From positions 1 to 28,748 of the IMG/VR virus record IMGVR_UViG_3300037258_000163: 28,748 bases of DNA. The stretch is one strand, 5' to 3'. This document shows positions 1 to 28,748 of the stretch, piece by piece. A model generated the notes under the pieces. The model did not search any database. It saw nothing but the letters and a program-made list of their open reading frames with translations, and was not told the origin of the DNA. Made by a program: the position numbers and the translations under genes. Numbering within the stretch: the stretch's first letter is position 1; each line of letters starts with the position of its first letter. The stretch is from a virus.

Positions 1-220
1 GGGATAAATTCTGACCTCGCTGCACAATATACTGACCGGGTGACATCTTAGATGTCAGGCCCATGAGATAATATCTCGGGTCATGCTGTGCGTGGTTAAA
101 ACTAACACTACTTACAGAAACAGTTGGGCTAGATAAGTGTACGTCAGCGGCTTCTGCTGACGGCACACCTCCAAACATCATTAACCCAACGGCTACTATA
201 CTGCAAATGATTCGTTTCAT
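1..220 (-). CDS. Secreted LysM-domain protein, N-terminal part (cut by window edge)
   Basis: A 73-codon open frame runs off the left edge. It starts with ATG preceded by AGGGAAAGG about nine bases upstream. Residues 1-25 form a classic signal peptide: MKR, a hydrophobic core (IICSIVAVGLMMFGGV) and a likely cleavage after AEA. The last visible residues, YIVQRGQNLS (about 64-73), match the opening of a LysM repeat (YxVxxGDxLS), a peptidoglycan-binding module. LysM domains are commonly joined to cell-wall hydrolases such as transglycosylase- or Rpf-like domains, but no catalytic part is in the window. An exported wall-binding protein beside lysis genes suggests a wall-active enzyme, which is inference. 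Upstream lies the structured 221-base gap, so it may have its own control. Signal peptide is clear; LysM rests on ten residues. Confidence 0.75.
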   Translation of the reverse strand, partial: MKRIICSIVAVGLMMFGGVPSAEAADVHLSSPTVSVSSVSFNHAQHDPRYYLMGLTSKMSPGQYIVQRGQNLS

Positions 221-236
221 AAGGAAAAACCTTTCC

Positions 237-256
237 CTGAGCTTTACCTAGCTCAG
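237..256 (-). promoter_or_regulatory. Small hairpin abutting the ribosome binding site of the LysM gene
   Basis: On the minus strand CTGAGC, an eight-base loop and GCTCAG form a perfect six-pair stem. Its 3' arm runs straight into the AGGGAAAGG ribosome binding site of the LysM gene. The next bases, GGAAAGGTTTTTCC, can also pair with themselves and would mask the same site. There is no T-run after the stem, so a translation-control role or plain chance is likelier than a terminator. Confidence 0.35.
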
Positions 257-322
257 TGTGTGAAACGCGTCAGATCTTCTAAGTATATATTATTCGCTGA
301 CAGTTATCTTGTGCTGGCAGTC

Positions 323-408
323 ACACGACGAACAGAGAGCATGAAGTTCTCTTATGAGCTTTTTGATGGTATCCAGTACGGAACCATTTGGCTCTCTGTT
401 CGCCGCGT
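323..408 (-). ncRNA. Possible structured RNA: 18-bp stem enclosing nested hairpins
   Basis: Within the 221-base gap (221-441) two 18-base arms at 323-340 and 391-408 are complementary, with a 12-base perfect core (CGAACAGAGAGC / GCTCTCTGTTCG) and two G-U pairs in the extension when read as minus-strand RNA. The 50-base interior holds further pairing: ATGGTTCC with GGA(t)ACCAT around a GTACT loop, and a small CTC-ATAA-GAG hairpin. This multi-branch form is unlike a simple terminator and no T-run follows. It could be a cis-regulatory leader of the secreted LysM gene, a processed small RNA, or a protein binding site. No known RNA family is recognised. The rest of the gap shows no convincing gene. 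Confidence 0.45.
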
Positions 409-441
409 AAATGCTGCCCGCTTCCCTGCAATTTTTACAGA

Positions 442-738
442 TCATTCATCCTCATACTCATACTCGTCATCAAACTCGACTTCCCTGAGATCATCGGGAA
501 CATAGTCATCTTCAGTAAGTACCGAATCGTCCAGGTTAAAAATATCTTCCGCCTCAATTTCAGCAAGATCTGCCTCAGTGGGCTCCCTGTCCATTTCAAG
601 CGTAAGATCCGTCATTTCACTATCCTCCAGTTCTCGTCTTAACGCAGTTATTTCTGCCTGCCTGCGGTTAAACTCTCTCTGATGAATACCAGAGGCATGA
701 CCTCTGAAGTGCTGTAATTCTCTTCCTTTGTCACTCAT
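442..738 (-). CDS. Small acidic protein of unknown function
   Basis: The 98-residue product has two parts. Residues 1-41 are charged and helical (QREFNRRQAEITALRREL), possibly a short coiled coil. Residues 42-98 are very acidic, ending in a run of Asp, Glu and Tyr (DDEYEYEDE). The start at 738 is favoured because its ATG overlaps the stop of the upstream small membrane gene as ATATGA, a coupling junction. An internal ATG at 615 has a better Shine-Dalgarno (GGAGG, nine bases upstream) and could give a 57-residue acidic form alone. It is the last gene before the structured gap. I recognise no family; strongly acidic small phage proteins sometimes mimic DNA or bind basic partners, which is only a possibility. 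Confidence 0.7.
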   Translation of the reverse strand: MSDKGRELQHFRGHASGIHQREFNRRQAEITALRRELEDSEMTDLTLEMDREPTEADLAEIEAEDIFNLDDSVLTEDDYVPDDLREVEFDDEYEYEDE

Positions 739-890
739 ATATTATTCACGAAATGAGACAGCGATTGTGAGGCATCATGCAAGCCGTTGTACATCATATG
801 TACAGCATCTGCTGCTCCACTTGGAGATACAGCAACATAGAAAATGTTAAAGATTATAACAGCCCACGTAATTATTCGCCTGCCGGGCAT
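735..890 (-). CDS. Small single-pass membrane protein (51 aa)
   Basis: This 51-codon gene begins with ATG preceded by a near-perfect GGAGGTGAT Shine-Dalgarno, three bases away from the start, and its TGA overlaps the next ATG (ATATGA). The product begins MPGRR, has one hydrophobic segment at about residues 6-21 (IITWAVIIFNIFYVAV), then a 30-residue polar tail containing GAADAVHMMYNG. Positively charged N-terminus before the segment suggests N-in, C-out, or a cleaved signal with a short secreted product. It follows another one-pass membrane protein and lies in the block with holin-like and LysM genes. Function unknown; an envelope or lysis-accessory role is only suggested by context. Confidence 0.7.
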   Translation of the reverse strand: MPGRRIITWAVIIFNIFYVAVSPSGAADAVHMMYNGLHDASQSLSHFVNNI

Positions 891-894
891 TGCA

Positions 895-1218
895 TCACCT
901 CCCTAGCTGAAACGTCACATTGTGGTATCTGGGAATACTCTTATTCCTTGTTATAATTGTCAGCGTGTTTTCCTGCTGGCTATTTATCTGCTGGCAGAAA
1001 ACCAGGTCATCAGCATTCCAGTACCCTATTATCTTGCCTGCGAAATTCTTTATACGCACAGGACCATGAACAACAGAAGAACTGCAGTACATTTCTGTCG
1101 CTGGTGGAGGCTTAACTACCTCCAGATTCTTTACAGTGAAGTACCGCATGCCGTAAACAAGTAAGCAAGTATAAGCTGTTAATGCGATTACCCATCCTAG
1201 TATCTTCAGCGCTTTCAT
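895..1218 (-). CDS. Single-pass membrane protein with extracytoplasmic domain
   Basis: The 107-residue product has a short basic N-terminus (MKALK), one membrane segment at about 6-27 (ILGWVIALTAYTCLLVYGM) and an exported-looking remainder of about 80 residues. That part has two cysteines (C45 and C75) that could form a disulfide and a beta-rich look (VHGPVRIKNFAGKIIGYW, TLTIITRN). The ATG overlaps the upstream stop as ATGA, and the TGA stop falls within the Shine-Dalgarno of the following gene. No family is recognised. Topology is inferred from the positive-inside rule. Its position among small membrane genes suggests a role at the cell envelope, without evidence for a specific one. Confidence 0.75.
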   Translation of the reverse strand: MKALKILGWVIALTAYTCLLVYGMRYFTVKNLEVVKPPPATEMYCSSSVVHGPVRIKNFAGKIIGYWNADDLVFCQQINSQQENTLTIITRNKSIPRYHNVTFQLGR

Positions 1219-1418
1219 CTGTTAATACCAAACTCCTGGTAAAGAAAGTCATGAACCAAAGTTTTAGCTTTTGCTTCCGCAAGAGCCTTATTAGTAAGAT
1301 TCTGGACAATTTTCACGATTTCATCAGTTAGATAATTAATCTCAGACTTAGAGACCGCAAACTCCAGTTCCCTCTCCAGCAGCTTCCTTATCTCCTCGTC
1401 AAGCATTTGCACAGCCAT
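1215..1418 (-). CDS. Small helical protein of unknown function (67 aa)
   Basis: The product is predominantly helical and charged, with heptad-like patterns (DEEIRKLLERELEFAV, TDEIVKIVQNLTNKALAEAKAK) compatible with a coiled coil through most of its length. There is no signal peptide, membrane segment or metal-binding motif. It starts two codons after the stop of the preceding small gene and its own stop overlaps the next ATG (ATGA), so it belongs to the same transcript. A competing frame at 1112-1309 overlaps it but lacks comparable composition and was set aside. No family recognised. Confidence 0.7.
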   Translation of the reverse strand: MAVQMLDEEIRKLLERELEFAVSKSEINYLTDEIVKIVQNLTNKALAEAKAKTLVHDFLYQEFGINR

Positions 1419-1421
1419 GTC

Positions 1422-1577
1422 TCACCACTCCTCCAGGTCATCCGCATACGTATAGTTACGAGGGTTAAACCTGCCGAATACCTTATGGAGAAGTAAGGAT
1501 CTCTTCTGTTTCCTCGTCAGAGGCTTAACATTCACCAAATCCGCAAGCATGCCAAGACAGCAATATTTAGTCTCCAT
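1422..1577 (-). CDS. Small basic protein of unknown function (51 aa)
   Basis: A 51-codon gene fills the space between the DnaJ-type zinc protein and the next helical protein. Its ATG is preceded by GAGGAGGGGTGAGAC, an adequate ribosome binding site. The product has a Cys pair near the start (YCCLG, residues 5-8), a basic middle (KPLTRKQKRSLLLHKVFGRF) and an acidic C-terminus (ADDLEEW). It resembles a compact nucleic-acid- or protein-binding peptide, but no family is recognised. Gene status rests on the ribosome site, tight packing on both sides and absence of an alternative frame. Confidence 0.65.
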   Translation of the reverse strand: METKYCCLGMLADLVNVKPLTRKQKRSLLLHKVFGRFNPRNYTYADDLEEW

Positions 1578-1580
1578 GTC

Positions 1581-1844
1581 TCACCCCTCCTCGTTCTCAT
1601 CGTTACCATCCATCGTAGCAGCCTCTGGCGCGGCTGTCAAGCCCTTCGGCAAGATTGTTATCACGCCATCCCCGTAACACGTCTCACAGTCAAATATCTC
1701 TTCACGGTCTAATCCAGTGCCGTGACAGTCTGGGCATTCTTCCTCTTCTGCCTCGAAATACTCGTCATAATACTCTGAATATCTTATGAGCGCCGAATCT
1801 GCTGGTAAATCATCAGCTAAGTAACTACTGCCCCAGTCACTCAT
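1581..1844 (-). CDS. Protein with DnaJ-type CxxCxGxG zinc-binding motifs
   Basis: The 87-residue product carries two CxxCxGxG repeats, CPDCHGTG at about 37-44 and CETCYGDG at 53-60, the signature of the cysteine-rich domain of DnaJ/Hsp40, where two such pairs bind one zinc. There is no J-domain (no HPD) and no substrate-binding domain, so this is not a co-chaperone. N-terminal residues are acidic and tyrosine-rich; the C-terminus is acidic and likely disordered. The ATG at 1844 overlaps the upstream stop by eight bases (ATGAGTGA); a GTG at 1871 would add nine residues but lies deeper inside the upstream gene. Such orphan zinc modules occur in phages and bacteria as protein- or RNA-binding units; role here unknown. 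Confidence 0.8.
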   Translation of the reverse strand: MSDWGSSYLADDLPADSALIRYSEYYDEYFEAEEEECPDCHGTGLDREEIFDCETCYGDGVITILPKGLTAAPEAATMDGNDENEEG

Positions 1845-3168
1845 GTACAAGCTCGGCTTCAAATATTTCACCTTCAGGCATCAGGTCTTCAGAAGTCTTC
1901 GGCTTTTCTGCTTCTGTTATTTTCTCTGTCACAGAAGAACCAAAAGCTTTTGACATGAATCCTTCTCCAACTTGAGGTATAACAATCTCATTATTGATGG
2001 TGAATCCTTGTTTTTCCATGTCTGCCTGGGTTTTCAGCATCTTATTGAGCCTGTCTATCTCTCCTGATAGCTCTGGATTTACATATCCTGGCTCTTTATC
2101 TTCAGTCAGTTTAAGTATCAGAACCCTTTGAGCCTGCATATCCACGAGCGCTGAATGCAAGGATCTGCGCTGTTCCAGTGTCTTAGGAGCAACGTCTTTG
2201 TTGTTTAAACTCTGCTCAAACATTGATGTCTGAGGCACAATTGGTGCTGAAAGTGCTAACTCGGCGTTCGGGTTTTTACCCCTCAGAGTATCAACTTCCT
2301 GGCCTAAGATATCCATGTTTGACGTTTTTTGTTCAGAGCCATGATAGTTACTTCTCTTGTTAAGATCAGCAGTGAATTCTCCCCACGACCACATAGACAG
2401 CTTAAGAACTTCAGTAGTATCATCAGCGAGTATCTTGTCAGCATCAAATCCTGAGTCATTCAGGTACTTGTAGTTCTGCTTACGGCATCTTTCCTTGTAG
2501 TCTTTAGGGTATCTGTGCAGTGTGCCATTGCGCCATAAAATAGTGTCACCAAACTTTGAGGGTGACAGCCATGACATGGAAGCACAGCTATCCCAGCGTA
2601 CTTCTTTCATCATTTTACGGCCAGTCATAGCTACACCATGAAGACGCACACCATAACGAGACACAAGATTATTCAGCTTAGATGATATAACATCTCCAGC
2701 GGAATCTACTTCAGCAATGCCCACAACGGTATAACTGGACACCATTTTCTCTAGTTCATCAATACCATAATAAGGATGCCATATAGGCATGAATTTATCG
2801 GGAGATATGTCATCAAAGAAGTCTTCTCTCATAGCCCTGATATAGTCATAGCCTAATACCTGCGCGTCAAATTCTGATACAAGATTAACTCTGTCTATAT
2901 TGTTTTTGACAAACTTAACATAGTTCTCAGCCAGTTCTTCTGCCTGAAGATTTGTGAACTCAGTACCACTTTTATTAAGTGTGTATGCTCCTGAGTCTAA
3001 GAAGATATCCTGCTCTACAGGAAAGTTATTTTCTATTGACCATGAATTCGTGTCAGTCTTTACTCTTCTGCGCAATCCCATATATGACAGGCCAACATTT
3101 TCTACTTTCTGCTCTGCCATTAAATCGCGCCATAGTTTTACTTCAGTTCCGCCCAGGTATAGCTTCAT
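1837..3168 (-). CDS. tRNA-guanine transglycosylase-like (DpdA-like) TIM-barrel protein
   Basis: The 443-residue protein resembles the phage/bacterial branch of the tRNA-guanine transglycosylase superfamily, whose DpdA members exchange guanine in DNA for a 7-deazaguanine. Visible landmarks are FLDSGAYTL at 56-64 (superfamily DSG motif with a candidate catalytic Asp58), HPYYGIDELEKMV at 131-143 (the pvvHyg...L segment), VRLHGVAMTG at 174-183 (HGxGxT segment) and RWDSCASMSWL at 191-201 (the SVDSxxW segment). The usual GG substrate-pocket pair is not evident; the equivalent stretch reads VVGIAEVD. Residues after about 290 are polar and probably disordered or a separate module. No preQ0 or queuosine biosynthesis genes are in the window, so base supply would come from the host or elsewhere. 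It could act on tRNA instead. Fold assignment moderate; substrate unknown. Confidence 0.55.
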   Translation of the reverse strand: MKLYLGGTEVKLWRDLMAEQKVENVGLSYMGLRRRVKTDTNSWSIENNFPVEQDIFLDSGAYTLNKSGTEFTNLQAEELAENYVKFVKNNIDRVNLVSEFDAQVLGYDYIRAMREDFFDDISPDKFMPIWHPYYGIDELEKMVSSYTVVGIAEVDSAGDVISSKLNNLVSRYGVRLHGVAMTGRKMMKEVRWDSCASMSWLSPSKFGDTILWRNGTLHRYPKDYKERCRKQNYKYLNDSGFDADKILADDTTEVLKLSMWSWGEFTADLNKRSNYHGSEQKTSNMDILGQEVDTLRGKNPNAELALSAPIVPQTSMFEQSLNNKDVAPKTLEQRRSLHSALVDMQAQRVLILKLTEDKEPGYVNPELSGEIDRLNKMLKTQADMEKQGFTINNEIVIPQVGEGFMSKAFGSSVTEKITEAEKPKTSEDLMPEGEIFEAELVHE

Positions 3169-3638
3169 TCTGTGATCCTTTTATCCATAGCCTTCAGGAT
3201 TCTGTCTCTTTCTGCTTGTTTTGCGAGTTCTTCCCACGGTCTGGTTTTTTCCTCGAAGTCAGGGCGCCAGGAAGGATACGAATAAGCGCGATGTAGAAAA
3301 TTACAAACAGTGTAACCGTTAGCAAGAAGCTGTGCGGCAATGGCAGGATCAGGTTCAAAGCAAAGATCAACAGCGAAGCCCCGAAGACGCAGAGAATTAA
3401 CTTGAGAAAGGCGCGCTCCGCTTTCGTTCGTCCCTTCCCCGTAAAGTACGATTCCATGTTTGTCTAGTCCCTCTAGAGATAGCCAGTGATCTGTGCTCTC
3501 CTTATCATCATCTGTCAGCAGAACCACGTTGAATGATTCACATAGCCCATGATATAACTTCAGCCCCTCGTAAACAGGAGCCGAAGTTACAATCTTCATG
3601 AGCACACCAGGAATTGTTACTGCTGCTGTGCTTTTCAT
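3165..3638 (-). CDS. Conserved actinophage protein, HAD-like family
   Basis: The 157-residue protein follows a pattern I recall from a common actinobacteriophage family with a proposed HAD-like fold: APVYEGLKLYHGL (about 20-32), VVLLTDDD (38-45), a middle RLSQVNSLRLRGF, then EPDPAIAAQLLANG (94-107), NFLHRAY (112-118), SWRPDF and RPWEEL near residues 123-138. The classical DxDx nucleophile motif is not obvious, so phosphatase activity should not be assumed. Its ATG comes one base after the upstream stop and its stop overlaps the next ATG. It directly precedes the transglycosylase-like gene; a functional link is possible but not shown. Family recall is from memory. Confidence 0.55.
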   Translation of the reverse strand: MKSTAAVTIPGVLMKIVTSAPVYEGLKLYHGLCESFNVVLLTDDDKESTDHWLSLEGLDKHGIVLYGEGTNESGARLSQVNSLRLRGFAVDLCFEPDPAIAAQLLANGYTVCNFLHRAYSYPSWRPDFEEKTRPWEELAKQAERDRILKAMDKRITE

Positions 3639-3639
3639 T

Positions 3640-3993
3640 TTACTTGAGCGGGCCTAATTGCTGCATTTGCCTGGATGCTGATGCCTGCTGCTGTGCTGCT
3701 GCCAGATTCTGCATAAGCAATCCTACAGTCATATTAGCAACGTCAACAGCAGTTCTCTGCCTGTCCATATCTGACTTAACAGTTTCACAGGCGCTTCTCA
3801 CCTCTTCTGGTGTTGGCTCTCTTTCAGTCACGATAGGCGTGCTGACATCAGGAGTCATAACTACTGAGCCATCATCATTCACATAGATTAAGAATGCGCA
3901 TTTTGCTGCTACATAAATTGGTTCTTCTTTTGCATCTGATGGTGCAAGATCGTTGCCCTGCCCTAATAGTGGTACGTTACTTGGTGCTTCCAT
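3640..3993 (-). CDS. Conserved hypothetical protein with Gln/Ala-rich helical C-terminus
   Basis: The 117-residue product has an N-terminal part with a short beta-like stretch (AAKCAFLIYVNDDGSVVMTPD) and a helical C-terminus rich in Gln and Ala (LMQNLAAAQQQASASRQMQQ). There are no membrane segments or cysteine clusters. The ATG has a GAGGAACA ribosome site; the same AGCGAGGAACA sequence precedes the next upstream gene's start, so the two share a nearly identical leader. The layout suggests an accessory factor that oligomerises by its helix, but I recognise no named family. Confidence 0.7.
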   Translation of the reverse strand: MEAPSNVPLLGQGNDLAPSDAKEEPIYVAAKCAFLIYVNDDGSVVMTPDVSTPIVTEREPTPEEVRSACETVKSDMDRQRTAVDVANMTVGLLMQNLAAAQQQASASRQMQQLGPLK

Positions 3994-4025
3994 TGTTCCT
4001 CGCTATTTCTGTGTAAATATTTTTC

Positions 4026-4757
4026 TCAGTACTTTTCATATCCTGTCCCTGAACCTGGAAATGCTGATGCTCCTCTGGTTATGCCCATAGCAGCAAGAGC
4101 CTCAGGCGTGTCATAATGAATTATCAGGACATCTGCTGTGCCTGTTCTGGTGAATGTTGTTGAACCTACGTGATCAGCTTGCACGCTTCCTATTCCTGTA
4201 CCAAGACTGCTGTTGTGTGATACACTGCGGACTGAAACACTGCTGCCAGCATAATTACTGCTCATTGATGATGATAATCCGCTGCCAGCACATGCGACCA
4301 CCGGAACGGAGTCAAACACAGGAAAGCATTCATATGAGTGATTAGGAGTACTAATTTGCTCGCGCCACGCAGCGAATCCTATAACACCGGTATTCTCATG
4401 TGATCCTGTGGCCTTTGCTGAGACTGAATTGTGCGGATCGCTGAATACAAACTGTCTTGTCTGAGCATTATTCAGTCTCCAGCCTGTAAATGAGCCACTT
4501 GAGCTTGCCCCGAATACAAGTCCTTTGTTCTGATTTGTATCACCGGGCTCATCTTTCAGGGTATTCCTGCCATCGACTGTATTAATTACCTCGACTCTGG
4601 CAAATTTAAGATTCTTTACCCGTAAAGTATATGCCTGTCCTTTAGCACCAGCCACAAAGAGCGCACCATCTGGTGAGCGATGATAAATCGGCTGAGAGAT
4701 GCCCTCAATTAACACAGATACCTCAATCAGTCCTTCAGGACTTCTTGCGGTGTTCAT
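4026..4757 (-). CDS. Conserved beta-rich protein of unknown function (243 aa)
   Basis: The protein appears all-beta. Residues about 42-75 (LRVKNLKFARVEVINTVDGRNTLKDEP), 83-110 (GASSSGSFTGWRLNNAQTRQFVFSD) and 125-131 (GVIGFAAW) follow a pattern I associate with a conserved family seen in bacterial exported proteins: (V)xSVDGxNxLxGxP, GxxIxGxR, VxxFxF, NxGVIGxAxF, LGTGxG and a final TFxRxxxxDVLxIxYD. Here the ends read LGTGIGSVQ and TFTRTGTADVLIIHYDTPEALAAMGI. There is no signal peptide, so in the phage it may be cytoplasmic or virion-borne, for example a surface or decoration protein; that is inference. Ribosome site AGCGAGGAACAA; the ATG overlaps the stop of the Acb2-like gene as ATGA. Confidence 0.55.
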   Translation of the reverse strand: MNTARSPEGLIEVSVLIEGISQPIYHRSPDGALFVAGAKGQAYTLRVKNLKFARVEVINTVDGRNTLKDEPGDTNQNKGLVFGASSSGSFTGWRLNNAQTRQFVFSDPHNSVSAKATGSHENTGVIGFAAWREQISTPNHSYECFPVFDSVPVVACAGSGLSSSMSSNYAGSSVSVRSVSHNSSLGTGIGSVQADHVGSTTFTRTGTADVLIIHYDTPEALAAMGITRGASAFPGSGTGYEKY

Positions 4758-4963
4758 TTGTTCCTCGCTATGCTCGCATTTGCCCAGAAGACTGTTTCTT
4801 CCAGGTTCGTGATGGACAGGCTCTTTTCCCTGGATTCTGGGCAGTTATCATTTATGAATTTAGCTAACGCGTGTGCTGAATCCCTGATTTGCTGATATGT
4901 TTCTGGCTGTCCTTCTTTTGGTGCGTGATAAGTAAATCTGTTCTCTAATTCTTTGCTATCCAT
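4754..4963 (-). CDS. acb2: Acb2-like anti-CBASS cyclic-nucleotide sponge
   Basis: The 69-residue product matches the Acb2 family (DUF7681-type phage proteins) as I know it: RFTYHAPKEGQPETY near residues 8-22, then QIRDSAHALAKFI, CPESREKSLSITNLEETV and the closing WANASIARN. The family pattern is YHxPKxxQxxRYxxIRxxAxxxAxxIxxxxPxSxExxxAxxxLExAVMxANAxIAR. Acb2 forms a small helical hexamer that sequesters cyclic di- and trinucleotide messengers, blocking CBASS effectors. It sits in a run of small coupled genes: the ATG at 4963 overlaps the upstream stop (ATGGATAG) and the stop overlaps the next ATG (ATGA). In-frame starts at 4990 and 5032 would only add unrelated residues. Family assignment is strong by motif; activity and ligand in this phage are untested. 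Confidence 0.82.
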   Translation of the reverse strand: MDSKELENRFTYHAPKEGQPETYQQIRDSAHALAKFINDNCPESREKSLSITNLEETVFWANASIARNK

Positions 4964-5216
4964 ATAATAATACGTCTCTCTTTGCTTCATACTCATCCGT
5001 CGACATATCCCGGATGGAATTGATTGTCTCATTTGATCTTACAATGTGCTTAAGCATCTGGAGTTCTCTTCTGGCTATATCTCTGTTAAGCGTCTGAGAA
5101 GTCTGATTCATCCATTTGAGAAGTCTCCACCATGCCGCAGTAGCGATTATCGTATCTTCTGCTGTTTTCTTTACTCTGTATCCTGCCTCTTTTAAATTCT
5201 CCGCGAACTCATTCAT
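4956..5216 (-). CDS. Small helical hypothetical protein (86 aa)
   Basis: The product is mostly helical and basic-acidic mixed, with a Trp-rich patch (AAWWRLLKWMNQTSQ, about 27-41) and a C-terminal helix (RRELQMLKHIVRSNETINSIRDM). No metal site, signal peptide or membrane segment stands out. The ATG uses the final A of the upstream TGA (TGATG), and its end overlaps the Acb2-like start by eight bases, so the gene is translated together with the anti-CBASS candidate. Unknown family. Because genes coupled to known anti-defence genes often act in defence, it merits attention, but that is inference only. Confidence 0.65.
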   Translation of the reverse strand: MNEFAENLKEAGYRVKKTAEDTIIATAAWWRLLKWMNQTSQTLNRDIARRELQMLKHIVRSNETINSIRDMSTDEYEAKRDVLLYG

Positions 5217-5719
5217 CAGTATTTCCCTTTATTCTTCAGACCCTCAACGACACTATTGACTGGGCAGAAATCACACAGGAATGTGTTAGGACGATCCTTA
5301 GGATCTAGACCTAGATCTTTGCGCAGTCCCTTAGTATCTGGGTACAGTCTTTTGTTATCTTTCCTGTAATCACAGTGGCCTGGATCTGTTGTCTTGCCGA
5401 ATCCTTTCCAGCAAGCTATAGCATCTTCTGTAAACGTGTCTTTCAGTTCATAGAATGTATTTCCAAGTCCTGTGCCTTCTCCGGGTTTTACCTGCTTTGC
5501 GATTTCATCCAGAATAGCCTGCCTGTAGACAGAGTTATTCCAGTCTTTCTTGTTGTACACAAATAAATTGCCAAAATGTGCTGAGCCGTCAGGAAACTTA
5601 TGCTGAGAGATCCTGTACTTTAGTGTGTCATCGTGGTCAGGATTTCCCTCAAACCAGGGAAGTTCCATTACAGCGCCGTCTGTGTGGCAAATTAGTACCC
5701 GTATTTTTTCTTCACTCAC
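5216..5719 (-). CDS. Conserved hypothetical protein with C-terminal Cys/His cluster
   Basis: The 167-residue product starts IRVLICHTDGAVMELPWFEG and contains a probable structural zinc site made from HCDY in the middle and CDFC (LCDFCPVNS) near the C-terminus. The central part (HFGNLFVYNKKDW, RQAILDEIAKQV) looks globular and soluble. I chose GTG at 5719: it has GGAGA five bases upstream and overlaps the previous stop as GTGAGTGA. Another GTG at 5770 would extend the protein through a complete small gene in a different frame. The sequence feels familiar as a conserved actinophage protein, but no function is known to me. Confidence 0.7.
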   Translation of the reverse strand: MSEEKIRVLICHTDGAVMELPWFEGNPDHDDTLKYRISQHKFPDGSAHFGNLFVYNKKDWNNSVYRQAILDEIAKQVKPGEGTGLGNTFYELKDTFTEDAIACWKGFGKTTDPGHCDYRKDNKRLYPDTKGLRKDLGLDPKDRPNTFLCDFCPVNSVVEGLKNKGKY

Positions 5720-5795
5720 CGTGTCTCCATTTATCGCATGACCTCTGGAACCATAGCATCCACCGGCCACATGAGCATCTCCAGAATATCTTCAT
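5712..5795 (-). CDS. Tiny Cys/Trp-rich peptide (27 aa)
   Basis: A 27-codon frame starts with ATG after GGGGGAGTA, a strong ribosome site, and begins on the last base of the upstream TAA (TAATG). Its TGA overlaps the next GTG start by eight bases. The product has CSCG (residues 7-10) and a later Cys at 20 plus four Trp. Three cysteines could contribute to a metal site, perhaps with His25. It could be a real micro-protein or only a coupling device between its neighbours; the two perfect junctions argue for translation. Confidence 0.5.
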   Translation of the reverse strand: MKIFWRCSCGRWMLWFQRSCDKWRHGE

Positions 5796-5917
5796 TACTC
5801 CCCCTTAATTTTTGTACTCCATCTGTAGCATGTTACCTTATGAAGCCCGAATCTTCTTCCACATGATTCGCACTTCCTGAACGGATTCTTTTTCCTTTTA
5901 TTTTTCCCGTGACTCAT
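5795..5917 (-). CDS. Small zinc-knuckle-like basic protein (40 aa)
   Basis: A 40-codon gene is joined to the holin-like gene by ATGA and to the next peptide by TAATG. The product begins with a basic run (GKNKRKKNPFRK), followed by CESCGRRFGLHKVTC at residues 16-30: two cysteines in CxxC, His26 and Cys30, the ligands of a single zinc finger. The composition fits a small nucleic-acid-binding protein. No promoter or terminator lies around it. Unknown family. Confidence 0.6.
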   Translation of the reverse strand: MSHGKNKRKKNPFRKCESCGRRFGLHKVTCYRWSTKIKGE

Positions 5918-6093
5918 GCCTTAGCTGCCACCTTTGAGGAAGCATTAGGCACGAATACAACCAGAACTGCAGTCACTGCCGCGATAATCACTGAAACCCA
6001 GTGACTAGACGACGGGAACTGTGTTGTTACTACTGTTGCGATTACTCCTAGTAGTGTCATAATAAACTTCGCATACTGTGCTATTGTGTTCAC
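5914..6093 (-). CDS. Holin-like two-segment membrane protein (59 aa)
   Basis: A 59-codon gene starts at GTG overlapping the previous stop (GTGA). The product matches the common actinobacteriophage small holin pattern: AQYAKFIMTLLGVIATVVTT (about 5-24) as a first membrane segment, a short SSSHW turn, VSVIIAAVTAVLVVFVPN (33-50) as a second, then a short Lys/Ala tail. Two short hydrophobic helices with little polar sequence are typical of class II holins, which form the membrane lesion that releases the endolysin. The GH25 lysozyme lies 3.2 kb upstream in the same direction, not adjacent. Another possibility is a generic small membrane protein. Holin call moderate. Confidence 0.6.
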   Translation of the reverse strand: MNTIAQYAKFIMTLLGVIATVVTTQFPSSSHWVSVIIAAVTAVLVVFVPNASSKVAAKA

Positions 6094-6491
6094 TTGTCTG
6101 TCCAGTCCTTATCTGTTCTTCCGTATTTTGATCCCCATATGTCCCTGTATTCACCTTCAAGGCGCAATTCTATTTCCCTGACCCAGGCTTCGGCTTCAAC
6201 AATTTTTGCCTTAGCAGCAATGATGTCTTTATCCACTGAATCGTCAACTGTTGTAGCAAGGTTAACAGCACGTTGCCTAAGAATATGAAGGTATTTTTTA
6301 GCGGCGTCTTCAAGAACGACAGCCTCATCATGCAGGTACTTAAGCTGCTGAACAGTCTTGCCCTCAAGTTTCTTAGCCGCGTCATCAATAACCGATACAA
6401 CCTCGTCAACTGTCTTTTCAGCGTCATCTTTCAGATCTTCCAGGAAATCGGAAGCATTAACTTCCTTTCTGGGTGTCTTCTTCGCAGCCAT
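6090..6491 (-). CDS. Helical, coiled-coil protein of unknown function (133 aa)
   Basis: After a basic N-terminus (MAAKKTPRK) the product is almost wholly helical with heptad patterns (DFLEDLKDDAEKTVDEVVSV, AKAKIVEAEAWVREIELRL). It has no cysteine and no hydrophobic segment. It resembles small structural or scaffold-like phage proteins and lies just before the holin-like gene. ATG overlaps the upstream stop as TAATG and has AAGGAGA upstream. No family recognised. Confidence 0.7.
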   Translation of the reverse strand: MAAKKTPRKEVNASDFLEDLKDDAEKTVDEVVSVIDDAAKKLEGKTVQQLKYLHDEAVVLEDAAKKYLHILRQRAVNLATTVDDSVDKDIIAAKAKIVEAEAWVREIELRLEGEYRDIWGSKYGRTDKDWTDK

Positions 6492-6727
6492 TATACATTC
6501 TCCTTGTCCATAGGAGTTACATCAGCATATCCTGCTGATGTAGTTCTTCCATCGGGCGTTACTTTTGATGAAATTTCATTGAAACCATGCCATAGGCCGC
6601 TCATCTGCTTTCTCACCTGAACTGTTTCGGGACCAGCATTACACCAGTTCATGTTTGCTCTCTTGAATGTACCTTCAGTTGTGCCTTCCAGAAGTTCTGC
6701 ATTACAGCTTCTTGGCTTTGCGTACAT
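6491..6727 (-). CDS. Hypothetical protein (78 aa)
   Basis: The product contains two cysteines (SCNAELL and WCNAGPE), a Met/Lys segment (QVRKQMSGLWHGFNEISS) and a Thr/Pro-rich C-terminus (VTPDGRTTSAGYADVTP). I chose ATG at 6727 with GAGAGGA six bases upstream; an in-frame GTG at 6742, overlapping the previous stop as GTGA, would add five residues. No domain or membrane segment is visible. Unknown; sits with other small late-type proteins. Confidence 0.6.
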   Translation of the reverse strand: MYAKPRSCNAELLEGTTEGTFKRANMNWCNAGPETVQVRKQMSGLWHGFNEISSKVTPDGRTTSAGYADVTPMDKENV

Positions 6728-6738
6728 TTTAAATCCTC

Positions 6739-7092
6739 TCACCAGTTAGGAAGTGAAGGAATAGATGTTCCCTCAAAACCTGAAACCCTGCCGCTGAAAT
6801 CTGTTGTGTGTGCGTCACCAACATGCTCGTCAACGAAAGGATCTATAACATCACTTATAGTTTTTTCTTCTGTGTCATAGCCAAATCTTGGCGGCACAGA
6901 GTTCACTGTCATCTTAGTTCTTATCTCAGCATTTGTGGTAAGCAGATCCTGAGATAGCATAGCCTGAGCTACCTGTCTTTCCTCGAACGTGCCCACATTA
7001 AAGGCACGCTCATACGCCACACGGTCATTTGCGTTTACAAACCACGGGTGTGTGTAATCATACCTTGTATCAGGCAAATCCGGATTAATCAT
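6739..7092 (-). CDS. Hypothetical protein (117 aa)
   Basis: A soluble, mixed-composition protein that starts INPDLPDTRYDYTHPWF and has a helical middle (YERAFNVGTFEERQVAQAMLSQDLL) followed by a Gly/Asp/Pro-rich, probably extended C-terminal half (VPPRFGYDTEEK, VSGFEGTSIPSLPNW). No cysteine or membrane segment. Coupled on both sides (ATGA with the DUF1003-like gene, GTGA with the following gene). The extended C-terminus resembles virion-associated proteins, but this is only an impression. Confidence 0.65.
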   Translation of the reverse strand: MINPDLPDTRYDYTHPWFVNANDRVAYERAFNVGTFEERQVAQAMLSQDLLTTNAEIRTKMTVNSVPPRFGYDTEEKTISDVIDPFVDEHVGDAHTTDFSGRVSGFEGTSIPSLPNW

Positions 7093-7520
7093 TTTCCGCC
7101 AGTTATCTTTGAAAGAACCTCATCTTGCGCCATCAAATGCTTCTGCAATTCTGTTGCTTCATGAAGTATGGCTTCAGCATCATTATATGTCTGCGCCGCT
7201 CTTGCATCAGAAGCCTTTGACTGAATATTCTGCCCGACGATAATAATCGGCAGCAGTACTAGCTGGAGAAATTCTGATGAGCACCACAAGACTAATCCTG
7301 AAGGACCAGCCTTGATAGCAGTAGGCAAGCCGTACACGGCGAGCAATATAAACACGTAAGCACATATCATCGTGCCTACGATAGTTGTAATCCTCAGTCC
7401 AAGCCTGGCATTGAACCGCTGGAACTTGTTATTTTTCTGTATAACGTCTACTGATTTTACTGGTCCTTCAGTTTTCCGCTGCTCATGTCTTGGATGTGGT
7501 ACGTAATTATAAATACTCAT
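7089..7520 (-). CDS. DUF1003-like two-pass membrane protein
   Basis: The 143-residue protein has a polar N-terminus, two membrane segments at about 45-67 (TTIVGTMICAYVFILLAVYG) and 78-95 (GLVLWCSSEFLQLVLLPIIIV), then a cytoplasmic helical tail (ARAAQTYNDAEAILHEATELQKHL). The motif order, RFNARLGLRIT before segment one, SSEFLQLVLLPIIIVGQN after it and a long amphipathic helix at the end, matches DUF1003-type bacterial membrane proteins, whose biochemical role is unknown. ATGA overlaps at both ends. It may modify the host envelope during infection, by analogy only. Confidence 0.6.
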   Translation of the reverse strand: MSIYNYVPHPRHEQRKTEGPVKSVDVIQKNNKFQRFNARLGLRITTIVGTMICAYVFILLAVYGLPTAIKAGPSGLVLWCSSEFLQLVLLPIIIVGQNIQSKASDARAAQTYNDAEAILHEATELQKHLMAQDEVLSKITGGK

Positions 7521-7891
7521 TTAATATTCCTTACCATAGCTTCAGCGTGTGTTGCTCCGCCCAGCATAAAGTGTGCCAGTCTGTGATGTCCATCATCTAC
7601 CCAGGTCTTTCCTTTATGCCTCGTCATCTGAGGCGGTTCATTATTTCCTGGCGGTCTTATTCTGTCTCTTACCACTGAATGCTGAACTGTATGCAATTTG
7701 TTCAGCGGTACCATTTCTCTTGTAGCTGGTGATAAATCAGTAGCTGTCTTGTCATAAGCTCTGCCCGCTGAAGAATTTGGCTCATGAAATTTAAAGCCTA
7801 TATCTCCTGTATGCGCTTTTTCAGGCAGCGCTGACAGATTCGTGTTCAGATTCTGGCTGAACTGCTCTGGACTTAGGCTTTGCTGGCTCAT
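7517..7891 (-). CDS. Protein with ParB-like DGHHR motif, copy 1
   Basis: The 124-residue product has a polar N-terminus followed by VPLNKLHTVQHSVVRDRI (about 61-78) and KTWVDDGHHRLAHFMLGG (95-112). The pair 'VPLxxL... / (V)DGHHRL' is the layout of the ParB/Srx-like fold, in which the G-H-R box binds a nucleotide. In phages such modules often occur in fusion with MuF-type head proteins, but here it is free-standing. A second protein with the same motif is 0.5 kb upstream. Partition is unlikely without ParA or parS-like repeats. Start ATG 7891 overlaps a TAATG junction; a small membrane frame overlaps its first 71 bases. Confidence 0.65.
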   Translation of the reverse strand: MSQQSLSPEQFSQNLNTNLSALPEKAHTGDIGFKFHEPNSSAGRAYDKTATDLSPATREMVPLNKLHTVQHSVVRDRIRPPGNNEPPQMTRHKGKTWVDDGHHRLAHFMLGGATHAEAMVRNIK

Positions 7892-7976
7892 TATTGAGTC
7901 TTTTCTCCGCTATCGTCAGCAGCACTAGCAGTAAACTTACTGATCCAAGGATAGCAGTTATCAGCCCCAACGTCAA
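7821..7976 (-). CDS. Possible small membrane protein in an overlapping frame (51 aa)
   Basis: Starting at TTG with GGAGG eight bases upstream, this frame encodes a 51-residue product with one long hydrophobic segment at about 3-22 (LGLITAILGSVSLLLVLLTI) followed by a charged tail (AEKRLNNEPAKPKSR). The segment is too coherent to be easily accidental. It competes with a second frame (7891-8016) across the same DNA and overlaps the 5' end of the DGHHR protein gene by 71 bases. Small one-segment proteins are frequent in this window. If translated it would be a membrane micro-protein of unknown role. Confidence 0.45.
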   Translation of the reverse strand: MTLGLITAILGSVSLLLVLLTIAEKRLNNEPAKPKSRAVQPESEHESVSAA

Positions 7977-8016
7977 TAGTATTTCCTCCACACATATGCG
8001 CCCCTCCCGTTTTCAT
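7891..8016 (-). CDS. Possible 41-codon gene in the alternative frame
   Basis: This frame begins at an ATG overlapping the upstream stop (ATGA) and ends in TAATG at the next gene, the junction style of nearly all genuine genes here. The product, containing HMCGGN and CYPWISKF, has two cysteines but otherwise no feature. An internal ATG at 7995 has GGGAGGGG seven bases upstream. Gene order favours this frame, protein quality favours the hydrophobic frame at 7821-7976; both may be translated. Confidence 0.35.
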   Translation of the reverse strand: MKTGGAHMCGGNTIDVGADNCYPWISKFTASAADDSGEKTQ

Positions 8017-8477
8017 CGGTATATGTTCCTGTCCTTAGCTGATGACTTGAACTGACTGTCGTGCAGGTAATCCCACTCCCCTACTACGTGATGAGCTTTA
8101 CCTTCCCATGCAACGGGATTCTTGCCTGTTTCCTTGTATGCTAGTGCTCTGTGGTGACCGTCTGGAATCATCTCAGTCGGCTTACCTGGTCTGCTGATGA
8201 GAATGATAGGTTTTATGTCCTCTCCTGCCTCTATCTTCTTCACAAACCTGTCAACATGTGACTTTTCTTTAGAAGCTTTCCATACTCTTTCATCATCCCA
8301 GTCAATTCTTGACAGGGGAACTTTCTTAGGGCCTTTCCAGTCCACATTTCTTACCCATTGCAGGGCCTCAGGAGGATAATCCTGCGTTAACTGAGCATAT
8401 ACTCTGTCAGCATCAGTCTTATCATTGTGCCTGCCTTTGCGAAATTGCAGGTGGCTTAACTGCTGTGTGGATGTCAT
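8013..8477 (-). CDS. ParB/Srx-like fold protein with DGHHR motif, copy 2
   Basis: The 154-residue product shows the fold more fully than its neighbour: KKVPLSRIDWDDERVW (about 51-66), SHVDRFVKKIEAGEDIKPII (73-92), then EMIPDGHHRALAYKETG (102-118), the phosphate-binding G-H-R box of ParB-like domains. There is no helix-turn-helix, so a DNA-partition role is improbable. Similar modules in actinophages are usually fused to MuF head proteins or toxin-like regions. Ends overlap the next ATG as ATGA. Could act as a nucleotide-dependent enzyme (CTPase- or kinase-like) by family analogy; not demonstrable here. Confidence 0.7.
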   Translation of the reverse strand: MTSTQQLSHLQFRKGRHNDKTDADRVYAQLTQDYPPEALQWVRNVDWKGPKKVPLSRIDWDDERVWKASKEKSHVDRFVKKIEAGEDIKPIILISRPGKPTEMIPDGHHRALAYKETGKNPVAWEGKAHHVVGEWDYLHDSQFKSSAKDRNIYR

Positions 8478-8716
8478 CGTGGTGTTCCTGAACTTACTCC
8501 TGTATTTGTACCTGACACTCCGTAACCATACAGAGAACCTGCTGGAGTTGGTGTGCCATAATCTCCTAATGGTCCCAGGTAGCCATTATCACCAGTTGGC
8601 TGCATAACCTCAACAGGCAGTGTATGAAACTGCTGAGGCGATACATTCCTGGTTCTTGGACTTACAGCATCTCCGTAGTGAAGATTTTCTGCTGTTGGCC
8701 CGACGCTGGCTCTCAT
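8474..8716 (-). CDS. Gly/Pro/Tyr-rich small protein (80 aa)
   Basis: A low-complexity product with little predicted helix: a short polar start (MRASVGPTAENLHYGDAV), a segment with PQQFHTLPVEVMQP, then a Gly/Thr/Pro/Tyr-rich C-terminus (GPLGDYGTPTPAG, YGYGVSGTNTGVSSG). Such sequence is usual for flexible linkers or virion-surface tails. ATG overlaps the previous stop as ATGA with GGAGCGAA before it. No family recognised. Confidence 0.6.
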   Translation of the reverse strand: MRASVGPTAENLHYGDAVSPRTRNVSPQQFHTLPVEVMQPTGDNGYLGPLGDYGTPTPAGSLYGYGVSGTNTGVSSGTPR

Positions 8717-9267
8717 TTCGCTCCGGTTGCGGCCTTTAGTATATTAGCATTCTTGTTTGAACTCTTCCTGGCGAAATTGTGTGCCTTAACAGCCATCTTA
8801 AGGAACTGCGGGCCAAGATTTTTCTTTTGTTTTGCCTGACCAGAAGAAGCTGCATTCATATTTCCGACGATCTTATTTCTTGCTTGATTCGCCGGGCTTA
8901 ATGTCCCTCCAGGGTGTTTAGCCTGAGATGGTACCGGGCTTCCTGCTTTTAACGCGGCATTATGTGCCGATCTCCAGGAAGAAGGATGACCTGTTCCCAT
9001 TACCTGCCCAGTGTTGTATCCGCCAATAGAAGGAGTATACTGAACATTTGGTTTTGCCGGAATTTTACGACTTGGCCCATGAGTATTAAGCGCAGTTCTG
9101 TTGTTAAAGGCAGAACTGCTCACCAGGTTAACTTTAGGGGCAGAAAACTGTTGAGCATTCATGTTACCGCCTTGTGCGGGCGGTCTTACCCGGTTAGGCT
9201 GTCCAAATGTAGATGGCTTAGCCTTAGCTGCCTGCTTAGTTGCAAAATAATTTGCGTTTCCTGCCAT
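8713..9267 (-). CDS. Basic low-complexity protein (184 aa)
   Basis: The product is rich in Ala, Asn, Gln, Lys and Pro, with basic stretches throughout (KQAAKAKPSTFGQPNRVRPP; KKNLGPQFLKMAVKAHNFARK) and a lysine-rich C-terminal helix. It has no cysteine or hydrophobic segment. The charge suggests nucleic-acid binding, for example DNA packing in the head or condensation, but there is no recognisable domain. Good ribosome site GGAAGTAAA before ATG; 9 bases after the lysozyme stop. Unknown. Confidence 0.65.
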   Translation of the reverse strand: MAGNANYFATKQAAKAKPSTFGQPNRVRPPAQGGNMNAQQFSAPKVNLVSSSAFNNRTALNTHGPSRKIPAKPNVQYTPSIGGYNTGQVMGTGHPSSWRSAHNAALKAGSPVPSQAKHPGGTLSPANQARNKIVGNMNAASSGQAKQKKNLGPQFLKMAVKAHNFARKSSNKNANILKAATGAK

Positions 9268-9276
9268 TTTACTTCC

Positions 9277-9864
9277 TTATACTAAGGTACAGAATTTCTC
9301 TAGTTCTGCTTGCGTACCGTTGAATATGTCTCTGTCCAGACCTGTGCCAACGTTCTGCCAGAATGTCCATGATTTCCACGGCTTAGGAACAGTTGGCTGA
9401 TTCACATCATAGTTAGCTATCCACAGGTCATGCTTTTCAAGTCCTGCACAGTATCCTTCCTCCGCAAAATAAGGATACGTGTAAACTAAGATTCTGTGAC
9501 CTGGCAGAATCTTCTCAACTTCATGAATCCAGTCGATAGCCCATGCCGCAACATATGAAGGAGTCATAGAGTATGAAGCTTCAAGATCGAGTACAAAGTT
9601 ATCGCTGGGGAGTAATCCCTGCTTTTTCACGGTCTCACAGAAGAATCCTGACTGATCCACTGAAGGCACATCTGCATGAGCAAAATGATAGGCGAACCTG
9701 AATACATCAAGAGTCTTCATCCTCTCCCAGTTAGCAGCAAACGTTGGGTCCTGAAAGTTGTTACTCTCTGTAGCCTTTGTGCTGCCGAAAGATATTGCGC
9801 CCTTCCACGCGGCCCAGTTAAAATCTCCCTGCCACGCACTTACATCAATTCCTTTAACTGGCAT
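9277..9864 (-). CDS. GH25-family lysozyme (endolysin)
   Basis: The 195-residue protein is a single GH25 (Lyz1/cellosyl-type) muramidase domain, which cuts the MurNAc-GlcNAc bond of peptidoglycan. It starts GIDVSAWQG (5-13, first catalytic-site Asp7), continues FGSTKATESNNFQDP (26-40), FAYHFAHA (57-64), FVLDLEAS (90-97, with the acid/base pair Asp93 and Glu95), ILVYTYPYF, DLWIANYD and FWQNV, all family hallmarks. There is no signal peptide, so it needs a holin; a candidate lies at 5914-6093. No wall-binding domain is fused, which is short for an actinophage lysin; the LysM protein at the left edge might complement it. Start ATG overlaps the HNH gene's end by 11 bases. Confidence 0.92.
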   Translation of the reverse strand: MPVKGIDVSAWQGDFNWAAWKGAISFGSTKATESNNFQDPTFAANWERMKTLDVFRFAYHFAHADVPSVDQSGFFCETVKKQGLLPSDNFVLDLEASYSMTPSYVAAWAIDWIHEVEKILPGHRILVYTYPYFAEEGYCAGLEKHDLWIANYDVNQPTVPKPWKSWTFWQNVGTGLDRDIFNGTQAELEKFCTLV

Positions 9865-10156
9865 CTGCCAATTGTCCTTTCCAGCTTGTATTATTACTTC
9901 GAGCTAAATTGCACGTTCTGCACGATGGCTGCCCATTATGATAAGCATATGGGCCACCAGGATCTTTCCTGTCCTGCTCCAGCGTGTCGTACGTAAGCAT
10001 AGTTCCGCAATGAACACAGTTCACATTAGGAACAGGATGAGTCATATCATGTTCAAACTGCGGATCAGCCAGCATCTTTTCCTTGCGGCGTTTTCTGTCA
10101 TACGAAGAACCTCTTGGATCTGTTCTTCCTGGTCTTCCTCCAGCGCGAACAGCCAT
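9854..10156 (-). CDS. HNH-type zinc nuclease-like protein
   Basis: The 100-residue protein has a basic N-terminus (GRPGRTDPRGSSYDRKRRKEK) and a compact domain with CVHCG (47-51), LEQDRKDPGGPYAYHNGQP and CRTCNLARSNN (79-89). This is the layout of the small actinophage HNH family (CxxC...DRxxPGGxY...NxxPxCxxCNxxR), nicking or cutting DNA in packaging or homing. The first His of HNH is replaced or shifted (EQDRKDPGG), so activity is not certain. TAATG overlap with the upstream gene. Not next to a terminase, so a packaging role cannot be argued from context. Confidence 0.7.
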   Translation of the reverse strand: MAVRAGGRPGRTDPRGSSYDRKRRKEKMLADPQFEHDMTHPVPNVNCVHCGTMLTYDTLEQDRKDPGGPYAYHNGQPSCRTCNLARSNNTSWKGQLADAS

Positions 10157-10746
10157 TACATTGCATACCTTGGAAGCATCTTCTGCTTTCTTGCCACAGA
10201 ATCAGGGTCATTGATAACTACTGGGTTTTTAGCCACAGAAACTCCGTACTGCTTGTAAAGATTCATCTGCTCTGGCGCGGAAAGCCCTGCTGTCTTGCCC
10301 ATGTGAGCTAACCTTTCCACTGGATTACCTGTTGGGCAGAATCTGTCTACGTACATCAGGCCATTCTGAACGACAGCCTTAGATTCAGCTACCATCATCA
10401 TGTCAGGATTAATAGACTTGCCTTCCCAGAAATAATCTGATGCATCTATCTTCGCTCCTTTGTGTACTCCGCGCTGATAAGAACGCTGGGTAAGTTTTTC
10501 CTGTACATTTTCTAAAAGCTTATCTTCCTGGCGATTTATAATTGTGCCAAGATAACCATCTGGATACTCTGCCTGCGGAATTCTTCCCTGTGAGGCTCTG
10601 GCAGCATCTAAAGGACTATGATACTGAATTGCGCCTGCTGATCCTGCTCTTGCGCCAGTTCTTCCGCCACCACCCGTAGTTGTGCCACCAGGAGCTACAG
10701 CCCCAGGTTCGCCACCACTTTGAGTTACCCACCAATTTGCAGGCAT
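10156..10746 (-). CDS. Hypothetical protein with Gly-rich N-terminus (196 aa)
   Basis: An N-terminal segment rich in Gly, Ala and Thr (residues 10-40, GGTTTGGGGRTGARAG) precedes a more globular part with DYFWEGKSINPDMMMVAESKAVVQNG (103-128), YVDRFCPTGNPVERLAHMG and a C-terminal basic end (ARKQKMLPRYAM). No hydrophobic segment or metal site. Flexible Gly-rich leaders on phage proteins are common in virion components, but no family is recognised. Coupled by TAATG at both ends. Confidence 0.6.
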   Translation of the reverse strand: MPANWWVTQSGGEPGAVAPGGTTTGGGGRTGARAGSAGAIQYHSPLDAARASQGRIPQAEYPDGYLGTIINRQEDKLLENVQEKLTQRSYQRGVHKGAKIDASDYFWEGKSINPDMMMVAESKAVVQNGLMYVDRFCPTGNPVERLAHMGKTAGLSAPEQMNLYKQYGVSVAKNPVVINDPDSVARKQKMLPRYAM

Positions 10747-10919
10747 TATCTCGCCTTCGCAGTTCCTTTATCTGTTCTGCAACTCCAGCATAAAGTAGCA
10801 GGATTTCTGCCTATCACTGTAGCTGCATCATCTCCGGCCACGCTTTTATTACACCAAGCGCATTTACTGTGATCATGTCCAGTACCCTGGGAAAATGATT
10901 CTTTTCTGCTGTCACTCAT
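10746..10919 (-). CDS. Small zinc-finger protein (57 aa)
   Basis: This 57-codon gene fills the space between two larger ones, with ATG right after the upstream TAA and a TAATG junction at its end. The product has HDHSKCAWCNKSV (15-27) and LCWSCRTDKG (43-52): two CxxC pairs 20 residues apart, typical of a treble-clef or zinc-ribbon knuckle. The ends are polar and basic. It would bind one zinc ion; target unknown. Confidence 0.7.
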   Translation of the reverse strand: MSDSRKESFSQGTGHDHSKCAWCNKSVAGDDAATVIGRNPATLCWSCRTDKGTAKAR

Positions 10920-11255
10920 TTAATTCTGTCCCATCATCCCAGCTTTTCTTGCAGCCTCAAAATGCTCTGATCTTCCAGTTACAGTAGCTCCTGGAGTTAT
11001 CTTCTTTCTCAGATTTCTCTGCTCACCCTCATGATGATCAGCACCCTGAAGGTAATGCTTAGCATTAGAGTTGTGTTCCTCTTTCTGCCATCCTTCAGTA
11101 GCACTATTAGCCTTATGGCGCTGCTTTTTCGCCCGGTCAATATGCACATACTCCTGGCGTCTGTGTTCTTCATGGGCTGCCATATGCGGAGTTTGCATAT
11201 GTCCCATCTGAAAAGACTCAGTTCTGGTATCAGCGGGCTTAGAGTGCTTGCCCAT
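10920..11255 (-). CDS. His/Gln/Lys-rich protein (111 aa)
   Basis: The product has an unusual composition, with about fifteen His, many Lys/Arg/Glu and several Met in a repeated HM spacing (GHMQTPHMAAHEEHRR, KHYLQGADHHEGEQ). It looks helical and highly charged. Possible roles are metal or nucleic-acid binding. No cysteine, membrane segment or known domain. Start ATG overlaps the preceding stop region closely. Unknown family. Confidence 0.6.
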   Translation of the reverse strand: MGKHSKPADTRTESFQMGHMQTPHMAAHEEHRRQEYVHIDRAKKQRHKANSATEGWQKEEHNSNAKHYLQGADHHEGEQRNLRKKITPGATVTGRSEHFEAARKAGMMGQN

Positions 11256-11602
11256 TACATACCTTGCTTATAAGCTTCTCTTGAGCGGAAATCTCTTACG
11301 CCAACTGCTGACTTCATAGTCTTTACATTACGTGTCTGAAGACCTGCATCTGCGGCATTTGCCTTATACAGAGTTGCTGTTACATGACATGATGGCCCAT
11401 TGGCCTCATTAATCATCGTTGCGCTTCTGTGACCGCCAGTTCTCCCTGTTGGTGAAGCACCACGGCCTTTAGTCTTCTTTGATACTGAAGTTGTGTAAGC
11501 ACTTGGCCTGCCCGAAAGATTCAGCAGTCCGTGAATAGCACTCTCTCCCATCTGATCGAACTTAGGCTCATCAGTACGGGATCTTTCCATTGTCTTTGCC
11601 AT
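11255..11602 (-). CDS. Basic hypothetical protein (115 aa)
   Basis: The product is basic, with a Ser/Thr/Lys-rich centre (YTTSVSKKTKGRGASPTGRTGGHRS) and a C-terminal part containing CHVTATLYKANAADAGLQTR and a run of basic residues (KSAVGVRDFRSREAYK). I start at ATG 11602, which overlaps the previous stop as TAATG; an in-frame ATG at 11647 lies inside the upstream gene and is less likely. The flexible basic make-up is like the other proteins of this block. No family recognised. Confidence 0.6.
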   Translation of the reverse strand: MAKTMERSRTDEPKFDQMGESAIHGLLNLSGRPSAYTTSVSKKTKGRGASPTGRTGGHRSATMINEANGPSCHVTATLYKANAADAGLQTRNVKTMKSAVGVRDFRSREAYKQGM

Positions 11603-11925
11603 TATGCGGCCAATCTTGTCTGAAAGGAGGGATTTAACGCGCCCCATGTTGAGGCAGAAGAACCATTCTGATCTGCAATCTGGCCTGCTGGTGTCTGTCT
11701 TGCAGCATCAGCAGCAGAATTGCCATTCCCAGGATGATAGCCAGAAATCTGTGAAGCATCAAGTACAGAGGCAGGATGAAAACCCATAGTAGTATAGGCA
11801 TCACTTTTTGCGGGCTGATTCATAGAGCTAGCTACATCTTTAGTCCCGGTCATTCCAGCATTAAAATGTGCTGTCCTGCCAGAATCTGGTGATGGGCTTG
11901 CTGCTGGCCCCGCTGAAGAAATCAT
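11602..11925 (-). CDS. Ser/Ala/Gly-rich hypothetical protein (107 aa)
   Basis: The product is low in hydrophobic residues and rich in Ala, Ser, Gly, Thr and Pro throughout, with short motifs such as GFHPASVLDASQISGYHPGNG. No recognisable domain, cysteine or membrane segment; probably extended or disordered. It is coupled to the SpoVS-like gene by TAATG and to the next by TAATG. Unknown; perhaps a virion-associated flexible protein. Confidence 0.55.
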   Translation of the reverse strand: MISSAGPAASPSPDSGRTAHFNAGMTGTKDVASSMNQPAKSDAYTTMGFHPASVLDASQISGYHPGNGNSAADAARQTPAGQIADQNGSSASTWGALNPSFQTRLAA

Positions 11926-12197
11926 TAGCTCTCATCTACTAGAATTTTGAACACCATGCCTGTGATCTCACCATCAGGCATAGTAACATCTATGAATCCT
12001 GGCCTCATGCTCAGAATATAACCTCTTGGTGCTACCAGACCACCTGCTATGGCAACAGCTTTCACTGCCTGATTGTTGGCAGCAGCACCTATTGCCCGCA
12101 AAACGATCTTCTTGCCGTTGTATACTCCATGTGCTATTGCTGATCCTAGTGCTGTTGCGGATGAACTTCCTTTTACCCGCAGTACTGTGTCTTCCAT
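11925..12197 (-). CDS. SpoVS-family (Alba-like) protein
   Basis: The 90-residue protein matches SpoVS along its full length: an opening TVLRVKGSSSATALGSAI (4-21) corresponds to the LKVSxxSxxxxVAGALA stretch, then LRAIGAAANNQAVKAVAI (33-50) and GGLVAPRGYILSMRPGF (52-68), equivalent to the invariant AIGAGAxNQAVKAVAIARGFVAPxGxDLxxxPxF box, and a final beta segment (MVFKILVD). SpoVS is a sporulation-stage protein of Bacillus and a widespread small protein with an Alba-like fold proposed to bind nucleic acid. It is the first gene after a gap with an inverted repeat, and precedes the left-hand block; a regulatory or nucleoid role there is inference. Confidence 0.9.
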   Translation of the reverse strand: MEDTVLRVKGSSSATALGSAIAHGVYNGKKIVLRAIGAAANNQAVKAVAIAGGLVAPRGYILSMRPGFIDVTMPDGEITGMVFKILVDES

Positions 12198-12218
12198 GTA
12201 ATACCTTCTTCGTGATGC

Positions 12219-12251
12219 CTCTTAGAGTTCCGTTAAATGTTCTTCTAAGAG
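12219..12251 (-). promoter_or_regulatory. Inverted repeat in the gap before the SpoVS-like gene
   Basis: In the 76-base gap 12198-12273, CTCTTAGA (12219-12226) and TCTAAGAG (12244-12251) form an eight-base perfect inverted repeat around a 17-base spacer. The stem is AT-rich with no T-run, so it is a weak terminator; the symmetry is more like an operator for a dimeric regulator or a weak attenuator. This is the widest gap between 12 and 23 kb and marks the boundary between the nuclease block and the SpoVS-led block. I see no convincing promoter: TATAGT occurs near 12280 without a good -35 partner. Confidence 0.4.
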
Positions 12252-12273
12252 CTTATCACAAAAACCACCCACA

Positions 12274-12624
12274 CTATAATCCCAGGCGTTCTTTCTCTTC
12301 ACGCAGAATTTTCAGAAACATTTCGCCACTCATCGTCACGTACCAGTCTTTAGGATGACTCTTTCCCCGTCTTTTATGCCAGACTACGCCAAGCCATGAT
12401 CCCGCGTTTCTGTACTCTTTTTCCGCCTCTTCCACGTACTCGGAAAGAGCCATCCTCTTCTCATTCTTGACCTCTACTGTAATGAGGTTATCAAAGATCT
12501 CTATGTCTCCTCTGTCAAGAGCGCCCGACATTGCCTTTCTTCTGGCCGGGATTCTCTCCTCTGTCAAGCAGTTAACTATTGCTGTCTCTGCTGCTGTACC
12601 CTTAGCTTTGCTCCTGTTTACCAT
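12274..12624 (-). CDS. Holliday-junction-resolvase-like nuclease
   Basis: The 116-residue protein has the PD-(D/E)XK layout found in archaeal/phage Holliday-junction resolvases and small nucleases: KGTAAETAI (8-16, Glu13), ALDRGDIEIF (35-44, Asp37 and Asp40) and LITVEVKNEK (47-56, EVK at 51-53), with a basic C-terminal part (GVVWHKRRGKSHPKDWYV). These acids bind the metal ions used to cut branched DNA. It would act in replication, recombination or packaging preparation. Starts with ATG overlapping the previous stop (ATGGTAA). It is the second such nuclease in the window (see 16361-16669). Confidence 0.8.
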   Translation of the reverse strand: MVNRSKAKGTAAETAIVNCLTEERIPARRKAMSGALDRGDIEIFDNLITVEVKNEKRMALSEYVEEAEKEYRNAGSWLGVVWHKRRGKSHPKDWYVTMSGEMFLKILREEKERLGL

Positions 12625-13400
12625 GCACCAAATCCTGTCACCAGATGAATTATTATCATAGCCACTATGATAGCGGAAACAGTCAAAACGAACGCATAAG
12701 AGAAGTGCTGATCTTCCGGCTTTTTCACACTTGGATCTGCTGACTGAATTCTTGCCTCGATCTCCTGTCCTGTTACACCAAATCCTGGAACACTATTCAG
12801 CATCTCCTCAAGATATTTATCTGCCTCTTCTGCTGTCTCTGCACCAACATATCTCCAGTAGCATAGCCCGTATCCCTGCAGAGAATTCACGCCTTTAGGA
12901 GGAGTCACAAACCCTACTGATTCCGGAACAGGTCTGTACTCTATCCAGGTACTTGATTCTTTATCCCATAGCCTCCATCCGCCAATACTATTCAGCGTAC
13001 CAGTATTCTTCTTTAGTTCACCTAGCGCCCTTGTTTCAGTGTCGGAAATCTTGTACAACAGATCAGCAGTCTGGTCCATAGCATCATAAATTGCCTGATC
13101 TCTCTTCTCTACCAGACATTCTGACAGACATTTCGCACAAGGACAATCAGTCGAATGTATTTTCATTACTCCTCCTTTGCACTCATGTAGCTTGCCGTTC
13201 CACCAATCCAGTTTGCTGAAGCCGTTAGCGAATATATACTCCGCGCAATATGGGCAAGGAATTACAGGAAGCCTTTCTTTCCATGCACAAATATGAGGAC
13301 TTCCATCTATATTCAATCGTCCGTAATCAACTACAGTAACTTTACAGCGCGCACATACACCCATCTCCATAAGCTGCCCAAACATATTAAAGAAAGTCAT
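12618..13400 (-). CDS. Membrane-anchored protein with several CxxC motifs
   Basis: The 260-residue protein has a cysteine-rich N-terminal half: CARC (16-19), HIC (36-38), CPYC (49-52), HEC (72-74) and the CPCAKC group with C95 (86-95), enough ligands for two or more zinc sites. A central helical part (KRDQAIYDAMDQTADLLYKI) is followed by a domain with SIGGWRLWDKESSTWIEYRP, then a hydrophobic segment at about 232-254 (FVLTVSAIIVAMIIIHLV), suggesting a C-tail anchor with the zinc part in the cytoplasm. No family recognised. ATGA overlap with the SLOG-like gene upstream. Confidence 0.65.
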   Translation of the reverse strand: MTFFNMFGQLMEMGVCARCKVTVVDYGRLNIDGSPHICAWKERLPVIPCPYCAEYIFANGFSKLDWWNGKLHECKGGVMKIHSTDCPCAKCLSECLVEKRDQAIYDAMDQTADLLYKISDTETRALGELKKNTGTLNSIGGWRLWDKESSTWIEYRPVPESVGFVTPPKGVNSLQGYGLCYWRYVGAETAEEADKYLEEMLNSVPGFGVTGQEIEARIQSADPSVKKPEDQHFSYAFVLTVSAIIVAMIIIHLVTGFGAW

Positions 13401-13849
13401 ATCTTATCTCTGATACTTCCATCTGGAGATATGATCCTGTATTCCCTTCCCATATTATGGGCATACATAATCGTAGTCCAGGTACCTTTTCCCTGGAGAC
13501 TGTCTGGCTTTTCCGGATTAGCTGGAACGCAGAACATAATGTCAGACTCGACAACGATATCATGATTTCTTATCAGTGGCCTCTTTACTGGCCGGATTTC
13601 CCAGTTGTTGTACAAAACTGTATCGGGATCAAGACTCATTTGCCATTCAGTAATATCGCAAGGATGCACTACACGGTGATAACCAAAGAGTGCTGCAACG
13701 AAAGCAGCCTCATTATCCCACCCAAAGCAATTACCGTCGTGTACTTCAGTTATCGGGTCGGTGGCATTTATAACAACCAGTTCTCGTGTGTAGACAATTC
13801 TCTGTTCAGTTGTTGTGCCGACTCTGCTTCCGCTAGTCCCGATCTTCAT
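13397..13849 (-). CDS. SLOG-superfamily (DUF2493/YspA-like) nucleotide-binding protein
   Basis: The 150-residue protein begins KIGTSGSRVGTT (2-13), the Rossmann-type glycine motif of SLOG proteins, continues with VHDGNCFGWDNEAAFVAALFGY (36-57, DGxCxGxDxxA), VVHPCD (59-64), RPLIRNHDIVVESD (89-102) and GKGTWTTIMYAHNMG (119-133, GxGTxxxIxxA). SLOG domains bind nucleotides or their derivatives; some sense or make signals in conflict systems, others act in nucleotide metabolism. It starts with AAGGAGGAGAA and follows a small membrane protein whose end it overlaps. Exact ligand and role unknown. Confidence 0.75.
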   Translation of the reverse strand: MKIGTSGSRVGTTTEQRIVYTRELVVINATDPITEVHDGNCFGWDNEAAFVAALFGYHRVVHPCDITEWQMSLDPDTVLYNNWEIRPVKRPLIRNHDIVVESDIMFCVPANPEKPDSLQGKGTWTTIMYAHNMGREYRIISPDGSIRDKI

Positions 13850-14057
13850 TTCTCCTCCTTTTAATGCCCAGCCCGCTGAATATCCCGGCTATCAGGATAT
13901 TTACTAATACAGCGTCAATTATGGCTTCTCCCCAGTTTTTTGGCTGTCCCATCTGTCCCATTCCCAGGTACTCTATCACGAACATGCCGAAGAAGATAAC
14001 AGCAAACATCGTCATCTGAATTGGGTGCTTGTACTCCGGATCGTTATTTCTTCTCAT
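13833..14057 (-). CDS. Small two-pass membrane protein (74 aa)
   Basis: ATG at 14057 has an ideal GGGAGG four bases upstream. After a short basic N-terminus (MRRNNDPEYK), two hydrophobic segments follow: MTMFAVIFFGMFVIEYLGM at about 15-33 and IIDAVLVNILIAGIFSGLGI at about 46-65, then a basic tail. The gene overlaps the upstream zinc-finger gene by 14 bases and the downstream SLOG gene by 17. Two-helix membrane proteins next to a nucleotide-binding SLOG protein can form a sensor/effector pair in conflict systems; here it is only a hint. Confidence 0.7.
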   Translation of the reverse strand: MRRNNDPEYKHPIQMTMFAVIFFGMFVIEYLGMGQMGQPKNWGEAIIDAVLVNILIAGIFSGLGIKRRRNEDRD

Positions 14058-14235
14058 TTTTCCTCCCTGTTCCCTTGGCAATTCTTCTGAGACAACGATG
14101 ATGGCAATTCCAGCACCAGAACCAGTGACCTCCTATTCTCTTGCTTCTGCCACCGTGCCTAAGCGTAAGAATACATCTCCACAGCGGAATCTTATCCTTG
14201 TAAACATCATAGCCCAGCGGCCTGACTTTACCCAC
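14044..14235 (-). CDS. Small zinc-knuckle protein (63 aa)
   Basis: GTG start overlapping the previous stop, with AAGGAG nine bases upstream. The product is basic and has LWRC (residues 18-21), RHGGRSKRIGGHWFWCWNCHHRC in the central part, then a Lys/Arg-rich tail. CWNC plus HHRC gives three Cys and two His, which could coordinate one zinc ion. Many positive charges suggest nucleic-acid binding. It overlaps the next gene by 14 bases. No named family recognised. Confidence 0.6.
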   Translation of the reverse strand: MGKVRPLGYDVYKDKIPLWRCILTLRHGGRSKRIGGHWFWCWNCHHRCLRRIAKGTGRKNEKK

Positions 14236-14690
14236 TATTTATCACTCCTTCTAGTTATCTCCCTGCTGACGATAAACCTGGCTCGCTCCATTCTGTTGTA
14301 AATAGTTTCAGTCATCTTTCTGTAAGCATATGCCTGGTGAGCTTTATCTCTCTGTTCCAGGAAATCATCATTCGTGAAAGCCATAGCTTTCATTGTTGTT
14401 ACTTTATCTTCCCCCTTGTGCTGAATCTGCTCCAGTGCGTGCATTTCCTCTAGCTGCTGTTTCTCAAACTCTTCATCTACCTGAGCGGCATAAAGCTGTG
14501 TCTCTATATAGTCCAGCCAGCAATTTATCTCACCGAATAATACCATCAGTTCTTCCGCTGATTCAGCCGTTATATCTGCTGGTACCAGCGGCATGCTGTT
14601 CTCTGGTCTTTCAGGTAACTTCAGATCCTGAACATTCAGCTTCCTCACTGCTCTGATAGATGACTCTCCTAGTCTGTAATTAAGACTCAC
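14235..14690 (-). CDS. Conserved helical phage protein of unknown function (151 aa)
   Basis: The product is nearly all helical: an N-terminal arm followed by ESAEELMVLFGEINCWLDYIETQLYAAQVDEEFEKQQLEEM (about 43-84) and a C-terminal helix (AYRKMTETIYNRMERARFIVSREITRR). The EINCWLDYIETQLYAAQ segment resembles a family common beside Cas4-like and recombination genes in actinophages, whose role I do not know. No catalytic residues obvious. Possibly an accessory to the nuclease two genes upstream. Overlaps the preceding gene's end by 11 bases. Confidence 0.65.
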   Translation of the reverse strand: MSLNYRLGESSIRAVRKLNVQDLKLPERPENSMPLVPADITAESAEELMVLFGEINCWLDYIETQLYAAQVDEEFEKQQLEEMHALEQIQHKGEDKVTTMKAMAFTNDDFLEQRDKAHQAYAYRKMTETIYNRMERARFIVSREITRRSDK

Positions 14691-14901
14691 TTGCTACTTC
14701 CGTTTCTGGTTCCCTCGTTTCTGAAGGATACAAAATTCTGCTGTTCCCGCATCCAATGCATCCTGGCGTTCCCTTAAATTGGCAATCCCAGCAAATACTG
14801 ACAGCCATTTGCTCGATATCAGAGAAAGTTCTCTGACAGCAAATACACCTGTAAGGTTGTTCCGCAGTACCCTTAGCTGGCCCGCACATAAGCACAGTCA
14901 T
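14680..14901 (-). CDS. Zinc-finger protein with multiple CxxC (73 aa)
   Basis: The product carries YRCICCQRTF (17-26), SICWDCQFKG (35-44) and GCIGCGNSRI (47-56), three CxxC-type pairs spaced for at least one, perhaps two, zinc sites. It has an acidic C-terminus. Strong ribosome site GAGGAGGCAAA before ATG and ATGA overlap with the upstream gene. Probably a protein- or DNA-binding zinc module. No family name. Confidence 0.7.
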   Translation of the reverse strand: MTVLMCGPAKGTAEQPYRCICCQRTFSDIEQMAVSICWDCQFKGTPGCIGCGNSRILYPSETREPETEVASES

Positions 14902-15068
14902 TTTGCCTCCTCGTCTGGGTAAGCATTAATGTGTATCGTGCCGAGTACACCTTTTTCTATCACAATTGGTGTATCCAGGTGAAGTGAGATTCCTGCACCT
15001 GCAAGCGCATGGATCAGCTTACGGACAGTTGTTTCATGCTTCGTTTCAGGCTCCATTAGCTGAATCAT
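14898..15068 (-). CDS. Small hypothetical protein (56 aa)
   Basis: I start at ATG 15068, one base after the Cas4-like gene's stop, with an excellent AAGGAGGAGTAAA in front. The in-frame upstream extension to 15173 lies inside the Cas4-like gene and is unlikely. The 56-residue product begins with a helix (HETTVRKLIHALAGAG) and ends with strands (PIVIEKGVLGTIHINAYPD). It resembles a small alpha-beta protein of unknown function. Coupled to the next zinc gene by ATGA. Confidence 0.65.
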   Translation of the reverse strand: MIQLMEPETKHETTVRKLIHALAGAGISLHLDTPIVIEKGVLGTIHINAYPDEEAK

Positions 15069-15069
15069 T

Positions 15070-16062
15070 TTACTCCTCCTTCTCATAAGCGGCACAAGTG
15101 GCGCAACCCTCCTTAGGGCAGACAGGCGGGATGCCCACACTGAGAGCATACTCGATCCGGGACGCGCTGTCAAGTAGCGGGGCCAGGATGGCGTCAGAGC
15201 GTGATATTGTGAATTCCTTGATCTGCTGGTTCGCCTTGAATTCGTAGATGAATACTATCTTGTCGAATGGCAGATCCATTTCATCACACATATACAGGTA
15301 AATGTTGCCCTGCTTAACATGCGAAATTAATGGCCTGTGTATGTCATGCCACAATCCTTCAATATCTGTGACCTTCTTGCCCTTAACGTCATATGTATGA
15401 TCTTTCAGCATCTTAGGTGCTTCGAAGCGGAACGTTCCCAGTCCCATCGACTTAATCTCTATGAGGCAGTTCTTTGATAATAAGGCTCCATCTGCATGCC
15501 CGGAAATTCTGTGAGCCTTGGACTTGAGTGTTACTTCCTTGTATTCCCAGTCATGATAATGAGGGCCAATAGAAGAATCATACAGAGCAGGCTCCATGTA
15601 TCCTGCTGATGGCATAAGAATATTGTTTACTCTGACATCACAATCTTTGCAATACCAGTCCCCCCATAGATCTCCTGTCTCTGCTAGCCATCCCTGCCAT
15701 TTCTCATGGATTCTGTTTCCTTCAGAAAACACGTTATCAAGGCTGAATGAAAAGTTTGAACTGGCCGGTTCTGGCAGTCCTGACATTCTGTAATATGTTG
15801 CTCTAGGGCACCAGTCGCTTCTAGCCATTTCTGAAGGAAAGATATTGTTTGACCGTCTCGCTGTTCGTTCTCTGTTTGCGTCATGTTTCTTTAAAAGCAC
15901 TTTCTTTACTTCAGGAAGGACCAGGGATGCAGATGACTTCAGTTCAGCGATTTTGGCTATCTTACCGTCCTCTTTTGTTATACGTCTTCTTCCTCCATCT
16001 CCTTTAGAAGCTCGTTTTTGTCCAGCCCCTTCAATGCGCTTTCTTCCGTTTCCCACTGCCAC
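15070..16062 (-). CDS. Cas4/RecB-like PD-(D/E)XK exonuclease
   Basis: The protein has the hallmarks of phage Cas4-type exonucleases: FPSEMARSDWCPRATYYRMSG (75-95, with the first cluster Cys85), RIHEKW (His119), SGHADGAL (187-194, Asp191), CLIEIKSMG (199-207, Glu202 and Lys204), HVKQGNIYLY (248-257, Gln251) and a C-terminal CPKEGCATC (315-323), the other cysteines of a likely 4Fe-4S cluster. An extra CKDC pair (138-141) sits in the middle. It would resect DNA ends for recombination with RecA and is the usual companion of phage recombination modules. The start is uncertain: GTG 16062 gives 330 residues but overlaps the WhiB gene by 85 bases; no better start is obvious, and the N-terminal basic stretch may be extra. 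Confidence 0.85.
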   Translation of the reverse strand: MAVGNGRKRIEGAGQKRASKGDGGRRRITKEDGKIAKIAELKSSASLVLPEVKKVLLKKHDANRERTARRSNNIFPSEMARSDWCPRATYYRMSGLPEPASSNFSFSLDNVFSEGNRIHEKWQGWLAETGDLWGDWYCKDCDVRVNNILMPSAGYMEPALYDSSIGPHYHDWEYKEVTLKSKAHRISGHADGALLSKNCLIEIKSMGLGTFRFEAPKMLKDHTYDVKGKKVTDIEGLWHDIHRPLISHVKQGNIYLYMCDEMDLPFDKIVFIYEFKANQQIKEFTISRSDAILAPLLDSASRIEYALSVGIPPVCPKEGCATCAAYEKEE

Positions 16063-16361
16063 TCTGGTCTTTCCTGCTTCCTGTTTTCTAAGGGATGCTT
16101 TTTCCGTATGGCTTTCCGGCCAACTTCACTCATCCCTCCCCATATACCATACCGTTCATTGTTAAGAAGTGCAAACATCAGGCATTCATGTCTTATCGGG
16201 CAGATTACACCGTCTGATTCTCCATTGCAGAAATCTATTGCTTCCGCTGACTCTTCCGGATCTTCGCTGAAGAAAGGATCATCATCAGAATGAATCACAC
16301 TTCCGGCGCATTTAGCCTCATCCCACAATCCTGGTGCCTGACTTCTTAACCTTAATACCAT
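15978..16361 (-). CDS. WhiB-family iron-sulfur transcription regulator
   Basis: The 127-residue protein has all four WhiB cysteines: AKCAG (Cys18), DFCNG (Cys45), CPIRHEC (Cys54 and Cys60), followed by YGIWGGMSE (71-79), the invariant GxWGG turn, and a basic RKAIRKK. WhiB proteins bind a 4Fe-4S cluster and work with the principal sigma factor; phage copies are known to modulate host promoters or superinfection. The C-terminal 35 residues are acidic (LLKEMEEEDV). Start ATG 16361 uses the preceding TGA (TGATG). Placed in the replication/recombination unit, it could control the shift in gene expression during infection. High confidence in family; target unknown. Confidence 0.93.
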   Translation of the reverse strand: MVLRLRSQAPGLWDEAKCAGSVIHSDDDPFFSEDPEESAEAIDFCNGESDGVICPIRHECLMFALLNNERYGIWGGMSEVGRKAIRKKHPLENRKQERPEWQWETEESALKGLDKNELLKEMEEEDV

Positions 16362-16669
16362 CAATCTCTTTCCGTGAATTCCATGAAGTCATCAAAGGGC
16401 AGAATTGCATATCTCCTGCCGTCCAAATCGAACACCAGAACTGGGTTTCTGCCCTCTAAAAGAGCCTCTGTCTCTATCTTCCGAAGCTCAGAGGACTTTA
16501 TCGTGTAGCTCAGCTTCCCTGTGGTCTTGCATTCAACAAGGTAACATTCTGTTCTTACATCACCTTTATTAAACCACCGAGAACCTGAGCCTACAGTCAA
16601 TTGCCCTCCGAGCCTTTTTGCTACCGACTTTTCCTGCTTTCGGCTAGACTTAAATGAACTTTCTGTCAT
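16361..16669 (-). CDS. PD-(D/E)XK nuclease, Holliday-resolvase-like
   Basis: The 102-residue protein has QEKSVAKRLGG (12-22, Glu13), VGSGSRWFNKGDVRTEC (26-42, Asp37) and YLVECKTTGK (43-52, Glu46-x-Lys48), then a helix and a final strand (PVLVFDLDGRRYAILPFDDF). This E-GD-ExK order is typical of small endonucleases of the Holliday-junction-resolvase/VRR type that use two metal ions. With RecA, Cas4-like nuclease, polymerase and helicases nearby it likely processes recombination or replication intermediates. Overlaps MazG by 20 bases and the WhiB start by TGATG. Confidence 0.75.
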   Translation of the reverse strand: MTESSFKSSRKQEKSVAKRLGGQLTVGSGSRWFNKGDVRTECYLVECKTTGKLSYTIKSSELRKIETEALLEGRNPVLVFDLDGRRYAILPFDDFMEFTERD

Positions 16670-16931
16670 CTTTTGCTACTTTGTTTCTGACAGCTTGATT
16701 GAGATCCACACCCTCATGGAAAGCTACCATTCTCAGACAGATTTCCAGATCAGCAAGTTCCTCCGAAAAATCTGTTTCCCTGAGAACATGTCTCGTTATC
16801 TCACCGAGTTCTTCCTGCAATTTTAAGACGCCGAGTTCTTTCGTTGGATATCTGTCAACTCCATGTTTACCGACGAGAGTTAATGCTAGTTGAGTAACCT
16901 CATCCGCCTCTTCTCCGGTTATGAATACCAT
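16650..16931 (-). CDS. MazG-like nucleotide pyrophosphohydrolase
   Basis: The 93-residue protein is a single MazG-type helical domain: KLQEELGEITRHV (38-50, Glu40, Glu41, Glu44), FSEELADLEICLRMVA (55-70, Glu57/Glu58 and Asp61), then VDLNQAVRNKVAKDDRKF. The EExxE...ExxD acids bind Mg for hydrolysis of (d)NTPs to monophosphate. Phage MazG proteins are proposed to reshape nucleotide pools or lower (p)ppGpp. It is one base after the preceding gene and has AAGGAAAAG before its ATG. It is in the unit with RecA and polymerase, which fits a nucleotide-supply role. Confidence 0.8.
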   Translation of the reverse strand: MVFITGEEADEVTQLALTLVGKHGVDRYPTKELGVLKLQEELGEITRHVLRETDFSEELADLEICLRMVAFHEGVDLNQAVRNKVAKDDRKFI

Positions 16932-17201
16932 TTACTTTTCCTTCGAATTCTGGACCGTCAGTATTCTTATTACCTCGTCTTGCAATGCCAGCGCTACCCA
17001 TTCTCTAGCTAAGTCCAGTAATCCCGCTGCATCTACAGGCCCCATTCCTTCAGTCATCATGATGGCATGAACAACATCTCCTTCATCATCAAGACCTTCT
17101 GCTATCACAATACAGCTTAGCGGGGAAACTATCTGGAGATCATTCTGAATCCAGTCAAGTTCCATTCCAAGTGCCGTAGGTCGTTCCGTAGGCTTATCCA
17201 T
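16932..17201 (-). CDS. Hypothetical protein (89 aa)
   Basis: A soluble, acidic alpha-beta protein: ALGMELDWIQNDLQIVSPLSCIVIAEGLDDEGDVVHAIMMTEGMG (10-54), then DAAGLLDLAREWVALALQDEVIRI as a C-terminal helix. No metal site or membrane segment. Its ATG overlaps the RecA gene stop by eight bases (ATGGATAA), so it is likely translated with RecA. No family recognised; could assist RecA or MazG, with nothing in the sequence to choose. Confidence 0.65.
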   Translation of the reverse strand: MDKPTERPTALGMELDWIQNDLQIVSPLSCIVIAEGLDDEGDVVHAIMMTEGMGPVDAAGLLDLAREWVALALQDEVIRILTVQNSKEK

Positions 17202-18315
17202 CTAGTTTTACAATTCCTCTTCGTGTTCCGGTTTCTTCTGCCATTTTAATGTTTTCTTCTACGATCTGGTCAACAAGCTTCGGATTTCTCGCCGCATCCA
17301 GTACCTCTAATGCTATCTCAGACTGAAGTGTCTTATCACTTCTAAGGTCAGTGATTGCTGAATCTTTTCCGTGCCATTTTCTGTCTGAGTAAGTAAACCA
17401 GGCTCCTGATTTACGTACGACCCCAAAGAGGACACCCATTGTGAAATACTCTTTTCCGGTATCATAATCTCCTCTTTCAAATCCCAGGTGGGGGGCTCCT
17501 CTGAAATAGAAATCAACCGTGGCCGTCTGCTGAGGCGCTGCAGCTTTATTTTTAATAGTCCGCATCTTGATTGACTGTCCCACCTTAACAGGATCTGCGA
17601 TACCCGGCCTTTTCTCCACAATGTACTCATCACGCGAAACTTCAAGCCTAGCGTAGAAAAAGTAATCCTTTCCATGCCCGCCAGGACTTGTCTGCGGAGT
17701 ACCGTATCTGGCAAATCCTCCAATTTTATCTCTGAACTGATTGATAATGATTCCCAGTAGAGGTCTTTCCGTGCCATTTACATCTCTTTTCGTTGCCTTG
17801 CCCGCTTTACGGGCAAACTTGTTCATCAGTCTTGCACCTACAGCAGTAGTGAACTCATCCATAGCTTTTTCTGCTTCTTCGCCAGGAATAAGAGCCGGGT
17901 AAGAGTCAAGTACGATGCAGTCAACTGCTCTTGATTCTGCAGCTTCTAACATCACAGCAAAGGCGAATTCCATTTCCTGTGTCGGCACTACAGCTATCCT
18001 TGTGTTATCTACTCCCAGTGCTGTAGCCTGGTCTGTATCGAATGCTTCAGCAGCTATCCACAGTACCTCAAAGTCAGGATCTAGTTTCTGGTTGGCAGCT
18101 ATTGTCTTGAGAGCTACAGCAGTCTTTCCAGCCGATTCCTTGCCGATTATCTCTACCCACTGACCTCCTGGCCATCCTCCTCCTAATGCGATATCAAGAG
18201 CGAGAGAACCACTGGTAAATCTCCTTGGCACTGCTATGGTAGAGGCTACAAGCACCGTACCTTCGCCAAAGCTCTTGTTAATTTCTGCCATCAGTGCCTG
18301 AGTATCGAGTCTCAT
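17194..18315 (-). CDS. recA: RecA-like recombinase
   Basis: The 373-residue protein has a RecA core: SGSLALDIALGGGWPGGQWVEI (35-56), Walker A GKESAGKT (58-65), an Asp/Glu-containing LWIAAEAFDTDQATALGVD (85-103, catalytic Glu90), Walker B CIVLDSYPAL (133-142, Asp137), IINQFRDKIGGF (L2-type region) and GKEYFTMGVLFGVV. It binds ssDNA and exchanges strands with ATP. Length equals typical RecA but the N-terminal linker helix is short and the C-terminus ends in RRGIVKLDG rather than an acidic tail. It is coupled to a Gly/Tyr repeat protein upstream and to the gene downstream, and works with the nuclease and ssDNA-binding genes nearby. Confidence 0.92.
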   Translation of the reverse strand: MRLDTQALMAEINKSFGEGTVLVASTIAVPRRFTSGSLALDIALGGGWPGGQWVEIIGKESAGKTAVALKTIAANQKLDPDFEVLWIAAEAFDTDQATALGVDNTRIAVVPTQEMEFAFAVMLEAAESRAVDCIVLDSYPALIPGEEAEKAMDEFTTAVGARLMNKFARKAGKATKRDVNGTERPLLGIIINQFRDKIGGFARYGTPQTSPGGHGKDYFFYARLEVSRDEYIVEKRPGIADPVKVGQSIKMRTIKNKAAAPQQTATVDFYFRGAPHLGFERGDYDTGKEYFTMGVLFGVVRKSGAWFTYSDRKWHGKDSAITDLRSDKTLQSEIALEVLDAARNPKLVDQIVEENIKMAEETGTRRGIVKLDG

Positions 18316-18605
18316 CTGCTCTCACACGCCTCTTGGTATCCGTCATCATAACCCTGATGATAACCTTCCTCATGACCTTCCTGATGTGATTCAGTAGCGA
18401 TATCCTGCTCTCTCCAGAAAGCTCCGTCTTCTGCCTCATCAGCACCAGACTGGAAACCTTCGCTGTATCCTCTGTCCCATTCTGCCTCAAAAACTCTGAG
18501 GATGTCTTCCACCAGGTAACTCTGAGTCATAGCATCCATCAATGATGAATCAGGACTCAGTTCTCTTACCTTCCTGAAATACTCAAGTATTTCTTTCTCT
18601 GTCAT
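18312..18605 (-). CDS. Protein with Gly/Tyr-spaced repeat tail (97 aa)
   Basis: The N-terminal half is helical (KEILEYFRKVREL; SYLVEDILRVFEAEW). The C-terminal half has a periodic pattern: RGYSEGFQSGADEAEDG, then HQEGHEEGYHQGYDDGYQEA, with Gly or aromatic residue repeating at every third to fourth position. Such GY/GF repeats form an extended helix with small residues on one face, often mediating self-association or membrane contact. The neighbour at 18602-18820 ends with a similar YSEGFDTGYRIGY. ATGA overlap with RecA. Function unknown; a pairing with the RecA unit is only suggested. Confidence 0.65.
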   Translation of the reverse strand: MTEKEILEYFRKVRELSPDSSLMDAMTQSYLVEDILRVFEAEWDRGYSEGFQSGADEAEDGAFWREQDIATESHQEGHEEGYHQGYDDGYQEACESR

Positions 18606-18820
18606 GCTCTTCCCAAATTTTCATCTTGAACACGTGAAGTGTAACCGATTCTGTATCCGGTATCAAATCCTTCAGAATACTTCTCTACGCTGTACTCAGC
18701 GATTTCTTCCATAATTGTCATTTTCAGCGCACTAATAATGATAGGAAACTGCTCGTATGGATGCTGAGAGGCACAAACGAGTGCGTTCTCTAATTCACTT
18801 TCCAGCTTTTCTATGTTCAT
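18602..18820 (-). CDS. Small protein ending in a Gly/Tyr-spaced segment (72 aa)
   Basis: The product starts with a helix (EKLESELENALVCASQHP), then FPIIISALKMTIMEEIAEYSVEK, and closes with YSEGFDTGYRIGYTSR, where Gly and aromatic residues alternate every 3-4 positions just as in the next protein, suggesting common ancestry or assembly. ATG has AGGAGTGGT before it; the stop overlaps the next ATG (ATGA). No family recognised. Confidence 0.6.
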   Translation of the reverse strand: MNIEKLESELENALVCASQHPYEQFPIIISALKMTIMEEIAEYSVEKYSEGFDTGYRIGYTSRVQDENLGRA

Positions 18821-19257
18821 ACCACTCCTATGTAGCCTGCTGCCTGTGAAGCAGTAGTGATGTTTCCGTGATAATTATCGGTTCTTGCTCCCCCTTCCTG
18901 AGTCTGTCTTGCTTTATTTCCGGCAGATCCGTCTGAAGTCATTCCCAGCGGGCGATTAGGGTCAGATATTGATCTTCCGTCAACATACCCGCAGTCAAAG
19001 CATCTTCTTGCCGAAGATGGTGAGGACTTCATGAAATTGCCGCTTCCGCATTCTGGGCAATTACTCTCCTGCTTAAGGTGCAGAGCCTTGGTGAAATCAT
19101 GCCCTGCAGTCTGCTGAGGCTGAGCCTGCGGGGTTTGCTGAACAGGAACCTGATTCCACCAGGGTGTATCTCTGTTTACAGTCTGAGGGGGAACTATGCC
19201 CTTCTCTTGCTGTACTTTGGCAACTTTACGTGCCCAGAAGTCGCTGCTCGTATTCAC
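18817..19257 (-). CDS. Zinc-ribbon protein (146 aa)
   Basis: After an N-terminal segment SSDFWARKVAKVQQ and a Pro/Gln linker (VPVQQTPQAQPQQTAG), a zinc ribbon appears at about 67-91: CPECGSGNF...RCFDCGYVDG, two CxxCG pairs. The C-terminal third is polar. The FWARK opening and the ribbon recur in actinophage proteins of unknown role, and I take them as a conserved family. GTG start; it overlaps the next upstream gene by 32 bases, which is unusual here, but the FWARK motif supports it. Likely nucleic-acid or protein binding. Confidence 0.65.
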   Translation of the reverse strand: MNTSSDFWARKVAKVQQEKGIVPPQTVNRDTPWWNQVPVQQTPQAQPQQTAGHDFTKALHLKQESNCPECGSGNFMKSSPSSARRCFDCGYVDGRSISDPNRPLGMTSDGSAGNKARQTQEGGARTDNYHGNITTASQAAGYIGVV

Positions 19258-19426
19258 TAGTTTCCCACTTTATGCTAGGCTGACTTGTTCCTTTTTCTGT
19301 CTTTCCGCAATGGCTGCAAGTCCTTTTGTAAAAAGTTTTCGGATTAATACCACCTGCTTGTGTAACAGCATAAGGATCTTGCACGAAGCAGTGACCTCCT
19401 ATAGTCACGCATTGTTCTTCTGTCAT
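19226..19426 (-). CDS. Small zinc-binding protein (66 aa)
   Basis: The product has TIGGHCFVQD (8-17) and RTCSHCGKTEK (35-45), giving Cys13, Cys37 and Cys40 with His12 and His39 available for one zinc ion. It lies directly after the polymerase and is coupled by ATGA. The C-terminal tail has WETSEYEQRL. It matches a two-strand zinc-knuckle style seen in small actinophage proteins. No named function. Confidence 0.6.
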   Translation of the reverse strand: MTEEQCVTIGGHCFVQDPYAVTQAGGINPKTFYKRTCSHCGKTEKGTSQPSIKWETSEYEQRLLGT

Positions 19427-21330
19427 TTAGCTTCTGACCACCTGTCTGCTATGTGTATGTCCGCTTTTAGCGGAACGTTTACCAGTCTCTGCACACCTTC
19501 TCCAGTCATCGCTTCCCGCAAAATGCCCACAGTTGACTGAGCTAAGGATTCGGGGGACGCCAGAACAATTTCATCGTGTACGGTCATAGTTAAGTGTACA
19601 TCCTCAGGTATCATGGCGTCAACCCTTATCATGGATAATTTTATTAAATCTGCCGCTCCGCCCTGAATAAGAGAGTTGAATGCCTGTCTCTCTGCACCTA
19701 GCCTGATTCCCTTCTCTGATGCCTTGAGTCCCTTGACTCTTCTCTTACGTCCTATCAGAGTTTCCAGGTAGCCATACTTCCGGGCATAATCTATTGTGTA
19801 CTGCTTGAAGGCGTGAATCTCAGGGAACATCTCTGCGTGTCTTGCCAGCACTTCTCTTGCCCGTTTTACTGAGACGTGAGCCATGTTGGCTACCTTGTTG
19901 TCACCAGCACCGTAGACTACAGCAAATCCCAGAGTCTTGCCGAGATCCTGCCTCTCAACTTTCGTGACATCCTCTGGCGCTTTACCCAGCACCATAGCTG
20001 CTGTCATAGTATGCGGATCAATGCCTGTCTGGAAAGCCTCGAACAGTTTCCCCTCACCTATATAATGCGCGAGAATTACCAGTTCTATCTGGGCGTAGTC
20101 TCCGACGACGAGTTTTCCCCCTGTTTCGGCAATGAAGGCCCCGCGTAACAGAGCACCAAGCTCAGTATAAGGCCGAGGAATATTCTGAAGATTAGGTTTC
20201 CTGCAAGAGAAGCGTCCCGTGACTGTACCATACTGAACGAAATCAGCGTAGATATGATTATCAAATATAATACAAGGTTTCTCTTTACCATCTCCTAGCC
20301 ACCCTTCTACATAAGTTGACAGTAACTTGTTTACGTCGCCATAATTCCTCAGCGCTTTTGCTACCGGATTACTGGTATAAGAAGCCAGGACATCATCATC
20401 TGTTGAATATGCCCCGCCTTTTGTTATCTTCCAGGGATTGAGGTTCTGTCCCTCTGGCTTAGGCGCAAAAAGTATCTTCTGTCTTTGCGGAACGGAGTTA
20501 ATGTTAAAACGTCTTCCTGCCGATGCATACACTTCAGCCTCAGCCTGAACAATCCGTATTTCAAGTTCCTCTTTAAGCTCTCTGAGCCTTGGGATATCCA
20601 TCTTTGCGCCATGAAGACGCATTCCCACAAGAACGTTGAGAACATCCATCTCCATTTCGTAAACATGTCCTAGTCCTTCTTCGTCAATTAATGGTTCAAG
20701 CTTACGGTCATACAGCCATGTGTACTTGGCGTCCAGGTAAGAATACAGAGCGGCCTTGTCAAAAGGCACAGTTTCTATATGCTGTCCAGTATCGTCGTAA
20801 TCATACTCTACACCAAAATGCTTCTTGATCATAGCTTTCAGGCCGAGCTTCTTGATATTCTCGTCCAGCAGCCACTTCTTTACGATTGTGTCACCGTATG
20901 GTGGCGGGGGAACTTCTCCCCAGTACTTAGCCGTAGATACAAGATCATAAATGACTCCGCTGCCAATTTTCCTTATTCCTGGCTCCCAGAACAGCGGACG
21001 CAAGATCTCGAAGACATTCGGCAGGGAAATCTGATCAGGAGGATCTTCATAGACAGGAACCATCTTTGTATAAGGCTCACCGATTTTCTTTCCTGTCTTA
21101 TAGTGATGAGTCTCTGGCTTCTCCCCGGTTACCTTAGTTCCTATAGGATGACCGAATGGGACGGCAATTGCCGTCCCATTCGCTGCCAGTGACATCCATG
21201 TTAACTGTGACAGATGAGGTATACCACGATGCTCACCCACCCCTTCAACATCAAACACAAATGCATCTTGCTTGCGGAAATACTCTACGGCTTCTCTGAG
21301 ATCAGCTTCCGTAAGTATTACGGAACTCAT
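19423..21330 (-). CDS. polA: Family A DNA polymerase with 3'-5' exonuclease domain
   Basis: The 635-residue enzyme lacks the 5' nuclease domain. Exonuclease: FVFDVEG (24-30, Asp27, Glu29), GSGVIYDLVS (123-132, Asp129) and YSYLDAKYTWLY (196-207, Asp200). Polymerase: TGRFS (371-375), NLQNIP (380-385), motif A VVGDYAQIELVILAHY (408-423, catalytic Asp411), motif B RQDLGKTLGFAVVYGAG (460-476, Lys465, Phe469, Tyr473) and motif C VHDE (584-587). Motif A has Val instead of Arg after EL, and the Arg preceding Lys465 sits one residue further than in Pol I. Phe at 469 predicts discrimination against ddNTPs. No strong ribosome site; the start is within the previous gene's end (29-base overlap). Replicative polymerase of the phage. 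Confidence 0.95.
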   Translation of the reverse strand: MSSVILTEADLREAVEYFRKQDAFVFDVEGVGEHRGIPHLSQLTWMSLAANGTAIAVPFGHPIGTKVTGEKPETHHYKTGKKIGEPYTKMVPVYEDPPDQISLPNVFEILRPLFWEPGIRKIGSGVIYDLVSTAKYWGEVPPPPYGDTIVKKWLLDENIKKLGLKAMIKKHFGVEYDYDDTGQHIETVPFDKAALYSYLDAKYTWLYDRKLEPLIDEEGLGHVYEMEMDVLNVLVGMRLHGAKMDIPRLRELKEELEIRIVQAEAEVYASAGRRFNINSVPQRQKILFAPKPEGQNLNPWKITKGGAYSTDDDVLASYTSNPVAKALRNYGDVNKLLSTYVEGWLGDGKEKPCIIFDNHIYADFVQYGTVTGRFSCRKPNLQNIPRPYTELGALLRGAFIAETGGKLVVGDYAQIELVILAHYIGEGKLFEAFQTGIDPHTMTAAMVLGKAPEDVTKVERQDLGKTLGFAVVYGAGDNKVANMAHVSVKRAREVLARHAEMFPEIHAFKQYTIDYARKYGYLETLIGRKRRVKGLKASEKGIRLGAERQAFNSLIQGGAADLIKLSMIRVDAMIPEDVHLTMTVHDEIVLASPESLAQSTVGILREAMTGEGVQRLVNVPLKADIHIADRWSEAK

Positions 21331-21520
21331 TGGTGAATCCTACATGTCTCCAGTGGCCAACCTTGAATGTGTGAATATTCTGCCCATTGCTATGAATAAC
21401 CAAGTCTCCTGAGAGCGGGAAATCTTTTCTGATAGACCATCCATCTGCTAACGGGAATATGAAACCCTTCTCAGCAAAAACTGTTACACCTCTTCTGGCA
21501 AACTCAGCATGGTAGTGCAT
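21302..21520 (-). CDS. Small hypothetical protein (72 aa)
   Basis: A mixed alpha-beta protein: HYHAEFARRGVTVFAEKGF at the N-terminus, DGWSIRKDFPLSGDLVIHSNG and HTFKVGHWRHVGF toward the C-terminus, with several His and aromatic residues. ATG overlaps the previous stop as TAATG; it runs 29 bases into the polymerase gene. No family recognised. Likely soluble. Confidence 0.6.
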   Translation of the reverse strand: MHYHAEFARRGVTVFAEKGFIFPLADGWSIRKDFPLSGDLVIHSNGQNIHTFKVGHWRHVGFTNEFRNTYGS

Positions 21521-22176
21521 TAATCCTCCAGGCTGCTTACCAGAGCCTGCAATTCATGACGAGATCCTTCAGGGGCGATTTCCTTTGTGTATGCAGTCTT
21601 TGCAAGCTCGTCAAACTGCTCTTGTGTCAAAGCCTCAACTCCCCAGTCTTCTTTAAGTTCTGAAGCTTTCACAGGATCTACGGTATAAGTAGCAAAACCA
21701 TTTGAGCCTGTTGTCTTTGATATGGCGAAATACTGCTCAAGCTTGTTGACAGGCTTTGTCCTGGCGCTTTCTGCTCTTGCTTTGACAGCCTTAGACGGGT
21801 CTGCTGAAAGCTGCCAGAGCAGCAATTTCGGTCCTGAATCTGACATCTCGATAACGTTAAAGCACTCAGTCTGCTTAGGTGTATCATCTATCTGGCACAG
21901 CGGGCAGTCTGTTATAATGCATGTCTTTGGTTTCTTGTTAACCCAGTGCTGCCACCATGACGCAAAAGGCCTGGCTTCAACAAAATGAACCAGGACTTCC
22001 TGGCCTTCATCAACACTGAATCTGTTCAGCTTATCTGAGCGCTTGATAACAGGAGTTTGCCTGTCGGAAGCCCAGCCTTCGCCAATACTTACAGTTCCGC
22101 CTTCTTTGACCACGCGTTCTTTCCCTTCATAAGTCTTATCTGGATCTGTTCTTCTTCTGCCAATTTCTCTAGGCAT
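21520..22176 (-). CDS. Probable single-stranded-DNA-binding protein (gp32/2.5-like role)
   Basis: The 218-residue protein has a basic N-terminus, a core beginning FSVDEGQEVLVHFVEARPFASW (53-74), then a cysteine cluster CIITDCPLC (86-94) with Cys105 for a likely zinc site, FNVIEM, and a helical acidic C-terminus (ELQALVSSLED). Actinophage replication modules contain a conserved protein with precisely this FxxGExxxVxFLDxxPFA...CPLC...FNV order that is used as ssDNA-binding protein, comparable in role to T4 gp32 or T7 gp2.5. The acidic tail is typical for contacting replication partners. Close to polymerase and MerR-like gene. Function inferred from family recall and position. Confidence 0.55.
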   Translation of the reverse strand: MPREIGRRRTDPDKTYEGKERVVKEGGTVSIGEGWASDRQTPVIKRSDKLNRFSVDEGQEVLVHFVEARPFASWWQHWVNKKPKTCIITDCPLCQIDDTPKQTECFNVIEMSDSGPKLLLWQLSADPSKAVKARAESARTKPVNKLEQYFAISKTTGSNGFATYTVDPVKASELKEDWGVEALTQEQFDELAKTAYTKEIAPEGSRHELQALVSSLED

Positions 22177-22417
22177 TGTTACCCCAGCTTAATATATAAC
22201 TGTCACTTCCGCCAGGCAGAAGATCAACCGCATCATTAATGTCTTTCTTCAGCGCTTTAGTCAGCAATTCTTCTGCCCACTCTGCTCCTGCGTCTATAGG
22301 GGCAGTTCCTATTTCTATTGCCATCGAGTTTGTGTCAATTTCCACTGACGCACCAATTCTCAGAGACTCATAGTTACCCATGTTGATAACATGTTCTCTC
22401 GTTCTAGTTAATTTCAC
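22169..22417 (-). CDS. Conserved hypothetical protein (82 aa)
   Basis: GTG start overlapping the MerR-like gene's stop (GTGA), with GAGGAGAGCA in front. The product begins with REHVINMGNYESLRIGASVEID (7-28), which resembles a conserved actinophage protein found just before the ssDNA-binding-like gene; it continues with a helical part (AEWAEELLTKALKKDINDAVDLL). No known activity. The beta-rich first half and helix could be a small nucleic-acid-binding domain. Confidence 0.6.
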   Translation of the reverse strand: MKLTRTREHVINMGNYESLRIGASVEIDTNSMAIEIGTAPIDAGAEWAEELLTKALKKDINDAVDLLPGGSDSYILSWGNNA

Positions 22418-22824
22418 TGCTCTCCTCTAAATAATTTGTATGCTCGTTCTCTGAAATTTGTCTCATATACTGGCTTCCACTTACCTTTTGCTGATGGTTC
22501 CAGTATCCCTTCTTCTTTTGCTATATCTTTCAGCCCTGAAATCTGCTCTTTCGTGTAAAGCCTGCGTTTTCCTCTCGGGTCTGACGATGGGAGTATATAA
22601 GCAGGTTTCGGCAGAATTCCTTCACTCTCCCACTTACGGAGAGTAACCGTCTTGCGGTTAAGTATTCTGGCTAAAGTACCGAGAGCATAGAATTCTGTCT
22701 CCTGGCCTTTCAGGAGCATCACTCTTGGTTTCTCCCAGAATTCTTCTGATGACCCTGATGCTGGCTCAGTGATGTTATCGTATGCCTTTAAGGGCATCTT
22801 TGAGCCCGGATAGAAACCTGTCAT
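22414..22824 (-). CDS. MerR-like winged-helix DNA-binding protein
   Basis: The 136-residue form starts at ATG 22824, whose ATGA overlaps the upstream small membrane gene; a longer form from 22908 overlaps that gene fully and is less likely. The core (about 44-95) is MerR-type: EFYALGTLARILNRKTVTLRKWESEGILP gives helix-turn-helix and the first wing, followed by DPRGKRRLYTKEQI. The C-terminal 30 residues are basic and helical. It lacks the long dimer coiled coil and Cys ligands of metal sensors, so may act as an excisionase-like or regulatory DNA-binding protein within the replication unit. Confidence 0.8.
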   Translation of the reverse strand: MTGFYPGSKMPLKAYDNITEPASGSSEEFWEKPRVMLLKGQETEFYALGTLARILNRKTVTLRKWESEGILPKPAYILPSSDPRGKRRLYTKEQISGLKDIAKEEGILEPSAKGKWKPVYETNFRERAYKLFRGEQ

Positions 22825-22970
22825 CTGTGTGGCAATCCCGGCGCTCCTGCCAGAAAATAAGCAATCACTCCTATTGTAAGAGTCCAGAAAATTATATACC
22901 TGGTCCATACTTTTCTGCGGGATGGCAATTCTGGCCGTTCCCTGCGACTCGGCCTGTGTCCGTTGTTCAC
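22821..22970 (-). CDS. Small single-pass membrane protein (49 aa)
   Basis: A 49-codon gene between the leaderless gene and the MerR-like gene, joined by GTGA at the start and ATGA at the end. The product has a strongly basic N-terminus (GHRPSRRERPELPSRRK) then one hydrophobic segment at about 23-41 (TRYIIFWTLTIGVIAYFL), predicted N-in. Perfect coupling on both sides is the evidence for translation. Unknown role; it joins a series of small membrane proteins in the replication region. Confidence 0.7.
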   Translation of the reverse strand: MNNGHRPSRRERPELPSRRKVWTRYIIFWTLTIGVIAYFLAGAPGLPHR

Positions 22971-23386
22971 GATTTAACTTTCACCAGCGCCCATGTTTCT
23001 TCAACCTCCATTAATTCATCCATCTCCTCGTCAGAAATTATCCCTTCCTGATTACACACATAAATTTCATTCATATCCGGAACTGCTACCCATTCCACAC
23101 AGCGCTTTCCCAGCGCTTTCCTGGCAATTAAGGCCATAGCTTTGTCTTCGCTTATGTACTCAGATACCCTTCGCTGAAGTTTCAGTCCGGTGCAGAATCC
23201 GCTGCCCGAAGGGATATGATCAAATTCCCAGATGAAGTTTCCGCTTTCATCTGGCTCTCCTAATGATCTTATCTGTTCCTTAATCCAGTCACGGGCGCGA
23301 TTTTTCCGGCCCTTTGCCCTCTCCTCTTCATCAGCACAGTGAAGGTACTCCATCGCGGCATGGCGAGGATCTCGGTACTCTAGCAT
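22967..23386 (-). CDS. Hypothetical protein expressed from a leaderless start
   Basis: The 139-residue product has a basic helical front (HAAMEYLHCADEEERAKGRKNRARDWIKEQI), a central IWEFDHIPSGSGFCTGLKLQRR, and an acidic end (SDEEMDELMEVEETW). It looks soluble. There is no Shine-Dalgarno; its ATG lies just six bases after the -10 box of the promoter at 23386-23421, so translation would start on the first base of the mRNA. It is the first gene of the unit that contains MerR-like protein, ssDNA-binding protein and polymerase. No family recognised. Confidence 0.7.
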   Translation of the reverse strand: MLEYRDPRHAAMEYLHCADEEERAKGRKNRARDWIKEQIRSLGEPDESGNFIWEFDHIPSGSGFCTGLKLQRRVSEYISEDKAMALIARKALGKRCVEWVAVPDMNEIYVCNQEGIISDEEMDELMEVEETWALVKVKS

Positions 23387-23421
23387 GTGTCCATTATAGC
23401 ACGGTTAGTAACTCTTGTCAA
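23386..23421 (-). promoter_or_regulatory. Consensus sigma-70-type promoter, leaderless
   Basis: On the minus strand TTGACA (23421-23416) and TATAAT (23398-23393) are separated by exactly 17 bases, a perfect match to both boxes. After TATAAT, GGACAC precedes the ATG at 23386, so initiation around +1 places the start codon at the 5' end. The TTGACA box overlaps the TGA stop of the SNF2 helicase gene. It is the only such consensus I found here. It would be read by the host's principal sigma factor. Confidence 0.88.
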
Positions 23422-24935
23422 GTCCCAGTTATCTCTCTGCAATGATCTGTCAGTGTGTCTTTGTCTGTCTCTACGCGCCCGAATTCGTCCTGTCCAGTGC
23501 CGTCTAAGATGGCTCCTGCAATTCTCCTCTTCCTGTCAAGCATTCTCAGTTTCCTTGCTTCAATGGAGTCTCTGAAGACGACGTTTCTGACGAATACCTG
23601 CCCGAATTCGCTGCTGACCCTGACATGGCGTCCATTAATCTGATCAGCTTTACCAGCCGACCAAGGAAGATCATAATTAATAAGATAGTTAGCCATTGAC
23701 ATATCCATGCCATAGGCTCCCGCATGTGAAGAGAGAAATACGCGGCATAAGGGATCATTAGTAAATTTGGCAACAGCAGATTGCTTATCTGCCGAGTTCT
23801 TGCCTCCATGAAACTTAACGGATTCCGCATTTAATTCATCCTCCAGTATATTGAGCATTCCTCTGTATCTCGTGTATATGAGAATCTTATTCTCCGGGAA
23901 TTCAAGTATCTCATTAACCTTCTCCTTCAGCAGTTCCAGTTTCGGTGATGTAAGTATATTGTCCAGATAACCATCCTGCCATAAGTCATTAGCATACAGG
24001 GCACCATTCTGGGCAGACATTATCACAAGATCGGGATGGTCTAAGAACATCTCCATAGCTGTGTGGATGGCCATGACCTTACCAGACGGAGTAGACTCAT
24101 CAGCGCCGGAATAGTAGTCATGAAGCTCAAATCCTGCTCCTGGGCTTATGCTGTCCAGTTCAATCAGCAGATCCCCGGAAATCTTCTTGTAGACCTTCTT
24201 AATCTCTGGAGACATGTCTGCATACCACTCATCTTCATCAACTGAGGGAAGATATTTCGATACTTCAGGATCATGGCGCGATTTTCTCGATAATGCTGGC
24301 CCCAGCTTCTTTTTAAGAACAGGAAGATTCTTGTAGCCAACAACCCAGCCAAAGTGACTCCTGCTGATGTATGCTTTGTCAAAAAGGTCATATCTGCCCA
24401 GAACTTCCTCATCAACCCACTGCATGATGGAAAATAGCTCATCTGGCTTGTTTTCCACCGGAGTTCCTGTAAGAGCTAGCCTGTATTTAGGTTTGAGCAT
24501 CTTCTTTATCTGCTTGGTTCTTTTTGCGCGGAAAGTCTTGATGGCTGTAGCTTCATCAAGAATCACCATCTCTGGCCTGATTTTTCGCACAAAGCTGGCA
24601 TCATTGATTACGTTGTCATATCCCATGATGATGTAGCGGGGAAATTTCTTCAGGATGCTCTGATACAGAATTTCCCGCTGTTTTACAGTTCCGTCAATTA
24701 CGCAAAAGCCAGCATCAGTAAACTGCTCAATTCTTTCCGCCCACTGAAACTTAATAGAAGCTGGGCAGACAATTACGCAGCACGAAATCTTGCCTTCTGC
24801 CATCAGTCTCTCAGCAGCGGCAATGCCTATAACTGTCTTTCCCAGCCCCATCTCATACGCTACCAGCAGATTTCCTCTTTCGAGAAAAGTTTCTACCGGC
24901 TCAGTCTGGTAAGGCTTCAGTGTTCCTTTAAACAT
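23418..24935 (-). CDS. SNF2-family (SF2) DNA helicase/translocase
   Basis: The 505-residue protein has the two RecA-like halves of SF2: motif I AYEMGLGKT (26-34), Ia CVIVCPAS (53-60), II VILDEAT (124-130), III ALTGTPVEN (154-162), and in the second half ILIYTRYRGMLNILEDEL, VFLSSHAGAYGMDMSMANYLINYDLPW and INGRHVRV (motifs IV-VI), with an arginine finger. The length and absence of extra domains fit phage SNF2-type enzymes that move on dsDNA or remodel replication forks. Start ATG 24935 follows the previous stop by two bases; a start 16 codons upstream overlaps that gene. Its stop overlaps the -35 box of the next promoter. Confidence 0.9.
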   Translation of the reverse strand: MFKGTLKPYQTEPVETFLERGNLLVAYEMGLGKTVIGIAAAERLMAEGKISCCVIVCPASIKFQWAERIEQFTDAGFCVIDGTVKQREILYQSILKKFPRYIIMGYDNVINDASFVRKIRPEMVILDEATAIKTFRAKRTKQIKKMLKPKYRLALTGTPVENKPDELFSIMQWVDEEVLGRYDLFDKAYISRSHFGWVVGYKNLPVLKKKLGPALSRKSRHDPEVSKYLPSVDEDEWYADMSPEIKKVYKKISGDLLIELDSISPGAGFELHDYYSGADESTPSGKVMAIHTAMEMFLDHPDLVIMSAQNGALYANDLWQDGYLDNILTSPKLELLKEKVNEILEFPENKILIYTRYRGMLNILEDELNAESVKFHGGKNSADKQSAVAKFTNDPLCRVFLSSHAGAYGMDMSMANYLINYDLPWSAGKADQINGRHVRVSSEFGQVFVRNVVFRDSIEARKLRMLDRKRRIAGAILDGTGQDEFGRVETDKDTLTDHCREITGT

Positions 24936-24937
24936 AG

Positions 24938-25135
24938 CTACTTTAGATTTTCCGCTCTCATAGCCATCCTGGAGGCAAACCACGACAAAACAACAAATAG
25001 GTCAATGAATCCCACTACAGGCCACGTATAATTCCCAAGCTTGGTCCCACCAAATATCTCAGCTAATCCTAAACTTAGCGTAGGAAATAGCAGTAACATC
25101 AGAAAAACTATCAGACTAGCTTTGTTTATTCTCAC
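24938..25135 (-). CDS. Small two-pass membrane protein (65 aa)
   Basis: Two hydrophobic segments, at about 7-25 (SLIVFLMLLLFPTLSLGLA) and 38-56 (WPVVGFIDLFVVLSWFAS), with a short loop holding FGGTKLGNYT and a charged tail (RMAMRAENLK). GTG start; 20-base overlap with the previous gene. It is the third consecutive membrane protein between primase and SNF2 helicase. Function unknown; a membrane anchor for replication proteins is one possibility. Confidence 0.65.
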   Translation of the reverse strand: MRINKASLIVFLMLLLFPTLSLGLAEIFGGTKLGNYTWPVVGFIDLFVVLSWFASRMAMRAENLK

Positions 25136-25451
25136 GTTTTATGTCCTCGATGTCTTTCTTTACTTTAAGCCTGTGAAGTAATCTCCTTGAATGCTCTATC
25201 CTGTCTTCCCATCGCTCCTTCGGGCTCTGTGTTCCCGTAGTTATGTGTATGGAGAGAGCACTTCTCCTGATTCTTTTAGTGCGAAACCACTCTATAGTTC
25301 CGCTGCACACTGCCACGGTCACAAGTGGGGCCACTACAGTCGCAACCGTATTTTTTAGGAACCAAAACACGACCCCTACGACAACGCCTATAAGTACTGC
25401 TACTGCGTTGGCGATTATTACTCGTGCTCTCTTGAAGTCTGCATTACTCAT
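25116..25451 (-). CDS. Membrane protein with basic helical cytoplasmic tail (111 aa)
   Basis: After a short basic N-terminus (ADFKRARV), two hydrophobic segments at about 11-32 (IIANAVAVLIGVVVGVVFWFL) and 35-54 (TVATVVAPLVTVAVCSGTI), then a long charged helix (RRSALSIHITT; WEDRIEHSRRLLHRLKVKKDIEDIKREN). The tail would lie in the cytoplasm. A perfect AAGGAGG ribosome site precedes ATG. No known family. It neighbours another membrane protein on each side, so possibly subunits of one assembly. Confidence 0.65.
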   Translation of the reverse strand: MSNADFKRARVIIANAVAVLIGVVVGVVFWFLKNTVATVVAPLVTVAVCSGTIEWFRTKRIRRSALSIHITTGTQSPKERWEDRIEHSRRLLHRLKVKKDIEDIKRENKQS

Positions 25452-25460
25452 TTTTCCTCC

Positions 25461-26048
25461 TTAAGTTGTTGGCAAAACTGATGGTGACGGTGATATGGTT
25501 ACTGTGGGTGACGGAGAAGGGCTAGGAGAAGGTGAGGGACTTGGCGAAGGAGTCACAGATTTCACCGGAGTTGGTGAATATGAAGGACTTGGAGAATAAT
25601 ATGGTGAATACGCTGGTGAAGGTGTAACAGTTTTCGTTACTGCCGGAGAAGGAGTTTTAACAATATCACTTACCGGTTTTCCTGCTATTGCGTCAATTAC
25701 AGCAATTGTTCCTCCTGATATCACCGCTACCACTGCAACAGCTATAATAATCTTCCTCCAAGGGATACTTCTCTTGTACTGGCGGTATACCCAGTCATAT
25801 TCCCCGTTTGCTTTCCTTACCCTGACTCTTTTGATCACACTTTTGCGCAATTTATAAAAACCGTGCTCATAAAGAGCGGCAAAAGTTCCGCTGGCTGCAC
25901 TGGCAAGAGCTATACCTACAACGGTGCCTGTTGTGCCCAGGAAACTTCCCAGAAATGCTGCGGTAACGGTTGCAAGAGCAGATGCTGTTATTGTCCAGGT
26001 TCTCTCCCTGAAACCTGGTGGCTTATCTTTGTCTTCTTCTACTGCCAT
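25461..26048 (-). CDS. Membrane protein with long Pro/Ser repeat tail (195 aa)
   Basis: The first 120 residues contain hydrophobic segments at about 20-40 (ITASALATVTAAFLGSFLG), 42-60 (TGTVVGIALASAASGTFAA) and 100-124 (IIIAVAVVAVISGGTIAVIDAIAG), with a basic loop between (KLRKSVIKRVRVRK). From about 130 to the end it is a Pro/Ser/Thr repeat (SPSYSPTPVKSVTPSPSPSPS...), which would be flexible, extended and probably outside the membrane, able to cross the actinobacterial wall. The repeat DNA (25464-25658) shows GGTGA(A/C)GG-like units and may vary in length between relatives. Overlaps the primase stop by ten bases. Unknown function; surface-exclusion or envelope role is a guess. Confidence 0.6.
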   Translation of the reverse strand: MAVEEDKDKPPGFRERTWTITASALATVTAAFLGSFLGTTGTVVGIALASAASGTFAALYEHGFYKLRKSVIKRVRVRKANGEYDWVYRQYKRSIPWRKIIIAVAVVAVISGGTIAVIDAIAGKPVSDIVKTPSPAVTKTVTPSPAYSPYYSPSPSYSPTPVKSVTPSPSPSPSPSPSPSPTVTISPSPSVLPTT

Positions 26049-26938
26049 TTCATCATATAAGCAGGAATCGCTCCTGCTATTCCCCCCTCAATCTCCTCAT
26101 CTGTCATATCCCCGAAATCTTTGGCTTTCTCATTTACTGCCCAGTCGAAAACATATACTGGAATGCGTTTAAATTCTGTGCATATTCTAGCTGTTTCTCC
26201 CACTCCTGCGCTATCATTATCAAGCGCCAGTACAAGGCGGTCTGATCTATCGTGTACAAGGGACAACTGCCTGTCGCTGACGTGTACGCCATATGAAGAA
26301 AGTCCAGTTCTTCCGGTGGAAGTGAAGCAGCGCACTGCATCAACTGGGGACTCGACAAGGATAACGGTGCTGTCATGTTCAGCAATTCGTATGCCAAAGA
26401 GCGTTTCGGACTTTCTGCAACCGCCTGGATAATTTCTGAATTTTCGCTCATTTTTCTCTTGCCATCCCCATAATCTAGAGCTTTCCGGATCTCTGACAGG
26501 GAAAATCCAGGTTCCCCACTCACACTTATCCGGATTCCATAATACTTCATATTTCTCTGCACCTTCTGCCGTGATTTTCCTGCTTTTCAGCGCACTGGGC
26601 GGCGGCGGGGTGAACAGAGCTAAATCTGCATCAGTGAGCCTGAGTTCTTCGGAAGGAGCTACCTTCTCAGGTTCCAACCACTGCTTAGCCCTGCTCAGTC
26701 CCGCACGACCGCGAATCCATGAAGTTGCTTCCGGATGAGATAAGCCTAGCACAACCATAACTAAGCTGTCAAGAGCCCCGCCAAATCCACATGAAAAACA
26801 GTGATGCAGGCCACTGTCCAGATTTACCGACCAAGAGGGATGATGGTCGTTATGGACCGGGCACTGTGCTACAGCTTCATCACCACTGGTGTAGTAATCA
26901 ATTTTCATCTCGTCTAAAAGTGCGGAAATTGTGCTCAT
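26039..26938 (-). CDS. DNA primase (CHC2 zinc finger and TOPRIM)
   Basis: The 299-residue protein has an N-terminal CHC2 zinc finger CPVH (26-29) ... HCFSCG (46-51), with Cys26, His29, Cys47, Cys50 as ligands; then a linker, a RNA-polymerase-like part (about 120-185: VLWNPD, WIFPVRD, GWQEKNE) and a TOPRIM core with VILVESPVDAVR (192-203, Glu196) and LVLALDNDSAGVG (235-247, Asp240 and Asp242). It makes RNA primers for lagging-strand synthesis with the DnaB-like helicase nearby. Short compared with bacterial DnaG; no helicase-interaction domain visible. ATG has GAGAAGGAAAA in front; overlaps a membrane gene at its start. Confidence 0.92.
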   Translation of the reverse strand: MSTISALLDEMKIDYYTSGDEAVAQCPVHNDHHPSWSVNLDSGLHHCFSCGFGGALDSLVMVVLGLSHPEATSWIRGRAGLSRAKQWLEPEKVAPSEELRLTDADLALFTPPPPSALKSRKITAEGAEKYEVLWNPDKCEWGTWIFPVRDPESSRLWGWQEKNERKFRNYPGGCRKSETLFGIRIAEHDSTVILVESPVDAVRCFTSTGRTGLSSYGVHVSDRQLSLVHDRSDRLVLALDNDSAGVGETARICTEFKRIPVYVFDWAVNEKAKDFGDMTDEEIEGGIAGAIPAYMMKWQ

Positions 26939-27035
26939 TTTTCCTTCTCAATCTGCTTTTTACATACTGAGTTCCAAGATAGCCCAAGGAACCTCCAATG
27001 CATGTACCTAAAGCTACCCATGCTCCTGTGTTCAT
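26898..27035 (-). CDS. Small membrane protein with glycine-zipper segment (45 aa)
   Basis: ATG preceded by GAGGAGAAGAAC. The product has a single segment at about 5-24 (AWVALGTCIGGSLGYLGTQY) with Gly/Ser on one face (GxxxG spacing), followed by a basic tail (VKSRLRRKNEHNFRTFRR). GxxxG helices favour tight packing in the membrane. The gene overlaps the first 41 bases of the primase and, in a different frame, a competing 66-codon ORF (26935-27135). I prefer it because of its clean membrane-protein design and ribosome site. Confidence 0.6.
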   Translation of the reverse strand: MNTGAWVALGTCIGGSLGYLGTQYVKSRLRRKNEHNFRTFRRDEN

Positions 27036-27135
27036 GTTCTTCTCCTCTCACGGCCCTGAGACGGCCTGTAACGTCATCACCTGCCTTACCCTGGTCCTGG
27101 TATAGACTGAGGCGAGTTTGCCCGTCAGCGGGCAT
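26935..27135 (-). CDS. Alternative 66-codon frame before primase (uncertain)
   Basis: This frame, from ATG 27135 to TGA overlapping the primase ATG (ATGA), encodes a charged product (DQGKAGDDVTGRLRAVRGEEHEHR... KKQIEKEK) with no domain. The junction is typical for a real gene, but its ATG lies in the stem of a GC-rich hairpin (27119-27134), there is no ribosome site, and the small membrane protein frame occupies the same DNA. Probably not translated, or translated weakly. Confidence 0.25.
   Translation of the reverse strand: MPADGQTRLSLYQDQGKAGDDVTGRLRAVRGEEHEHRSMGSFRYMHWRFLGLSWNSVCKKQIEKEK
27119..27134 (-). terminator. Candidate hairpin terminator after the cysteine-rich pair
   Basis: TGCCCG-CTGA-CGGGCA on the minus strand is a perfect six-pair GC-rich stem with a four-base loop, eight bases after the stop of the second cysteine-rich gene. 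There is no T-run behind it, so as a factor-independent terminator it would be of the incomplete type seen in high-GC bacteria; it may equally be a processing or pause hairpin. It precedes the region with no certain gene until 27035. Confidence 0.45.
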
Positions 27136-27142
27136 CTCAGAG

Positions 27143-27274
27143 CTATTTAGGGGGTGTTCCGATTGGATCGCAGTCGCAGGCTATGCAGTTGCACCTGTGG
27201 TTCCAGTCACAGTGGCAGAAGCGTGTTCCTGATACGCAGCACACACCTCTCTGATCTTTCGGTGAGTCACTCAA
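27143..27274 (-). CDS. Cysteine-rich micro-protein B (43 aa), metallothionein-like
   Basis: TTG start overlapping the previous gene's TGA (TTGA), with AAGGAG six bases upstream. The 43-residue product has eight Cys: GVCCVSG (10-16), FCHCDWNHRC (19-28), CNCIACDC (28-35). The CNCxxCxC box also occurs in the upstream neighbour (CNCLNCEC), so they look like a duplicated pair. Dense CxC and CxxC spacing with His suggests metal binding, or else disulfides if exported, but no signal peptide is present. I know no named family; it resembles metallothionein only in style. Confidence 0.7.
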   Translation of the reverse strand: MSDSPKDQRGVCCVSGTRFCHCDWNHRCNCIACDCDPIGTPPK

Positions 27275-27426
27275 ATTATTCTCCTTATCCAGTTAATCGG
27301 GTTTTTTCTTACCTGCCCGGCAATTATGCTCAGATTACATTCGCAATTTAAGCAGTTACATGAGCATAATGGCGGGCATATGCATGGAATGAACGGAATC
27401 TTCAGGCATGCAGGACATCTTGCCAT
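27271..27426 (-). CDS. Cysteine-rich micro-protein A (51 aa), metallothionein-like
   Basis: ATG with an ideal AGGAGG four bases upstream. The 51-residue product carries nine Cys, mostly in residues 4-30: RCPACLK, PCICPPLCSCNCLNCEC, then a basic tail with NPINWIRR that may be an amphipathic helix. CxC and CxxC steps dominate, as in zinc- or copper-binding small proteins. Translation runs on into its TTG-started partner. Lies between helicase and primase in the replication module. Function unknown. Confidence 0.72.
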   Translation of the reverse strand: MARCPACLKIPFIPCICPPLCSCNCLNCECNLSIIAGQVRKNPINWIRRII

Positions 27427-27434
27427 ATATCCTC

Positions 27435-28676
27435 CTATTCGTCATAAACATCAAATTTCATTTCATCCCAGTCTATCTTAAAAATAAGATTCTCAAATTG
27501 GTCATACCTTGACAGAACGCAGGAAAGAGTGTGCTCAAGCGAGTCTTTATCCTTGTCTAAACCTATGACAAGATCAGAAGCCTTTAATAATCCTGTGCCT
27601 CCCATGATTGTTCTTGACTCTATCCCGCTTTTCGCGTGATACTGTTTCTCCTGCACCTGAGTTGCTACTATTACCGCTGTACCAGTTTCCAGTGCAAGAG
27701 ATTTTAATCCGGCAGCAACGCTTTCATTAGCCTGCCAGTCATCAGTCATCTTGTTTGTTCTCTTGTCCAGCATGAAATTAAACCCGTCAACGTAGACAGC
27801 ATGAGGTGAGTAAAGATCTATCTCAGCCGCGACATCTTCCAGGGTAATCAGAGACTTTTTCCTGGAAATCCTGAATTTCACTGATTCCTCAAGCTGAAGT
27901 TTCTCCGCCGAAGCCCGCACCTTTTCCCTATCTGAATCTCTCAGCACTCTTCTTCGGAGTCTTGATGGCGAAACATGTGCGTCCAGGCAGTAAATGCGCT
28001 CCCTGAGCATCTCTGTATCCATTTCAACGGAAAAGAACAGCACATCATACCCTAATTCCCATGCCTTGAGCGCAGAATTGAGTGATACTGTCGTCTTTCC
28101 TGCCTTCTGGCGGCCTAAGATGGTAATTAGCTGACCTGGCTGAAATCCGAAGAACTTGTTATCGATGTAAGTAAATCCAAGGGGAATACCTCGCTCAACC
28201 TTGAGATCCAGGAAATATTCCACATCGAAGGAAGGATCTCCCAGGTCGTCAGCCATGGAAGATGAGCCGAACGCTGACCTGATCTTAGCTACCTCGGAAG
28301 ACAGGAGATCAATTGCCTCATCCACACTGCCACTGTCATGAAGGCTGATCATCTTACCTATGGCCTCTGACAGCAGGAAACTTTTTATTTTTTCTTCCGC
28401 CAGGGCTTGACAAGCTTCCAGGCTGTCGCTATACTTGTCTTTTAGAGGGTATACTTCTTCAGGATACTGTCTCCTGAAGAGATCTAAAGATGGTACAGAC
28501 TGATGCTGACTATGATATTTCAGCAGCCAAGAATAAACTTCCTTATCAATACCACTGAATATAACATCACTACCTGAAGTATTTAACCATGCTGCTGTAA
28601 ATCCCTTGTTAATAAGATACTTAATATCATCACCGTTAACAATAATCTTACCAATCAGCAAATTACCTAAGTTCAC
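27435..28676 (-). CDS. DnaB-like replicative helicase
   Basis: The 413-residue protein is a RecA-type hexameric helicase: an N-terminal helical domain (1-135), a linker GIPLGFTYIDNKFFGFQPGQLITILG (163-188), Walker A GRQKAGKT (188-195), FFSVEMD (214-220, motif H1a with Glu218), Walker B HAVYVDGFNFM (292-302, Asp297) and the C-terminal TAVIVATQVQE (333-343, sensor-like Gln), a DnaB hallmark. It drives fork unwinding with primase four genes downstream. GTG start overlaps the preceding stop (GTGA) and has AAGGAAAATAA upstream. Short N-terminal domain compared with bacterial DnaB (about 460 residues), as usual for phage. Confidence 0.9.
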   Translation of the reverse strand: MNLGNLLIGKIIVNGDDIKYLINKGFTAAWLNTSGSDVIFSGIDKEVYSWLLKYHSQHQSVPSLDLFRRQYPEEVYPLKDKYSDSLEACQALAEEKIKSFLLSEAIGKMISLHDSGSVDEAIDLLSSEVAKIRSAFGSSSMADDLGDPSFDVEYFLDLKVERGIPLGFTYIDNKFFGFQPGQLITILGRQKAGKTTVSLNSALKAWELGYDVLFFSVEMDTEMLRERIYCLDAHVSPSRLRRRVLRDSDREKVRASAEKLQLEESVKFRISRKKSLITLEDVAAEIDLYSPHAVYVDGFNFMLDKRTNKMTDDWQANESVAAGLKSLALETGTAVIVATQVQEKQYHAKSGIESRTIMGGTGLLKASDLVIGLDKDKDSLEHTLSCVLSRYDQFENLIFKIDWDEMKFDVYDE

Positions 28677-28748
28677 TTATTTTCCTTCCTAAATCTGCTG
28701 AACATAACTTCTAATTCCTCCTCAGTGTAAACTTTCTTCGTTATTTTC
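28673..28748 (-). CDS. C-terminal end of an upstream gene (partial)
   Basis: The right edge contains the last 24 codons of a gene whose TGA overlaps the helicase GTG start (GTGA). The visible residues KVYTEEELEVMFSRFRKENK form a basic-acidic helix with the acidic TEEEL phrase. Too short to identify. The same reading frame could also start at an internal ATG (28702) after GGAGG. Confidence 0.55.
   Translation of the reverse strand, partial: KITKKVYTEEELEVMFSRFRKENK

Follow-up and report, generated by a model that had tools for sequence, protein, structure and literature searches.

We identified two adjoining genes for cysteine-rich microproteins, here called A and B, between the replicative helicase and primase genes of a phage, and the arrangement of their cysteines suggests that the products bind metal. 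We are highly confident that A and B are real genes. Their Cys content and CxC/CxxC arrangement make metal binding plausible; each chain would probably take up several metal ions, and a metallothionein-like main role in metal buffering or chaperoning strikes us as close to an even call. The window, by which we mean the whole stretch of DNA analysed (28,748 nt), is a 28.7-kb IMG/VR virus record whose genes lie on the minus strand; it seems to be a fragment of a larger phage genome. The features that matter here are:

27435-28676, minus strand: DnaB-type (DnaB-like) replicative helicase, upstream flank of A (Pfam and PHROGs; phrog_19, E 2.8e-44)
27431-27436, minus strand: Shine-Dalgarno (SD) sequence of A, AGGAGG, read from the sequence, with a 4-nt spacer; overlaps the helicase stop codon
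27271-27426, minus strand: gene A, Cys-rich microprotein of 51 aa with 9 Cys (17.6%) and an ATG start, MARCPACLKIPFIPCICPPLCSCNCLNCECNLSIIAGQVRKNPINWIRRII
27337-27408, minus strand: seven-Cys array of A, C-x7-CIC-x5-CNCLNCEC (pattern and ungapped register)
27317-27376, minus strand: inverted repeat within A, 16-nt arms (27317-27332 and 27361-27376) with 14 of 16 positions paired, z -3.74
27281-27286, minus strand: SD sequence of B, AAGGAG, read from the sequence, with a 6-nt spacer; lies within the 3'-terminal part of A
27143-27274, minus strand: gene B, Cys-rich microprotein of 43 aa with 8 Cys (18.6%) and a TTG start, MSDSPKDQRGVCCVSGTRFCHCDWNHRCNCIACDCDPIGTPPK
27170-27241, minus strand: seven-Cys array of B, C-x7-CHC-x5-CNCIACDC (pattern and ungapped register)
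27053-27143, minus strand: gap after B, predicted long stem that folds better than shuffles, z -2.3 to -2.4
26898-27035, minus strand: third small ORF of the putative insertion, 45 aa with one hydrophobic segment, SD AGGAG; overlaps the primase start
26039-26938, minus strand: DNA primase with CHC2 zinc ribbon and Toprim, downstream flank (PF01807, E 8.1e-11)

Along the minus strand the order is helicase, A, B, a 107-bp stretch, a 45-codon ORF and the primase. The 107-bp stretch 3' of B holds no convincing gene, and the 45-codon ORF weakly resembles a holin (phrog_126, E 0.012). The helicase stop codon ends 9 nt upstream of the first base of gene A, and the TTG start of B overlaps the TGA stop of A by 4 nt, as TTGA, so that the two genes, on one strand between helicase and primase, appear to be translationally coupled. 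A first-pass annotation of this DNA had described tandem coupled Cys-rich genes of 51 and 43 codons, each with eight or nine Cys, in the helicase-primase gap, and the ORFs, the SD sequences and the TTGA overlap bear that description out. The predicted proteins have masses of 5.7 and 4.8 kDa, contain four (A) and three (B) CxC motifs together with CxxC and CC pairs, and have one phenylalanine and one tryptophan each. The sequence of A also has a CPAC knuckle and, at its C terminus, a basic tail. Both proteins end at or shortly after the CNCxxCxC box, with no further Cys beyond it. Cysteine makes up about 18% of A and B, compared with 1.4% of residues in the larger genes of the window. Synonymous codon choice favoured the annotated frame of both genes over the other five tested, by small margins.

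Elsewhere in the window, two more lineage-specific proteins with hydrophobic segments lie at 25116-26048, from the primase to the SNF2 helicase, of which one (195 aa) carries a long tail of Ser-Pro repeats. Two other small proteins that contain Cys are encoded at 1581-1871 and 14680-14901; one is DnaJ zinc-finger-like (PF00684, E 1.9e-4, below the cut-off) and the other has CxxC pairs.

We compared A and B with what chance produces. Cys-rich ORFs were defined as those of 25-70 aa with at least 8 Cys and at least 15% Cys, and an SD of at least 6 nt was scored. Two ORFs in the window, compared with none in 100 dinucleotide shuffles, combined Cys richness with such an SD. The window also has two Cys-rich ORFs without an SD on the plus strand, and therefore Cys richness alone is no evidence; low-complexity or antisense frames were likewise abundant in Cys-pattern scans of databases. 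An ungapped alignment of A and B revealed seven Cys in common, spaced C-x7-CxC-x5-CNC-xx-C[ED]C, and the CNCxxCxC box that the first-pass annotation had reported as shared (CNCLNCEC in A and CNCIACDC in B) indeed lies within this register. The strict seven-Cys spacing pattern matched twice in the window, at A and B, with 0.00 matches expected from shuffles; because the pattern was derived from A and B, this result expresses rarity and is not an independent match. Seven Cys fell into register in 10 of 200,000 full shuffles of A and B, and in 271 of 200,000 (0.14%) when only the order of the gaps between Cys was permuted. BLASTP of A against B aligned the CNC box alone (E 0.006), with slight identity outside the Cys. 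We took an ungapped Cys register beyond chance as the mark of a single duplicated family, and A and B have such a register. The pair possibly arose by duplication of one gene; because there is little identity outside the Cys, either an ancient duplication or convergence could account for it.

The region is also predicted to form RNA structure. The loop of the hairpin predicted at 27317-27376 encodes CNCLNCEC, and this hairpin was the second most stable relative to shuffles among 288 minus-strand windows. We found no intrinsic terminator after B, and an Rfam search, which included the gap after B, matched no family. We give low weight to the room that these predicted hairpins may leave for a regulatory reading.

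Searches of A and B against Pfam, PHROG, NCBIfam and PDB matched no family or entry, and profile searches matched no zinc-finger, thioredoxin-like or glutaredoxin-like family. The bacterial metallothionein profile PF02069 matched neither A nor B, nor anything else in the record, at E<=10; as a positive control, the profile matches Synechococcus elongatus among others. AlphaFold2 single-sequence models of A and B were of low confidence (pLDDT 51 and 57). Both proteins nevertheless have the broad features of metallothioneins: small size, high Cys content, CxC, CxxC and CC motifs, and few aromatic residues. They resemble bacterial metallothioneins of the SmtA/BmtA type (PF02069) in being small and Cys-rich. 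SmtA carries a CxCxxCxC run, which is the four-Cys box of CNCLNCEC and CNCIACDC. Unlike the SmtA/BmtA type, which has been reported to have a GATA-type zinc-finger fold (PMC10612145), A and B have no PF02069 match and no Cys downstream of the box. A second likeness is to MymT, the copper metallothionein of Mycobacterium tuberculosis, which is also actinobacterial, small and Cys-rich and is reported to have a motif absent from other bacterial metallothioneins (PMC10612145). A and B lack an NCBIfam match, and the likeness to MymT concerns small size, Cys content and the actinobacterial setting.

We searched 84,980 genomes for the CxC-x5-CNC-xx-C[DE]C box and found it in proteins of metal-binding style and in several chance frames. 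It occurred in the Cys/His-rich tail of an FKBP/SlyD-like protein (L355, PF00254, Bacteroidales MAG), in a Cys-rich, metallothionein-like N-terminal extension of GrpE (L357, PF01025, Clostridia MAG), and in Cys repeats of Pirellulaceae (L350, L358). SlyD is an established metallochaperone (PMC7840056), and the convergent use of Cys-X-Cys among metallothioneins is described as driven by metal complexation (PMC1808422).

Judged by the helicase, the SNF2-type helicase and the DNA polymerase, the nearest sequenced phages were the Streptomyces phages BRock, LuckySocke, Alone3, pSt2308 and GiJojo, at roughly 25-43% identity, and the phage appears to be a distant relative of BRock. These relatives and a phage-encoded WhiB-like protein (15978-16364; PF02467, E 2.7e-12) are consistent with a host among the actinobacteria. 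The helicase and primase genes overlap directly in BRock, LuckySocke and Gordonia phage ChisanaKitsune, and a single hypothetical gene separates them in LilMartin. Eighteen IMG/VR loci found by their primase (L005-L022, not counting the near-identical contig described below, and with some loci being duplicates from one phage) have the helicase, primase and SNF2 helicase genes in this order and carry no ORF resembling A or B in the helicase-primase gap. Neither gene was present in the records of 14 IMG/VR relatives or in four isolate phages whose helicase is related. A scan that took SD sequences into account, covering BRock and most of the 18 loci, likewise detected neither, and found only one zinc-ribbon-like protein elsewhere in BRock. 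The only other copy of A and B that we found is on contig 3300036820_000277, which has 1 difference in 1898 bp (~99.9% identical) and is therefore too close to be informative about selection. Because A and B are absent from the relatives examined, they and the 45-codon ORF seem to form an insertion peculiar to this lineage. The first-pass annotation had looked to related phages for conserved Cys spacing and had named its absence as grounds for rejection. The spacing is not conserved there, and since A and B were found only here and on that one contig, the objection largely applies. We regard the absence of A and B from all relatives examined as the main weakness of our reading.

In a tblastn search of 50,697 phage records, neither A nor B gave a match, even at E 10. 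The low-complexity filter of tblastn can mask Cys-rich sequences such as A and B, and for this reason we used DNA patterns instead. Loose seven-Cys and six-Cys patterns run on viral contigs returned mostly low-complexity or antisense frames among the matches listed. We rejected a locus that looked like B (L110), which is antisense to a 478-aa ORF, and the stretch CYCDGWGCSCNNCGC in a relative (L378), which comes from reading the gene of a Pro/Thr-rich protein in the wrong frame. CxCxxCxC matches in isolate relatives lay mostly within longer ORFs, in other frames.

In pattern scans, about seven other phage lineages of IMG/VR (L266, L275, L291, L302/L413, L404, L402 and L278) did yield similar CxC-rich microproteins, which are 24-87 aa long and mostly preceded by an SD. 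The protein MVKCEKCGCDCDCKDNCQCTNCECKKEEK and its variants occurred on over 20 contigs and MTKCICGCGCSDSEQCTCKECDCK on 4, and alignment of a 62-70-aa family (L276, L281, L291, L299) revealed Cys that are kept and linkers that vary. L302 has a tandem CxC-rich pair at 7000-7500, with a probable relative in L413/L428/L431; further loci are L266:4206-4280, L275 and kin, L402, L423, L455 and L458. Like A and B, these are phage genes with CxC arrays and mostly SD-led, and in L302 also tandem; in contrast to A and B, their linkers are acidic or Lys-rich, and there is no visible homology to A and B beyond the Cys. None of those tested matched PHROGs or NCBIfam. Within a few kb of them lie genes for the portal (L266, L302, L428), the terminase large subunit (L404) and the head maturation protease (L291), so that several lie near packaging and head genes, whereas A and B lie between helicase and primase. 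The A/B spacing pattern identified 15 distinct proteins in about 5 families, A and B counted, and a control pattern with swapped gaps identified 7 distinct SD-led phage proteins in about 4 families. Because the swapped-spacing control finds similar proteins, we rejected the exact Cys spacing as the mark of a phage family; what recurs is CxC-rich microproteins as such.

We considered whether A and B could be explained without metal clusters. That they are chance ORFs, in a gap that is structured RNA or spacer, seems very improbable to us. The absence of conservation in relatives, the strong predicted hairpin inside A and the occurrence of chance Cys-rich ORFs in phage DNA (as at L378) would fit such an explanation, whereas the SD sequences, the coupling, the matched Cys register, the absence of any SD-led Cys-rich ORF in 100 shuffles and a codon bias that is best in frame argue against it. 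We hold it just as improbable that they are Cys-codon leader ORFs, whose translation would sense the supply of cysteine and control the downstream primase, the product itself being irrelevant. Mycobacteria have polycysteine leader ORFs, Cys-rich short ORFs in actinobacterial operons as A and B would be, and these are leaderless attenuators according to the title of the paper describing them (Canestrari et al. 2020, via PMC9094748). An actinobacterial phage, as the nearest relatives and the WhiB gene suggest, with Cys-rich short ORFs upstream of the primase and predicted hairpins in A and after B, would fit a similar device. Against this, the Cys codons of A and B are spaced in CxC rather than clustered in runs as "polycysteine" implies, the Cys register common to A and B is needless for sensing at the codon level, the search for an intrinsic terminator was negative, and there are two SD-led coupled ORFs mid-row, with a primase downstream, rather than one leaderless ORF at the head.

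Two further explanations accept the proteins and differ over their thiols. A and B could be redox or thiol proteins, acting in disulfide exchange or as thiol buffers, which we consider improbable. They have CxxC and CC pairs, and the phage encodes a WhiB-like protein, from a family of redox-sensitive Fe-S regulators; however, A and B match no thioredoxin- or glutaredoxin-like family, and metal clusters are the more usual setting for CxC arrays. Alternatively, they could be small zinc-finger or zinc-ribbon effectors that use zinc structurally and bind a host or phage protein such as RNA polymerase, primase/helicase or a nuclease. We judge this unlikely, though worth serious attention: A and B sit in the replication module, A has the CPAC knuckle and basic tail, and phage microproteins typically work by binding a partner. 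The small genes of phages number over 2 million, and those studied often act in the interplay of phage and host (PMC11323111). Yet 8-9 Cys within about 25 residues, mostly in CxC, is denser than one finger needs, and no zinc-finger family matched. For the host-targeted redox or zinc protein raised in the first-pass annotation, we found no specific evidence in A or B.

Because of the density and spacing of Cys within 43-51 residues, we favor metal-thiolate binding over a single zinc finger or disulfides. On the metal-thiolate reading, A and B would be co-transcribed with helicase and primase, and the 8-9 thiolates of each chain would hold a few Zn(II) or Cu(I) ions, around which the chain would fold. 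The proteins might then buffer zinc or copper, or act as chaperones for these metals, while phage DNA is being made in a burst. The primase downstream is a zinc protein by family, through its CHC2 zinc ribbon, and its position suggests one example of a role, which is that A and B could keep zinc available for it; protection against metal released in infection may be another. In favor of this reading as a whole we weigh the SD sequences and coupling, the 0 of 100 shuffles, the shared register and the CxC-rich microproteins of other phages, and against it the lack of a homologue beyond two near-identical contigs, the lack of a PF02069 match and a spacing that is not special. Taken together, we conclude that the part of the earlier interpretation that placed coupled metal-type microproteins in the replication row is likely to be right, whereas the role assigned to them is a guess, and they are absent from all relatives examined.

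The wider class of CxC-rich phage microproteins is a more interesting lead than A and B. We propose tentatively, and with more doubt than belief, that unrelated phages repeatedly carry unannotated "phage metallothioneins" that manage zinc or copper, in replication for A and B and in head assembly or packaging for the others. Our literature search, for which most subscription journals were out of reach, found no paper that pairs phages with metallothionein. Should A, B and the other CxC-rich microproteins of phages prove to bind metal clusters, the buffering of metals would be a recurring viral function missed by standard annotation, and one could test directly whether phages manage zinc or copper while replicating DNA or building heads.
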